This document shows, piece after piece, positions 1 through 57,965 of a DNA stretch of 57,965 nucleotides. The stretch comes from Peptostreptococcaceae bacterium (GTDB lineage Bacteria > Bacillota > Clostridia > Peptostreptococcales > BM714), in the NCBI GenBank assembly GCA_016649995.1, contig JAENWJ010000006.1:1-57965 (forward strand). Reading direction: 5' to 3'. Position 1 is the stretch's first letter. Each line of letters begins with the position of its first letter. The notes under the pieces were generated by a model. The model had not been told where the DNA came from. It made no database searches and was given only the letters and a program-made list of their open reading frames with translations. A program made the translations under genes and the position numbers.

Positions 1-73
1 AACATGATGTTTGTTTATTACCATTTGTATCAACAAGTCTTTTAATAATTTGAAATTTTTCATTTTCATCCAT
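1..73 (-). CDS. Transposase N-terminus (partial, runs off left edge)
   Basis: The minus strand reads ATG at 73-71 and continues open to base 1, giving 24 residues that begin MDENEKFQIIKRLVDTNG. A ribosome binding site (GAAAGGTGAT) lies just upstream. The opening resembles the helix-turn-helix start of IS transposases of the ISNCY/rve-integrase kind, which often begin with a charged stretch followed by a 'KLGCS' HTH. Only the first codons are present, so the family call is tentative. The repeats at 143-185 lie just upstream of it, as expected for an IS end. Confidence 0.5.
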   Translation of the reverse strand, partial: MDENEKFQIIKRLVDTNGNKQTSC

Positions 74-142
74 TGTAAGTATCACCTTTCTAATTGTGTC
101 CACCTCATTTCTATTTTATGAGGGTTTATTATACTATAATTG

Positions 143-190
143 GGACATAATCATTTGTGGTATAAGAGGACATTATCATTTGTGGGTCAT
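143..190. mobile_element. Terminal region of an insertion sequence with two subterminal direct repeats
   Basis: Two near-identical 18-base copies occur 25 bases apart: GGACATAATCATTTGTGG at 143-160 and GGACATTATCATTTGTGG at 168-185. They sit between the start of the partial transposase (73, minus) and the promoter of the rplU operon. Repeated subterminal GGACAT-type boxes are usual transposase binding sites at the ends of ISNCY-like elements. The outer end of the element is probably near 190. The other end and any target duplication are outside the window. Confidence 0.5.
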
Positions 191-218
191 ATGATGCTTT
201 TGTGATATAATCGACTTG

Positions 219-247
219 TTGACTATGTGTTTTATGTATGTTATCAT
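219..247 (+). promoter_or_regulatory. Promoter of the rplU-prp-rpmA operon
   Basis: TTGACT (219-224), a 17-base spacer and TATCAT (242-247) make a good sigma-A promoter. Transcription would begin near 254, leaving about 80 bases of leader before rplU. The promoter lies about 30 bases inside the apparent IS end. Confidence 0.65.
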
Positions 248-253
248 GCGTAA

Positions 254-336
254 GCACGGAGAACCGCGCGAATCAGGTATTAAGAGCCTATGGACGCCTG
301 AATTTGGCGAGATTTTTTAGAGGAGGTGTACAAGGT
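254..336 (+). promoter_or_regulatory. Probable L21 leader (ribosomal protein autoregulatory element)
   Basis: The untranslated leader between the predicted transcription start and the rplU start is about 83 bases and GC-richer than the flanks, with short complementary stretches such as GGCG/CGCC. Its place directly ahead of rplU is that of the L21 leader RNA of Firmicutes. I recognise it from position and composition, not from a covariance match, so confidence is moderate. Confidence 0.45.
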
Positions 337-648
337 ATGTATGCAATTATTGAAACTGGTGGAAAACAATACAGAGTAGAAGAAGGCGATACACTTTTCA
401 TTGAAAAACTCAATGAAGCTGAAGGTGGAAAGATAAATTTCGAGAAGATTCTTGCTTTTTCCAACGAAGGCGAAGTTTCCTTCGGGAAACCTTATATTGA
501 AGGTGTTTCGGTGGATGCAACGGTTCTTGAGCAGGGCAAAGGACCTAAGGTCATCGTTTACAAGTATAAAGCAAAAAAGGATTACAGAAGGAAGCAAGGA
601 CATAGACAGCCGTATACAAAAGTCAAGATTGACGCGATTAACGCATAG
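337..648 (+). CDS. rplU: 50S ribosomal protein L21
   Basis: A 103-residue protein beginning [18 protein letters not shown], the typical start of bacterial L21, a 23S rRNA-binding protein of the large subunit. The C-terminus has the family's [19 protein letters not shown] basic region. The start at 337 is preceded by AGGAGGTG; an upstream in-frame ATG at 238 would add 33 residues absent from the family and overlaps the promoter. It is first of the L21-Prp-L27 operon. Confidence 0.97.
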
Positions 649-666
649 GAAAGCTGGAAGAACGTC

Positions 667-1011
667 ATGATAGAAATAATAGTTTTAAAAAATGGTACTG
701 AAATCATGGGGTTTGAGGTTTCCGGACACGCTGAAAGCGAGGATTACGGAAGGGACATAGTTTGCGCAAGTGTTTCGGTACTTGCACAGACGGCGGTCAA
801 CGCATTGGGCGAATTGACCGGTGTTGATTTCGATTATGAAATTGCTGAAGGCTATCTTAGATGCGAGGTTCCGAAAACGTTGCCATTTAATGAAAAACAA
901 AGGGTAGCGGCAATACTGAAAACGATTTATGTGGGATACAGAGGCGTTGCTGAAAGCTATCCCGATTATGTTAGTATTTGTGTAAGGAGGTGCGATGATT
1001 ATGATGATTAA
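667..1011 (+). CDS. prp: Ribosomal-processing cysteine protease Prp
   Basis: A 114-residue protein (YsxB/Prp family, DUF464). In Firmicutes Prp removes the N-terminal extension of ribosomal protein L27, which must happen before L27 can work in the peptidyl transferase centre. The catalytic His is in SGHAE (residues about 20-24) and the catalytic Cys in [10 protein letters not shown] (about 29-38). It lies between rplU and rpmA, the conserved arrangement, and its last codons overlap the start of rpmA. The neighbouring L27 carries exactly the type of extension Prp cleaves. Confidence 0.93.
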
Positions 1012-1297
1012 AATGAATCTCCAACTTTTCTCAAGCAAGAAGGGTGTCGGTTCGTCAAGGAACGGTAGAGACAGTGAATCAAAGAGACTTGGTGTCAAAA
1101 GGGCTGATGGTCAATTTGTTAGCGCTGGAAGTATTCTTGTCAGACAAAGAGGCACGAAAATCCATCCGGGTTTGAATGTTGGAAGAGGCGGCGATGACAC
1201 GCTGTTTGCAAAAGCTGATGGAGTACTAAGGTTCGAACGAAAAGGCAAGGATAGAAAACAGGCCAGTGTTTATCCGGCAAATGTTGATGTTCAATAG
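1001..1297 (+). CDS. rpmA: 50S ribosomal protein L27 with Prp-cleaved N-terminal extension
   Basis: A protein of about 98 residues. The first residues include NLQLF followed by [15 protein letters not shown]; the Firmicutes Prp site is directly after this LQ(L/F)F, so mature L27 should start at SSKKG. Three ATGs stand close together (995, 1001, 1004); AAGGAGG at 984-990 fits 1001 best, while 995 is only 4 bases away. The coding start overlaps the end of prp, so the two are probably translationally coupled. Confidence 0.95.
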
Positions 1298-1305
1298 AAA
1301 AAAAG

Positions 1306-1336
1306 CCCATGCCTTATATGAGGTATGGGATTTTTA
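1306..1336 (+). terminator. Rho-independent terminator after rpmA
   Basis: CCCATGCC (1306-1313) pairs with GGTATGGG (1322-1329, one G-U pair), followed by ATTTTTATTA. It lies between rpmA and obg, and some read-through into obg is likely because no clear promoter follows. Confidence 0.75.
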
Positions 1337-1354
1337 TTATTAGAGGGTGAAAAT

Positions 1355-2641
1355 ATGTTTATAGATGAGGCAAAAATATCGGTAAGAGCAGGCAAAGGCG
1401 GAGATGGAGCCATTTCATTCAGACGCGAGAAATATATTCCGGACGGTGGACCAGACGGCGGAGATGGGGGCCATGGAGGAAATGTAATTCTTCAGGTGGA
1501 TGATGGAATGAAAACTCTCATGGATTTTCGATACAAGACAAAGTATGAGGCGGAAAGCGGAGAAAACGGCGCCAAGAAGCAAAGGTTTGGCAAGAAGGGT
1601 TGCCATCTCACACTCCATGTGCCGCCGGGAACAGTAGTAAAGGACGAGGAAACAGGTGAGATACTTGCGGATCTTGTTGAAAAAGGGCAGTCGGTCGTGA
1701 TAGCCAAGGGTGGAAAAGGCGGGAATGGAAATACAAGATACAAAAGTTCAATACGCCAGGCGCCAAGCTTTGCGGAAGCCGGTGATCCGGGTGATGAGAA
1801 GTTGCTGGTGCTTGAGCTTAAGTTGCTTGCAGAGGTCGGACTGATAGGCCTGCCGAATGTTGGCAAATCAACGATTCTTTCAAAGGTTTCTAAGGCTAAA
1901 CCCAAAATTGCGAATTATCATTTTACTACAATCCATCCAAATTTGGGCGTGGTAGAAGCGGTTAAGGGCAAGAGCTTTGTAATGGCGGACATACCGGGAT
2001 TGATCGAAGGGGCGCATGAAGGAACAGGTCTAGGGCATGATTTTCTGCGGCACATAGAACGGACTCGCTTGCTTGTGCATGTTGTTGACATTTCAGGCTC
2101 AGAGGGACGAGATCCGATAAAAGACTTCGAAATGATAAACGAGGAACTCAGGGCCTATTCAATGGATTTGTCTGCAAAAAAACAGATTGTAGTGGGCAAC
2201 AAGACCGATTTGGCTTTGGACACGACCGTCATAGATACTTTTAGAAGTGAAATAGAAAGCAGGGGATACGAAGTATTCGCAATATCCGCTGCTGCAAGCG
2301 AAGGCTTGGATGACCTAATGAAGCATATCACGGGAATGCTGGACAATTTGCAACCCGCTGAAACGGAAATCGCCATAGAAGACAAGGATAAGCATAAAGT
2401 GTATCGCTATAAGAAAAAGGAACGCGACTGGAATATTGAGAGAAAGAATGAAACATTCATTATCACCGGCTACTCAGTCGAAAAATTGATGAATTCAACT
2501 AATTTTGAGGATTGGGATTCTGTGCAGAGGTTTCAGGGAATACTCAAGAAGAAGGGCGTTTTCGAAGAACTCAAAAAAGTGGGCGCAGGCGATGGCTCAA
2601 TAATAAAAATAGAGGGATACGAATTTGATTACATTGAATAA
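1355..2641 (+). CDS. obg: GTPase Obg/CgtA
   Basis: A 428-residue Obg GTPase, involved in late assembly of the 50S subunit and in stress signalling. The N-terminal glycine-rich Obg fold covers about residues 1-158 (GGPDGGDGGHGG at 31-42). The G domain has Walker A GLPNVGKS (165-172), switch I TTIHPNLG (191-198), G3 DIPGLIEGA (212-220) and an NKTD motif. The last about 70 residues form the OCT domain. The start at 1355 follows GAGGGTGA; an upstream in-frame ATG at 1325 lies inside the terminator and is rejected. Located next to L21/L27 as in most bacteria. Confidence 0.97.
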   Translation: MFIDEAKISVRAGKGGDGAISFRREKYIPDGGPDGGDGGHGGNVILQVDDGMKTLMDFRYKTKYEAESGENGAKKQRFGKKGCHLTLHVPPGTVVKDEETGEILADLVEKGQSVVIAKGGKGGNGNTRYKSSIRQAPSFAEAGDPGDEKLLVLELKLLAEVGLIGLPNVGKSTILSKVSKAKPKIANYHFTTIHPNLGVVEAVKGKSFVMADIPGLIEGAHEGTGLGHDFLRHIERTRLLVHVVDISGSEGRDPIKDFEMINEELRAYSMDLSAKKQIVVGNKTDLALDTTVIDTFRSEIESRGYEVFAISAAASEGLDDLMKHITGMLDNLQPAETEIAIEDKDKHKVYRYKKKERDWNIERKNETFIITGYSVEKLMNSTNFEDWDSVQRFQGILKKKGVFEELKKVGAGDGSIIKIEGYEFDYIE

Positions 2642-2655
2642 AGGAGGTGTTTTTA

Positions 2656-2943
2656 ATGACGGGAAAACAAAGAGGCTATCTTAAGGCATTGGCTAACGGC
2701 CTTGGTGTAAAGATGCAAATAGGAAAAGATGGAATCACTGAAGCCGTGTTGGTTCAATTGGGTGAAATCCTTGAGTCCAAAGAGCTCGTAAAGGTGCATG
2801 TCCTTGAAAATTGTTCCTTGACAGCCAAGGAAGCTGCTAACGAAGCGGCCGACAGTCTTAAAGCGGAGTTTGTACAGTCTATTGGAAGAAAATTTGTTAT
2901 ATATAGAGAATCAAAGGATAATAAGACTATAGAATTGCCGTAG
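2656..2943 (+). CDS. yhbY: YhbY-type RNA-binding protein (CRM domain)
   Basis: A 95-residue protein consisting of a single CRS1/YhbY (CRM) domain, with the family's GKQRGYLKALAN start and the GKDG loop. YhbY binds pre-50S particles and is thought to help ribosome assembly. The start ATG follows AAAGGAGGTG by 6 bases. It sits 14 bases after obg and is probably in the same transcript. Confidence 0.92.
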   Translation: MTGKQRGYLKALANGLGVKMQIGKDGITEAVLVQLGEILESKELVKVHVLENCSLTAKEAANEAADSLKAEFVQSIGRKFVIYRESKDNKTIELP

Positions 2944-2981
2944 ATTTTTTTAGGGAAAATGGATCTTTTGCGGAGGATAAA

Positions 2982-3641
2982 ATGTTTAAAAATCAATTGG
3001 TTCTTGAGGATGATAAAAGATACAAGATAGGTATTATGGGAGGGACTTTCGATCCCATCCATTATGGACACCTTGTAATAGCCGAGCAGATAAGGCGAAA
3101 TTATAATCTTGACAAGGTCATTTTCATTCCAGTGGGAATACCGCCACACAAGAGGGAGATGAAAATCACAAAAGGTGAGCATCGTTACCTTATGATTCTT
3201 CTTGCAACCATGACAAATCCGTATTTGGATGTTTCGCGTATAGAAATAGACAAGAAGGATGTTTCCTATACCATAGAGACCATGAGGGAACTCAATAAAA
3301 AATATTCGGACAAGAAAGTAGAGTTCTATTTCATTATAGGAGCGGATGCGATAAGCACGATTGAAACATGGGAGGAATCGGCTGAATTGCTAACGATGTG
3401 CAAATTCATTGCCGCTACGCGGCCCGGTGTAACGAACAGCAATATGTTGGCAATGATTGAGTATTACAAAGAAAATTATAGTGCTGAAATACAGACAATG
3501 GTAGTTTCGGCGGTCGATATTTCATCTACAGACATAAGAAATAGAATAGCAGGCAACAGACCGATAAAGTACCTTCTTCCGGAAGCCGTAGAGCATTATA
3601 TATTGAAGAACGAACTGTATTCGGAGGATAATTGTGAATAA
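2982..3641 (+). CDS. nadD: Nicotinate-nucleotide adenylyltransferase
   Basis: A 219-residue NadD enzyme, which joins ATP and nicotinate mononucleotide to make deamido-NAD+. The nucleotidyltransferase signature GGTFDPIHYGH is at about residues 20-30 and the ISSTDIRNRI motif is near the C-terminus. The ATG at 2982 follows GCGGAGGA. The short N-terminal tail before the core (about 14 residues) is slightly longer than usual. The last codons overlap yqeK. Confidence 0.95.
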   Translation: MFKNQLVLEDDKRYKIGIMGGTFDPIHYGHLVIAEQIRRNYNLDKVIFIPVGIPPHKREMKITKGEHRYLMILLATMTNPYLDVSRIEIDKKDVSYTIETMRELNKKYSDKKVEFYFIIGADAISTIETWEESAELLTMCKFIAATRPGVTNSNMLAMIEYYKENYSAEIQTMVVSAVDISSTDIRNRIAGNRPIKYLLPEAVEHYILKNELYSEDNCE

Positions 3642-4230
3642 CCAAGAAGACCTTGTTTTCTGGCTTGCGGGGAATCTGAAGAAATCGAGGTTTAAACATG
3701 TTATGGGAGTCCTTGAAGTGGCGATTGAGCTAGCCGAGGCACATGGGGTTTCAAAGGATAAGGCTGAAACGGCGGCCCTTTTCCATGACTATGCCAAGAA
3801 CTTTAGCGATGATGAAATGCGAATATATGTAGATAAACAAAATCTTCGTGACGAGCATTTGTCAATATGCGGCTCAATAAATCTGTATCACGGAATAGTG
3901 GGAGCAAGCATCGCAGAAAAGAAGTACGGAGTGAAAGACAGGGATGTCTTAAACGCCATAATGAATCATACATTTGGAAGGACCGGCATGTCGAAGCTTG
4001 AAAAGATAATATATCTTGCCGATATAATGGAAATTTCCAGAGATTTTGAAGGCGTCGATGAAATAAGAGAGAAGGCCTTTTCGGATTTGGACCAAGCGAT
4101 TCTCGCGGCAATAGATAAAACGCTTCTGTATCTGATAGGAAAAGGGGAAGTCATAAATATAAACACAATATATGCAAGAAATGATTTGATATCCGGGAAT
4201 GTTAAAGGGATAAAAAAAGGTGGTGTTTAA
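3634..4230 (+). CDS. yqeK: HD-domain Ap4A hydrolase YqeK
   Basis: A 198-residue HD-superfamily protein of the YqeK family; members hydrolyse diadenosine tetraphosphate symmetrically to ADP. Metal ligands are visible as H22, HD at 51-52, and the NHTFGR segment around residue 117. It begins with GTG inside the last codons of nadD, with GGAGGATAATT upstream. The nadD-yqeK-rsfS order is typical of Firmicutes; the LytR-type gene often found after yqeK is absent here. Confidence 0.9.
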   Translation: MNNQEDLVFWLAGNLKKSRFKHVMGVLEVAIELAEAHGVSKDKAETAALFHDYAKNFSDDEMRIYVDKQNLRDEHLSICGSINLYHGIVGASIAEKKYGVKDRDVLNAIMNHTFGRTGMSKLEKIIYLADIMEISRDFEGVDEIREKAFSDLDQAILAAIDKTLLYLIGKGEVININTIYARNDLISGNVKGIKKGGV

Positions 4231-4231
4231 G

Positions 4232-4588
4232 ATAGATAATTTGAAAATAAGCGAAATCGTAAAAGCGATTGACGCAAAAAACGGAACGGACATAGAGGTT
4301 TTTGACATTTCGAAACTCTCAAGCGAAATGGAAGTGTTCGTTATTGCTACAGGCAGCTCGGACAGAAACACAATGGCGATAGCTGATGAGATAGAATATC
4401 AACTGAAAAAGAGTGATATTCTTGCATCCCATAAAGAGGGATATAGAAATGGAAGATGGATACTTCTTGATTACGGAGATGTGGTTGTGCATATATTCAA
4501 GGCTGAGGAACGGATGTTCTATAATTTGGAAAAACTTTGGAGCGGTTCCGTCCGATTGGATGTTGACAGTTTGCTGGAAAATAATTAA
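4232..4588 (+). CDS. rsfS: Ribosomal silencing factor RsfS, probable AUA start
   Basis: A protein of about 118 residues of the RsfS/Iojap family, which binds L14 and prevents subunit joining when nutrients are scarce. The family core is clear (DISKLSSEMEVFVIATG and NGRWILLDYGDVVVHIF). No ATG lies near the start. GTG codons at 4220 and 4223 overlap the ribosome binding site AAAGGTGGTG (4216-4225), which has one mismatch to the ideal. Six bases after it is ATA at 4232, giving MDNLKISEIVKAID, which looks like a normal RsfS start. TTG at 4241 is 15 bases away. The real start is therefore uncertain; AUA is the best placed. Confidence 0.88.
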   Translation: MDNLKISEIVKAIDAKNGTDIEVFDISKLSSEMEVFVIATGSSDRNTMAIADEIEYQLKKSDILASHKEGYRNGRWILLDYGDVVVHIFKAEERMFYNLEKLWSGSVRLDVDSLLENN

Positions 4589-4591
4589 AAT
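4563..4591 (+). promoter_or_regulatory. Promoter of the leuS T-box transcript
   Basis: TTGACA (4563-4568), 17 bases, then TAAAAT (4586-4591). It overlaps the end of rsfS and would start transcription near 4598, at the head of the T-box leader. Confidence 0.7.
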
Positions 4592-4597
4592 AGATAG

Positions 4598-4830
4598 TAA
4601 TTGAATATAGAATATGGGGAGCAGTAAGAAGATCCTTCTGTCAAAGAGAGCCTGTGGAAGCTGGAAGCCGGCACAGAAACAATCCGAACTCGCCCCGATA
4701 AAAATAGGAGTGGCTTCCTTTATCAGGCTTCAAGAGGGCTTAATTGCCAAGTAGGGTGGTACCGCGAGAAAATCTCGTCCCTATGGGGGACGATTGTTTC
4801 TAGTGGTGCTTTTTTTATTGCAGATTTTAA
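4598..4830 (+). promoter_or_regulatory. Leucine T-box riboswitch controlling leuS
   Basis: The leader holds the invariant T-box sequence AGGGTGGTACCGCG (4753-4766), which pairs with the uncharged acceptor end of the tRNA. A probable specifier triplet CTC (Leu) lies at 4689-4691 in GAACTCGC, with the AGAGAGCC stem I motif before it. A terminator hairpin TCGTCCC/GGGACGA (4775-4793) with a T-rich tail follows, competing with the antiterminator. Uncharged tRNA-Leu should raise leuS expression. Confidence 0.93.
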
Positions 4831-4848
4831 AGAGGGAGGAGTAACTTT

Positions 4849-7305
4849 ATGGAACGATACAATTTTAATAAAATCGAAAAGAAATGGCAAAAGGAATGGG
4901 AAGAAAAAAATATCTTCAAGGTGTATGAGGATCCGGAAAAGGAAAAATACTATGTGCTTGAAATGTTTCCTTATCCTTCAGGTAAATTGCATATGGGACA
5001 CGTTAGAAATTATTCCATAGGAGATGTAGTTGCTCGCTACAAGAAAATGAACGGATTCAACATTCTTCATCCGATAGGCTGGGATGCTTTCGGCTTGCCG
5101 GCGGAAAACGCGGCAATCAAAAATAACATCCATCCCGACAAATGGACGAAGCAGAATATCGCTGAAATGAAGCGTCAGCTCAAGCAATTGGGTCTAAGCT
5201 ACGACTGGGATAGAGAAGTTACCACATGTAGCGAGGAGTACTACAAATGGACTCAATGGATTTTTGTGCAGCTGTACAAGAACGGACTTGCATACAAGAA
5301 GAAATCAGCAGTTAATTGGTGTCCTTCATGTGAAACCGTACTTGCAAATGAGCAGGTAGTGAACGGAAAGTGTGAACGATGTGAAACAACTGTCGTAAAG
5401 AAGAATCTTGAGCAATGGTATTTCAAGATTACAGACTATGCCGAAAGGCTTCTTGATGATTTGGATATGTTGGAAGGTTGGCCGGAAAAGGTCAAGACTA
5501 TGCAGAGGAATTGGATTGGGAAGAGCTATGGTTCGGAAATGATTTTTGAAATTGAGGGCATGGAAGAAAATATGGAAGTATTTACCACAAGGCCCGATAC
5601 GACCTATGGAGTCACATTCATGGTTTTTGCTCCTGAGCATCCATTGGTTTATGAAATGGTTAAAGGAACGGAGTACGAGGATGGTTACCATGAATTCATG
5701 GCAAAGATCAGATCCTCGAGCGACATAGAAAGAACATCAGCTAATGTAGAAAAAGAAGGTTTTTTCACGGGCAAATACTGCATTAATCCATTAAATGGTG
5801 TGCGAATACCGATTTATGTTGCCAATTATGTTCTTATGGGATACGGCACAGGAGCCATAATGGCGGTGCCTGCCCATGACGAAAGGGACTTTGAATTTGC
5901 AAAGAAGTATGGACTTAAGATAATTCCTGTGATTACACCGGAAGATGAACTGCTGACTGAAGACATGGAAGAACCTTATGTTGGCAAAGGAATCATGATA
6001 AATTCTGATGCGTTCAATGGAATGGACAGCGGCCAAGCCATTGACGAGGTAAGCGAATATATGGAAGAAGCAGGAATCGGCAAGAGAACTGTTAATTTCA
6101 GGCTTAGGGATTGGCTAATTTCGAGGCAACGTTATTGGGGAGCACCTATTCCGATAATTTTCTGCGACAAATGTGGAGAGGTTCCAGTTCCTGAAGAGGA
6201 TCTTCCTGTAAAACTGCCAACCGATGTTGCTTTTAGTGGAAAAGGCGATTCGCCTCTAGGCTCGAGTGAAACCTTCGTACGCACGACTTGTCCAATTTGC
6301 GGAGGAGAGGCACGCAGAGAAGTAGATACTATGGACACATTCGTTTGCTCGTCATGGTACTTCCTAAGATATGCGGATGCAAGAAACGACAATGAAATTT
6401 TTAGCAAGGAAAAGGCTAAATATTGGATGAACGTAGACCAATATATTGGTGGTGTCGAGCATGCAATTTTGCATTTGCTTTACGCGCGTTTCTTCAATAA
6501 ATTTCTATTTGACCAGGGACTTTCGCCTGAGAGCGAGCCGTTTAAGAATCTGCTGACACAGGGCATGGTTTTGAAGGATGGGACTAAAATGTCCAAGTCC
6601 AAGGGCAATGTTGTTAGTCCTGAGGAAATAATTTTTAAATATGGTGCGGACACTGCGCGTCTTTTCATATTGTTTGCATCCCCGCCTGAAAAAGACCTTG
6701 AGTGGAGCGATGCGGGAGTTGAAGGCTCGTTCAGATTCCTAAACAGGGTATGGAGACTTGTGCATTACGTGTTGGATGCAGTTAAATCCGAAGGCAAAGA
6801 AATCGACGGCCCGATGGAAAAAGAAATGCAATATTACATTAACTCCACAATCAAGAAGGTTTCAGAGGATGTGGAAGGCCGATTCAATTTCAATACTGCA
6901 ATCAGCGCAATTATGGAGCTTGTAAACGAGACATATAAATATATGGATAAAGATTATGACCAGGCTACAATGAAACAGTCAATTGAGACAATTCTGACAC
7001 TGCTTGCACCGTTTGCACCCCATATGATGGAGGAATTGTGGCAGATATTGGGACATGAAGAAAGTGTACACAATTTGTCATGGCCCACATACGATCCGGC
7101 TAAAACTGTTCGAGATGTAGTGGAAATTGTGGTTCAAATAAACGGAAGAGTGAAGGAACGATTCTCGGTAGAAAGAAAGGCTGATAAAGAGGCTGTGAAA
7201 GAGCTAGTAATGGATATGGACAAGGTTAAGAAGTCAATAGAAGGCAAGGAAATAAAGAAATTCATATATGTTCCTGGGAAACTTGTTAATATTGTAGTAA
7301 AATAG
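4849..7305 (+). CDS. leuS: Leucyl-tRNA synthetase
   Basis: An 818-residue class Ia synthetase that charges tRNA-Leu. The HIGH-type signature [11 protein letters not shown] is at residues 41-51, the CP1 editing domain covers roughly 220-420 (TRPDTTYG and the [15 protein letters not shown] motif) and KMSKSKGN is near residue 580. A CxxC pair (CPSCE...CERC) in the zinc insertion and a second CDKCG...CPICGG set are present. Length is normal. Expression is controlled by the T-box ahead of it. Confidence 0.98.
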
Positions 7306-7334
7306 TGTTGATAAAACTACATGGAGGTAGACAG

Positions 7335-7715
7335 ATGAAAATTAAAATGTTTAATACTGAAAATGCGCCGGCTGCTGTAGGGCCATATTCACATGCGGTA
7401 ATTGCAGGTGACATGATTTATGTATCGGGCCAGGTGCCTTTTGATCCCGCCAAGGGAGAATTGGTTAAGTCAGGGATAGAGGACGAAGCGAAGCAATGCT
7501 TGGAAAATGTAAAGGCTATTCTCGTTGATGCCGGAACTTGTCTTGAAAATGTTGTTAAAGCAACAATTTTCATTAAAAATATGGATGATTTCGGAAAAAT
7601 AAACGCAGTTTACGGTACTTATTTTAATGAGCATAAACCAGCAAGGGCTTGTGTTGAAGTTGCAAGACTTCCATTGGGAGTCAATGTTGAAATAGAAGTA
7701 ATCGCCGCTATATAG
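7335..7715 (+). CDS. ridA: RidA family reactive intermediate deaminase
   Basis: A 126-residue RidA/YjgF/UK114 protein. RidA proteins hydrolyse reactive enamine/imine intermediates from PLP enzymes such as threonine dehydratase. Family marks are AVGPYSHAV near the N-terminus, YVSGQVPFDP and the conserved Arg in HKPARACVEVARLP. The start at 7335 follows ATGGAGGTAG. It lies 29 bases after leuS and may be read through from it. Confidence 0.93.
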   Translation: MKIKMFNTENAPAAVGPYSHAVIAGDMIYVSGQVPFDPAKGELVKSGIEDEAKQCLENVKAILVDAGTCLENVVKATIFIKNMDDFGKINAVYGTYFNEHKPARACVEVARLPLGVNVEIEVIAAI

Positions 7716-7748
7716 CAAAATACAGGTTCTAAAAAAGAAAACAATAGT

Positions 7749-7785
7749 AAATCCCGATGGTATTTGTCATCGGGATTTACTGATT
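7749..7785. terminator. Bidirectional terminator between ridA and dacF
   Basis: AAATCCCGATG (7749-7759) and CATCGGGATTT (7768-7778) form a perfect 11-base-pair stem with an 8-base loop. T-rich sequence lies on the right and A-rich sequence on the left, so it can serve both converging genes. The last codons of dacF lie in the stem. Confidence 0.8.
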
Positions 7786-9086
7786 TTGCGTTTTTTATTT
7801 TTTATGTGTTTTAGTTTTTTAGTGGTAACATATGTTCTCCATGCCAAATAGAAGAGAATAATCAAAAGAAAGGCTGTAATCCAGTTTATATTCTCCCAAT
7901 ATTCCTTTAGGGAATCTTTCCAAGTTTTTTCGAGTACGGTTTTATCTGCAAGTAAAGGGACAGTTCCGATAAGATTTTCATTTATTGTAAAGCTTATTTC
8001 ACCAACAAGGTCGCCCTTCATGACGGGAGCATTCAGATTTTCGTTTAACCGGATATTATTTTTGATTGAAGCTGGGTCCACATCGTTTGCCAGGGAGTGA
8101 ATAAAGGTTTCACCGCTTATTACTTCGAGGGTGTTTTCCTTTCCACCATAAATATCCACAGTGATAACACGCTCTCCCTTGTTTGAAAGTGTTATATTTT
8201 TAAAGGAATCAAGCCCGTAGTCTATAAGCTTACGCGAGTCTGTATATATATTCTTTTGCTGCGATTTGAAGACGGCTGTTATTATCCTGCGGCCTCCCTT
8301 AGACGCCGTTGTTACAAGACACTGCTGAGCCGCTATGGTGTATCCTGTTTTTATGCCGTCGACAAGCGGATATTTTATGTCTATCCACTTGCCCTCATAG
8401 TAAATCTGATTACTGCTTCCCGTTCCCCAAAGGAATCGGTTTCCATTCTTTAGATATCGGGATTCGGGCTGTTTTTCAGTTGGGGCTATGGTGTAGTTGA
8501 CTTTCTTTACAATCTCTCGAAAAACATCGTTTTCAAAGGCCTTACGGGCAATCAGAGCCATGTCGTGTACAGTTGTGACATGCTCGGTGTCGGGAAGGCC
8601 ATTCGGGTTGGCGAAGTGGGTGTTTGTTGCGCCGAGTTCCTTTGCTCTCGAGTTCATAAGAGCCACAAAGGTATCCACATCGCCTGAAACCGCCTTTGCC
8701 AGAGCTACGGCGGAATCGTTGGCAGATTCAATAAGAAGCGCATGAAGCAAATCTCTTATTGATATAACTTCGTCTTCAAATAGATAAATCCGATTTCCAT
8801 CTGTGAAAGGTGTTTCGCTATCAATTACTACATTGGTGTCAAGCTCCAGGTTCTCAAGAGAAAGAAGAGCTGTCATTATTTTTGTTGTGCTGGCAGGGTA
8901 CATTTTTCTGTCAGGATTTTTGGAATATAGAATGTCTCCCGAATCATAGTCTATAACTATGGCCGATTCTCCTACAAGGTCTGAAGCCGTAAGAGCCTGA
9001 GATGGAATAGTAAAAGAAAAAAGCATTGCCAATATAAGCGGGAAGGACATAAGACATCTATTGATTGAACGATTTAGTATTGTCAA
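7767..9086 (-). CDS. dacF: D-alanyl-D-alanine carboxypeptidase (DacF type)
   Basis: A 439-residue serine DD-carboxypeptidase (peptidase S11) that trims the terminal D-Ala from peptidoglycan stem peptides. A signal peptide covers about 1-31 (LILAMLFSFTIPSQA). Active-site motifs are STTK (66-69), SAN (121-123) and KTG (246-248). A beta-rich PBP5 C-terminal domain follows, then a C-terminal membrane anchor near residues 398-415. The start is TTG at 9086, preceded by AAAGAGGTGA. In spore formers dacF-like genes often precede the spoIIA operon; here none follows. Confidence 0.93.
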   Translation of the reverse strand: MTILNRSINRCLMSFPLILAMLFSFTIPSQALTASDLVGESAIVIDYDSGDILYSKNPDRKMYPASTTKIMTALLSLENLELDTNVVIDSETPFTDGNRIYLFEDEVISIRDLLHALLIESANDSAVALAKAVSGDVDTFVALMNSRAKELGATNTHFANPNGLPDTEHVTTVHDMALIARKAFENDVFREIVKKVNYTIAPTEKQPESRYLKNGNRFLWGTGSSNQIYYEGKWIDIKYPLVDGIKTGYTIAAQQCLVTTASKGGRRIITAVFKSQQKNIYTDSRKLIDYGLDSFKNITLSNKGERVITVDIYGGKENTLEVISGETFIHSLANDVDPASIKNNIRLNENLNAPVMKGDLVGEISFTINENLIGTVPLLADKTVLEKTWKDSLKEYWENINWITAFLLIILFYLAWRTYVTTKKLKHIKNKKRKISKSR

Positions 9087-9114
9087 TGAATCACCTCTTT
9101 TCGATACAACAAAT

Positions 9115-9143
9115 ATTATAACAGAAAATAGACGCGGGTTCTA
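9115..9143 (-). promoter_or_regulatory. Extended -10 promoter of dacF
   Basis: On the minus strand TGTTATAAT (TATAAT at 9120-9115) forms an extended -10. A weak -35 TAGAAC lies at 9143-9138 with a 17-base spacer. The leader is about 25 bases. Confidence 0.5.
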
Positions 9144-9215
9144 TAAAAGAGCATATACACATAATTGGATATATGTGGTATTATAAATGTGTCACGAATT
9201 TCGGAGGTACTTATA

Positions 9216-9812
9216 ATGTTTGAAGGCAGAGAGAACCGGTTCAAGGTGATAATTTTTGTATTGATTTTGGCCATGGCGTTTGTTGGCGTATGGGGTTTCA
9301 AAGTGAAGAAGGACAGGGATCTTAAAGTTTTAGAGCAGCTTTCTGAAGTGTCGGAGGCCGAAAAAATTTCGCCCATATCGGAAGAGAAGCAGGAAAGCCC
9401 GGAATTTCTGTATGTAGACATATGCGGAGCTGTTTACGCAGAGGGCTTTTATAAATTGCCTGCCGAAAGTCGTGTCGTAGATGTGGTGGAGATGGCCGGA
9501 GGTCTTTTGGACACGGCCGATATTAAACGGATTAATTTGGCTCAAAAGATTTATGACCAGGAAAAAATAATAATTCCGGAAATTGGAGAAAGCCTTGCAG
9601 TGGAAGAATCGACAGACGGTCTTATCAATATAAATACCGCGGGAAAGACTCTCCTAGAAGAATTGTCTGGCGTAGGACCTGCATATGCCGACCGAATAAT
9701 AGCATACCGACAAAAGAATGGAGGATTTAAAACCAAGGAAGAAATAATGGAAATCAGTGGCATAGGCGAAAAAACCTATGCGAATATAGAAGAATGCATC
9801 TGTATTTATTGA
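9216..9812 (+). CDS. comEA: Competence protein ComEA (DNA receptor)
   Basis: A 198-residue membrane-anchored DNA-binding protein of the type that delivers transforming DNA to the ComEC channel. One transmembrane helix is at about 9-28. An SLBB domain follows (about 68-125, FLYVDICGAVYAEGFYKLP). Two helix-hairpin-helix motifs lie at about 136-195 (INTAGKTLLEELSGVGPAYA and EIMEISGIGEKTYANIEE). The start at 9216 follows CGGAGG. It reads directly into selD, 12 bases downstream. comEC, usually next to comEA, is 14 kb away. Confidence 0.92.
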   Translation: MFEGRENRFKVIIFVLILAMAFVGVWGFKVKKDRDLKVLEQLSEVSEAEKISPISEEKQESPEFLYVDICGAVYAEGFYKLPAESRVVDVVEMAGGLLDTADIKRINLAQKIYDQEKIIIPEIGESLAVEESTDGLININTAGKTLLEELSGVGPAYADRIIAYRQKNGGFKTKEEIMEISGIGEKTYANIEECICIY

Positions 9813-9824
9813 GGAGGAATGGAA

Positions 9825-10871
9825 ATGGATGAGAGAAGTATAAAACGTCTTACGGAATTGTCTAAAAGCTCAGGCTGAGCGGCGAAAATAGGTCCTGAGA
9901 CCTTATCGCAGGTTCTGCGAGAATTGCCAAAGTTTGAAGATGAAAATCTTATAGTTGGATTTGATAAATCTGACGATGCAGCAGTATATAAAATTAATGA
10001 TGAAATAGCCATCATTCAGACTCTTGATTTTTTTACCCCGATTGTTGATGATCCATACCTTTTCGGACAAATCGCTGCCACCAATTCGCTTAGCGATGTT
10101 TATGCAATGGGAGGAAAGCCTGTCATTGCAATGAATATAGTATGTTTCCCCAAATATTTGGAAATAAAAATTTTAGGAGAAATACTTAAGGGCGGCGCGG
10201 ACAAGGTTAAGGAGGCCGGAGCCATTCTGATAGGAGGCCATTCGGTTGAAGACGACGAGCCCAAGTACGGGCTTTCGGTGACGGGATTCGTTCATCCGGG
10301 AAAAGTGCTCACCAATTCGGGATCCAAGCCAGGCGATGTCTTGATTCTGACAAAGCCCCTGGGAAGCGGAATACTATCTACCGCCATCAAGGCGGGACTG
10401 CTTGATGACGATGTTGTGGACAGGGCCATCAAGGTTATGAACACGTTAAATCGTGAGGCTGCAGAAGGAATGGAAGAAGTTAAAGTCAATGCTTGCACGG
10501 ATGTGACAGGATTCGGATTGATTGGACATGTTTTTGAAATGGCGAAGGGAAGCGAAACAACTTTCATCATTGAATCTGAAAAGGTGCCTGTTATAGAAGG
10601 AACCTTCGATATGGCCAGCATGGGTATAATACCGGCAGGTGCCTACAAGAACATGGGTTTTGTGGGAAAAGAAGCCGTTTTTGCGGACTCTGTGTCGATA
10701 GATAGGCAAAACATACTTTATGATCCCCAAACATCCGGTGGACTGCTTATAAGCCTTCCTGAGGCTGAAGCCGAGAAACTTTTGGAAATATACAAGCATA
10801 CTCTCGACCTTGATTTTGCGGTAGTAGGTAGGGTAAAGGAAAAGGGAGCGACTTTCATAGAGGTTGTGTAG
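9825..10871 (+). CDS. selD: Selenide, water dikinase (selenophosphate synthetase), selenocysteine-containing
   Basis: A 348-residue SelD, which makes selenophosphate from selenide and ATP for selenocysteine synthesis. An in-frame TGA at 9876-9878 is codon 18 in the context SSG-U-AAKIGP. This is exactly the catalytic Cys/Sec position of SelD, followed at the usual distance by the essential Lys. The rest is a full-length PurM/AIR synthase fold ([52 protein letters not shown]). ATG 9825 is 7 bases after GAGGAGG; ATG 9819 is too close. Reading the TGA as a stop would leave a 17-residue fragment and a headless enzyme, so recoding is the better reading. Confidence 0.95.
9876..9910 (+). promoter_or_regulatory. 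Bacterial SECIS element in selD
   Basis: The UGA at 9876-9878 is followed by a small hairpin, GGTC (9891-9894) and GACC (9899-9902), with loop CTGA, extended by A-U pairs. The loop starts 16 bases after the UGA, within the spacing of bacterial SECIS elements that recruit SelB. Confidence 0.7.
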
Positions 10872-10906
10872 TAAAAGTATTACAGATAGAGAATAAAGAA
10901 CAATAA

Positions 10907-10938
10907 AAAAGCCTGCCGGATTATTCCGGCAGGCTTTT
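10907..10938. terminator. Bidirectional terminator between selD and agcS
   Basis: AAAAGCCTGCCGGA and TCCGGCAGGCTTTT form a near-perfect 14-base-pair stem with a small loop, flanked by A-run and T-run, between converging genes. Confidence 0.88.
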
Positions 10939-10947
10939 AGTTTTGAA

Positions 10948-12330
10948 TTATGCGCTAAGCTTTTCCTTTTCTTCATACTCTTTGGTCCATTTGAAGATTG
11001 ATCCGCTGAGTGCGAGAAGTGCTACCAAGTTCGGAATAGCCATTAGGCCATTAAATGCGTCGGAAAGGTTCCAAACGAAGCTAAGAGGAATAGTTGCACC
11101 GACAAAGGTCAAAATGACCCAAGCCCATTTGTAAGCTTGTTCGATTTTAAGTCCGAAAAGGAATTCTGCACATTTCGATCCATAATAGTACCATCCAATG
11201 ATAGTTGAAAAAGCGAAGAACATGAGCCCGAATGATACGAGGAATGCTCCGAAGTTCGCACCTGGCATTGCGATTGCGAAGGCTCTCGAGGTTAAAGCAG
11301 CGCCTGTTAGGTCGTCTAATACAACCATCATGCCGCTTGCATCGAAAGTTATTACACCGGAAACCAGTATTACTAGAGCTGTCATTGAGCATACTACGAT
11401 GGTATCAAGGAAGGCACCGAGGGATGCTATGATTCCTTGAGTTACAGGATTGTCGTTCTTGGAGGCTGCGTGGGCTATAGGAGCTGAACCGAGTCCGGCT
11501 TCATTTGAGAATACGCCACGCGCAACACCCATACGTATTACGGTTCCAACGAGTCCGCCGCTTACTGCGTTTGCGTTGAAAGCGTTTGAGAAAATCATTC
11601 CGAAAGCCATGCCTATTTTGTCGGCATTTGTAAATAGAATAAAAAGTGACCCGATAACATAAATGACAGCCATTATAGGAACAATCTTTTCGGTGACTCT
11701 ACCGATGCTCTTGATTCCGCCGAGTATAACAAGGGCAGTCAGGATTGCGATTACAATTCCAGTTATGGTCGGGCTAAGTCCAACCGTCTCTTCCATTGCA
11801 GCGGCAACCGAGTTAGATTGAACCATGTTGCCTATACCGAATGCGGCGATGAATCCGAATATTGCAAATGACATTCCGAGCCATTTCCAGTTTCCACCGA
11901 ATTTGTCTTCCATGCCTTTCCAGCAATAGTACATCGGTCCGCCGGATTTTTCGCCTTTGTCGTTTGTTACTCTGTATTTGAGTGCAAGAACGGCTTCGCC
12001 GTATTTTGTAGCTCCACCGACGGCAGCTGTGCACCACATCCAGAAGATGGCTCCAGGTCCACCAACTGCTATTGCTGTTGCAACACCGGCTATGTTGCCT
12101 GTACCGATTGTTGCAGCTAGCGATGTCATAAGTGCTTGGAAAGGAGTGATGTCTCCTTCACCCATTGATTCTTTCGAGAATAAAAGTTTGAATGCATATC
12201 CGATTCTTCTGAACTGAACAATCCTTGTTCCAATAGTGAGAACAAGACCTGTACCAACCAAGAACACAATCATGATCGGTCCCCAAGCGAACGAGCCTAT
12301 TTGACCAATTATAGCATTAAAAGCTTCCAT
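10948..12330 (-). CDS. agcS: Sodium:alanine/glycine symporter (AGCS family)
   Basis: A 460-residue integral membrane protein of the AGCS family (AlsT/DagA), which imports alanine or glycine with Na+. About ten or more hydrophobic helices are visible. The family signatures GTGNIAGVATAI, GGPGAIFWMW and SNEAGLGSAPIAHAA are present. The start at 12330 follows AAGGGGG; the reading frame is open further upstream but those codons lie in the leader. It separates selD from selA and is read in the opposite direction. Glycine or alanine uptake fits an amino-acid fermenter. Confidence 0.93.
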   Translation of the reverse strand: MEAFNAIIGQIGSFAWGPIMIVFLVGTGLVLTIGTRIVQFRRIGYAFKLLFSKESMGEGDITPFQALMTSLAATIGTGNIAGVATAIAVGGPGAIFWMWCTAAVGGATKYGEAVLALKYRVTNDKGEKSGGPMYYCWKGMEDKFGGNWKWLGMSFAIFGFIAAFGIGNMVQSNSVAAAMEETVGLSPTITGIVIAILTALVILGGIKSIGRVTEKIVPIMAVIYVIGSLFILFTNADKIGMAFGMIFSNAFNANAVSGGLVGTVIRMGVARGVFSNEAGLGSAPIAHAASKNDNPVTQGIIASLGAFLDTIVVCSMTALVILVSGVITFDASGMMVVLDDLTGAALTSRAFAIAMPGANFGAFLVSFGLMFFAFSTIIGWYYYGSKCAEFLFGLKIEQAYKWAWVILTFVGATIPLSFVWNLSDAFNGLMAIPNLVALLALSGSIFKWTKEYEEKEKLSA

Positions 12331-12598
12331 TAAATAAGTCCCCCTTTTATTTTTGAAATAAAAAAATCCTAAATACGAAAAAGAATACTTAAGATGCGGA
12401 AATAAATATGTCGGGACCCCCTTTCTTTTGGTGTATACAGGCTTGTTAGTAAAATGACGATAAGTATGAATTTTCAAATTACTTCCTGCATCAACTAAAT
12501 TATAGTTTTTTTAAAAAGGTTTATCAAGGATTAATTTTTAATATTGCGAAATTATGGATAATTTAAAGTGTAAATGGAAAATGGCAAAAGCAAAACTT
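12331..12598. other. Long agcS leader and intergenic region
   Basis: About 330 bases separate the agcS and selA starts. On the minus strand the predicted agcS transcript has a leader of about 160 bases (12331-12493). I looked for a glycine riboswitch core and did not find one. No open frame with a ribosome binding site was seen. The leader contains GGGGGTCCCGAC (minus strand around 12422-12411) but I cannot assign a function. Confidence 0.4.
12499..12527 (-). promoter_or_regulatory. Promoter of agcS
   Basis: On the minus strand TTGATA (12527-12522), a 17-base spacer and TATAAT (12504-12499) form a near-consensus sigma-A promoter. Confidence 0.75.
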
Positions 12599-12608
12599 TG
12601 TGGTATTG

Positions 12609-12617
12609 TGTTATAAT
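12609..12617 (+). promoter_or_regulatory. Extended -10 promoter of selA-selB
   Basis: TGTTATAAT (12609-12617) is an extended -10 motif about 40 bases before selA. No good -35 is present at the right distance. The same TGTTATAAT precedes lepA, ccpN and dacF. Confidence 0.55.
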
Positions 12618-12662
12618 TTACTAAATTAGAAAGAATAAAAAGAATATAAAGAGGTGAAGAAA

Positions 12663-14075
12663 GTGAATAAAAATTCATCATTAAGATATCTCCCGAAGGT
12701 TGACGAGCTTTTGGAGGAAAAGGAAATAAGAGAAAAGATTTTGGCAAATCCGAGAATGTTGGTTCTTGAATCCATACGGGAAGCGATTGATGGGGCAAGA
12801 AAGAAAATCCTCACGGGAGAAAATAGGGAGTTAAATCCAATAATTATAAAAGAAGAGATTCTAAGAGATGCATTAGACATATTAAAAATGAAAACTGCTT
12901 ATAATTTGCGTTCCGTCATAAATGCTACGGGGGTCGTGCTTCATACGAACCTTGGAAGGGCGCTTTTAAGCGAATCCGCCGTGGAAAGGATAATTCAGGT
13001 GGCCGGAAATTATTCAACGCTTGAATACGATTTGGAAAGCGGTAAGAGGGGCCTCAGATATAGCCATATAGAAGAGATAATCTGTAAAATTACCGGAGCC
13101 GAAGCTGCTTTTGTAGTAAACAACAACGCGGCAGCTGTTTTGCTTGCCTTGAATACATTGTCAGAAGGAAAAGAAGCCATCGTTTCCCGCGGCCAGCTTG
13201 TGGAAATAGGGGGATCATTTAGAATTCCGGATGTAATGAGGCAGAGCGGAGCTATTCTGAATGAAGTAGGCACCACAAACAAGACCCATCTGAGGGATTA
13301 TAAGGAAAATATAAACGAGAATACGGGAGTGCTTTTAAAGGTTCATACAAGCAACTACAGGATACTCGGGTTTACGCAGGAAGTACCCGGAGTAGAGTTG
13401 GCGGAATTGGGCAGAAAAATGGGCATTCCTCTTTTGGAGGATATAGGAAGCGGAACCCTCATTGATTTTTCCGAACATGGAATGTCGGGAGAACCCACTG
13501 TTCAGGAAGCGGTAAAATATGCCGATGTTGTTACCTTCAGCGGAGACAAGATGCTTGGTGGACCGCAGGCTGGAGTAATAGTTGGCAAGAAGAAGTATCT
13601 TGATGAAATGAAGAAAAATCCTTTTACGAGGGCGTTCAGGGTAGACAAGCTGACAATAGCTGGACTTGAGGCGACATTTAGGCATTATCTGGATCCCGAT
13701 GAGGCACTCGAAAAGGTTCCTACACTTAGGTTCTTGACGGCTTCTGTGGATTGCCTAAAAGATAGGGCGGAAAGACTTGCCGAAAAGATAAAAGCCAACA
13801 CTCGGGGCTTTGAAATCAGTGTTGAAAAAGGAGAATCGCAGGTTGGCGGGGGTTCAATGCCGCTGGAAAAGCTTCCGACCTATGTTGTATCAATTGGCGG
13901 AGGAAATATTTCTGCATCAAAAATTGAAATAGGTTTAAGGAAAAACAATCCGCCGGTAATTGCGAGAATAAACGAGGAAAAGGTTATTTTGGATGTAAGA
14001 ACCATTTTTGACGGACAGCTTGCGGCAATAGCGGAAGCGTTTGGAAAACTGTCGGAGGAGATGAACATACAATGA
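12663..14075 (+). CDS. selA: L-seryl-tRNA(Sec) selenium transferase
   Basis: A 470-residue PLP enzyme that converts Ser-tRNA(Sec) to Sec-tRNA(Sec) with selenophosphate. The PLP lysine is K296 in [13 protein letters not shown], almost the same number as in E. coli. The N-terminal SelA domain ([12 protein letters not shown]) binds the tRNA. The GTG at 12663 is 5 bases after GAGGTGA; an in-frame GTG at 12654 lies inside that site. The stop overlaps the selB start (ATGA), so the pair should be coupled. Confidence 0.96.
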
Positions 14076-15964
14076 AGCATGTGATAATAGGGACAGCCGG
14101 CCACATAGACCATGGAAAGACAACCCTAATAAAGGCTATGACAGGCAGGGATACCGACCGTCTGAAGGAAGAAAAGAAAAGGGGAATTACAATAGAGTTG
14201 GGATTCACTTATTTTGATTTGCCAGGAGGCAAAAGGGCTGGAATAATAGATGTTCCCGGACATGAAAAATTCATAAAGAACATGCTGGCCGGAGTACTAG
14301 GCATGGACATAGTCATTCTTGTTGTCGCTGCCGACGAGGGTATAATGCCTCAAACGAAGGAACACATGGATATTCTCAGCTTCTTGAATATACCGCAAGG
14401 CCTTATAGTACTTACAAAATGCGACATGGCCGATGCCGAATGGATTGAATTGGTGAAGGAGGATATTAAAAGTCGCGTAAAGGGGACTTTCCTTGAAAAT
14501 TCGGAGATTTTAGAAGTGGATTCGGTAAGCGGAAGAGGAATAGAAGGGCTTATTGAAAAGCTTGATGAAATGAGTGAAAAAGTAGGCGAACGGGATTACG
14601 GCAAACCTGCCAGGATTCCAATAGATAGGGTTTTCAGCCTCACAGGCTATGGAACTATCGTGACCGGAACACTTATGGAAGGAACCATAAATAAAGGCGA
14701 TACGCTGGATATTTATCCGAGTATGAGAAAAGCGAAAATAAGGAATATACAGGTTCATGGCGAAGATATGGAAACGGTCTTTGCGGGGCAGAGGGCGGCC
14801 CTTAATATTGCCGGTATCAAGAAAAGTGAATTGAGCAGGGGAGAGGTTATTGCGCAAACCGACTCGATGAAAAATACGATGATGGTTGACGTAGAGCTTT
14901 CGCTTGCAAATGACGAAAAAAGAAGGCTTGAGAACTGGACTAGGCTCAGGCTTTACCACGGATCGGCTGAAATAATGTGCCGATTGGTATTGCTGGACAG
15001 AGAAATACTCGAGCCGGGGGAAACATGCTATGCACAGCTTAGGCTAGAGAAGACACATGCATTTAAATACGGGGATCTTTTTGTCGTCAGGTATTATTCT
15101 CCACTTGAAACGGTGGGTGGTGGAAAAATCATAGATTCCAATCCCGAAAAACATAAAAGGTTTAATAATGAAACACTTGAATCATTGGAATTAAAGAGTG
15201 GAGGCAATAAAAACGAAATCATCGAGCAGCTTGTGAAAAAGGCACCGGAGTATGCCTTAGGTAAGAAGGAAATGCATAGAGCCACTGGGTTCCAGATGGA
15301 AGAGATAGAGGCGGCCTTAAAGGAACTCCTTGATGAGCAGAGCATATATTCTGTGAACGAGGCATACATTCATATGCAAAGTTTCGAGGGGCTAGAGGAA
15401 AAGGCTCTTAAAATTGCAAATGAATATCATATAGGAAATCCGTACAAGAGGGGCGTTCCAAGAGAGGAATTGAAAAATAAACTTTTGAGAGAGCGTGGCG
15501 GTGAGTTTTTCGAGGAATTGCTGAAAAGAATGTCGGACGGGGGATCCCTAATAGTCGAAGGGCATACAGTAAGTCTGAAGAACTTCAAAATAGAGCTGAC
15601 AAACAAGGACATTAAGCTTGCAGGCGAATTGGGAAACTATTATAGCGATGCTGAATTGACCCCTGACAATTTTACACAGATAAAGGAAAGACTGGACATT
15701 GGGAAGAAGGAAATGCCCGTTTTCGAATACTTGCTTCAAGAAGGACGACTTGTAAAAGTTAGTGAAGAATTGTATTATTCCAAGGATTCATATGAAAAGA
15801 TACTGAAAAAAGTGCAGGCAATACTTTCGAAGCAGGGTTTCATTAGCCTTAAAGAGTTCAAGGATGAATTCAATTTGTCGAGAAAATATTCTATAGCCCT
15901 ATTGGAGCATTATGACAACGCTAAAATAACAAAGAGAGACGGAAACAAGAGAATACCTTTTTAA
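14072..15964 (+). CDS. selB: Selenocysteine-specific elongation factor SelB
   Basis: A 630-residue translation factor that carries Sec-tRNA(Sec) to UGA codons with a SECIS hairpin. The EF-Tu-like G domain has [14 protein letters not shown] (7-20), [12 protein letters not shown] and TKCD. Beta-barrel domains follow. The C-terminal third (about 370-630) is the set of winged-helix domains that reads the SECIS RNA. Length is normal. It starts in the last codon of selA and is followed by tRNA-Sec. Confidence 0.96.
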
Positions 15965-16011
15965 TATTGACATACATATATTGAAAAGGTATTCCATCAT
16001 CAAATTAATTA

Positions 16012-16020
16012 TGATATAAT
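16012..16020 (+). promoter_or_regulatory. Extended -10 promoter of the tRNA-Sec gene
   Basis: TGATATAAT (16012-16020) lies 21 bases before the tRNA. The -35 region is weak (TTCCAT at 15992-15997). A TTGACA at 15967-15972 is too far away to pair with it. Confidence 0.45.
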
Positions 16021-16041
16021 CAAAAACCGAGGCATCAATAT

Positions 16042-16139
16042 GGGAGCGGATGGGTGCTGGTGTGCCCTCTGGTCTTCAAAACCAGCTGTGAGGCGTTAGT
16101 AGCGTCTTGGGTGGGTTCGATTCCCACACGGTCCCGCCA
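16042..16139 (+). tRNA. selC: tRNA-Sec (anticodon UCA)
   Basis: A 98-base tRNA with encoded CCA. The anticodon TCA is at 16076-16078 in loop CTTCAAA. The long D stem (GGGTGC/GTGCCC, 6 base pairs, 4-base loop), long variable arm (AGGCG/CGTCT) and T arm (GTGGG-TTCGATT-CCCAC) are those of bacterial tRNA-Sec. The 8-base acceptor arms GGGAGCGG and ACGGTCCC pair except for a G-G and a terminal G-A mismatch. It follows selB directly. Confidence 0.95.
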
Positions 16140-16140
16140 A

Positions 16141-16192
16141 CAATAAAAAGAACAGATTCCTTTCGAAAAGGAATCCGTTCTTTTTATTGTTG
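16141..16192. terminator. Long bidirectional terminator after tRNA-Sec
   Basis: CAATAAAAAGAACAGATTCC and GGAATCCGTTCTTTTTATTG make a stem of about 20 base pairs with one mismatch. It ends a few bases before the stop of plsY on the other strand, so it can stop both transcripts. Confidence 0.85.
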
Positions 16193-16196
16193 TTTG

Positions 16197-16775
16197 TCAG
16201 ATTATTCTTTTTTCTTCTCCCGCGAGCAGTTTTTTTATATTGGATTTGTGCCTATAAATAACGAAAAGCGAGGCTAGAAGCGCGAATCCGAGAAAATTAT
16301 CCGGCATGCCCATGAAGTAGCTTATTATGGGGGTCGATGCCGCTATTAAGATTGATGAAAGCGAAACAATCTTGAAGACCTTGATCATAATAACATAAAG
16401 CGGCAAGAGATAGAGAATCAGCATAGGGTTTAATGCGAGCAACACCCCTGCGGCGGTAGCTACGCCTTTGCCGCCTTTGAATCTTAGTGTTGCAGGGTAG
16501 CAATGGCCCAATATGGCACCTGCACCCGCGAGTATTCCGTAATCGTATCCCCAAAGCGAGCTACCAATAAGTACTGCGGCGACGCCTTTCAGAAAGTCTC
16601 CGGCAAAGGCTAGTGCCGCAGCCTTCTTGCCTAGAGAACGAAGTACATTCGTTGCTCCAAGGTTTCCGCTTCCAACATTTCTAATATCGATTTTCCCGTA
16701 ATATTTTCCGACAATAAACGAAAATGGGATAGCGCCGAGGACGTATCCTATTGCAATTGCTATAGCTATATTCAT
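16197..16775 (-). CDS. plsY: Glycerol-3-phosphate acyltransferase PlsY
   Basis: A 192-residue integral membrane enzyme that transfers an acyl group from acyl-phosphate to glycerol-3-phosphate, the first step of phospholipid synthesis. Family motifs are SGNLGATNVLR (about 37-47), the GHCYPATLRFKGGKGVATAAG segment, and about five hydrophobic helices. The N-terminus IAIAIAIGYVLGAIPFSFIVG is the first membrane helix. Read alone on the minus strand from its own promoter. Confidence 0.95.
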   Translation of the reverse strand: MNIAIAIAIGYVLGAIPFSFIVGKYYGKIDIRNVGSGNLGATNVLRSLGKKAAALAFAGDFLKGVAAVLIGSSLWGYDYGILAGAGAILGHCYPATLRFKGGKGVATAAGVLLALNPMLILYLLPLYVIMIKVFKIVSLSSILIAASTPIISYFMGMPDNFLGFALLASLFVIYRHKSNIKKLLAGEEKRII

Positions 16776-16795
16776 ATAATCACCCTTTCTAGATT

Positions 16796-16824
16796 ATTTT
16801 ACCATGACATGGCACGGTTCACAA
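16796..16824 (-). promoter_or_regulatory. Promoter of plsY
   Basis: On the minus strand TTGTGA (16824-16819), 17 bases and TAAAAT (16801-16796). The leader is about 15 bases. Confidence 0.6.
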
Positions 16825-16864
16825 AGTATATTATTAAAAATTGGAATCCCAAACGGATGCTTTG

Positions 16865-16873
16865 TGCTATAAT
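16865..16873 (+). promoter_or_regulatory. Extended -10 promoter of the dehydrogenase gene
   Basis: TGCTATAAT at 16865-16873 lies 21 bases before the TTG start of the dehydrogenase. No good -35 was seen, although TTGGAA at 16841-16846 is 21 bases upstream. Confidence 0.5.
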
Positions 16874-16894
16874 TTTTTTATGGAGGTGGTTAGT

Positions 16895-17860
16895 TTGAAT
16901 AAAAAGAAAAAAGTGTTTTCGAGCCGAAAATTGCCGGGAATGGCAATGACAAGGCTTAAGGAGCAATTTGATTTTACATACAATCCGCTGGACAGGAACC
17001 TAACATACGAGGAACTGCTTGAAGAGGTTAAAGGGAAGCAAGGTATAATAACGATGCTTTCAGACAGGGTGGATGGAGAGCTAATGGATGCGGCGGAGGG
17101 TGTTGAAATAATTGCAAACTACGCTGTAGGATACAACAACATGGATTTGCGCGAGGCAACAAAGAGGGGCATCTATCTTAGCAATACACCGGATGTTCTT
17201 ACGGATGATACGGCTGACATGGCCTTTGCGCTGATGCTTGCAGTGGCCAGGCGCATTCCTGAGGCGGACCAATTGACAAGAAATGGATTCTATAAGGGAT
17301 GGGGACCGGAATTCATGCTGGGTCAAAGCGTTTCGGGAAAAACACTCGGGCTTGTTGGAGCCGGAAGAATTGGCACGGCCGTTGCAAAGAGGGCGGCGGG
17401 GTTTGGTATGAAGATTATATATTATAGCAGGGGCAGGAAAAAAGCCATTGAAGATTTGGGCGCGGAATATGTTGGGTTCGAGAGCCTTCTTGCGGAGTCG
17501 GACATAATAAGCATTCATGTTCCTCTTGGAAAAGAAACACTCCATCTTATTGATAGGAAGGCGCTTAAATTAATGAAAAAAACATGCATATTGATAAATA
17601 CTTCAAGAGGGCCGGTGGTAGATGAAGAAGCACTAGTCGAGGCGCTTGAAAAAGGAATAATTGCCGGCGCCGGTTTGGATGTGTATGAGAACGAACCGAA
17701 ACTGTCGGATGGACTCTCTTTACTTACAAATGCAGTTCTTAGCCCTCATCTTGGAAGCGCGACAAGGGAGACGAGAGGCAAGATGGCCGATATCGCTGCG
17801 GAAAACATAATTTCAGTCTTAAGCGGAGGACTTCCGACAACAGCAATTAACGAGGTGTAA
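16895..17860 (+). CDS. D-isomer specific 2-hydroxyacid dehydrogenase (glyoxylate/hydroxypyruvate reductase-like)
   Basis: A 321-residue NAD(P)-dependent dehydrogenase. The Rossmann GxGxxG is GAGRIG (155-160). After the second strand comes YYSRGRKK; basic residues instead of an acidic one suggest preference for NADP(H). The catalytic set is R238 (NTSRGPVVD), E265-E267 region (DVYENEP) and H285 (LSPHLGSAT). The start is TTG at 16895 with GGAGGT 7 bases before. The likely role is reduction of glyoxylate, hydroxypyruvate or a similar 2-oxoacid; the exact substrate cannot be told from sequence. The following gene starts 2 bases after its stop. Confidence 0.88.
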   Translation: MNKKKKVFSSRKLPGMAMTRLKEQFDFTYNPLDRNLTYEELLEEVKGKQGIITMLSDRVDGELMDAAEGVEIIANYAVGYNNMDLREATKRGIYLSNTPDVLTDDTADMAFALMLAVARRIPEADQLTRNGFYKGWGPEFMLGQSVSGKTLGLVGAGRIGTAVAKRAAGFGMKIIYYSRGRKKAIEDLGAEYVGFESLLAESDIISIHVPLGKETLHLIDRKALKLMKKTCILINTSRGPVVDEEALVEALEKGIIAGAGLDVYENEPKLSDGLSLLTNAVLSPHLGSATRETRGKMADIAAENIISVLSGGLPTTAINEV

Positions 17861-17862
17861 AA

Positions 17863-18750
17863 ATGAACATTCAACATATAAAAGGTTTTTCGCATTATTT
17901 CAAAAGCCCAACTAATGTTGGCGCCCTGGTAGAAGGTAAAAGCGTCATACTGATCGATTCGGGAAATGATACGGATAAGGGCAAAAAACTTTACAAGGCA
18001 ATGGAGTCTGACGGGCTGCACTTGAAAGGCATTTGGAATACGCATTCGCATGCCGACCATTGGGGAGGCAATCATTATTTGCAGGGAAAGACCGGATGCA
18101 GGATATGGTCGTCAAAATTAGAGGCGGCGATGATAAACAATAATATTTTAGAGCCCTTCTATTTATATGGAGCAGATCCTTTAAAGGTGCTTAAAAACAA
18201 GTTCCTAATGGCCAAGGAATGCTCGTGTGAAATCTTCGATTCGGATTCTGTCGATTTTGAAGGGAACAGAATTGAAATCGTAGATTTAAAGGGGCACAGT
18301 CCTGGCATGGTAGGTTTTAGAACGGAAGATGGAGTTTTTTTCACGGGAGATGCTCTTTTCTCGCCTGAAATAATAGATAAATACAAGCTGATGTATTCAT
18401 CTGATATAACTGAGCATCTTAAAACACTTGAGGTTTTGGAAGAATCGGATGCTGAGTACTATGTGTTAAGCCATGGGGAAATTTGCGAAGCAGATGGGCT
18501 GAAAGCCTTGATAGAAAAAAACAGGAAAGCCATCAGCAGAGTTAATGAAATACTTATTGATGCCATGACCGAACCTGCATCATTGGAGGAGCTGATGCTT
18601 TTGTCAATGGAAAAGCTGGGGGTTTCCATGAACATCGGACAGCATTTTCTCAACAGGACTACAATTTCGGCACATCTAAGTCATTTATGCAATGAAGGTT
18701 ATGTAGTGCCGGCGATGGACAATAACAGGCTTATTTATACAAGAAAATAA
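17863..18750 (+). CDS. Metallo-beta-lactamase-fold hydrolase
   Basis: A 295-residue protein of the MBL superfamily. The metal motif HTHSHADHWGG gives H61, H63, D65 and H66. Later ligands are likely in KGHSPGM, FTGDALF and LSHGE. The last about 80 residues look like a winged-helix or helical tail, as in the LACTB2/glyoxalase II-like group. It overlaps the operon of the dehydrogenase (2-base gap), suggesting a shared pathway, possibly thioester or aldehyde-derived ester hydrolysis. The true substrate is unknown. Confidence 0.8.
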   Translation: MNIQHIKGFSHYFKSPTNVGALVEGKSVILIDSGNDTDKGKKLYKAMESDGLHLKGIWNTHSHADHWGGNHYLQGKTGCRIWSSKLEAAMINNNILEPFYLYGADPLKVLKNKFLMAKECSCEIFDSDSVDFEGNRIEIVDLKGHSPGMVGFRTEDGVFFTGDALFSPEIIDKYKLMYSSDITEHLKTLEVLEESDAEYYVLSHGEICEADGLKALIEKNRKAISRVNEILIDAMTEPASLEELMLLSMEKLGVSMNIGQHFLNRTTISAHLSHLCNEGYVVPAMDNNRLIYTRK

Positions 18751-18793
18751 AAAGCAACCGGTTTTTGTGCCGATTGCTTAATGCTATGCGTTA

Positions 18794-20029
18794 TCAGATT
18801 TGTTTTACCTCGAGTTTTTCAAGCTCAAGAGCGATTTTGCTGTACAAGGAATGAATAAGTTCTTCAAATATCACTTCACCGTTTATGATGCCCTGTGCAT
18901 GATGAGCCTTACCGCCGCCCCTGCCATTATATTTTTCGAGCAAATCCTTAAGAACGAGATTTAGATCTAGAGGATTTTCGGAGGGTGATGAGGCCAAAAG
19001 AACGGTTGTGAAATTGGTTGCGGGACAGACAAGAATCAGTATCGCCGATGTATCTCTTTTTAGAACCTTGGATGTCAGAATGCTTGCTTCCTTTATATTG
19101 TCTGTTTCGAAAATATATGAAACAAGGCGATGGTTGTTGTGTACTCGGCTTTTGGCGAACATTTCATCTACCTGATAAGCAAGCAACTTGTCTGTTGTAT
19201 TTTTATACTTGGAGACGATTTCCTTGAAATCTTCCTTCATTCCCTTGCAACGAGCCGGCAAACTATTTTCACTGCAGGATAGATCCGATTTCAGGGTTGA
19301 CAAAACATGGGCTTTTTCGGCATAATCTTTTAAAGCACGGTTTCCGCAGACAAATTCAATACGGAGTCCATCATGGTGAGTGGAGCAATTGGTCATTTTA
19401 ATTATTCCTACCTCTCCCGTACGTTTGGGATGTGTTCCTCCACAGGGCGAGTAGTCGAACTGATCTATTTCAACTATGCGGGGATTCGCATAGCCGGCCA
19501 CATCCTTTCTCAAAGGAAAAGAGGCAAGTTCAGAGGCGTTTGACGGATAATGAGTTTTAACATTTAGACTTCCGAATACTATCTGATTGGAAAAATATTC
19601 GACACGGGCAAGGTCTTTGTGGCATAGCTGCTTGTCGATATCTATTGTAAGATTGTTTTCTGTAAGATGGAAGCCTATTGTTGCAGCCTCGAAAAGTTTT
19701 TCGAAAGAAGCTGAAAGAATATGCTGCCCGAGATGCTGCTGCATGAAATCGAAACGTCTGTTCCAGTCAATCCGGCATGAAATATTCTCGAACTGTTTTG
19801 GAATATCTTCGAGCACATGATAAATTTCGCCGTCTTTTTCAAAGACATTTTTGACGCGAAAGTCTCCTATGAAACCCAAATCACAGGGCTGTCCGCCACC
19901 TTCCGGGTAGAAAGCCGTTTGATTGAGCTTGATATGAACCTCTTTGCCGGGTTTTTGGTCGATTTTCGTTATATTGGCTTTAAATTCCTTTGTATAAGGA
20001 TTTTTATGATATATTTTTATGGCTGCCAT
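18794..20029 (-). CDS. alaX: Alanyl-tRNA editing protein (AlaX-L/DHHA1 type)
   Basis: A 411-residue free-standing editing protein that hydrolyses mischarged Ser- or Gly-tRNA(Ala). The AlaRS-like N-terminal domain has TAFYPEGGGQPCDLG. The zinc site is H99 and H103 (QQHLGQH) with C196 and H200 (CGGTH). The C-terminal DHHA1 domain ends with GRGGGKAHHAQG. ATG 20029 is 8 bases after GAGGAG; another ATG two codons earlier is too close to that site. It diverges from the next gene with only 52 bases between start codons. Confidence 0.92.
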   Translation of the reverse strand: MAAIKIYHKNPYTKEFKANITKIDQKPGKEVHIKLNQTAFYPEGGGQPCDLGFIGDFRVKNVFEKDGEIYHVLEDIPKQFENISCRIDWNRRFDFMQQHLGQHILSASFEKLFEAATIGFHLTENNLTIDIDKQLCHKDLARVEYFSNQIVFGSLNVKTHYPSNASELASFPLRKDVAGYANPRIVEIDQFDYSPCGGTHPKRTGEVGIIKMTNCSTHHDGLRIEFVCGNRALKDYAEKAHVLSTLKSDLSCSENSLPARCKGMKEDFKEIVSKYKNTTDKLLAYQVDEMFAKSRVHNNHRLVSYIFETDNIKEASILTSKVLKRDTSAILILVCPATNFTTVLLASSPSENPLDLNLVLKDLLEKYNGRGGGKAHHAQGIINGEVIFEELIHSLYSKIALELEKLEVKQI

Positions 20030-20081
20030 ATGCATCACTCCTCAAGATAATGATAACACAAACATGGAAAGAGGTGCCACA

Positions 20082-20990
20082 TTGAACTACGATAAATTAG
20101 CAGAAATCGAAGAAAAATTGATTGATGAAGTATACATTTACGGGATTGAAAAAGAAAATAATGAGATGACACATGCACGGGAACTGTATGAGAAAAACAT
20201 AGGGAGCTTGACGGGATTTGACAAGTGGAGCATATTTAATGCAGAATCCGGACAGATGAGAATTTTAGAGATTTACATCAAAAGCCGGCAAGAAATTCCA
20301 GAAGAGAATATGGTCGTGCTAAAGGCATGGATGCGTTCGGAAATGAAGGTTTGCGAAGCAATTGAGACATCTGTCGGTGAATCCATTGCATGCAGAGATA
20401 TAATAAGCGGAGAAAAATTAAACATAGAATCGGGAGGTATGTTAAAAAAAGGAGACATATTCATTGGAAGGGTATTTCTGCTTGATGTGAGCTTTTATGT
20501 AAGCAGGATTTTGTCGGTTTTCGTAGACAGCAAGCTTGCTGAAACGGTGAAAGGCAAATTTAGAGAAGCCTACGAATCATATTGCAACATAAGAGGATAT
20601 GTGACATATGAAAATTATGCCAAAAATAATCAATGGATGTTTTACAAGATGATTGAAATCATCAATAAAATTGAACTGGTGCAGGAAGAAGAAATACTCC
20701 AAGTATATTCGGCTGTTTATATTGTTCCTGATAGGGAACGATTAATGGGGAAAATCAGAAAGACAGATGCATTTATCCCAGACGATGTAGATTCGGGAGT
20801 TGAATATTATCTTCTTATTGAGGGAAACAATTTGCTATGCGAAGTAGAGGTTCATGGGGACCGTATTGTGATTAATGGGAATTCGTTGGATGAACTTAAA
20901 AAATCCCAGGCGAAGGTAGAGGAAATATTTGCCGGCGACATAGTTTTTTCTGAATCACACAATAAAAAATTGGAAGACTTGATTGAATAG
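20082..20990 (+). CDS. Protein of unknown function, 302 residues
   Basis: Not recognised. The start is TTG at 20082 after AGAGGTG, giving (M)NYDKLAEIEEKLIDEVYIYG. The protein is acidic, mainly helical by composition, with no signal peptide and no membrane segment. A hydrophobic stretch (GRVFLLDVSFYVSRILSVF) lies near residues 137-155 but is too polar at its ends for a clear transmembrane helix. No catalytic or metal motif is seen. It begins a run of four same-strand genes ending with a DNA methyltransferase and then comEC-holA. Confidence 0.75.
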   Translation: MNYDKLAEIEEKLIDEVYIYGIEKENNEMTHARELYEKNIGSLTGFDKWSIFNAESGQMRILEIYIKSRQEIPEENMVVLKAWMRSEMKVCEAIETSVGESIACRDIISGEKLNIESGGMLKKGDIFIGRVFLLDVSFYVSRILSVFVDSKLAETVKGKFREAYESYCNIRGYVTYENYAKNNQWMFYKMIEIINKIELVQEEEILQVYSAVYIVPDRERLMGKIRKTDAFIPDDVDSGVEYYLLIEGNNLLCEVEVHGDRIVINGNSLDELKKSQAKVEEIFAGDIVFSESHNKKLEDLIE

Positions 20991-21000
20991 GGAGATTGCC

Positions 21001-21195
21001 ATGTGGGAATATAGGATTGAACACATAAAAACGGCAGGAGCCACAAATCTAGTAATGTCAAAGAAAGATCAGGATTTGGTGAACCGTCTTGGGGGAGAGG
21101 GATGGGAACTGGTTGAGGCGGTGCCAACAGTCAATGGAAGGACCATCATATTGTTTTTCAAAAGGCCGCTTGAGATTGACAGAAAGAGTATTTGA
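21001..21195 (+). CDS. DUF4177 small protein
   Basis: A 64-residue protein, MWEYRIEHIKTAGATNL at the start and LGGEGWELVEAVPTVNG in the middle. The W-E-Y start and the GxEGWELV block are the marks of DUF4177, a small beta-rich domain of unknown function common in Firmicutes. The start at 21001 follows GGGAG. It is 10 bases after the preceding unknown gene, so the two are probably co-transcribed. Confidence 0.8.
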   Translation: MWEYRIEHIKTAGATNLVMSKKDQDLVNRLGGEGWELVEAVPTVNGRTIILFFKRPLEIDRKSI

Positions 21196-21233
21196 GTGTA
21201 GTATTGTATTGATTATGGAAGGGGAATGATTAA

Positions 21234-21620
21234 ATGGAAGTTCCGTTACTAGATAGTAGCGATGGTGCGAAACCTATTCGATTTGACAAGTTGTTGAAGA
21301 ATATTAAAGAATTGATTAAAAACAACGACAAAATCAAATTGGAAGCGTATATTGAAGAGTTGGAGAACCTTTTAAGTTACGATACCATAAGCTATTATGA
21401 GAAAGAGTCTGAAAAAATACAGCAATTGATAAGGAAACATCCTTATTTCAAAAACCCATGCACATATCCTATCAGATTGCTTACAATTATGAAATACTTG
21501 AAGAAAAAAGGGATTGACACAAGAATTGAAGACATCGATTTGCTTGTGAATCGAACTGTGGAAAACATGGATGGAGTAAGCATGGCCGGTCCCGGAATGT
21601 ATATTGTAAAAAAATCTTAG
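21234..21620 (+). CDS. Protein of unknown function, 128 residues
   Basis: Not recognised. It begins MEVPLLDSSDGAKPIRFDK and is lysine- and glutamate-rich, likely mostly helical (KLLKNIKELIKNNDKIKLEA and a coiled-coil-like stretch after it). AAGGGGAATG precedes the start. No motif gives a function. Its stop codon lies inside a strong terminator-like hairpin, and the methyltransferase follows 42 bases later. Confidence 0.75.
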   Translation: MEVPLLDSSDGAKPIRFDKLLKNIKELIKNNDKIKLEAYIEELENLLSYDTISYYEKESEKIQQLIRKHPYFKNPCTYPIRLLTIMKYLKKKGIDTRIEDIDLLVNRTVENMDGVSMAGPGMYIVKKS

Positions 21621-21645
21621 TATTGCGGTACTAAGATTTTTTATT
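21612..21645 (+). terminator. Terminator or attenuator between the 128-residue gene and the methyltransferase
   Basis: AAATCTTAGTA (21612-21622) pairs perfectly with TACTAAGATTT (21629-21639), loop TTGCGG, followed by TTTATTTG. No promoter is evident between it and the methyltransferase gene, so expression of the latter may depend on read-through. Confidence 0.8.
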
Positions 21646-21662
21646 TGAACGGAGAGATATTT

Positions 21663-23720
21663 ATGGGAAAAGGAGACAGAGATACCATAAAAACATATGA
21701 AGATGTAGGCTTGAGCGCAGAAGCTTCATACATAGGGTCTATCAGAAACCGCTTGCTTGAAAAGTATGGACTCGGCAGAGAAGCTTATCGCGGCTTCATT
21801 TGTAGGCACATCGGAGAGGAATACTCCGAAAAGATGGATCAAACAATGGATCCGGTTATTGAAACATTTGCCGGAGAGGAATATGGAGACGAGTATTTGC
21901 AGGGCTTTTCTCTGCCTGAATATATGGAAGGCTCTTTGCGTGCATCTACGGCGAGTGTATACACGCCTGAGCCTGTTGCGGCCTATCTTGTTGAAAGAGG
22001 CCTTTTTTATGTTCTGGAGGAAAAATTCATAAAAAAAGGTATAGCGAGGCCCGACTGCTTAGGTTTCTATATGGCTTTGGGAATTATACTAAAAGATAAT
22101 CCCGATATGGTAATCCGTACGATGGATATTTCAGCAGGGGCGGGTCTTTTTTTTCTTAAGATGCTTTCTGTGATGGATAAAGCCCTCAGAACATGTATTG
22201 ATTCAGACAAGGAGATAGATGAAATTCTGCTTAAACAGGTCAATGAGGGTTTTTGCGCAAATGATCTGCATAGTGAAGGTCTCGAAATGTTTATTATAGT
22301 ACTTTTAAACCGATTTCTCGGGACGTTTCGCCTAGAAGATATAAATCCGACGATTTACAAGAGGGATGCCATATCGGATTTCGATTTCGGCGATTCATAT
22401 GATTTGCTTTTGGGCAATCCGCCCTACCTGGGAGAAAAAGGAAATAGAGACATTTTTAAAATGGCTAAATCGTCGGATTTCGGGAAGCGTTTCTATGAAG
22501 CCAAAATGGATTATTTTTACTATTTCATTTACAAGGCCGTTGAAATGCTAAGACCGGGCGGCGTCTTGTCCTATGTTACAACGAATTATTTCACCACTGC
22601 GGATGGGGCAAAAAAACTTAGGGCTTTCCTTAGCGAAAACATATCCTTTAGGGAAATATATATGCTTGACGGCGTAAACATTTTCAGTTCCGCAAAGGGG
22701 CAGCATAATATGCTTTTTACTCTTCAAAAGAAACCGGCTTATTCAGATAAAACCGTTTTGAAAAAAGCATCGGGAAATGTAGCTCCTCTGAAGGATGCAA
22801 TGAAAAGTTTTGCTTCGCATGAAATAAGGCAGGAATCCATATATGATATTGACGGAAACATTATATTATATGAAAATTCTTTATACGGAGAAGTGTCGCG
22901 AAGCATCAGAGGCAATGCCGCATGCTCAATTGGAGATGTTTGTCAAGTGAGGCAGGGCCTTGTGTCGGGATGCGACAAGACAAGCAAGCGCAACATAATA
23001 GAAGGCGCGGAAAACATGGGTTTGCGCGAGCCCATTTATGTATTTGATTCACTAGGCGCAGTGCCAGGGCATCTAAAGAGTTCACCATTCCTCAAACCCT
23101 TTTATAAGAATTCGGATATAGGGTGCTATTCACTTAAGGAATCGGAAAAGCTTGTATTGTATGTCACAAATGATAAAATGGAAAAAGAAGGAAAAGCATC
23201 TGGCGAAGCCGTGTTGAAACATTTGAATCCTTACAGGGCGATTCTTTCAAAAAGGCGTGAAGTCATAAATGGGGCGAGGCATTGGTATGAGCTTCAATGG
23301 TATAGAGATGAAGAAATCTTCAATGGTCCCAAAATAATGGTTCCTCACAGAGCCGTTGACAATCGTTTTGTTTACACGGAAAAACCCTGCTACGGAAGTG
23401 CGGATATATATTTCATTCACAGCAAAATGGGAGCAAATCACATGAAGGCAATTTGCTGCATACTGAATTCTAGTGTGGTCTATTTCTGGCTAAAGAACAA
23501 TGGAAAAAGGAAGGGCGGTCAGCTCGAATTGTATCATACGCCGCTGAAACGCATTCCCTTACCAAAGTTGACAGAAAAATCGATTGGAAGGCTTGCTATA
23601 ATGCATGATTGCCGGGATAGAGATGACAGTATAGTTGACGATTTTGTGTACAGCCTTTATGGATTGAGTGTCAAGGAAAAAGAAATGATAAAAGGTTTTA
23701 CTGAAGGAGAAAGACAGTAA
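21663..23720 (+). CDS. Orphan N6-adenine DNA methyltransferase (Eco57I/CamA-like)
   Basis: A 685-residue adenine methyltransferase with a target-recognition tail. The SAM motif is DISAGAGLFF (155-164) and the catalytic motif IV is NPPY (252-255). Before these comes the YTPEPVAAYLV block of type I/IIG enzymes. The C-terminal part (about 390-660) is a TaqI-like specificity domain (GLVSGCDK, RHWYELQW, PKIMVPH, ADIYF, ILNSSV). This order matches CamA, the orphan methyltransferase of Clostridioides difficile, though CamA is shorter. The N-terminus shows no PD-(D/E)xK nuclease motif, and no restriction gene is nearby. ATG 21663 follows GGAGAG. comEC starts 29 bases downstream. Confidence 0.88.
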   Translation: MGKGDRDTIKTYEDVGLSAEASYIGSIRNRLLEKYGLGREAYRGFICRHIGEEYSEKMDQTMDPVIETFAGEEYGDEYLQGFSLPEYMEGSLRASTASVYTPEPVAAYLVERGLFYVLEEKFIKKGIARPDCLGFYMALGIILKDNPDMVIRTMDISAGAGLFFLKMLSVMDKALRTCIDSDKEIDEILLKQVNEGFCANDLHSEGLEMFIIVLLNRFLGTFRLEDINPTIYKRDAISDFDFGDSYDLLLGNPPYLGEKGNRDIFKMAKSSDFGKRFYEAKMDYFYYFIYKAVEMLRPGGVLSYVTTNYFTTADGAKKLRAFLSENISFREIYMLDGVNIFSSAKGQHNMLFTLQKKPAYSDKTVLKKASGNVAPLKDAMKSFASHEIRQESIYDIDGNIILYENSLYGEVSRSIRGNAACSIGDVCQVRQGLVSGCDKTSKRNIIEGAENMGLREPIYVFDSLGAVPGHLKSSPFLKPFYKNSDIGCYSLKESEKLVLYVTNDKMEKEGKASGEAVLKHLNPYRAILSKRREVINGARHWYELQWYRDEEIFNGPKIMVPHRAVDNRFVYTEKPCYGSADIYFIHSKMGANHMKAICCILNSSVVYFWLKNNGKRKGGQLELYHTPLKRIPLPKLTEKSIGRLAIMHDCRDRDDSIVDDFVYSLYGLSVKEKEMIKGFTEGERQ

Positions 23721-23749
23721 TCATGGAATATTAAATGCGAGGTGGCGTC

Positions 23750-26077
23750 TTGAGAAGACCCTTGGCTTTATTTTTGGTTTCATATTTTATTGGTATGATG
23801 GTTTTGTTTGACAGCCCTTTTATGTTCATTGGTGGAATCTGCCTGTGGATTGTAGCTATTTTGTTTATTTTTGAATGGTCGGAAGAAACCCTTAAACGCC
23901 TTGTGATTGTTTTTTTTGGTGTGGTGATTGGAATGGGACTGACATTCTACTCATCAGATTATATGCAAACACAAACTTTTGAAGAAGGAAACGTAGAGGT
24001 TTATGGATATGCATACGGACCTGAATACGGAAACGCAGGCAAACTTGTACTGAAAGTTAAAAAGATCAAAGGAAAAGAAGGCTATAGCACAGCCAATGCA
24101 AAGATATTGATTCTTTCGGATAAGGATATCTCAAAATATCGACATACATATATAAAGTATAGTGGAGTGCTGATTAATGAAAGCAAACCCAAAAATCCCA
24201 ATGCTTTTAACTATAGCAAATACGGATTAATAAAAGGCTATGACAAGGTAAGCTTTTTTGACGGCAAGGCTGCTATTGTAGAAATTGAAGCTAAAAAATA
24301 TTTTGATCCGGTAATTATAAAGGATAAAATTCTTATAAAAAGTGAAAGAATCTTAGAAAAAAATAGCCAAGCATATTTTGCATCTCTTGTTTTTGGAGAT
24401 ACAAGCCTTTTAGGCGAAGAAAAGACCATGCAAATAGGCATGTCGGGGCTTTCACATCTTTTTGCCGTTTCAGGATTGCACATTGCAGTTTTATTCGGGT
24501 TCTTGACTGCGCTGTCAAATCTTTTTTACAGGAAGAGCCATTGGATAAAATCCATTGTGATTCTATCAACGGTATTTCTTTTTGTTTCAATAATAGGATT
24601 TCCTGTTTCTGCAATAAGAGCCTTTGTATTTATTTCTATATATTCATTGGCGGGAATAGCTAGACGAAAATACGATTTGTTGAATGTACTGTTGTTATCT
24701 GCGGCAATAATACTTTTATGGAATCCGTATCAGCTTTTTTCAGCGGGATTCCAACTATCGTTTGGAGCCGTAGCATCAATATATTTCATTTATCCGGCTT
24801 TAAGTGAATGGATACATCCAAAAAATATTGCTGTAAAGGCTTTGATGATATCGTTATCTGTTCAAGTTGGGATAGCCCCTGTGCTTATTTATCATTTTAA
24901 TTATTTGTCTATAATTTCGATAATCGCCAATGTTCCAGCTGTATTATTGTTTGGAACATGGTTGCCGATTCTCTATATTTTCGCGATTGCAAATATTCTA
25001 TCGATTCCTTTACTTCCGCAGGTTCTTGCCTTTCCGGTTGAATGGGGTACGAATGCTTTGGACTGGTTGTCAAAGGCTGCATCAGGATTTTCTTGGTCAT
25101 ATATTGAATTGCCTTTTGTCGGTTACAAGTTTATCGGACTCTATTACTGTGTATGCACATTGTTTGTGTTACAATCTAGAAAAGATTATTTTTTGCGGGT
25201 AGATAAAATGAAAAAGACTGTGGCGGCTATATTGGTTGCAATAGCAGTTGCAACAATTCCGGCTATTGCGAATGTAGATAATCAAATAGAAATAATATTT
25301 TTTGATGTTGGGCAGGGCGATTGCGTCTTTGTAAGAACTGCCAACGGAAGGAATATTCTGATTGACAGTGGAACGGAGGATATTGATATTTCCGAAATAT
25401 TAATGAGGAATGGAATTAAGAGGATAGATTTGGCGATTCTTACCCACTTTCATGAAGACCATTACGGAGGACTATTTGAGCTCGCCGAAAAGGGTCGAAT
25501 AGATACACTGCTGATGAAGGAAACGCTTTATGAGAATGGAGACGTAAAGCAAGCATTGGAAACTAAAATGCGGTATGCTGAAAAAACCGTAATATATACC
25601 AAATCCGGACAGTCACTTGAAATTGACGGTCTGTCAATGCAGATTTTGAATGTGGGCAAAAATTACGAAGGATTGAGTTCCCATTCCGCAGAAAACAACG
25701 ATTCAATAGTTGTTTTGTTGGATTATAGAGATTTTGAGATGCTTCTTGTTGGGGATATAGAAGAGAAGGCGGAGAAGAGCCTGTCTTTGGAAAATCCAGT
25801 CGATATTGACCTGATAAAGGCAAGTCACCATGGAAGCAAAACCTCGAACATAGATAGTTTTTTGGAAGCATACAAACCCGAAGTTGTCGTGGTGCAGGTC
25901 GGAAAAAATATTTTCGGACATCCGGCACCTTCTGTGATTGAAAGGTATGAAAGCTTTGATATGGATGTATACCGCACCGACAAAGACGGTGCAGTAATAA
26001 TCAAAACGAATGGTTTGAGAGAGTTTATTGTGGAAAGCAATTTTTCAAACAGGAGTGAATCATATGGACTTGAATAA
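23750..26077 (+). CDS. comEC: DNA uptake channel ComEC/Rec2
   Basis: A 775-residue competence protein that carries single-stranded DNA across the membrane. N-terminal membrane helices and a DUF4131-like soluble loop (about 40-200) are followed by the multi-helix Competence domain (about 220-480; GLSHLFAVSGLHIAVLFGF). A C-terminal metallo-beta-lactamase domain starts near 510 (FFDVGQGDCVFV, ILTHFHEDHYGG, KASHHGSKTS). The start is TTG at 23750 after GAGGTG; an upstream ATG at 23735 lacks a site. The end overlaps holA. Confidence 0.95.
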   Translation: MRRPLALFLVSYFIGMMVLFDSPFMFIGGICLWIVAILFIFEWSEETLKRLVIVFFGVVIGMGLTFYSSDYMQTQTFEEGNVEVYGYAYGPEYGNAGKLVLKVKKIKGKEGYSTANAKILILSDKDISKYRHTYIKYSGVLINESKPKNPNAFNYSKYGLIKGYDKVSFFDGKAAIVEIEAKKYFDPVIIKDKILIKSERILEKNSQAYFASLVFGDTSLLGEEKTMQIGMSGLSHLFAVSGLHIAVLFGFLTALSNLFYRKSHWIKSIVILSTVFLFVSIIGFPVSAIRAFVFISIYSLAGIARRKYDLLNVLLLSAAIILLWNPYQLFSAGFQLSFGAVASIYFIYPALSEWIHPKNIAVKALMISLSVQVGIAPVLIYHFNYLSIISIIANVPAVLLFGTWLPILYIFAIANILSIPLLPQVLAFPVEWGTNALDWLSKAASGFSWSYIELPFVGYKFIGLYYCVCTLFVLQSRKDYFLRVDKMKKTVAAILVAIAVATIPAIANVDNQIEIIFFDVGQGDCVFVRTANGRNILIDSGTEDIDISEILMRNGIKRIDLAILTHFHEDHYGGLFELAEKGRIDTLLMKETLYENGDVKQALETKMRYAEKTVIYTKSGQSLEIDGLSMQILNVGKNYEGLSSHSAENNDSIVVLLDYRDFEMLLVGDIEEKAEKSLSLENPVDIDLIKASHHGSKTSNIDSFLEAYKPEVVVVQVGKNIFGHPAPSVIERYESFDMDVYRTDKDGAVIIKTNGLREFIVESNFSNRSESYGLE

Positions 26078-27104
26078 GCTAATGGAATTGCCTGCAAATA
26101 TAGGGCAGAGGGTTTTCTTTGTTGATGGTGAGGAAAAATATATTGCAGATAGATTTGTTGAGTATATGAAAAAAAAGCATCTTAAAGGATGCGTCGAGGA
26201 AATGAATCTTCATAAGATTGAGCAGATTTCCGACTTGAAGGATATAGAGGAAAAGATAGTTACGCTGCCGTTCATGTGCGATGCGAGGATGGTTGTTGTT
26301 TCTGATTTTATCAAAATTGCTGCTGAAATGCTTAAGAGCAAGGAAGAACTGGATTCTTTTATTGGTAAAGTGCCTGAAACGACAGTATTGGTTTTGTTGA
26401 ATGGACGCGTCGACAAAAGGAGCATCGTCTATAAATTTTTTAAAAAGAAGAAATTAATTGTCGAAGCTAAGAGACTCACCCCGGAATCATATGAGGCGTG
26501 GGTTGAGGATTTTATTATAACGCGCGGGGTTTCAATTACAAAGGTTGACAAAAAATATCTGACTCAACAATTGGGATATTTTAACAAAGAAAGACCGAAA
26601 AATATGTACGATTCCGAAAGCGAGCTCAAGAAACTGCTTGGAAGCCTAAATGGGAGGGGAACCATAGAAAGAAAGGATTTTGAAGGTTTTTTGGATACCA
26701 GAGGCGAGACTAATATTTTTAAGCTGACTGACAGTATTTCTGAAGCTCATACGGCATTGGCCCTCGAAAGCCTTGAGATATTATGTGAAATGGGAGAGCC
26801 GGAAATTAAAATTTTATTCATGATTAGCCGCCATTTTAGACAGATAATGAAGGTTAAGAGTTTGCAAAGCGGTGGCTGTTCTAAGGAAGAAACTATGAAA
26901 ACCCTTGGAATAAAGAGTGATTTTGTTTTTAAAAAAAACTTAAGATACGCAAGAGGATTGGAAATGGCCGCAATCGGAAGGATAATGGAATTATGTATGG
27001 AAACGGAATTGAAATGCAAATCGCTGTCAAGCCAGAAGCGCTTGGCAATAGAAGTTTTGATTTGCCAAATAAGCGGCGTCATAATTGATGGGAAACAAAG
27101 ATAG
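26064..27104 (+). CDS. holA: DNA polymerase III delta subunit
   Basis: A 346-residue HolA (YqeN), the clamp-loader subunit that opens the beta ring. The start ATG at 26064 follows AGGAGTG and lies inside the comEC end. The N-terminal AAA+ fold lacks a Walker A, as expected for delta; the LTPESYEAWVEDFI, LGSLNGRGTI and ILFMISRHFRQIM segments are typical. Position after comEC is conserved in Firmicutes. Confidence 0.9.
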   Translation: MDLNKLMELPANIGQRVFFVDGEEKYIADRFVEYMKKKHLKGCVEEMNLHKIEQISDLKDIEEKIVTLPFMCDARMVVVSDFIKIAAEMLKSKEELDSFIGKVPETTVLVLLNGRVDKRSIVYKFFKKKKLIVEAKRLTPESYEAWVEDFIITRGVSITKVDKKYLTQQLGYFNKERPKNMYDSESELKKLLGSLNGRGTIERKDFEGFLDTRGETNIFKLTDSISEAHTALALESLEILCEMGEPEIKILFMISRHFRQIMKVKSLQSGGCSKEETMKTLGIKSDFVFKKNLRYARGLEMAAIGRIMELCMETELKCKSLSSQKRLAIEVLICQISGVIIDGKQR

Positions 27105-27120
27105 TTGCATAAATAATCAG

Positions 27121-27151
27121 AAAAGCCTCTTCCGAATGGAAGAGGCTTTTA
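27121..27151. terminator. Bidirectional terminator between holA and rpsT
   Basis: AAAAGCCTCTTCC and GGAAGAGGCTTTT form a perfect 13-base-pair stem with a 4-base loop, A-run on one side and T-run on the other. Confidence 0.88.
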
Positions 27152-27192
27152 TTGGCTTAGCGAATTACAATGGGGAAATTGTTATTCACGAA

Positions 27193-27465
27193 TTATTGTA
27201 CATTTTTAAGCGTGTTGAGCTTTCTTTCGAGATTAGAAACTTTTCTCGAAGCATTGTTTTTATGAAAAACATTCTTGCTTGCCGCTTGATAAATAGTCTT
27301 TTCGGCAGAAATGAATTTCTCAGAAGCCAAAGTTGCATCACCCGCTACAACAGCTTCGTTAAATCTTCTGATAGCTGTTTTCACGCTTGATCTGATGCTT
27401 TTGTTTTCTGTAGATTGTCGTTTAATGACATTAATGCGTTTTTTTGCTGATTTGATATTTGCCAT
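27193..27465 (-). CDS. rpsT: 30S ribosomal protein S20
   Basis: A 90-residue S20, starting MANIKSAKKRINVIKRQ, the usual form. It binds 16S rRNA early in 30S assembly. The ATG at 27465 is 7 bases after GGGGGTG; the ATG two codons upstream is too near. Opposite orientation to its neighbours is normal for rpsT in Firmicutes. Confidence 0.97.
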   Translation of the reverse strand: MANIKSAKKRINVIKRQSTENKSIRSSVKTAIRRFNEAVVAGDATLASEKFISAEKTIYQAASKNVFHKNNASRKVSNLERKLNTLKNVQ

Positions 27466-27502
27466 TTTCATTCACCCCCTTGTAATCTAACTGACAAAGG
27501 AT

Positions 27503-27531
27503 ATTTTACCATGATAAAATGCAGAATGCAA
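27503..27531 (-). promoter_or_regulatory. Promoter of rpsT
   Basis: On the minus strand TTGCAT (27531-27526), 17 bases and TAAAAT (27508-27503). Confidence 0.7.
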
Positions 27532-27575
27532 GTAAGACTTTGGCAATTCTAAAACTATACGCTCAAGTTGACCTG

Positions 27576-27584
27576 TGTTATAAT
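27576..27584 (+). promoter_or_regulatory. Extended -10 promoter of lepA
   Basis: TGTTATAAT at 27576-27584, 41 bases before lepA. The -35 region is poor. The motif TGTGTTATAAT is shared exactly with the selA promoter. Confidence 0.55.
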
Positions 27585-27624
27585 AAATGGAGCAATTTCA
27601 AGAGTTATCTGAGGAGGAACAAGC

Positions 27625-29439
27625 ATGACAGACGGGCATAAAGAGAGAACAAGGAATTTTTCCATTATAGCGCATATAGATCATGGGAAATCAACACTGG
27701 CGGATAGGTTGATTGAAAATACCGGGCTTATTTCTCACAGGGAAATGAAGAATCAAATTCTTGACAACATGGATCTTGAAAGAGAACGTGGAATCACAAT
27801 AAAGCTGCAAAGCATACAATTGGTTTATAAACACTCGGACGGAAAAGAGTATTACTTGAACCTTATAGATACGCCCGGGCATGTCGATTTCAATTATGAG
27901 GTTTCAAGAAGTCTGGCTGCGTGCGAAGGTGCGATTCTGGTTGTAGATGCAAGCCAGGGAGTGGAAGCTCAGACTTTGGCGAATGTATACCTTGCGGTCG
28001 ATCAGGATTTGGAAATAGTGCCGGTTATAAATAAAATTGATTTGCCCAGTGCCAGGGTTGAAGAAGTGATTGAGGAAATAGAAGAAATAATTGGGATCGA
28101 TGCGTCAAAAGCACCCCTTATATCGGCAAAAAACGGTGTAAATATCGAGGCAGTCCTTGATGCTATAGTAGAATTGATACCATCGCCCAAGGGGGACGAC
28201 GATGCTCCGCTGCAGGCATTGATTTTCGACTCATACTATGACAGCTACAAGGGCGCGGTTGCGAATATAAGAGTTTTCGAGGGGACGGTTGCCCCCAAGG
28301 ATATAATAAGAATGGTATCTTCTGGAGAAACATTTGAGGTGGCCGATGTGGGTGTTTTTTCTCCGCATATGATTTCTAAAAAAGCGTTAAGTGCGGGCGA
28401 TGTTGGATTTTTGACCGCAAGCATCAAAAATGTAGAAAATTGCCGAGTAGGGGACACCATCACATTGGACAGAGACCCTTGCCAATCGGCATTGCCCGGC
28501 TATAAAAAAGTCACACCCATGGTATATTGCGGCATTTATCCCGCCGAAGGTGAAAAATACGAGAACATAGGAGATGCTCTAGAAAAATTGCAGCTTAACG
28601 ATGCCTCGCTTGTTTATGAGCCCGAAGTGTCTGTAGCCCTGGGCTTTGGATACAGATGCGGTTTTTTGGGGCTGCTTCATCTGGAAATAATTCAGCAGAG
28701 GCTTGAGCGTGAATTCGATCTTAACATGATAGCAACGCTTCCGAGCGTAATCTACAAGATTATCAAAACAGACGGAAGCATACTCGAAATACAGAATCCC
28801 ACAAACATGCCAAAGGAAAGTGAAATAGACTACATGGAGGAACCAATTGTTGAAGCAAGCATAATTCTTCCAAACCAATATGTGGGAAACATAATGGAAC
28901 TATGCCAGGACAGAAGAGGCACTCTGATAAATATGGAATACATTGACGAGAATAGAGTAATTCTTCACTACGAACTTCCGCTAAATGAGGTTATTTACGA
29001 TTTCTTTGATGTGCTTAAATCCAAGACACGTGGCTACGGTTCTTTGGATTACAACATAAAGGAGTATAGAAAATCTAAGCTGGTGCGCATGGATATCCTG
29101 ATAAACAGGGAAGTAGTTGATGCATTTTCAATGATAGCCCATGAAAGCAAGGCTGAACAAAGAGGAAGGTCAATATGCGAAAAGCTAAAGGATGTAATCC
29201 CAAGGCATATGTTTGTTATTCCGATTCAAGCGGCAATCGGAAGCAAAGTGATTGCGCGTGAAACCATTAAAGCCATGAGGAAGGATGTATTGGCAAAATG
29301 TTATGGAGGAGATATTTCCAGAAAGAAAAAACTGCTTGAGAAACAAAAGGAAGGCAAGAAAAAAATGAGGATGCTTGGGAATGTTGAAGTTCCCCAGGAT
29401 GCTTTCATGGCTGTTTTGAAACTCGATGAAAAGAAATAA
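27625..29439 (+). CDS. lepA: Elongation factor 4 (LepA)
   Basis: A 604-residue translational GTPase that acts on ribosomes during 30S biogenesis and back-translocation. The G domain holds AHIDHGKS (16-23), DTPGHVDF, and NKIDLP. LepA-specific C-terminal domain follows ([20 protein letters not shown]). Length is typical. The gpr and spoIIP genes that precede lepA in spore formers are missing. Confidence 0.97.
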
Positions 29440-29483
29440 AACATGACTGATGTGAATATCTTATTTCCATATGCGAACAGAAT

Positions 29484-29522
29484 GCTGTCGCACTCGCATT
29501 TATGCGTGGCGCGGCAGTTTTT
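29484..29522 (+). terminator. Probable terminator after lepA
   Basis: CTGTCGC (29485-29491) pairs with GCGGCAG (29511-29517, one G-U), followed by TTTTT. The inner CGCATTTATGCG can form a second stem. Confidence 0.55.
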
Positions 29523-29609
29523 CAAGGCATTGAAAAGAAGGTATTCACACCGGTCTTTTTAATGTTTCGATTCACTGAGGCTAAAAGCGCGAGGAAGGGA
29601 GGGCTTTTA

Positions 29610-30767
29610 ATGAAAAAGTTGTCGATATATATACATATACCGTTTTGCGTTAAGAAATGTGCATATTGCGATTTCATTTCTTTCAGATACAATGGGGATG
29701 CCGCAAAGGCGTATAAGACTGCCCTTTTCAGCGAAATTGACCATTATTCTGACCTGTTCAGGGATTACGAAATCAAAAGTATATTCGTTGGGGGTGGCAC
29801 TCCGAGCCTTATGAGCGAAGATTTCCACGAAAAACTTCTTGGAAAAATCTCGGGAATGGCATTGATTGGCAAGAATGCTGAAATAACAATGGAAGCCAAT
29901 CCTGATTCTATATTGGAAAGGGACACGGAAAGACTCCGAAGCGCCGGGTACAATCGCCTTAGCATAGGGATGCAAAGCTTTGACGATGCTTTGTTAAAAA
30001 AAGTAGGAAGAATTCATGACAGCAGGCAAAGTCGCCTGGCATTCGAGCATGCAAGAAGGGGCGGTTTTAATAATATAAGCATAGACCTCATGTACGGATT
30101 GCCGGGACAGAAAATGAATGCGTGGGAAAGAGATATTGTAATCGCAGCAGACGAATTGTCTCCCGAACACATATCCGCCTACAGCTTGATTGTCAATAGA
30201 AATACGCCTATGCAGGGTCTTCTGGAAAAAAGCCCCGAACTTTTCCCTGAAGACGGTGAAGAAAGGGACATGCACCATTTGTGTACCGACATGCTGCGGG
30301 ATAGAGGGTACCATCAATACGAGATTTCAAATTATTCAAAAGCAGGCTTTGAGTCATTGCATAACAAGATATATTGGGAGCGTGGAGAATATCTGGGCCT
30401 CGGGGTTGCTGCCCATTCGTTTATCGGTTCAAGACGCTTTAGTAACACAAACGAAATGGATGATTATATTGAAAAAACTAAAAATGGAGGGAGCGGCGTC
30501 GCTCTGAGTGAGATACTGACTGAAAGAGATGCATTGTTCGAGGAAATATTTTTAGGATTGAGGATGACCAAGGGAATAGACATGGGGATTTTGGGGAAAA
30601 AATATGAAATGGATTTTTGGGAAATGTTCAGAGAAACGATAAATAGCCTTAAGGATAATGGTATTGTGACGGTTGAAAATGAGCGGCTCTTGTTGACACG
30701 TAGAGGTGTGGATATTTCTAACGGAGTATTTTTAGAATTTTTGAAGGTTATCGATCAAAAATATTGA
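29610..30767 (+). CDS. hemW: Heme chaperone HemW (radical SAM)
   Basis: A 385-residue radical SAM protein formerly called HemN-like. The cluster cysteines are C13, C17 and C20 (CVKKCAYC). Later segments VGGGTPSL, IEAN-like EANPDS and GLPGQ are typical. HemW binds heme and is thought to insert it into acceptors; it lacks the fourth Cys of true HemN, so a coproporphyrinogen dehydrogenase role is unlikely. ATG 29610 follows GGGAGGG; the longer frame reaching to 29502 lacks a site. Next to lepA and hrcA as usual. Confidence 0.9.
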   Translation: MKKLSIYIHIPFCVKKCAYCDFISFRYNGDAAKAYKTALFSEIDHYSDLFRDYEIKSIFVGGGTPSLMSEDFHEKLLGKISGMALIGKNAEITMEANPDSILERDTERLRSAGYNRLSIGMQSFDDALLKKVGRIHDSRQSRLAFEHARRGGFNNISIDLMYGLPGQKMNAWERDIVIAADELSPEHISAYSLIVNRNTPMQGLLEKSPELFPEDGEERDMHHLCTDMLRDRGYHQYEISNYSKAGFESLHNKIYWERGEYLGLGVAAHSFIGSRRFSNTNEMDDYIEKTKNGGSGVALSEILTERDALFEEIFLGLRMTKGIDMGILGKKYEMDFWEMFRETINSLKDNGIVTVENERLLLTRRGVDISNGVFLEFLKVIDQKY

Positions 30768-30797
30768 CAAATGGTTTTTTAAGTGTTAGTTTATAAT
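30764..30797 (+). promoter_or_regulatory. Promoter region of the hrcA-grpE-dnaK operon
   Basis: TTGACA (30764-30769) overlaps the hemW stop, and TATAAT is at 30792-30797. The 22-base gap is too long for a single ideal promoter; TTAGTT at 30786-30791 would give 16 bases. The start is directly followed by the CIRCE operator. Confidence 0.55.
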
Positions 30798-30804
30798 CAT
30801 GGTA

Positions 30805-30831
30805 TTAGCACTCAACGAGATAGAGTGCTAA
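30805..30831 (+). promoter_or_regulatory. CIRCE operator (HrcA binding site)
   Basis: TTAGCACTC (30805-30813), nine bases, GAGTGCTAA (30823-30831): a perfect CIRCE inverted repeat. HrcA bound here represses hrcA-grpE-dnaK until heat shock. Confidence 0.98.
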
Positions 30832-30848
30832 TAACGGGGGGTGGCCTC

Positions 30849-31907
30849 ATGCAATTAACAGAACGGCAATTGAGAATATTTCAGGCTATTGTTGATGATT
30901 TTATTGAAACGGCTCAGCCGGTTGGTTCTAGAACGCTTTCAAGAAAATTTGATTTGGGTGTGAGTTCAGCCACAATCCGAAATGAAATGTCGGATTTGGA
31001 GGAATTGGGATTCATAGAACAATTGCATACATCTTCGGGAAGAATTCCTTCAGACAAAGGCTATAGGCTTTATGTCGACAGTCTTATGCGATTGTACAAG
31101 ATGGCCAACATAAACAAAAAATCGATAAGGGATCAACTCATAAGCAGAATGCTTGAATCGGAGGAAATAATCAGACAGGCCTCTAAAATTCTTTCTCAGA
31201 TGTCCGATTTGACAGCTTTCATTATGACGCCCGATTTTAAAGCCAGCCGTTTGAAAAATCTTAAGCTTGTAAGGCTAGGCGACAAACGTGCTCTTCTTGT
31301 TTTAGTATCGGAATCAGGAATAGTAAAGGATTTGATAGTTGGAATAAACAATTTGAGCCAAGATGAATTGGATAAGATTTCAAATATGCTCAAATACCGT
31401 TTGAAGGGCAAAGATGTTAATAGATTGAACAAAGGAGAAATCCTTAGAGTTGAAAATAGTTTTGAAAACTATTTGGGTTTTGTCGACAATTTGATTGACT
31501 CCATAGGGACTCATATGAACCGTGATACAGCAAATAGGATTCACATGAGCGGCATATCGAATGTACTTCATACTCCGGAATTCAGTGATGTCGAAAAAGC
31601 TAAATGTATTTTGGATGCACTAGACAAGAAAGATAAGCTGTTAATAGTGCTAAGGGAAGACCTTGAAAAGGATATATCCGTTCGCATAGGCAAGGAAAAC
31701 CAATGGGATGAAATCAAAGAATGTAGTCTGGTGACTGCGACATACAAGCTGAACGGAAGGGTAATAGGAAAAATTGGAGTCATAGGACCTACTCGAATAA
31801 ATTATCCGAAAATTATTTCTCTTGTAGAGTATATGACGGATACATTGACCGAAGTTTTTTCCGGACAGAATCAAATAAATGAAGAGGTGAATGGGGATGA
31901 AGGATAA
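30849..31907 (+). CDS. hrcA: Heat-inducible transcription repressor HrcA
   Basis: A 352-residue repressor. N-terminal winged helix (MQLTERQLRIFQAIVDDFIE; VSSATIRNEMSDLEELG) binds CIRCE. A central GAF-like domain follows. The start at 30849 comes after GGGGGTGG and after the CIRCE site, which agrees with a short leader. It is first of hrcA-grpE-dnaK; its end overlaps the grpE start region. Confidence 0.95.
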   Translation: MQLTERQLRIFQAIVDDFIETAQPVGSRTLSRKFDLGVSSATIRNEMSDLEELGFIEQLHTSSGRIPSDKGYRLYVDSLMRLYKMANINKKSIRDQLISRMLESEEIIRQASKILSQMSDLTAFIMTPDFKASRLKNLKLVRLGDKRALLVLVSESGIVKDLIVGINNLSQDELDKISNMLKYRLKGKDVNRLNKGEILRVENSFENYLGFVDNLIDSIGTHMNRDTANRIHMSGISNVLHTPEFSDVEKAKCILDALDKKDKLLIVLREDLEKDISVRIGKENQWDEIKECSLVTATYKLNGRVIGKIGVIGPTRINYPKIISLVEYMTDTLTEVFSGQNQINEEVNGDEG

Positions 31908-32472
31908 GGAAATAAAAGAGGCTTTGGATGAAATAGAAAAGGAAGCCGAGGAGATTGAAATCCAAAATGATGAATCTCCGCAGCTACAAGGGGATGGAAA
32001 TGAGCCCGAAGAAGAGCTCGAAGATGCATATGGAAATTTGGAAAAAGAATTCAATGAACTGAATGAGCGGTTCTTGAGAGTCTCATCGGATTTCAGAAAT
32101 TTTAAAAAAAGAGCTGAAAAAGAAAAGAAAGACATCTACAGTTATGCAAACGAAAAAATCATTTGCGATATTTTACCTGTGATGGATAATTTCGAAAGGG
32201 CGATTTTGTCTGTAGAATCGGAAAACGCTTCTTCGGAAAAAATGCTTAGGGGAATCGAGATGGTCTTTAAGCAATTGAACGATGTACTAAATCTAAATGG
32301 AATCGAAAAAATCGATGCCGTTGGAAAACCGTTCGATCCCAATTTCCATCATGCTGTAATGGTTGAGGAAACAGAGGACTTTGATACGGAAACAGTTATT
32401 GAAGTTTTTCAGACTGGATACAGCTTGAATAAGAAAGTAATAAGACCCAGTATGGTAAAAGTGTCTAAATAG
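31897..32472 (+). CDS. grpE: Nucleotide exchange factor GrpE
   Basis: A 191-residue GrpE, which releases ADP from DnaK. An acidic N-terminal tail (about 1-50) and a long coiled coil (LEKEFNELNERFLRVSSDF) are followed by the C-terminal beta domain (GKPFDPNFHHAVM). ATG 31897 lies 6 bases after GAGGTGA; ATG 31891 is too near. The start overlaps hrcA. Confidence 0.95.
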   Translation: MKDKEIKEALDEIEKEAEEIEIQNDESPQLQGDGNEPEEELEDAYGNLEKEFNELNERFLRVSSDFRNFKKRAEKEKKDIYSYANEKIICDILPVMDNFERAILSVESENASSEKMLRGIEMVFKQLNDVLNLNGIEKIDAVGKPFDPNFHHAVMVEETEDFDTETVIEVFQTGYSLNKKVIRPSMVKVSK

Positions 32473-32514
32473 TCAATTTATATATAATTATTAGTAATTT
32501 AAGGAGGAAGAAAA

Positions 32515-34356
32515 ATGGGAAAAGTAATAGGAATTGATTTAGGAACAACAAACTCTTGTGTTGCGGTATTGGAGGGTGGAGAACCTATCATAATACCTAA
32601 TGCAGAAGGTAATAGGACAACGCCGTCTATCGTAGCTTTTGCGAAAAACGGGGAACGCCTAGTGGGAGAAACGGCAAAGAGACAGGCTATCACAAATCCC
32701 GACAGGACAGTTGCTTCGATAAAGAGGGAAATGGGAACTGACCATAATGTTACTATTGACGGAAAAGACTATACACCGCAGGATATTTCAGCTTTTATAC
32801 TGATGAAGCTTAAAGCGGATGCGGAGTCGTATCTTGGTGAAAAAGTGACGGATGCGGTCATTACGGTGCCGGCATACTTCACAGACAGCCAAAGGCAGGC
32901 AACGAAGGATGCAGGAAGAATAGCGGGACTAAAGGTTGAAAGGATAATCAACGAGCCTACTGCGGCTTCGCTTGCATATGGACTAGATAAACCCGACCAC
33001 GACCAAAAGATTTTGGTATACGATCTCGGCGGCGGTACCTTCGATGTTTCAATACTTGAAATAGGCGAAGGCGTTTTCGAAGTGCTTGCCACAAAGGGAG
33101 ACAACCATCTTGGAGGAGACGATTTCGACAGTGTGTTGATGGATTTCATGGCTGACAGTTTCAAGAAGGAATTTGGAGTCGACCTGAAAAAAGATAAAAT
33201 GGCCCTTCAAAGATTAAAGGAAGCTGCAGAGAAGGCCAAAAAGGAATTGTCGACGGTACAGACTACAAATATCAACCTTCCATTCATCACTGCAACAGCC
33301 GATGGACCTTTGCACATGAACATGGATGTTACAAGAGCCAAATTCGACCAATTGACATCTCATTTGGTTAAAAGGACTATAGGACCAATGCAGGATGCAA
33401 TAAAGGATTCGGGAATATCTTCTGGCGAAATTGACAAGGTTATTCTTGTCGGAGGATCTACAAGGATTCCTGCGGTTCAAGAAGCTGTCAAGAAAATCAC
33501 TAATAGCATTCCGGACAAAGGCATAAATCCGGATGAGTGCGTTGCAGTAGGTGCCGCAATACAGGCGGGCGTTATAACAGGAGAGGTTGAAGACCTGGTT
33601 TTGCTTGACGTAACACCTCTTTCACTTGGCATCGAGACCCTTGGTGGCGTTGCGACTAAGCTGATCGATAGGAATACTACAATACCGACAAAGAAGAGCC
33701 AGATATTCTCAACTGCTGCTGATAGCCAGACGGCTGTTGACATTCATGTCCTTCAAGGAGAGCGCGAGATGGCTTCGGGAAACATTACACTTGGAAGGTT
33801 TCAACTGACAGGTCTTCCGCCGGCACGTCGCGGCATTCCGCAAATAGAGGTTGCTTTTGATATTGATAGAAACGGTATCGTACATGTATCAGCCAAGGAT
33901 TTGGGGACAGGCAAAGAGCAGAAGATTACAATTACAGCTTCTACAAACCTCTCGGAAGATGAAATCAAGAACAAGGTTAAGGAAGCTGAAGCATTTGCAG
34001 AGGAAGATAAAAAGAAAAAAGATGAAATTGAAACAAGAAACAAGGCTGATTCCTTGATGTATGAATCGGAAACGGCGCTTAAGGAAGTTGGAGACAAGGT
34101 GTCTCCAGAGGAAAAGAAAACCGTTGAAGAGAAGCTTGAGGAACTCAAAAAAGCTCTTGAGAGCGATGACATGGAGGCTATCAAGACAGCCACCGAGGAA
34201 ATGACAAATGCTTTCCACGCGCTTTCACAAAAGATGTATGAAGCGGCAGCGGCTAAGCAGCAATCTGAAGCGCAAACAGGCGAATCCGACGATTCAAAGT
34301 CTGATGACGACGACGATGTAGTCGATGCGGACTATGAAGTTGTAGATGAAGACTAG
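32515..34356 (+). CDS. dnaK: Chaperone DnaK (Hsp70)
   Basis: A 613-residue Hsp70. ATPase signature [14 protein letters not shown] at the N-terminus, [14 protein letters not shown] and [17 protein letters not shown] follow. The substrate domain is about 370-500; the helical lid and acidic tail end [11 protein letters not shown]. The 24-residue gap of Gram-positive DnaK ATPase domains fits the length. Preceded by AAGGAGG. Confidence 0.98.
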
Positions 34357-34379
34357 TTGTCAAGCTTAATGCACGTGTA

Positions 34380-34404
34380 GAGGCACCCTGTAGGGTGTCT
34401 TTAT
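34380..34404 (+). terminator. Terminator after dnaK
   Basis: GGCACCC (34382-34388) pairs with GGGTGTC (34393-34399), loop TGTA, then TTTAT. A moderate stem separating dnaK from the independently promoted dnaJ. Confidence 0.6.
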
Positions 34405-34424
34405 GCGTATAAGGATTCATGGCG

Positions 34425-34453
34425 TTGAACCAAAGCCTAGAATGCTTTATAAT
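34425..34453 (+). promoter_or_regulatory. Promoter of dnaJ
   Basis: TTGAAC (34425-34430), 17 bases, TATAAT (34448-34453). No CIRCE site is near it, so dnaJ may be expressed without HrcA control. Confidence 0.7.
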
Positions 34454-34495
34454 GAATGAGTACGGTATTATAGATAAGATGGGATGGTGGCAGTT

Positions 34496-35620
34496 TTGAG
34501 TAAACGAGATTACTATGAAATTTTAGATATAGACAAAAGCGCTGACGAGAAAGACGTCAAAAAGGCATATAGAAAAATGGCAATGAAGTATCACCCTGAC
34601 AGAAATCAGGGTGATTCCGAAGCGGAAGAAAAATTCAAAGAAATCAATGAAGCATACGAAGTACTTAGCAATTCACAAAAAAGAAGTCGCTATGACCAGT
34701 TTGGGCATGAGGGTGTAAATGGAAACGGACAGGGATTCGGAGGTTATTCCGGTGCAGGCGGCGGATTCGAGGATGTTTTTGGAGATATTTTCGATATGTT
34801 CGGGGGTGGCGGATCAAGAAGAAAAAGCCGAGTTGCAAAGGGACAGGATATACAGACTGAAGTTATACTTGAATTCAAGGATGCAGCATTCGGAATCGAA
34901 AAGGAAATCGAAGTCATACGCAACGAGACCTGCAGTACATGTAACGGATCAGGAGCGAAACCGGGAACTAAAACCAATACCTGCAGCAATTGCGGTGGGA
35001 CAGGAGAGGTAAGATATACGCAAAGAACTCCATTCGGCCAGTTTGTAAACGCAAAAACTTGCCCTGCTTGCGGTGGAGAAGGAAAGACCTTTGAAGAAGC
35101 CTGTCATGACTGTGGTGGAAGCGGTTTGAAGAGGGAAAAAAGGAACATTAAGATAAAAATACCTGCCGGAGTGGACAATGGATCGGTTATGACACTTAGA
35201 GGCGAAGGTGAGCCTGGAATAAAAGGCGGACCCAAGGGCGATGTATATGTAGTGATAAGGGTAAGGGAGCATGAAATCTTCAAAAGAGATGGTTTTGATA
35301 TTCTTAGCGAGGCAAACATAAATATTGCCCAGGCGGCTCTTGGAGATGAAATAATTGTGCAGACTCTTGACGGCAAGGTTAAATATGAAGTTGAGGATGG
35401 AACTCAGTCGGGCACTGTATTCAGGCTTAAGGGCAAAGGTGTTCCGGTGCTGAACGGTTACGGAAGAGGAGATCACTATGTTAAGGTAGTTATTGAAACG
35501 CCTAAGGATCTGGACGAACATCAGAAGGAACTTCTTATAGAATTTTCAAAAACCTTGGGAGAGGATATATCAGAAAAAAAGAAAGGGATTTTCACCAAGG
35601 TCAAAGATGCTTTTAATTGA
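34496..35620 (+). CDS. dnaJ: Chaperone DnaJ (Hsp40)
   Basis: A 374-residue type I DnaJ. J domain with HPD (KYHPDRNQGD), a Gly/Phe-rich linker, four zinc repeats (CSTCNGSG, CSNCGGTG, CPACGGEG, CHDCGGSG) and C-terminal substrate domains. The TTG start at 34496 gives MSKRDYYEILDID, matching the family; an ATG four codons upstream is possible but less like DnaJ. Confidence 0.96.
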   Translation: MSKRDYYEILDIDKSADEKDVKKAYRKMAMKYHPDRNQGDSEAEEKFKEINEAYEVLSNSQKRSRYDQFGHEGVNGNGQGFGGYSGAGGGFEDVFGDIFDMFGGGGSRRKSRVAKGQDIQTEVILEFKDAAFGIEKEIEVIRNETCSTCNGSGAKPGTKTNTCSNCGGTGEVRYTQRTPFGQFVNAKTCPACGGEGKTFEEACHDCGGSGLKREKRNIKIKIPAGVDNGSVMTLRGEGEPGIKGGPKGDVYVVIRVREHEIFKRDGFDILSEANINIAQAALGDEIIVQTLDGKVKYEVEDGTQSGTVFRLKGKGVPVLNGYGRGDHYVKVVIETPKDLDEHQKELLIEFSKTLGEDISEKKKGIFTKVKDAFN

Positions 35621-35638
35621 TAATTTGCGACAAGACTC

Positions 35639-35670
35639 AAGATGCCGAATTATCGGCATCTTGGTTTTTT
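35639..35670 (+). terminator. Terminator between dnaJ and prmA
   Basis: AAGATGCCGA and TCGGCATCTT form a perfect 10-base-pair stem with a 4-base loop, followed by GGTTTTTT. Confidence 0.85.
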
Positions 35671-35686
35671 GAAAGGGGTTGTTCCT

Positions 35687-36643
35687 ATGGATTGGTATGA
35701 GATTGTGTTGAAAATTGACAGTGAAATTGCGGAGGCGGCAATAGGCATTCTGGCGGAAAAAGGGATCGAAAAACTACTTATTGAGGACGAATCTATACTA
35801 GATGATTTAAATAGAGACAAAAGCCATTGGGATTACGCTGCCGACTCACTCATATCGGTTGAAAAGGGCAAAACTGTTTTAAAGGGATATATTGATCAGA
35901 ACAATGATATTCAATCATTGATTGGAGATTTGAGAAAGTGCCTTGATGAAATTATAGTGCGCTGCGGACAAGGGGAATTCGAATTAAGCGTAGAAGTCCT
36001 GAAAAACCAGGATTGGAATATCGAATGGAAAAAATATTTTAAGCCTATAAAAATAGGAAAAGGAATAATCATAAAACCGTCATGGGAGTCCATCGATGAA
36101 GAATCACCAATTTGTTCTGCAGGCAGTGTTGTAATAGAATTGGATCCTGGCTTGGCTTTCGGAACCGGAACCCACGAGACGACTCGCATGTGTTTGGAAT
36201 TTCTCGAAAAACACATAAGGAAGGGAATGACGGTATACGATATTGGGTGTGGGAGCGGTATTTTGGCGTTGACGGCTGCCAAGCTTGGAGCCTCGATGGC
36301 ATTGGGCATAGACATGGATGGCGAGGCAGTAAAAGCGGCAAAAGAAAATGTTAAAAATAATAACGAAGATAAAGTCTGTAAAATTATCCAGGGAGATTTG
36401 TTGCGGGATTTAAGCGAGCCTGCTGATTTACTTTTGGCAAATATAATTTTTGATGTAATTATTAAGCTTATTGAAACGGCTGTACCCTTCGTGAAAAAAG
36501 GCGGGCTTTTTATAGCATCGGGAATATTGGAAGAAAAGACGGATGGAATTCTGGAGATTGTCGAGAAGTCGGATGACTTTGATTTGCTTGAAAAGAAGAC
36601 TGAAAACGGGTGGACGGCGATGGTTTTAAAAAGGAGAGATTGA
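35687..36643 (+). CDS. prmA: Ribosomal protein L11 methyltransferase
   Basis: A 318-residue SAM enzyme that methylates L11. An N-terminal ferredoxin-like substrate domain (MDWYEIVLKIDSEIAEAA) is followed by the Rossmann domain with VYDIGCGSGILALTAAKLG. GTGTHETTRMCLE and LLANIIFDVI are family motifs. ATG 35687 follows AAAGGGG. Usually followed by rsmE, here reduced to a scar. Confidence 0.94.
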   Translation: MDWYEIVLKIDSEIAEAAIGILAEKGIEKLLIEDESILDDLNRDKSHWDYAADSLISVEKGKTVLKGYIDQNNDIQSLIGDLRKCLDEIIVRCGQGEFELSVEVLKNQDWNIEWKKYFKPIKIGKGIIIKPSWESIDEESPICSAGSVVIELDPGLAFGTGTHETTRMCLEFLEKHIRKGMTVYDIGCGSGILALTAAKLGASMALGIDMDGEAVKAAKENVKNNNEDKVCKIIQGDLLRDLSEPADLLLANIIFDVIIKLIETAVPFVKKGGLFIASGILEEKTDGILEIVEKSDDFDLLEKKTENGWTAMVLKRRD

Positions 36644-36644
36644 T

Positions 36645-36723
36645 TTGCATAGAATATTTTTCCGTTGGTTTTGCAGCACTTAGCATTATACAATATCTTT
36701 TTGGTGATATGAGAGGAGCTTGA
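36645..36723 (+). pseudogene. rsmE: Deletion remnant of rsmE (16S rRNA m3U1498 methyltransferase)
   Basis: Directly after prmA, AGGAGAG and TTG at 36645 open a frame reading MHRIFF, the standard RsmE N-terminus; it stops at a TAG after 12 codons. In a +1-shifted frame, from 36673, the sequence reads AALSIIQYLFGDMRGA then TGA (36721-36723), which matches the C-terminal end of RsmE (compare '...ALSILQYELGDL'). So about the first 6 and last 16 codons remain and the roughly 220 residues between are missing. rsmE is expected here between prmA and mtaB. Confidence 0.8.
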
Positions 36724-36732
36724 TGAAAGTTC

Positions 36733-38022
36733 ATGAAGATAAGATTTTTGATCGAGACTTTGGGATGCAAAGTCAATCAATATGAATCGGAAGCCCTTAG
36801 AGAAGCGCTCATTAGGGAAGGCTATGAAGAGGCTGGGCATGGACAAATACCGGATTTGGCGATATTCAATACATGCGGCGTCACGCATCTAGCCGAGCGC
36901 AAATCAAGGCAGGCAATAAGGAAATATGCGAGAATGGTTCCCAAGCCCCAAATAGTCGTTCTGGGTTGCTATCCTCAGATTTTCGAAAATGATATAAAAA
37001 AAATCGACGGGGTAGACATTGTAATGGGGGCCTGCGATAAGGGCAGGCTTATAGACTTGCTTAAAAAAGAAGAAACGGGTAGTTTCATCAATCCTATTGA
37101 TGAAGGAGAGCCGTATGACGACCTTTGTCTGGAAGATAACAACGAGAAGACAAGGGCCTTCATAAAAATACAGGATGGTTGCGATAATTTCTGTTCGTAT
37201 TGCATAATTCCCTATACGAGAGGAAGAACTAGGAGCAGAGCGCTAGAATCCATATTGAAAGAAGCAGAATTACTTGCTCGAAGAGGATACAAAGAAGTTG
37301 TTTTAATAGGAATACAATCTGCTTTTTACGGAAGGGATTTGGAAAGGGATATTGAATTGGTGGATGTTGTGGAATCGGTTGCCGGCATAAAGGGAATAGA
37401 GCGTGTACGCCTAGGGTCTGCTGAACCTACCTATTTTACGACCGAAAGATTGGATCGTTTGTCTGGCATATGTGAATTTTGTCCGCATTTTCATCTCTCT
37501 CTCCAGAGCGGGTCAGACATCGTGCTCAAAGCGATGAACAGAAAATATACGACAGGGAGATACTCGGAAATAATAAATGACATTAAAACAAAGTTTGACA
37601 ATCCATCGGTAACGACTGATCTTATTGTAGGATTTCCGGGCGAGACAGATGAAGACATTGAAGAGACATTATCATTCATCAGAAAAATGGCTTTTAAGGA
37701 TGTGCATGTTTTCAGATATTCTAAAAGAAAAGGAACGGCGGCGGCTAAAATGCAGAATCATGTCAATCCGTTTATTGCCAAGAAGCGGAGCATTTCTGCA
37801 ATTGCATGCGCAAGCGAATGCGCAAAAAATTTCATGGAATCCCAAGTTGGAAGAGTTGAAGATATTCTATTCGAAACTGTTTCCGAAAGCGAGATGTGGG
37901 AGGGGCATTCAATGAATTTCACAAAGGTAAGAACGAAATCTAAAGAGACGCTTTCCGGTAGAATTAGGCAGGTCCGATTGATTAGCATGGAAAAGGATAC
38001 GATTTGGGGAGAAATTGTATAA
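36733..38022 (+). CDS. mtaB: tRNA t6A37 methylthiotransferase MtaB
   Basis: A 429-residue radical SAM methylthiotransferase that converts t6A37 to ms2t6A37 in tRNAs reading ANN codons. Three N-terminal cluster cysteines are C12 (LGCKVNQYE), C48 (NTCGV) and C79 (LGCYP); the radical SAM cluster is C150, C154, C157 (CDNFCSYC). A C-terminal TRAM-like domain ends the protein. The only possible start is ATG 36733, because TGA at 36724 closes the frame. Its site GAGAGGAG is 14 bases away, longer than usual. Confidence 0.94.
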   Translation: MKIRFLIETLGCKVNQYESEALREALIREGYEEAGHGQIPDLAIFNTCGVTHLAERKSRQAIRKYARMVPKPQIVVLGCYPQIFENDIKKIDGVDIVMGACDKGRLIDLLKKEETGSFINPIDEGEPYDDLCLEDNNEKTRAFIKIQDGCDNFCSYCIIPYTRGRTRSRALESILKEAELLARRGYKEVVLIGIQSAFYGRDLERDIELVDVVESVAGIKGIERVRLGSAEPTYFTTERLDRLSGICEFCPHFHLSLQSGSDIVLKAMNRKYTTGRYSEIINDIKTKFDNPSVTTDLIVGFPGETDEDIEETLSFIRKMAFKDVHVFRYSKRKGTAAAKMQNHVNPFIAKKRSISAIACASECAKNFMESQVGRVEDILFETVSESEMWEGHSMNFTKVRTKSKETLSGRIRQVRLISMEKDTIWGEIV

Positions 38023-38065
38023 ATGGGCATTGAATCTGTTATAATAATCCAAAGGGGGCGTAGAG

Positions 38066-38410
38066 ATGGAAGATTGTATCTTTTGCAAGCTTGCAAATGG
38101 GGAAATTCCGACGGAATTCGTGTACGAAAGTGAGAATGTGGTGGCTTTCAATGATGTAAATCCGGTTGCACCTGTCCATGTGCTTATTATTCCCAAAAAA
38201 CATTTGGAGTCTGTAAATGATTTGACAGAGCTGGAAGCGGACCTTATTCAAGAGATGACCCTAGCAGCCAAGAATATTGCCGAAAGCCTTGGAATAAAAG
38301 ATAAAGGCTATAGGCTTATAATAAATACCGGAATAGACGGTGGACAGGAAGTAGGACATTTACATATGCATCTTGTAGGGGGAAGACCCATGAATTGGCC
38401 TCCGGGCTAA
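38066..38410 (+). CDS. HIT family nucleotide-binding protein
   Basis: A 114-residue histidine triad protein of the HinT group, which hydrolyses nucleoside phosphoramidates. The triad is H98, H100, H102 (GHLHMHLVGG). Zinc-type cysteines C4 and C7 (CIFC) are present. AAGGGGG precedes the start. The last seven codons and the stop are duplicated just downstream (38419-38439). Confidence 0.94.
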   Translation: MEDCIFCKLANGEIPTEFVYESENVVAFNDVNPVAPVHVLIIPKKHLESVNDLTELEADLIQEMTLAAKNIAESLGIKDKGYRLIINTGIDGGQEVGHLHMHLVGGRPMNWPPG

Positions 38411-38439
38411 GTTGTAAAATGAATTGGCCTCCGGGTTAA
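38390..38439 (+). repeat. Short direct duplication of the HIT gene end
   Basis: ATGAATTGGCCTCCGGGCTA and A at 38390-38410 recurs at 38419-38439 with a single C-to-T change, 29 bases apart. Both copies include the TAA stop. The second copy is outside the gene. Confidence 0.9.
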
Positions 38440-38445
38440 AAAAAA

Positions 38446-38474
38446 TTGCAAAATATCTTTATATGATGTATAAT
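38446..38474 (+). promoter_or_regulatory. Promoter of rpsU
   Basis: TTGCAA (38446-38451), 17 bases, TATAAT (38469-38474). About 55 bases of leader precede rpsU. Confidence 0.75.
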
Positions 38475-38535
38475 TTTTAAGTGTTATAGAGTGTTATAAG
38501 TAGTCCTCATTTATCATCGGAGGGGGGGATATTTA

Positions 38536-38712
38536 ATGTCTGAAATTTTATTGGGGGAAAATGAAACCCTTGACAATGCGCTTAGAAGATTCAAGAAAGA
38601 ATGTGCCAAATCTGGCGTTCTTCAGGAAGTCCGAAAAAGAGAGCATTATGAAAAGCCAAGCGTAAAACGCAAGAAAAAGGCTGAAGCAGCAAGAAGAAAG
38701 AAAAAGAAATAA
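38536..38712 (+). CDS. rpsU: 30S ribosomal protein S21
   Basis: A 58-residue S21 beginning [20 protein letters not shown] and ending in a run of basic residues ([13 protein letters not shown]), as in the family. S21 is a small 30S protein near the anti-Shine-Dalgarno. GGAGGGGGGG lies just upstream. Followed by yqeY with a 18-base gap, the standard Firmicutes pair. Confidence 0.96.
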
Positions 38713-38730
38713 TAAAGAAGGTGTACGTTT

Positions 38731-39174
38731 GTGTCACTAAAAAAACAACTCATGGATGATATGAAAACTGCCATGAAGGAGAAGGATCGACTCCGAAAAA
38801 CGACAATCATTATGTTGAGAGCCGATATTAAGCGTTTCGAAGTTGACGAACGAAAAGAACTATCAGATGATGGCATAATCGATATTATCTCCAAACAGAT
38901 TAAGCAAAAAAAATCTGCAGTCCTTGACTTTCGAAGAGGGGACAGAGAAGATTTGGTTCAAGAAGCCGAAGCGGAGATAGAAATTCTAATGAAGTATCTT
39001 CCCGAGCAGTTTACAGAAGAAGAGCTTAAGGAAATTATTAGTAGTGCTATATCCGAATTGAAAGCTGACTCCATGAAAGACATGGGCAAGGTTATGGGAG
39101 CGGTAAAACCCATAATAAAAGGCAAAGCGGATGGAAAGATGGCATCGGATATTGTCAAAGCCATTTTGTCATAG
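38731..39174 (+). CDS. yqeY: YqeY-like protein (GatB/YqeY domain)
   Basis: A 147-residue protein, MSLKKQLMDDMKTAMKEKDR at the start, belonging to the YqeY family that shares a fold with the tail of GatB; role not settled, possibly tRNA-related. The start is GTG at 38731, 7 bases after AAGAAGGTG. YLPEQFTEEELK is the family block. Paired with rpsU in most Firmicutes. Confidence 0.93.
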   Translation: MSLKKQLMDDMKTAMKEKDRLRKTTIIMLRADIKRFEVDERKELSDDGIIDIISKQIKQKKSAVLDFRRGDREDLVQEAEAEIEILMKYLPEQFTEEELKEIISSAISELKADSMKDMGKVMGAVKPIIKGKADGKMASDIVKAILS

Positions 39175-39182
39175 CGTAACGA

Positions 39183-39215
39183 AAATAGACTCCAATTGGA
39201 GTCTATTTATTTTTT
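39183..39215 (+). terminator. Terminator after yqeY
   Basis: AAATAGACTCCAA and TTGGAGTCTATTT form a perfect 13-base stem, with no spare loop bases, followed by ATTTTTTCC. Confidence 0.85.
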
Positions 39216-39280
39216 CCTCATTATATAAAAAGAGCCGATATTATTATATAATGAAATGTAAGATTGAAAGAAGGCAGGGG

Positions 39281-40273
39281 ATGAATTTGGAAAAAGGCTA
39301 CATTAGAAAAATACAATTGAATGATGGGAAATTTCAAGCGCAGCTTTTCGGAGACTTGGATGCCAACATAAAGGAAATAGAATCGTTGACGGGAGCGAAA
39401 ATTACCCTAAGAAATGATGAAATCATAATAAACAGCGATGACGAGGAAAAGTCGACTGTTGCCTTTAAGCTTATCAATGCCTCAATCGAATTAATCATAA
39501 AAGGTGAAATCATAGATAAACAGAGAATAAACTATGCCTTGAATCTGATAAGGGATGACGAAAACTTTACTTTATCGAACCTTTCGGAAGATATAATATG
39601 CGTTACGAACAGAGGTAAATACATCAAGCCAAAGACAATAGGGCAAAAAAAATATATGGATGAGGTAACACGAAATGATATTGTATTTAGTATAGGACCT
39701 GCAGGAACAGGAAAGACTTACTTGGCAGTGGCTATGGCGGTATATGCTTTCAAAAATAAAAAGGTTAGCCGAATCATATTGACTAGACCGGCTGTGGAAG
39801 CGGGAGAAAACCTTGGGTTTTTACCGGGAGACCTGCAGATGAAGATAGATCCGTATCTAAGGCCGCTCTACGATGCATTGTATGATATATTGGGGAGCGA
39901 GACTTATTTGAAATACAAAGAAAGAGGCTTGATTGAAGTTGCACCACTCGCATACATGAGGGGACGAACACTGGATGATGCTTTTATCATATTGGATGAA
40001 GCCCAAAATACTACGCAAGCGCAAATGAAAATGTTTCTTACAAGGATTGGATCCAGTTCAAAGACAATTGTAACAGGAGATGTCACACAGATAGACTTGC
40101 CGAAAGGAAAGGCATCGGGACTTAAGCAGGCCGCAGAGATTCTTAAAGAAATACCAGGCATAGGGTTTGTGACGCTTACCGGCAGGGATGTGGTGCGACA
40201 TAAACTGGTTCAAAAAATAATTAAGGCTTATGACAAATATGAAAAACGCATAGAGTATAAAAAAAGCAGGTGA
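39281..40273 (+). CDS. phoH: PhoH-like ATPase
   Basis: A 330-residue PhoH family ATPase. An N-terminal KH-like region (about 1-80) is followed by the P-loop GPAGTGKT (139-146) and DEAQNTT Walker B. PhoH proteins are likely RNA helicases or ribonuclease partners; here it is beside ybeY as in many Firmicutes. The start at 39281 follows AGAAGG; the frame is open upstream to 39131 but those codons overlap yqeY. TATAAT occurs about 35 bases before the start. Confidence 0.92.
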   Translation: MNLEKGYIRKIQLNDGKFQAQLFGDLDANIKEIESLTGAKITLRNDEIIINSDDEEKSTVAFKLINASIELIIKGEIIDKQRINYALNLIRDDENFTLSNLSEDIICVTNRGKYIKPKTIGQKKYMDEVTRNDIVFSIGPAGTGKTYLAVAMAVYAFKNKKVSRIILTRPAVEAGENLGFLPGDLQMKIDPYLRPLYDALYDILGSETYLKYKERGLIEVAPLAYMRGRTLDDAFIILDEAQNTTQAQMKMFLTRIGSSSKTIVTGDVTQIDLPKGKASGLKQAAEILKEIPGIGFVTLTGRDVVRHKLVQKIIKAYDKYEKRIEYKKSR

Positions 40274-40280
40274 TGAAAGT

Positions 40281-40751
40281 ATGGATGTGATAATTGAAAA
40301 TCGGCAGGAAAAGGTTGATTTTCGTGAAGCCATTGGCAGACTAATAAAAAAATCGATAGAAGAAACATTGAACTACGAAGGGTTGGATTTTATTGATGAA
40401 GTGGATGTGCTCTTGGTGGATAATGAGGCAATAAGGATACTGAATAGGGACTTTAGGGATGTAGACAAGGAAACCGATGTGTTGTCGTTTCCAATGTATA
40501 ATGGAATTGAAGACATAATGAGTCAAAGGGAGAGAATCGGTCCGATGCTTCTTGGAGATATTGTCATTTCTCTCGAACGCGCGAAAGCTCAGGGTCTGGA
40601 TTTTGGACATGGCATAGAAAGAGAAGTGTCGTATTTAACAGTTCACAGCATCTTGCATTTACTCGGATATGACCATATGCAAGAAAGCGATAAAAAAATC
40701 ATGAGAGAGAAAGAAAAAAATATAATGATGCATATGGGAATTGAGAGATAA
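40281..40751 (+). CDS. ybeY: Endoribonuclease YbeY
   Basis: A 156-residue zinc endoribonuclease acting in 16S rRNA 3' end maturation and ribosome quality control. The zinc histidines H122, H126 and H132 are in VHSILHLLGYDH. Family blocks TDVLSFPMY and LGDIVISLERA are present. ATG 40281 follows GGTGATGAAAGT. The dgkA gene common after ybeY is absent. Confidence 0.95.
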   Translation: MDVIIENRQEKVDFREAIGRLIKKSIEETLNYEGLDFIDEVDVLLVDNEAIRILNRDFRDVDKETDVLSFPMYNGIEDIMSQRERIGPMLLGDIVISLERAKAQGLDFGHGIEREVSYLTVHSILHLLGYDHMQESDKKIMREKEKNIMMHMGIER

Positions 40752-40764
40752 AGGGGTGAATGCT

Positions 40765-41835
40765 TTGGGGAAAAAAATGAGTATTTTACTTTTGGTTTTT
40801 GCTGTGTTGTTTACTTTTGCGGCATGCACAAAAGGGGAAACGGCCAATCCGCCTGAAGATTTAGGGGAGCAGAGCGAAGCGGAAGCTCCAAATGAAGAAG
40901 TACTTGAGGAAGTAGCAGTTCCGGAACAGGAAGAGGAATCTCCTTATCGTTCTGTTTTGACAGGACTTCCGGTTGAAGAAGCCGTAATGGCAAAGCGCCC
41001 GATCGCGGTCATGTTGGATAACCATATTGGTGCACGTCCTCAATCCGGTTTGTCGGATGCAGAAGTTGTTTTTGAGATACTGGCGGAAGGGAACATAACA
41101 AGATACATGGCCATTCTTCAAGAAGTGGATATGAATTCGATTGGACCCGTTAGGAGCGCAAGGCCGTATTTCATAGATAAGGCTTTAGAATTTGATGCTT
41201 TATATGTGCATGTTGGAGGAAGCGTTGCGGCACTTGGCGATATAAATGACTTTGACATGGCCGATATAGACGGCATGAATAGGGGAACAGATACATTTTG
41301 GAGGGTGAACCATAAAAAAATACCTCATAATATGTACACAAGTACGAAGGCTCTAAGGGCCGCTGCCAAACGAAGTGAATACAGAACGGATTTTGACATT
41401 GGATTTGCATCATTTGGAAAAGAAAATCAAGATTTTAAGGATGCGGGAAACCTTGAAAGCATAAAATTTGGATTTAGTATGTACTACAAGCCTTCATTCG
41501 TATACAATGCTGAAAATGAAATGTATGAGAGATTGGTCAAGGACAGTCCACAACTTGAAGAGTTTAGCGCAGAACCCATAAAAGCTAAGAATATCATTGT
41601 ACTTAAAATGAATACCAAGGTTATTGATAGCGAGGGACGTCTTTCAATTGAAACAGTAGGTAGTGGAACGGGCTATTACATAACATGTGGCAAAAAAATG
41701 GATATTGGGTGGAAAAAGGAAAGCAGAAAAGGAAAAACTGTCTATACTAGGAACGGTGAAGAATTAATGCTTAACCCCGGAAATACATGGATTGTTATAG
41801 TTCCTATGAATTTGGAAATTGAAATCAATAGTTGA
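40765..41835 (+). CDS. DUF3048 lipoprotein (YerB-like)
   Basis: A 356-residue secreted lipoprotein. The start is TTG at 40765 after AAGGGGTGA. A lipoprotein signal ends at the lipobox FAAC (residues about 17-20), so it should be anchored on the outer face of the membrane. An acidic linker (about 25-50, EEVLEEVAVPEQEEE) precedes the DUF3048 domain (KRPIAVMLDNHIGARPQSGL and GPVRSARPYF). Function unknown; found in Bacillus YerB. Placed between ybeY and cdd. Confidence 0.85.
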   Translation: MGKKMSILLLVFAVLFTFAACTKGETANPPEDLGEQSEAEAPNEEVLEEVAVPEQEEESPYRSVLTGLPVEEAVMAKRPIAVMLDNHIGARPQSGLSDAEVVFEILAEGNITRYMAILQEVDMNSIGPVRSARPYFIDKALEFDALYVHVGGSVAALGDINDFDMADIDGMNRGTDTFWRVNHKKIPHNMYTSTKALRAAAKRSEYRTDFDIGFASFGKENQDFKDAGNLESIKFGFSMYYKPSFVYNAENEMYERLVKDSPQLEEFSAEPIKAKNIIVLKMNTKVIDSEGRLSIETVGSGTGYYITCGKKMDIGWKKESRKGKTVYTRNGEELMLNPGNTWIVIVPMNLEIEINS

Positions 41836-41849
41836 GAGGAGTGGGCGCA

Positions 41850-42248
41850 TTGAATAAAGAAGAATGCAAAAGCTTGATTGAAAAAGCTGCAAAGGCTCGG
41901 GAAAATGCATATGTTCCTTACTCGGATTTCAAGGTGGGGGCGGCTGTTTTGACAGTGGAAGGTCAAGTGTTTACAGGATGCAATATTGAAATAGCTTCTT
42001 TCGGGGGAACAATTTGTGCAGAGCGCACGGCGATGGTGAAGGCAATAAGCAATGGCTACAAAAGCTTTAAGGCGATTGCCGTTGTTGGAAAAGAAGGCTC
42101 GTTCACTTATCCATGCGGAATCTGCAGACAGTTCATTGTAGAGTTTGGCATGAACATTAAAGTGATAGTTGCAAAAACAACTGAGGACTTCAAAATATTT
42201 ACCATAGAAGAACTATTGCCCTATGGGTTTACAGGGGAGGATTTATAA
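41850..42248 (+). CDS. cdd: Cytidine deaminase
   Basis: A 132-residue tetrameric-type cytidine deaminase (cytidine to uridine). Zinc ligands C56 and C89/C92 with catalytic E58: CAERTA and PCGICRQ. ARENAYVPYSDFKVGAA is the family start. The TTG start at 41850 follows GAGGAGTG; the frame is open to 41832 but with no site. Followed 2 bases later by era, the usual order. Confidence 0.95.
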   Translation: MNKEECKSLIEKAAKARENAYVPYSDFKVGAAVLTVEGQVFTGCNIEIASFGGTICAERTAMVKAISNGYKSFKAIAVVGKEGSFTYPCGICRQFIVEFGMNIKVIVAKTTEDFKIFTIEELLPYGFTGEDL

Positions 42249-42250
42249 TT

Positions 42251-43147
42251 ATGGCAGTAAAAAAATTCAAATCTGGGTTTGTGACAATAATTGGTCGCCC
42301 AAATGTGGGTAAATCTACACTAGTGAATGCTTTGGTGGGCGAAAAGGTTGCAATTATATCGAACAAGCCCCAGACTACACGAAACAGAATAAGTGCAGTA
42401 TACACTGACAATGAAAAACAAATTGTTTTCATAGATACTCCAGGAATCCACAAACCCAAAAACAAGCTGGGGGAATTCATGGTTCATGAGGCAAAGACGA
42501 CATTTAACGAAGTGGATTTGATTGTGTTCATGGTCGATGAGTCCAAAAGCATAGGCCCGGGGGATAATCATATTATAGAATCCCTAAAAGAGGTTAGAAC
42601 GCCCTGTTTGCTTGTTGTCAACAAGCTTGACCTGATAACACCACAGGAATTCAAGGAAATCTATGAAAAGTACGAAGCAATGGGAATTTTTGATGAAATC
42701 ATTGGGATATCGGCACAAAATCAAATGAACCTTAAAAAGCTGATAAGCACCATAGGTTCATACATGGAAGAGGGTCCAAAATATTTTCCCGAAGATATGG
42801 TGACAGACCAGCCTGAGAGATTCATAGTTTCTGAAATAATAAGGGAAAAACTGTTGAACATATTGTATGACGAAGTGCCGCACGGGATTGCGGTCGGAAT
42901 CGAAAAAATGAAAAAAAGGGAAGATTCCGAAATAACTGATATTTATGCGATAATTTATTGCGAGAAGAAATCCCACAAGGGCATCATTATAGGAAAGAAC
43001 GGTAAAGTCCTTAAAAAAGTTGGAATCGATGCACGAAAGGATATTGAAAACCTTTTGGGGAACAAGGTGTTCTTGGAAATATGGGTCAAAATAAAAGAAG
43101 AATGGAGAGATAGGGACAGCCTGCTCAATCAATTCGGATACAGATAA
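42251..43147 (+). CDS. era: GTPase Era
   Basis: A 298-residue Era, which binds 16S rRNA in late 30S assembly. Walker A GRPNVGKS (15-22), DTPGIHKPKN, VNKLD and a C-terminal KH domain (GIIIGKNGKVLKKVG). GGGGAGGAT precedes the start. Confidence 0.97.
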   Translation: MAVKKFKSGFVTIIGRPNVGKSTLVNALVGEKVAIISNKPQTTRNRISAVYTDNEKQIVFIDTPGIHKPKNKLGEFMVHEAKTTFNEVDLIVFMVDESKSIGPGDNHIIESLKEVRTPCLLVVNKLDLITPQEFKEIYEKYEAMGIFDEIIGISAQNQMNLKKLISTIGSYMEEGPKYFPEDMVTDQPERFIVSEIIREKLLNILYDEVPHGIAVGIEKMKKREDSEITDIYAIIYCEKKSHKGIIIGKNGKVLKKVGIDARKDIENLLGNKVFLEIWVKIKEEWRDRDSLLNQFGYR

Positions 43148-43161
43148 AGGAGGTGAAGCAA

Positions 43162-44535
43162 TTGGACGAGATAATGGAAACTGAAATTCTGAAAATCACA
43201 GAGCAATTGGATCAAAACAAGTTTGTTGAATTGAACGCATACTTGGAAGAAATTCATTCAGCGGATATAGTTGAAATAATTATGGAACTGGAAGAGGAAA
43301 ATCGCAAAAAACTGATAAGTGTTTTGTCATGGGACAAAATCAGCGATGTTCTTGAAGAAGTGGAAACTCCGGTTTTTATAAATCTTATAAGCGCATTTAC
43401 AAAAGATCAGAAACGAATGATTCTGGAAGAAATGGGGCAGGATGATGTTGTCGACCTGATTGCTTCACTTGATGATGAGATGCAGAAAGAACTGCTTTCG
43501 CTCCTAAATAGTGAAGAGGCATCCAAACTGCAGGAATTGCTCTTCTATGGCAATGATACCGCTGGCGGTATCATGACAAAAGATTATATAGCAGTAAAAA
43601 AAGATATTTCCGTATACCAAGCCATTGAAGAGGTTAGAGTGCAGGCAACTGAAGCGGAAACGGTTTATTATGTTTATGTTGTTGACCATATGGAACGGTT
43701 AGTGGGAGTTCTTTCACTGAGAGAACTGATTGTTACTAAACCTAATAAAATCATAGAAGAAATCATGAAGGAGCAAGTGATTAAGGTCAACGTGGCCACC
43801 GACCAGGAAGAAGTAGCTAAGATGGTTGCAAAGTACAACCTGATTGCTATTCCGGTCGTTGATGATGATGACATAATTAAAGGAATAATCACAGTTGACG
43901 ACATCATCGATGTCATCGAAAGGGAAGCAACAGAGGACATATACAAGTTTGCAGGAACAAATGAAGGCGAATACAAGATGAAAGATTCTTTTCCAAAGAG
44001 AATATGGGCCTCTGTCAGTTCGAGATTGCCTTGGCTTGTTGTCACTGTTTTTGGAGGCATATTGTCTGCAAAAATAATCGGCGGATTTGAAGCGACACTC
44101 AACAGCAACACGGCAATAGCCTATTTCATACCATTGCTTGCAGGCATGGGAGGAAACGTGGGAACGCAGTCTTCAACCCTTACAGTTAGGGGCCTTGCAA
44201 CCGGACAGATTGATAGCAAGGAAGTTTTAAAAATCGTCCTCCATGAGTTCTCTGTCGGTTTTTTAGTCGGCTTGGTTTGTAGCCTTATGGTTGCGGTATT
44301 GACCTTCATTTTGCAGGGGGAGATGCTGCTAAGTTTGATTATAGGGGTTTCAATGTGGGCCAACATGATTACTGCCGCGACAATCGGAACGTTGGTGCCT
44401 TTGGTATTCAAGAGGGTCGGAGTTGATCCGGCTGTTGCATCTGCACCATTCATTTCAACAACCATAGACATAACCGGAATTTCAATCTACTTCACATTGA
44501 CCACAATCTTAATGAGCCAATTCAACCTATTCTAA
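43162..44535 (+). CDS. mgtE: Magnesium transporter MgtE
   Basis: A 457-residue MgtE. N-terminal cytoplasmic domain of EL-rich repeats, tandem CBS domains (about 140-260), a connecting helix and five C-terminal membrane helices (GGNVGTQSSTLTVRGLATG is the pore signature). TTG 43162 lies 5 bases after AAGGAGGTGA; ATG 43174 is an alternative. No M-box was seen upstream; the gene is 14 bases after era and probably in its transcript. Confidence 0.92.
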   Translation: MDEIMETEILKITEQLDQNKFVELNAYLEEIHSADIVEIIMELEEENRKKLISVLSWDKISDVLEEVETPVFINLISAFTKDQKRMILEEMGQDDVVDLIASLDDEMQKELLSLLNSEEASKLQELLFYGNDTAGGIMTKDYIAVKKDISVYQAIEEVRVQATEAETVYYVYVVDHMERLVGVLSLRELIVTKPNKIIEEIMKEQVIKVNVATDQEEVAKMVAKYNLIAIPVVDDDDIIKGIITVDDIIDVIEREATEDIYKFAGTNEGEYKMKDSFPKRIWASVSSRLPWLVVTVFGGILSAKIIGGFEATLNSNTAIAYFIPLLAGMGGNVGTQSSTLTVRGLATGQIDSKEVLKIVLHEFSVGFLVGLVCSLMVAVLTFILQGEMLLSLIIGVSMWANMITAATIGTLVPLVFKRVGVDPAVASAPFISTTIDITGISIYFTLTTILMSQFNLF

Positions 44536-44549
44536 GAGATGAGGTCGTC

Positions 44550-45302
44550 ATGTATATAAAAACAGAAGCAATAGTGCTCAGAAAGGTCTTTTACAACGAT
44601 TCCGATGCAATATTGACATTGTTTTCTAGAAAACTGGGGAAGATAAGCGTATATGCTCGTGGCGTGAGGAAACCGAGGACTATGATATCGTCAGTTGCGC
44701 ATCCCTTCATATATGGAGAGTTTATTTTGAGGGGAAAACCCGACATATACAACATTTCTTCGGCTGAAATTATAAATTCAAACTATTCAATCCGCGAGGA
44801 TTTAAAAAAATTATCGTATGCTTCATATTTTATCGAATTGTGCAGGCATTCAATTCATGAAGGAATGATAAACAATAGGCTATTCAATTTGACGGTGGAA
44901 ATACTAAAAAAAATGGATGGAGAATTAAGCGATATTGATAAAATCAAGCTTGCGTACGAAATAAAGTTGTTAAATTACTCCGGATTAAAACCCGAAGTTT
45001 CAAAGTGCTTAAAATGTGGAATAAATGAGATAGAACATTTAACTGTTTTCAGCATAGCAGACGGCGGAGTAGTTTGTGAAAATTGCTCAAATAAAGAGCA
45101 AATTAATAACGGAGTTCCCATAAACAAACAGTTCATACATTTAATTCGATATTTGATTGAAAAAGATATCGATTTAATATGCAAAACAAAAATCAACGAG
45201 GGAATGATCAGACATCTAGATAAGATATTCGAATTGTATATAAAGTATCATATGGATATACGGTCGTTTAAAAGTCTGGAATTCCTAAAAACAATCCAAT
45301 AA
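44550..45302 (+). CDS. recO: DNA repair protein RecO
   Basis: A 250-residue RecO, which with RecR loads RecA. N-terminal OB fold (EAIVLRKVFYNDSDAILTLF), then a helical domain with a zinc site (CLKCG...CENC, about residues 152-178). 14 bases after mgtE. The gene is usually after era. Confidence 0.94.
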   Translation: MYIKTEAIVLRKVFYNDSDAILTLFSRKLGKISVYARGVRKPRTMISSVAHPFIYGEFILRGKPDIYNISSAEIINSNYSIREDLKKLSYASYFIELCRHSIHEGMINNRLFNLTVEILKKMDGELSDIDKIKLAYEIKLLNYSGLKPEVSKCLKCGINEIEHLTVFSIADGGVVCENCSNKEQINNGVPINKQFIHLIRYLIEKDIDLICKTKINEGMIRHLDKIFELYIKYHMDIRSFKSLEFLKTIQ

Positions 45303-45317
45303 AGGGAGGCTATTTAA

Positions 45318-45920
45318 ATGGTATTTACGATTGAAAATGTGGACGAGGTAATACAAAGGACGGGGGCAACATATAAAGAGGCAAAAGAAGCTCTTGAAGC
45401 GGCTGATGGCAATGTTCTGGAAGCTGTAATACTGGTGGAAGAAGGAAGAGGAAAGAAATCAGGAAAGGCTGCAAAGGATAAAGGAAACGAAATAGTTGAC
45501 AAACTAAAGGAATTGGTTAAAAAAGGAAATGTGACAAGGGTGATGCTTAAGAAGAACGACCGTTTGATTCTTGATATTCCAGTAACAGCGGGAGCTATAG
45601 GAGCAGTTGTTTTTACACCGGCTACTATAGTGGCAATCATAGTTTCTCTGGCAACCGGTTGTAAAATAGAAATACAGAAGGAGAGCGGAGAAATAATTGA
45701 TGTAAATGATGTTACTGAAGAAAAGCTTGAAAAAGTAATGGAAATGGCTGAGGAATTTGGCGAATCAGCCAAGGAAAAAGCCAATGAAGTAAAGGAAAAA
45801 GCAAAAGAAGCAAAAGAAAAAGCTGTGGGAAAAGCCTCGGAGGTTAAAGATAAAGCTGCTGAAAAAGCTGCGGAAGTCAAAGAAAAAATCACGAATAAGC
45901 AAGAGGATGAAGAACTATAG
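45318..45920 (+). CDS. DUF4342 protein with LEA-like tail
   Basis: A 200-residue protein. The first 45 residues resemble a UBA/NAC-type domain (TGATYKEAKEALEAADGNV). Residues about 85-112 form a hydrophobic segment (AGAIGAVVFTPATIVAIIVS), likely membrane-associated; this block is the DUF4342 domain. The tail from about 150 is Lys/Glu/Ala-rich in repeats of about 11 (KEKANEVKEKA, KDKAAEKAAEV), like LEA group 3. Function unknown; beside glyQS as in several clostridia. Confidence 0.85.
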   Translation: MVFTIENVDEVIQRTGATYKEAKEALEAADGNVLEAVILVEEGRGKKSGKAAKDKGNEIVDKLKELVKKGNVTRVMLKKNDRLILDIPVTAGAIGAVVFTPATIVAIIVSLATGCKIEIQKESGEIIDVNDVTEEKLEKVMEMAEEFGESAKEKANEVKEKAKEAKEKAVGKASEVKDKAAEKAAEVKEKITNKQEDEEL

Positions 45921-45937
45921 GATTCCTTAAAAAGATG

Positions 45938-45966
45938 TTTACAAAATCTGTTGATTGTGGTACTAT
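45938..45966 (+). promoter_or_regulatory. Promoter of the glyQS T-box transcript
   Basis: TTTACA (45938-45943), 17 bases, TACTAT (45961-45966). Confidence 0.65.
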
Positions 45967-45972
45967 TCATCT

Positions 45973-46176
45973 AAATGAATAGTGCGTGTGATGAAGAAGA
46001 GGTCCTTGAGGAAAGAATTAAAGAGAGCCGGTGGTGCTGAGAACCGGTATTAACATTCACAGGATGGTACTTTTGAGCATTTGTAATGAAGTGGGCATGA
46101 ATATGCCAAAAAGGGTGGAACCGCGGAATAACTTTCGTCCCTTGCTCTAGAGCAAGGGACGGGAGTTTTTATATTT
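45973..46176 (+). promoter_or_regulatory. Glycine T-box riboswitch controlling glyQS
   Basis: T-box sequence AGGGTGGAACCGCGG at 46112-46126. Stem I runs over about 45990-46080 with the AGAGAGCCGG motif; a Gly codon (GGA or GGT) is visible in AGGATGGTAC on its 3' side, at 46061-46070. The terminator hairpin is CGTCCCTTGCTCT (46136-46148) with AGAGCAAGGGACG (46149-46161) and a T-tail. Uncharged tRNA-Gly should allow read-through. Confidence 0.92.
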
Positions 46177-46190
46177 TTAAGGAGGAAAAC

Positions 46191-47588
46191 ATGGCTAAAA
46201 TTGAAAAAAACAAAATGGACAAATTTGTGGCTTTGTCAAAGTCCAGGGGATTCATTTTTCCGGGATCTGAGATTTACGGCGGATTGGCCAATACCTGGGA
46301 TTATGGTCCGCTGGGCGTAGAATTCAAGAATAATGTAAAAAAGGCATGGTGGAAAAAATTCATTCAAGAGTCGCCATACAATGTAGGAGTGGATGCGGCA
46401 ATACTTATGAATCCTCAAACATGGGTGGCTTCTGGTCATGTAGGAGGCTTTAGTGACCCTCTCATGGACTGCAAGAATTGCAAATCGAGGTTCAGGGCTG
46501 ACAAGTTGATTGAGGGCTATATTGCCGAAAACGGAAAAGAACCGGAAGTAGTAGATGGTTGGTCAAAGAATAAAATGGAGGAATATATACGAGACGAGGG
46601 AGTTAAATGCCCCGAATGCGGCAGCAGCGACTTTACTGAAATACGTCAATTCAATTTGATGTTCAAGACATTCCAGGGCGTAGTAGAGGATTCGATGGCG
46701 GAGATATATCTTAGACCCGAAACAGCCCAAGGGATATTTGTAAATTTTCGAAGTATACAGAGAAGTTCTAGGAAAAAGATACCATTTGGGATAGGCCAAA
46801 TAGGAAAGTCGTTCAGAAATGAAATAACACCGGGCAACTATACTTTCAGGACAAGGGAATTCGAACAAATGGAACTCGAATTTTTCTGTGCGCCGGGAGA
46901 AGATCTGAAATGGTTTGAATATTGGAAGAATTTTTGTAAAAATTGGTTGGATATGCTTGGAATGGACATGGAGAATATTAGGTTAAGGGATCATGAAAAA
47001 GAAGAATTGTCCCATTACAGCAACGCTACTACCGATTTTGAATACAATTTCCCATTCGGATGGGGAGAGCTTTGGGGCCTTGCAGATAGGACTGATTACG
47101 ACCTAAAACAGCACATAGAGCATTCGGGCGTAGACATGAGATATCAGGATCCGGTAACGAATGAAAAATACATCCCGTATTGCATAGAACCTTCATTAGG
47201 CGCGGACAGAGTTGCATTGGCATTTTTGTTGGATGCATACAATGAGGAGCAATTGGAAGACGGAACAGAACGCGTCGTTATGAAGCTGCATCCTTTCCTT
47301 TCACCGTTCAAGGCTGCGATATTCCCTCTTTCCAAGAAATTGAGCGAAGAGGCTAAAAATGTTTACACTATGATATCAAAGCACCACAATGTTGATTATG
47401 ACGAGTCTGGCAGTATTGGCAAGAGGTATAGACGCCATGATGAAATAGGGACTCCATATTGCATAACAATAGATTTCGACACATTGGAAGATGAATCCGT
47501 AACCGTAAGGGATAGAGATACGATGGAACAGAAGAGAATGCCTATAGAGGAATTGATACAATTTTTGAACGAAAAAACAATGTTTTAA
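46191..47588 (+). CDS. glyQS: Glycyl-tRNA synthetase (single-chain type)
   Basis: A 465-residue class II synthetase of the homodimeric type. Motif 2 lies in [27 protein letters not shown] and motif 3 near [10 protein letters not shown] zinc-like insertion ([13 protein letters not shown] and CPECGSSD) is in the first third. The anticodon-binding domain closes the protein. ATG 46191 follows AAGGAGG. Controlled by the T-box. Confidence 0.97.
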
Positions 47589-47590
47589 AA

Positions 47591-47618
47591 AGCAGGCCAT
47601 TTGGCCTGCTTTTTTTTC
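47591..47618 (+). terminator. Terminator after glyQS
   Basis: AGCAGGCC (47591-47598) and GGCCTGCT (47603-47610), loop ATTT, then TTTTTTT. A-run on the left side. Confidence 0.9.
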
Positions 47619-47639
47619 AAAAATAATATATAACACAAC

Positions 47640-47659
47640 GTTATTTCTGTTATAATAAC
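47640..47659 (+). promoter_or_regulatory. ccpN promoter with overlapping inverted repeat
   Basis: TGTTATAAT (47648-47656) is an extended -10 about 40 bases before ccpN. GTTATT (47640-47645) and AATAAC (47654-47659) form an inverted repeat over it. CcpN-type repressors can bind at their own promoters, so this could be an operator; that is inference. Confidence 0.5.
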
Positions 47660-47697
47660 AAATAGTGTAACATATAAAACGAAAAGAGGTGATTGAA

Positions 47698-48351
47698 ATC
47701 CAATACAACGATAGGCAAAAGCGCATTATTGAAATCGTAAAAGAGCATCAGCCTGTAACCAGCGAAAAAATATCGAATCTTCTTAATGTCAACAGGTCGA
47801 CTATTAGGCCCGATCTTTCAATACTTGTAATGACTGGGATACTTGATGCCCGGCCGAAAGTCGGTTATCTGTATGTTGGAGATCAGGAAGACAAGGTCAT
47901 AGCCAACCACATACGAAATGTTAAAGTGAACGACCTAAAGTCAATCCCGGTTGTGGTGGATGAAAAAACAATGGTATACGATGCCATCGTTTTCATGTTC
48001 ATGAAAGATGTGGGTACTATATATGTGACTTCGAAGGGATATTTGAGCGGAGTTGTTTCAAGAAAGGATTTCTTGAAGACGGCAATAGGCGGCAACGATA
48101 TAAGAAAAATTCCGGTCAATGTAGTAATGACCAGAATGCCCAATCTTATAATAGCATTTTCTAACGAATCAATATATGAAGCAGCACAAAAATTGATAAG
48201 TTGTGAAATAGACAGTTTGCCGGTTGTTGAGAGACTCATAATTGACAATGCAGAAGTCTATAAAGTAGTGGGCAGAATATCTAAAACAAATATAACCAAA
48301 TTTTTCGTAGAATTGGGAACAAAAGAATTTGGAGGGCTTTATGATGCATAA
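47698..48351 (+). CDS. ccpN: Transcriptional repressor CcpN-like (HTH plus CBS), probable AUC start
   Basis: A protein of about 217 residues. An N-terminal DeoR-like HTH (RQKRIIEIVKEHQPVTSEKI; RPDLSILVMTGILDARPKVGYLY) is followed by two CBS domains (about 80-210). In Bacillus, CcpN represses gluconeogenic genes during growth on sugar and is beside yqfL (ppsR), as here. No ATG or TTG is placed for a start; GTG at 47689 lies in the ribosome binding site AGAGGTGA, and ATC at 47698 follows it at the 5-base gap used by other genes here. Confidence 0.88.
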   Translation: MQYNDRQKRIIEIVKEHQPVTSEKISNLLNVNRSTIRPDLSILVMTGILDARPKVGYLYVGDQEDKVIANHIRNVKVNDLKSIPVVVDEKTMVYDAIVFMFMKDVGTIYVTSKGYLSGVVSRKDFLKTAIGGNDIRKIPVNVVMTRMPNLIIAFSNESIYEAAQKLISCEIDSLPVVERLIIDNAEVYKVVGRISKTNITKFFVELGTKEFGGLYDA

Positions 48352-49159
48352 TCAGATTGTTATTTTCATAGTTTCGGATTCCATTGGAGAAACAGCTGAA
48401 CAGGTCGTCAGAGCAGTATTGGGTCAATTCAAAGGAAATGATTATGTACTCAAGAGATACGCCTTCACCGATACTGAAGATAAAATTTATAATTTGATAG
48501 ACGAAGCAGATGAGCAGAATGCAGTTGTTGCTTTTACAATAGTCGTACCTGAACTGAGGAACCTTATGGTTGAAGAGTGCGAGTCCCGGGGGGTAGTATA
48601 CAACGATATACTTAGTCCGATGATTGGTACATTCAAAAGAGCCATAGGCACTGAGCCTTTGAATCAGCCCGGTACGATAAGAAGGCTTGATGACAAGTAT
48701 TTTAAAAAGGTGGAAGCAATTGAATTTGCGGTAAAGTATGACGACGGGAAAGATCCTCGAGGTATTAAGAAAGCTGATATTGTTCTTATTGGCGTATCCA
48801 GGACATCAAAGACTCCGCTAAGCATGTATCTGGCTCACAAGAACATAAGGGTTGCAAACATACCGTTGGTTCCTGAAGTTCCTGTTCCGGATGAATTGTT
48901 TGAGATATCTTCAAAGCGTATCATTGGATTGATTACAGATCCCGAAAAACTCAATGCAATACGATTGGAAAGGCTTAAAAGCATGGGACTTAGCAATAGT
49001 GCGGTTTATGCAGACATGAACAGAATAATGGAAGAATTGGAATATGCCGAGAAATTAATGAGAAAAATAGGATGCCCTTTCATCGATGTTTCGAATAAAG
49101 CAATTGAAGAAAGTGCAAATACTATTATTCAAATAATGAAGGAAACCAATATTTATTAA
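48344..49159 (+). CDS. ppsR: Pyruvate, phosphate dikinase regulatory protein
   Basis: A 271-residue DUF299/YqfL protein, a bifunctional kinase/phosphorylase that inactivates PPDK with ADP and restores it with Pi. IVSDSIGETAEQVVRAVL at the N-terminus and the P-loop GVSRTSKTP (about 152-160) are the marks. ATG 48344 is 7 bases after GGAGGG; ATG 48341 is also possible. Its start overlaps the ccpN end, and ppdK follows in 17 bases. Confidence 0.94.
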   Translation: MHNQIVIFIVSDSIGETAEQVVRAVLGQFKGNDYVLKRYAFTDTEDKIYNLIDEADEQNAVVAFTIVVPELRNLMVEECESRGVVYNDILSPMIGTFKRAIGTEPLNQPGTIRRLDDKYFKKVEAIEFAVKYDDGKDPRGIKKADIVLIGVSRTSKTPLSMYLAHKNIRVANIPLVPEVPVPDELFEISSKRIIGLITDPEKLNAIRLERLKSMGLSNSAVYADMNRIMEELEYAEKLMRKIGCPFIDVSNKAIEESANTIIQIMKETNIY

Positions 49160-49176
49160 AAGGGGAGGGCAATACA

Positions 49177-51798
49177 GTGAGCGAATTTGTATATCTTTTC
49201 AGTGAAGGAAACAAAGATCTGAAAAGCCTTTTGGGGGGAAAAGGCGCAAATCTGGCGGAAATGAAAAACATAGGGTTGCCAGTGCCCGAAGGTTTTACTA
49301 TCACAACGGAAGCATGCAACAATTATTATGAAGAAGGCAAGAAACTAAAAGACTCAATAAAACAGGAAATTTTCGATAAGATTGGCAAGTTGGAATGCAT
49401 GACAGGAAAGAATTTTGGAGATAATTCCAATCCCTTGCTGGTATCCGTACGTTCCGGAGCGGTTGTTTCTATGCCGGGGATGATGGATACGGTATTGAAC
49501 CTTGGTTTGAACGATATTGCGGTCGATGGCTTGGCCAAGCTTACGGATAACGAGCGATTTGCTTATGACAGCTATAGAAGATTCATACAGATGTTTTCCG
49601 ATGTTGTATTAAGCATACATAAGTATAAGTTCGATGCAGTTTTGGACAATGCAAAAGAAGAACGCGGATATTCAAACGATACTGAGCTGACAGTTGAAGA
49701 CCTTAAGAAAATAATAAATAAATACAAAGCAATAGTAAAAAAAGAGACAGGTGAAGATTTTTCTCAAGAGCCGAAAGAACAATTGTTAAAAGCTGTTGAG
49801 GCTGTTTTTGATTCATGGAACAATAAAAGGGCGATTACCTACAGAAGAATAAACAATATTCCAAATCATTATGGTACGGCAGTAAATGTACAATCCATGG
49901 TATTCGGAAATATGGGGGAAGATTCAGGCACGGGTGTTGCATTTACAAGGAATCCTTCAACGGGTGAAAATAAGGTTTTTGGCGAATTTTTGATGAATGC
50001 TCAAGGGGAAGATGTGGTTGCAGGAATAAGAACGCCCAAGTCAATCGACGAGCTTAAGGATGTAATGCCTAGTGTGTACAGCGAGTTCATTGACATAGCG
50101 AAAAAACTTGAAAACCATTATAGAGAGACACAGGACATAGAATTCACAATAGAAAAAGGAAAATTATTCCTGCTTCAGACACGTACTGGAAAGAGAACAG
50201 CTTTTGCTGCGGTAAACATTGCCGTTGATATGGTAAACGAGGGCCTTATAGAAAAAGAAGAAGCCTTGCTTAGAATTAAACCGGAACAAATTGATCAATT
50301 GTTGCATCCGACCTTTGACGAAAAGGAATTGGCGGAATGCAAATCGATAGCAAAAGGGTTGCCGGCGTCACCTGGAGCGGCTTCCGGAAAGGTCTATTTC
50401 ACTGCTGAGGCGGTTGTTAAAGCCATAGCAAATGGCAGCAAAGGAATACTTGTAAGGATGGAAACATCTCCGGAAGACATTGAAGGCATGGCTGTCGCCG
50501 AGGGCGTGCTGACTTCAAGAGGCGGAATGACATCCCATGCTGCAGTTGTTGCAAGGGGAATGGGCAAGTGTTGCATTGCAGGTTGCGGAGAAATCAATGT
50601 AGATGAGAAAAACCGAATATTTACTGTTGGAGAAAAAGTATTCAAGGAAGGCGACTATATTTCTTTGAATGGAAAAACGGGCGATGTTTACGAGGGAGTC
50701 ATAAAAACAAGCAAGGCGCATCTGAGCGGCAGCTTTGCAAAGATAATGGAATTGGCTGATGAAGTCAGAAGCCTTGGAATAAGGACGAATGCAGATACAC
50801 CGAAGGATGCGCAAGCCGCGGTGGAATTTGGTGCAGAGGGTATTGGATTGTGCAGGACCGAGCATATGTTCTTTGATGAAAAGAGAATCAATTATGTCAG
50901 GCAAATGATTGTTGCTGACGACGTTTTGCAGCGAAAGAAAGCCTTAGCACATCTTCTGCCTTTCCAAATGGAAGATTTTGAAGGCATTTTCAAAGCCATG
51001 ATGGAGCGTCCTGTAACAATAAGACTGCTTGACCCGCCTCTTCATGAGTTCCTTCCAAAAGATGAAGAGGAAATAAGAGATCTTTCAGCAAAAATAGGCG
51101 TTGAATTTGAACGATTAAAGGAAAAAGTGGCAAGTCTAAAAGAAATTAATCCTATGCTGGGACATAGAGGTTGCAGGCTTTCAATAACATATCCGGAAAT
51201 CTATGAAATGCAAGTTGAGGCTATTGCGAAGGCGGCAATTAATGTAAAAGCCCAGACCGGTTTAAACATAAAACCGGAGATTATGATTCCATTGGTTGGA
51301 CATGAAAATGAAATAAAGTACAACCGTGAATTGGTAATCCGAACAATAGATAAAGTTCTTGCGGAAACGGGAGCATCTTTGGAATATATGATAGGAACAA
51401 TGATCGAAGTTCCGCGAGCTGCCGTGACGGCTGATGAAATAGCGAAATATGCCGAATTTTTCTCATTTGGAACAAATGATCTGACGCAAATGGGATTCGG
51501 ATTTTCCAGAGACGATGCCGGCAAGTTTATCAATGAATATGTTCAAAAGAACATATTCGAATGCGACCCGTTCGCAAAGCTCGATCAAAAGGGAATAGGG
51601 AAATTGATGACCATTGCAATCGAGCTAGGAAGAAAAACTAGGCCGGGTATTAAACTTGGTATTTGCGGAGAGCATGGTGGAGAACCTGATTCCATAGACT
51701 TTTGTTATAGGATAGGGCTTGATTATGTATCATGTTCACCGTATAGAGTGCCGATTGCACGATTGGCAGCTGCCCAGGCAGTTATAAGGAATAGGTAA
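49177..51798 (+). CDS. ppdK: Pyruvate, phosphate dikinase
   Basis: An 873-residue PPDK, interconverting pyruvate + ATP + Pi and PEP + AMP + PPi. The N-terminal ATP-grasp domain starts VYLFSEGNKDLKSLLGGKGANL. The swivelling phosphohistidine is H454 in GGMTSHAAVVARGMGKCC. The C-terminal PEP/pyruvate barrel ends with the catalytic Cys in GICGEHGG. The start is GTG at 49177 after GGGGAGGG. In anaerobes it often runs in glycolysis with PPi. Confidence 0.97.
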   Translation: MSEFVYLFSEGNKDLKSLLGGKGANLAEMKNIGLPVPEGFTITTEACNNYYEEGKKLKDSIKQEIFDKIGKLECMTGKNFGDNSNPLLVSVRSGAVVSMPGMMDTVLNLGLNDIAVDGLAKLTDNERFAYDSYRRFIQMFSDVVLSIHKYKFDAVLDNAKEERGYSNDTELTVEDLKKIINKYKAIVKKETGEDFSQEPKEQLLKAVEAVFDSWNNKRAITYRRINNIPNHYGTAVNVQSMVFGNMGEDSGTGVAFTRNPSTGENKVFGEFLMNAQGEDVVAGIRTPKSIDELKDVMPSVYSEFIDIAKKLENHYRETQDIEFTIEKGKLFLLQTRTGKRTAFAAVNIAVDMVNEGLIEKEEALLRIKPEQIDQLLHPTFDEKELAECKSIAKGLPASPGAASGKVYFTAEAVVKAIANGSKGILVRMETSPEDIEGMAVAEGVLTSRGGMTSHAAVVARGMGKCCIAGCGEINVDEKNRIFTVGEKVFKEGDYISLNGKTGDVYEGVIKTSKAHLSGSFAKIMELADEVRSLGIRTNADTPKDAQAAVEFGAEGIGLCRTEHMFFDEKRINYVRQMIVADDVLQRKKALAHLLPFQMEDFEGIFKAMMERPVTIRLLDPPLHEFLPKDEEEIRDLSAKIGVEFERLKEKVASLKEINPMLGHRGCRLSITYPEIYEMQVEAIAKAAINVKAQTGLNIKPEIMIPLVGHENEIKYNRELVIRTIDKVLAETGASLEYMIGTMIEVPRAAVTADEIAKYAEFFSFGTNDLTQMGFGFSRDDAGKFINEYVQKNIFECDPFAKLDQKGIGKLMTIAIELGRKTRPGIKLGICGEHGGEPDSIDFCYRIGLDYVSCSPYRVPIARLAAAQAVIRNR

Positions 51799-51819
51799 AG
51801 AGCTAGCAGAATAGAGATA

Positions 51820-51876
51820 CGAAAAACCCTTTAAAAAGAGCCGATACGTTCTTTTTAAAGGGTTTTTCGTTTTATT
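51820..51876 (+). terminator. Terminator after ppdK
   Basis: CGAAAAACCCTTTAAAAAG (51820-51838) pairs with CTTTTTAAAGGGTTTTTCG (51851-51869), a perfect 19-base-pair stem with a 12-base loop, then TTTTATTG. Confidence 0.85.
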
Positions 51877-51880
51877 GTTG

Positions 51881-51896
51881 TATATATATATATATA
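51881..51896. repeat. TA dinucleotide run
   Basis: Eight TA units between the ppdK terminator and dgt. Such AT tracts can vary in length; it lies in the likely promoter area of dgt. Confidence 0.85.
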
Positions 51897-51924
51897 CCAA
51901 TAAAAGCGGAATGGAGGCCGAGAG

Positions 51925-52923
51925 ATGAAACCAAGACTGGAATATGAACAAAGGGAAAAAGAATGGCTTTCTGATAAAGCTTGTCTTTCATCTCGAACTC
52001 TTGGGAGAAGGAAAGAGGAAATCCCTTGCGATATCAGAACCGATTTTCAGAGAGACCGGGATAGGGTTATACATTCAAAATCATTTAGAAGGCTTAAACA
52101 TAAAACACAAGTTTTTCTTTCGCCTGAAGGAGACCACTACAGGACGCGTATGACGCATACCTTGGAAGTGGCACAGATTTCAAGAACTATAGCAAGGGCT
52201 CTTAGATTGAATGAGGACCTAACGGAGGCTATTGCAATGGCGCATGATTTGGGGCATACACCGTTCGGTCATTGCGGAGAAACGGTTTTGAACCAAATTT
52301 ATCCGGGCGGGTTTATTCACAATGAGCAAAGTCTAAGGGTCGTGGATTTGCTTGAAGAGGGTAGATATGAAGGTTTTGGGTTAAATTTAACAGATGAAGT
52401 AAGGGATGGAATTCTCCATCACAATGGAAAGCAGGAATGCAAAACATTGGAGGGTGACATCGTTCGTCTGAGCGACAGGATTGCATATATAAACCATGAT
52501 ATTGATGACGCAACGAGGGCTGGAATGCTTGAAATAACACAAATCCCAAAGGGATGCTTGGATTGTCTGGGAGAAAGCCATGGGGAACGCATAAATACAA
52601 TGGTGGTAGATGTGATAGAAAACAGTATGAATAGGGAATATATTAGAATGAGCGAACAAGTCGCTTATCATACGAATAAATTGAGGGATTTCATGTTTGA
52701 ACATATATACTTGAATCCGAAAGCAAAAGGTGAAGAGGTAAAGGCACAAAGAATAATCGAACAGCTTTACGACTATTTTACTGTTCATCAAGAAGAACTG
52801 CCGGAAAATATCAGAAGAGAAAGTGGTCATTTAGAGGGCGTTAAAGACTATATTGCCGGAATGTCAGATAGATATGCTATCAAGAAGTTCAAGGACATAT
52901 ATATTCCGGAATATTGGGTGTAA
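51925..52923 (+). CDS. dgt: dGTPase-like HD phosphohydrolase
   Basis: A 332-residue HD protein of the Dgt-like family (deoxyguanosinetriphosphate triphosphohydrolase-like), removing triphosphate from dNTPs. HD ligands are H78, H107/D108 and the following H111 and H116 (AHDLGHTPFGH). RDRDRVIHSKSFRRLKHKTQVF is the family nucleotide-binding block. GGAGG precedes ATG 51925. It lies just before dnaG, a common order in clostridia. Confidence 0.9.
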   Translation: MKPRLEYEQREKEWLSDKACLSSRTLGRRKEEIPCDIRTDFQRDRDRVIHSKSFRRLKHKTQVFLSPEGDHYRTRMTHTLEVAQISRTIARALRLNEDLTEAIAMAHDLGHTPFGHCGETVLNQIYPGGFIHNEQSLRVVDLLEEGRYEGFGLNLTDEVRDGILHHNGKQECKTLEGDIVRLSDRIAYINHDIDDATRAGMLEITQIPKGCLDCLGESHGERINTMVVDVIENSMNREYIRMSEQVAYHTNKLRDFMFEHIYLNPKAKGEEVKAQRIIEQLYDYFTVHQEELPENIRRESGHLEGVKDYIAGMSDRYAIKKFKDIYIPEYWV

Positions 52924-53015
52924 AAATTTAAGATTCCGACTATTTAAGTAAAAGCAGGGAAATAGAAAAATTTGCAGAAATAAAGTAATTCGTCAAATTT
53001 GCGGGGTGGATTAAG

Positions 53016-54854
53016 ATGCATAGGTCCTACACGGACGCTTTAATTGAAGAAGTGGGAAACAGGTCTGACATTGTAGCCGTGGTTTCTCAATATATAAAAC
53101 TGAAAAAGACAGGCAAAAATCATAAAGGACTATGCCCTTTCCATAATGAAAAAACGCCTTCTTTTATAGTGTCGGAGGATAGGCAAAGATATCATTGCTT
53201 TGGTTGCGGAGCTTCAGGAGATGTAATAGAATTCGTAATGAACATGGAAAAACTTGATTTTGTAGATGCCCTCGAGTATATAGCAGAGCAAAACGGGATT
53301 CGGCTAGAGGATTATCTGAAGAAACATGATAATACTAAGGTTGTAATGGACAAAACCGTATTGTATGAATTAATGAGGGAAGCTGCAATTTACTACTATA
53401 GCAACCTTAAAAAAAGCGCGGAAGCGCTAGGTTATCTCAAAAAAAGGGAAATAAAAGCAAAAACCGTCAAAAATTTTGGATTGGGATTTGCAACCGAAAG
53501 CTGGGATGGAGCGATAAAATATCTTAATCAAAACAAGGGCTATTCGCTTCGGGATTTGGAAAGATGCGGCTTGATTATTAAAAGAGAAAAAAGCTCCGGT
53601 TATTATGATCGTTTCAGAAATAGAATCATGTTTCCCATATTCGATATACGGGGCCGCGTTGTGGGATTTGGAGGACGTGTGCTCGATGACAGTCTACCAA
53701 AGTATTTGAATTCGCCCGAGACCGAACTTTTCAATAAAAGGGGTTTGCTGTTTGGATTGAATTTTGCTAAACGATTTACAGGAAATGAAAAAAAAATCGT
53801 GATTGTGGAAGGATACATGGATGTAATAGCTTTGCACTCGAGAGGAATACAGAATGCGGTAGCATCTTTGGGAACGGCTCTAACGGAAGACCATGCGAAT
53901 TTGCTTAAGCGCTATGGCAAGGAATTAATTTTGTCGTACGATTCTGATTCGGCTGGAGAAAATGCAACGGAAAAAGCCGTGGGGATACTGGAAAAAACTC
54001 TTTGCAAGATAAAAGTGATTCATTTGGAAGGTGCGAAGGATCCGGATGAGTATGTCAAAAAAAATGGAATAGATGCGTATCTCGATGAAATTAAATATGC
54101 ATTGCCTGCTCTAGATTATAGGATATTTTTGCTGAGAAAAAGGTTTGAAATGACTTCTCCTCAGGAACGAATTGAATATATGGAAGAGCTTAAAGCGCTA
54201 TTTGATACGGTTCCAGACCTTTTGCAGAAAGAAGTTTATCTAAAAAAAATAAAAAACGAAGAGCCTGAAATAGGGGGGCTTCTTGAAAAAGCTATGAAGC
54301 GGAATTCGGGGGGGAAGAAAAAAAGGGCGAGTGAATCGAACCGAGTGTACAAGGTCGACAGCGACAAGAAATATGAAACTGAACGTATTTTTCTAGGGCT
54401 GCTTATGACAGGAAAAGAAGTGCTTCGAGGCGTTGAAAGAATAATAGAAGATTCGGATTTCGCGTTGGATACGCATAGAGATCTGTATAGGGCGCTATGC
54501 CGTAGTTATGATACACATGACATTATAAGCAGAGAAGACATGACTAATGATCTAGATATCGAAAGCATTGAGGAGCTAACGAAAATCTTTGCAATAGATA
54601 CTGATTCGATAATTTCGGAGAAAAATACTCGCGAGATTCTTTACGGATGCCTGGTTTCGATGCGTATGAGCAGGATAGAGAATGAACTGAAGGGATTTGA
54701 TAAAAATAAGCTTGAAAAAGAAGGAGATTTGATAAGGATTAAAGAACTATATAACGAACTGAATCGTTACAGAAATTTGAGAAGCCGGATGGATGCATTG
54801 AAAGAATCTGATTTGTTGCCACCGGGGCAAAAGAAGGGAGGGGAGTCAAATTAA
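53016..54854 (+). CDS. dnaG: DNA primase
   Basis: A 612-residue DnaG. The zinc finger is C40, H43, C61, C64 (CPFHNEKT...CFGCG). The Toprim active site has EGYMDVIAL and SYDSDSAGE. The C-terminal helicase-binding region is last. GGGGTGG precedes the ATG at 53016. The macromolecular synthesis order dnaG-rpoD follows. Confidence 0.96.
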
Positions 54855-55953
54855 AAGTCCAAAAGAAAAGAAAAAAAATGATGAAAATATTTCGTTGCTT
54901 GTGCAAAAGGGAAAGAAAAAAGGTACGTTGACATATTCTGAGATTGCCGAAGCATTTGAGGAAATAGACTTGGACAAAGATGAAATAGAAGAGATTTATG
55001 ACTCTTTAACTTCTGCAGGAGTTGAAATCCTAGGTGACAAAGACGAGATAATCGGTTTGGCCGACGATGAAGAAATAAGTCATAAAGAGGTAAAAGAGAA
55101 GGAAATCGCAGTACCTAAGGGCGTAAACATAGACGATCCGGTTAGAATGTATTTGAAAGAAATAGGGAAGGTGCCCCTTTTGACTGCGACCGAGGAAATA
55201 GAGTTGGCGCAGGGAATGGAAGCAGGAGACGAAGAATCTAGAAGAAAGCTGTGTGAAGCTAATCTAAGGCTTGTTGTGAGCATAGCCAAGAGGTATGTTG
55301 GAAGAGGTATGCTTTTCCTTGATTTAATCCAGGAAGGAAATTTGGGGCTCATTAAGGCAGTAGAAAAATTCGATTGGCGAAAAGGCTATAAATTTAGCAC
55401 TTACGCTACCTGGTGGATTAGGCAGGCAATCACTAGAGCGATTGCAGATCAGGCGAGAACAATAAGAATACCTGTTCATATGGTTGAAACAATTAACAAG
55501 CTTATTCGTGTATCTAGGCAGTTGCTTCAGGAACTTGGCAGGGAGCCGAAGCCCGAGGAGATTGCCGAAGAAATGGATATGCCGGTAGAAAAAGTAAGAG
55601 AAATACTTAAGATAGCACAGGAACCTGTATCGCTCGAAACACCTATAGGGGAAGAAGAAGATAGTCATCTTGGGGATTTCATACCCGATATTGATGCGCC
55701 TGCACCTGCTGAGGCTGCTGCTTTTTCGATGCTTAAGGAACAGCTGATAGAAGTTCTTGACACATTGACACCGCGTGAGCAAAAGGTTTTGAAACTGCGA
55801 TTTGGTCTTGAAGACGGAAGAGCGAGAACACTTGAGGAAGTAGGCAAAAAATTTGATGTGACAAGAGAACGAATCCGTCAGATTGAGGCAAAGGCATTAA
55901 GAAAGCTTAAACACCCAAGCCGAAGCAAGAAACTTAAAGATTATCTGGAATAA
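54850..55953 (+). CDS. rpoD: RNA polymerase sigma factor SigA/RpoD, probable AUU start
   Basis: A primary sigma factor of about 367 residues. Region 1.1 ([18 protein letters not shown]), 1.2 ([17 protein letters not shown]), 2 ([29 protein letters not shown]) and 4 ([20 protein letters not shown]) are all present. No ATG or GTG fits the start. Strong GGGAGGGGAG (54836-54845) is followed, at a normal distance, by ATT at 54850, in frame: (M)[23 protein letters not shown] 54895 has no site and would cut off the basic head. The start overlaps the dnaG stop. Confidence 0.93.
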
Positions 55954-55982
55954 AGATTCGCATATGCGAATCTTTATTTTTG
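55952..55982 (+). terminator. Terminator after rpoD
   Basis: AAAGATTCGCA and TGCGAATCTTT form a perfect 11-base stem with a 2-base loop, then ATTTTTG. trmK begins 14 bases downstream of this hairpin. Confidence 0.85.
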
Positions 55983-55995
55983 AGGAGGATTTCAA

Positions 55996-56694
55996 TTGAA
56001 ATTGGACCCAAGGCTGCAGGCAATAGCTGAATATGTAAAAAAAGGTGAATCTGTTGCCGATATAGGAACGGACCATGGATATATACCGATATATTTGGCA
56101 GAAAACGGTATAAGTTCAAAAGTCTTTGCGACTGATGTAAACAAAGGTCCTTTGAACAATGCAAAAGGGATAGTAAAAACGCAGGGCTTTGAGGAAATAA
56201 TAGTGCTAAGGCTCGGAAATGGATTGGCACCTGTAATTGGCGAAAAGATCGACAAGATCATCATTGCCGGGATGGGGGGGCTCTTAATAAGGGATATTCT
56301 TATTTCGGGAGAGGCATTGATATCAAGAGAAAATACCAAACTAATTCTCCAGCCCATGGTGGCGCAATCGGAATTGAGAACATGGCTTAAAGGGAATGGT
56401 TTCAGAATCATATCGGAAAGACTCGCAAGGGACAAGAAGAAGTTTTATGAAATTCTGCTGGTCGAAATGGGAGTAGAACCTTGTGATAATCTGGTATATG
56501 ATGAAATAGGATCTAAACTGCTTGAGGAAAAGGACCCCTTGCTAAAGGCATTTGTAAGCCACAAAATAAGGAAATACGAAATAATCTTGGATAATATAAC
56601 GCAAAACGCTGCGGAATCAGAGCTGATGTATAAGAAAGCCCATGAAATAATTGATCGAATAGAGAAACTTAAGGAGGTTTTGGAAAAAATATGA
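55996..56694 (+). CDS. trmK: tRNA (adenine(22)-N1)-methyltransferase TrmK
   Basis: A 232-residue Class I SAM enzyme methylating A22 of some tRNAs. The SAM motif is DIGTDHGYIPIYL (22-34); GMGGLLIRDIL is a second mark. The start is TTG at 55996 after GAGGAGGAT. The stop overlaps nif3 (ATGA), as is usual for the yqfN-yqfO pair. Confidence 0.93.
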   Translation: MKLDPRLQAIAEYVKKGESVADIGTDHGYIPIYLAENGISSKVFATDVNKGPLNNAKGIVKTQGFEEIIVLRLGNGLAPVIGEKIDKIIIAGMGGLLIRDILISGEALISRENTKLILQPMVAQSELRTWLKGNGFRIISERLARDKKKFYEILLVEMGVEPCDNLVYDEIGSKLLEEKDPLLKAFVSHKIRKYEIILDNITQNAAESELMYKKAHEIIDRIEKLKEVLEKI

Positions 56695-57803
56695 AAAGGA
56701 AAGATCTTTTAGATTTGCTGCAGAGAAAATTTCCTGAAGAATACGCAGAGGATTGGGATAATACAGGATTTATAATAGATGTTGGAAAAAATGAATATGA
56801 GCGTATTCTAGTAGCGCTCGAACTCACGCCGGAAGTATTGAGCGAAGCTCTTGGGCTTGGCGTGGACATTGTAATAACCCATCACCCGATTATTTTCAAA
56901 TCGATCAAAAAATTGAGCACACAGACAGTTGAAGACAGCATGATAATCGAGTGCATAAAACACGATATTTCAGTTTTTACCATTCACACCAATTGCGATA
57001 ACTATGAGGGAGGAACAAACGATTATCTTTCCAAACTTATTGGACTAAGAGAAACAGAAGCTCTTTTACCATTGGAAAAGACCTATATCAAATTGGTCGT
57101 TTTTGCTCCATCTGGATATGTTCAAGCAATCAGAAATAGAATGGGCGAAATGGGCGGAGGCGGCATTGGTCTCTACAGCCATTGCACATTCGCAGTAAAG
57201 GGTACGGGTTCGTTCAAACCCCTCGTTGGTTCAAATCCATTCGTTGGAGAAATAGGTAAGCTGGAAACAGTTGAGGAAATGCGGCTAGAGACTATTTTAC
57301 CTTTATCTAAGCTTGAATCTATGGTGAAGGCCATAAAAGAGGTGCACCCATACGAAGAAATGGCCTACGATATAATACCTCTTGCCAACCTTCAGAAAAA
57401 GGCTGGAAACGGAAGGGTTGGAAGGCTTGATAATCCAATGTCATTGAAAATACTTCTCAAAAATTTGAAAAGTATTCTTTCTGCTGAGGCATTGAGATAT
57501 ACAGGTGATGAAAATAGAATAATTGATAAAGTCGGGCTTTGTACCGGAAGCGGATCGGATTTGATAAGAGAGGCTTATAGAAAAGGTGTGGACTGTTTTT
57601 TGACGGGGGATATAAAATATCATGATGCGCAGTTTGCAAGGATGAATAATATGGTCCTTGTCGACATAGGCCATTATGAAAGTGAAAACATATTTAAGTA
57701 CGCTTTCAGGGAAATGCTTGTTGAAGAAATAGGAATCATTATGCAAAAATCAGACATACTGGTATCAGAAGAAGATATTAACCCGTTCAAATTTTTTAAA
57801 TGA
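56691..57803 (+). CDS. Nif3-like dinuclear metal-binding protein (YqfO)
   Basis: A 370-residue NIF3/DUF34 protein with the extra CutA/ACT-like domain of the Bacillus YqfO form (about 125-225, YIKLVVFAPSGYVQAIRNRM). Metal ligands: HHP (VITHHPIIFKS), HTNCDNYEGG and the late GHYESE. Proposed roles include GTP cyclohydrolase-like hydrolysis and metal insertion, but the function is not settled. AAGGAGG precedes the ATG. Confidence 0.9.
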   Translation: MKRKDLLDLLQRKFPEEYAEDWDNTGFIIDVGKNEYERILVALELTPEVLSEALGLGVDIVITHHPIIFKSIKKLSTQTVEDSMIIECIKHDISVFTIHTNCDNYEGGTNDYLSKLIGLRETEALLPLEKTYIKLVVFAPSGYVQAIRNRMGEMGGGGIGLYSHCTFAVKGTGSFKPLVGSNPFVGEIGKLETVEEMRLETILPLSKLESMVKAIKEVHPYEEMAYDIIPLANLQKKAGNGRVGRLDNPMSLKILLKNLKSILSAEALRYTGDENRIIDKVGLCTGSGSDLIREAYRKGVDCFLTGDIKYHDAQFARMNNMVLVDIGHYESENIFKYAFREMLVEEIGIIMQKSDILVSEEDINPFKFFK

Positions 57804-57808
57804 GTATT

Positions 57809-57837
57809 TTGACAGAAATACGTCTTTATGATATCAT
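57809..57837 (+). promoter_or_regulatory. Promoter of rnpB
   Basis: TTGACA (57809-57814), 17 bases, TATCAT (57832-57837). Predicted start near 57844, at the head of the RNase P RNA. Confidence 0.8.
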
Positions 57838-57843
57838 TAGCAT

Positions 57844-57965
57844 TCGAATGAGTAAGTCAGACGGTCGCATATGAAAATATGAGTAAAGTCCGAGCTCCGC
57901 AGAGCAGGGTGCTGGGTAACCCCCAGTGGAGGCAACTTTAAGGATAGTGCAACAGAAATATACCG
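57844..57965 (+). ncRNA. rnpB: RNase P RNA, 5' part (cut by right edge)
   Basis: The stretch contains the conserved AAAGTCCGAGCTCC block of helix P4/P5 (57894-57907), CAGGGTGCTGGGTAAC with CCCCAGTGG, and AGTGCAACAGAAATATACCG, all in the bacterial RNase P RNA order. It cleaves 5' leaders of pre-tRNAs. About 120 bases of an expected 350-400 are present. The 5' end is inferred from the promoter. Confidence 0.95.

Follow-up and report, generated by a model that had tools for sequence, protein, structure and literature searches.

A putative solitary adenine methyltransferase lineage, sister to CamA, in the comEC-holA region of Peptostreptococcales genomes

The gene directly upstream of comEC and holA in the window (the whole stretch of DNA analysed here, 57,965 nucleotides of a Peptostreptococcaceae genome) is probably best read as that of a solitary gamma-class N6-adenine methyltransferase, descended mostly vertically, fixed in the comEC-holA block, belonging to a sister lineage of CamA and placing its methyl mark at a motif close to CAAAAA. 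The family of the protein is clear, no nuclease is fused or adjacent to it, synteny and near-invariant recognition residues are maintained under purifying selection, and its occurrence is independent of comEC presence and of sporulation. The features of the locus, in window positions, are as follows.

20019-20990, + strand: u323, uncharacterised protein, conserved as a neighbour in 45 of the compared loci
21234-21620, + strand: u128, small conserved protein whose C-terminal half is predicted to be winged-helix-like
21609-21642, + strand: AT-rich hairpin with a T-rich tail, terminator- or attenuator-like, between u128 and the methyltransferase gene
21663-23720, + strand: predicted gamma-class N6-adenine DNA methyltransferase, 685 residues, window-type sister of CamA (Pfam domains, motifs, tree and fold)
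22416-22427, + strand: catalytic NPPY motif of the methyltransferase, residues 252-255
22434-22439, + strand: E258-K259 of the methyltransferase, equivalent of CamA H171-K172 (minor-groove contacts)
23256-23306, + strand: RRE...WYELQW.R recognition segment of the methyltransferase, in which R532, Q545, W546 and R548 correspond to CamA R425, Q438, W439 and R441
23750-26077, + strand: comEC, channel for DNA uptake, carrying Competence core and metallo-beta-lactamase (MBL) domains, its TTG start conserved in the sister genome G001
26064-27104, + strand: holA, delta subunit of DNA polymerase III, its first 14 bases shared with comEC

Gene and protein

The open reading frame spans 21645-23720, with a likely ATG start at 21663 that gives 685 residues and a stop codon at 23718-23720. 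Pfam matches to Eco57I (7.6e-19) and TaqI_C (2.1e-10) were detected, and motif X (near residues 96-106) and motif I (DISAGAG, residues 155-161) are followed by NPPY and then by the TaqI-like recognition domain, as is characteristic of gamma-class N6-adenine enzymes. Domains and coordinates agree with the first-pass annotation, which had described a 685-residue methyltransferase with NPPY and a TaqI-like tail 29 bases upstream of a comEC gene that overlaps holA.

No nuclease was recognised fused to the methyltransferase or among its neighbours in the locus, and a family search of the genome found this gene as its sole Eco57I-family match. With respect to fused and adjacent genes the enzyme is an orphan, and the earlier description of an orphan, CamA-like protein with no nuclease in sight holds, CamA being its best match in both sequence and fold. 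The N-terminus preceding motif X consists of about 95 residues, mostly helical in the AlphaFold model; judged from this model, it falls short of the length of a typical type IIG nuclease domain, and the N-terminal nuclease domain of type IIG restriction enzymes is absent. Spo0F matches (E about 4e-4) were judged spurious because they cover the region around motif I.

The gene is single-copy in most of the genomes that carry it. Between two genomes of the genus, pN was 0.175 against a pS of 0.80 over 201 methyltransferase codons, with synonymous sites saturated, and holA gave a similar pN of 0.187 in the same pair. By these values the methyltransferase, like holA, is under purifying selection.

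Phylogenetic position

Among proteins of solved structure, the best sequence match was to CamA chains (1.9e-28). The 33 best PDB fold matches of the AlphaFold model (pLDDT 85.6) are all CamA, with a TM of about 0.82 over CamA, and M.BseCI comes next. In the methyltransferase trees, the CamA-type clade (support 99) and the window-type clade (support 100) are sisters, and the enzyme studied here lies outside the former, in the latter; these were quick trees with some long branches and an outgroup that is not one group, so the placement of single rows is approximate. Sequence comparison thus places it as a conserved solitary methyltransferase of a new sister lineage of the CamA kind.

The CamA-type clade takes in proteins from across the class. 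In class-level genomes (L162-L179), CamA-type proteins occur in many families and keep nearly all CamA base contacts. This is at odds with the published view of CamA as specific to C. difficile and rare elsewhere, and suggests that CamA is one member of a large, class-wide family of solitary methyltransferases.

Recognition residues

The base contacts of the CamA-DNA complex (PMC8187626) served as reference for 15 contact residues. Nine are identical in the window enzyme (K259, Q431, R532, Q545, W546, R548, S579, A580, Y624), three are conservative (V434, R563, L621) and three differ (E258, H562, G618), which means that the full CamA set is absent. The four CamA residues matched by the recognition segment contact C1:G1 to A3:T3 (PMC8187626). 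Position 258, occupied by E here, holds H in the CamA clade, with S in two members.

Across 54 syntenic orthologues the contact columns were 0.93 identical, whereas all columns averaged 0.38 and those of the recognition domain 0.41, and none of 100000 random column sets was as conserved. Few of these residues are present in remote Eco57I enzymes. Such near-invariance suggests that the target is fixed and close to CAAAAA, a motif read from CamA at about 22-25% identity and with three of 15 contacts clearly different. The solitary enzymes of the window-type clade thus probably share one motif, near but possibly not identical to CAAAAA. A methylome search around Alkaliphilus returned no motif for this methyltransferase family.

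Distribution and gene order

Among 297 genomes of the order, 75 carry the window type, 65 the CamA type and none both, the two types being split by E-value bands with residues checked on an aligned subset. On the methyltransferase tree, nine families require 9 label changes, where the minimum is 8 and the shuffled mean 44; this points to largely vertical inheritance of the window type, along family boundaries within the order.

The first-pass annotation had proposed surveying genomes for methyltransferase-comEC neighbours, and the placement proved not to be random. In 55 genomes (44 fetched loci and 11 read by coordinates) of six families, which we label f1, f2, f3, f5, f6 and f12, the two genes share a strand and lie within 10 kb of each other, and such linkage is not chance. 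The old block reads alaX-u323-u128-methyltransferase-variable genes-comEC-holA-rpsT-(gpr)-lepA-hemW; f3 and f5 lack u128, f5 also lacks u323, and the gpr-like (germination protease) gene is present in spore-forming families. Direct contact with comEC is confined to f1, the genus of the window, and part of f2, and elsewhere 1-10 genes intervene. In f4 and f10 the window-type gene is far from comEC, standing beside ligA-gatCAB in three f4 genomes, and the CamA gene of the C. difficile-like type is near ptsH-ptsI (the ligA-gatCAB and ptsH-ptsI names are given by sequence resemblance, not by family search). For the contact with comEC in this genus, the simplest account is inherited synteny, tightened when a small genome lost the genes in between. 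A literature search for a methyltransferase beside comEC-holA returned nothing relevant.

Some further variation was seen in these families. In f3 and f5 loci (such as L053, L055 and L067), ComEC has about 500 residues and apparently lacks the C-terminal MBL domain; a free-standing ComEC-C-like MBL gene is found next to the methyltransferase gene, on the opposite strand, in f3 and in part of the f5 loci. In f4 genomes (L097-L102), CamA-type genes lie 5' of ptsH and ptsI, mostly with a patatin-like gene between.

Neighbouring genes

The TTG start of comEC at 23750 is preceded by GAGGTGG and shared with G001, which does not conserve the ATG at 23735; the gap between the methyltransferase and comEC is therefore 29 bases. 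The ATG start of holA at 26064 is preceded by AGGAG. In G001, the one congener compared, the order methyltransferase-comEC-holA is repeated, with the contig end cutting the methyltransferase gene. From this spacing, co-transcription of the three genes is plausible in the genus. The hairpin upstream has a folding energy of -14.4 kcal/mol (z -3.2).

Neither u128 nor u323 matched anything in Pfam, NCBIfam or PADLOC. The C-terminal stretch of u128, about 66 residues, is highly conserved and modelled as winged-helix-like, but the fold search gave weak winged-helix matches only (best E 0.2), and no function is claimed for it on that account. The gene lies 5' of the methyltransferase or comEC in f1, f2, f6 and f12, and 5' of comEC without the methyltransferase in f9 and three f11 genomes, which makes its tie to comEC older or broader than that of the methyltransferase.

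Elsewhere in the window, a tRNA-Sec gene (16042-16139) is located just 3' of a SelB-like GTPase gene (14072-15964), suggesting that the organism makes selenoproteins.

Possible roles

The first-pass annotation saw methylation and uptake as one system, in which the enzyme, co-expressed with ComEC, would methylate imported DNA as DpnA does or mark self DNA in transformation. Adjacency and probable co-transcription with comEC here and in part of f2, and the same-strand linkage in 55 genomes, speak for such a coupling; a ComEA-like gene at 9618 in the window and PilB/ComGA-like ATPase matches in the genome indicate that transformation itself may well be possible. The comparative data run against it. 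Other genes, 1 to 10 of them, stand between the two in most families, and f4 and f10 relatives hold the methyltransferase at a distance. The comEC core was found in 286 of the 297 genomes, about 150 of which keep it without either methyltransferase type; uptake thus does not need the methyltransferase, and the two are not coupled. The DpnA-like variant fares no better, as the DpnII-like nuclease from which incoming DNA would need protection is missing beside the gene, and CamA, the nearest enzyme to have been characterised, shows no activity on single-stranded DNA and contacts both strands (PMC8187626) through residues that are conserved here. Coupling to uptake is for these reasons improbable, although the retention near comEC in six families could reflect some functional tie.

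A sporulation role would follow from the closest characterised enzyme, since CamA is a sporulation regulator of C. difficile, and from the gpr-like gene in the same block of spore-forming families. Yet spoIVA is absent from 44 of the 75 carriers, including all those of f1, f2 and f5, among them G001 and the 100%-complete genome of the window (G000), and the recognition residues are still conserved in these carriers. Control of sporulation cannot then be the general role of the methyltransferase, as an extension from CamA would have it; for this genome it is refuted if the absence of spoIVA is real, and we regard it as very improbable indeed.

A restriction-related history is somewhat easier to entertain, though still unlikely: the enzyme could be a remnant of type IIG enzymes or an antidote to them, immunising the chromosome against those that share its recognition domain. 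Four long homologues of 794-1238 residues (L087, L090, L160, L161) group within or next to the window-type clade, and the recognition residues of that clade are found in three of them, so that such a history is possible and there may be type IIG enzymes that act on an identical target. An N-terminal VIELK stretch in L087 resembles a PD-(D/E)XK nuclease and is maybe a nuclease motif. Enzymes of type IIG size are, however, sporadic (G003, G025, G126, G431, G456), the genome of the window has no second Eco57I-family gene, and near-invariant specificity with family-wise descent fits housekeeping better than an arms race.

The favoured reading is that of a resident methyltransferase. The gene is a fixed member of the chromosomal block around comEC-holA and has been inherited largely vertically within the order. 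By homology, its motif would be an asymmetric, double-stranded six-base sequence close to CAAAAA, in which C1-A2-A3 would be read as by CamA and positions 4-5 perhaps differently, and with the last A methylated genome-wide. Homology, conservation and distribution point to methyltransferase activity, to this motif and to a housekeeping or regulatory epigenetic mark. In this small genome, loss of intervening genes would have brought the gene into direct contact with comEC and placed it on one likely transcript with comEC-holA. A more elaborate form, in which the order-wide, vertically inherited, sporulation-independent mark near CAAAAA might be read or answered by the neighbour u128, which would control the comEC-holA region, is a doubtful addition.

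In proteobacteria, Dam and CcrM serve general functions. A sister lineage of CamA that has settled in a single chromosomal block in one order, with a single recognition surface even in non-spore-formers, would make a comparable, conserved clostridial methyl mark with a non-sporulation role testable.

Comparison with known enzymes

M.BseCI, which belongs to a type II restriction system, is also a gamma-class N6-adenine methyltransferase; as the next fold match (PDB 7qw5) it gave a TM of about 0.76 over the target, and the structurally aligned residues were 15-16% identical. Pneumococcal DpnA, from the DpnII system, is likewise an adenine methyltransferase; it is encoded beside a nuclease, induced in competence and active on single-stranded DNA (PMC3573125). 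No nuclease of shared specificity was seen beside the gene of the window enzyme, and the link of this enzyme to uptake was an idea of the first-pass annotation.

With CamA (PDB 7lni, 7lt5) the window enzyme shares fold and domain order, and both are solitary, without a nuclease. The helical N-terminus is about 70 residues longer in the window enzyme, and the contacts at four positions are E/V/H-R where CamA has H/I/Y-K. Its gene lies 5' of comEC-holA and that of CamA near ptsH-ptsI; unlike CamA, the window type is also found in non-spore-formers.
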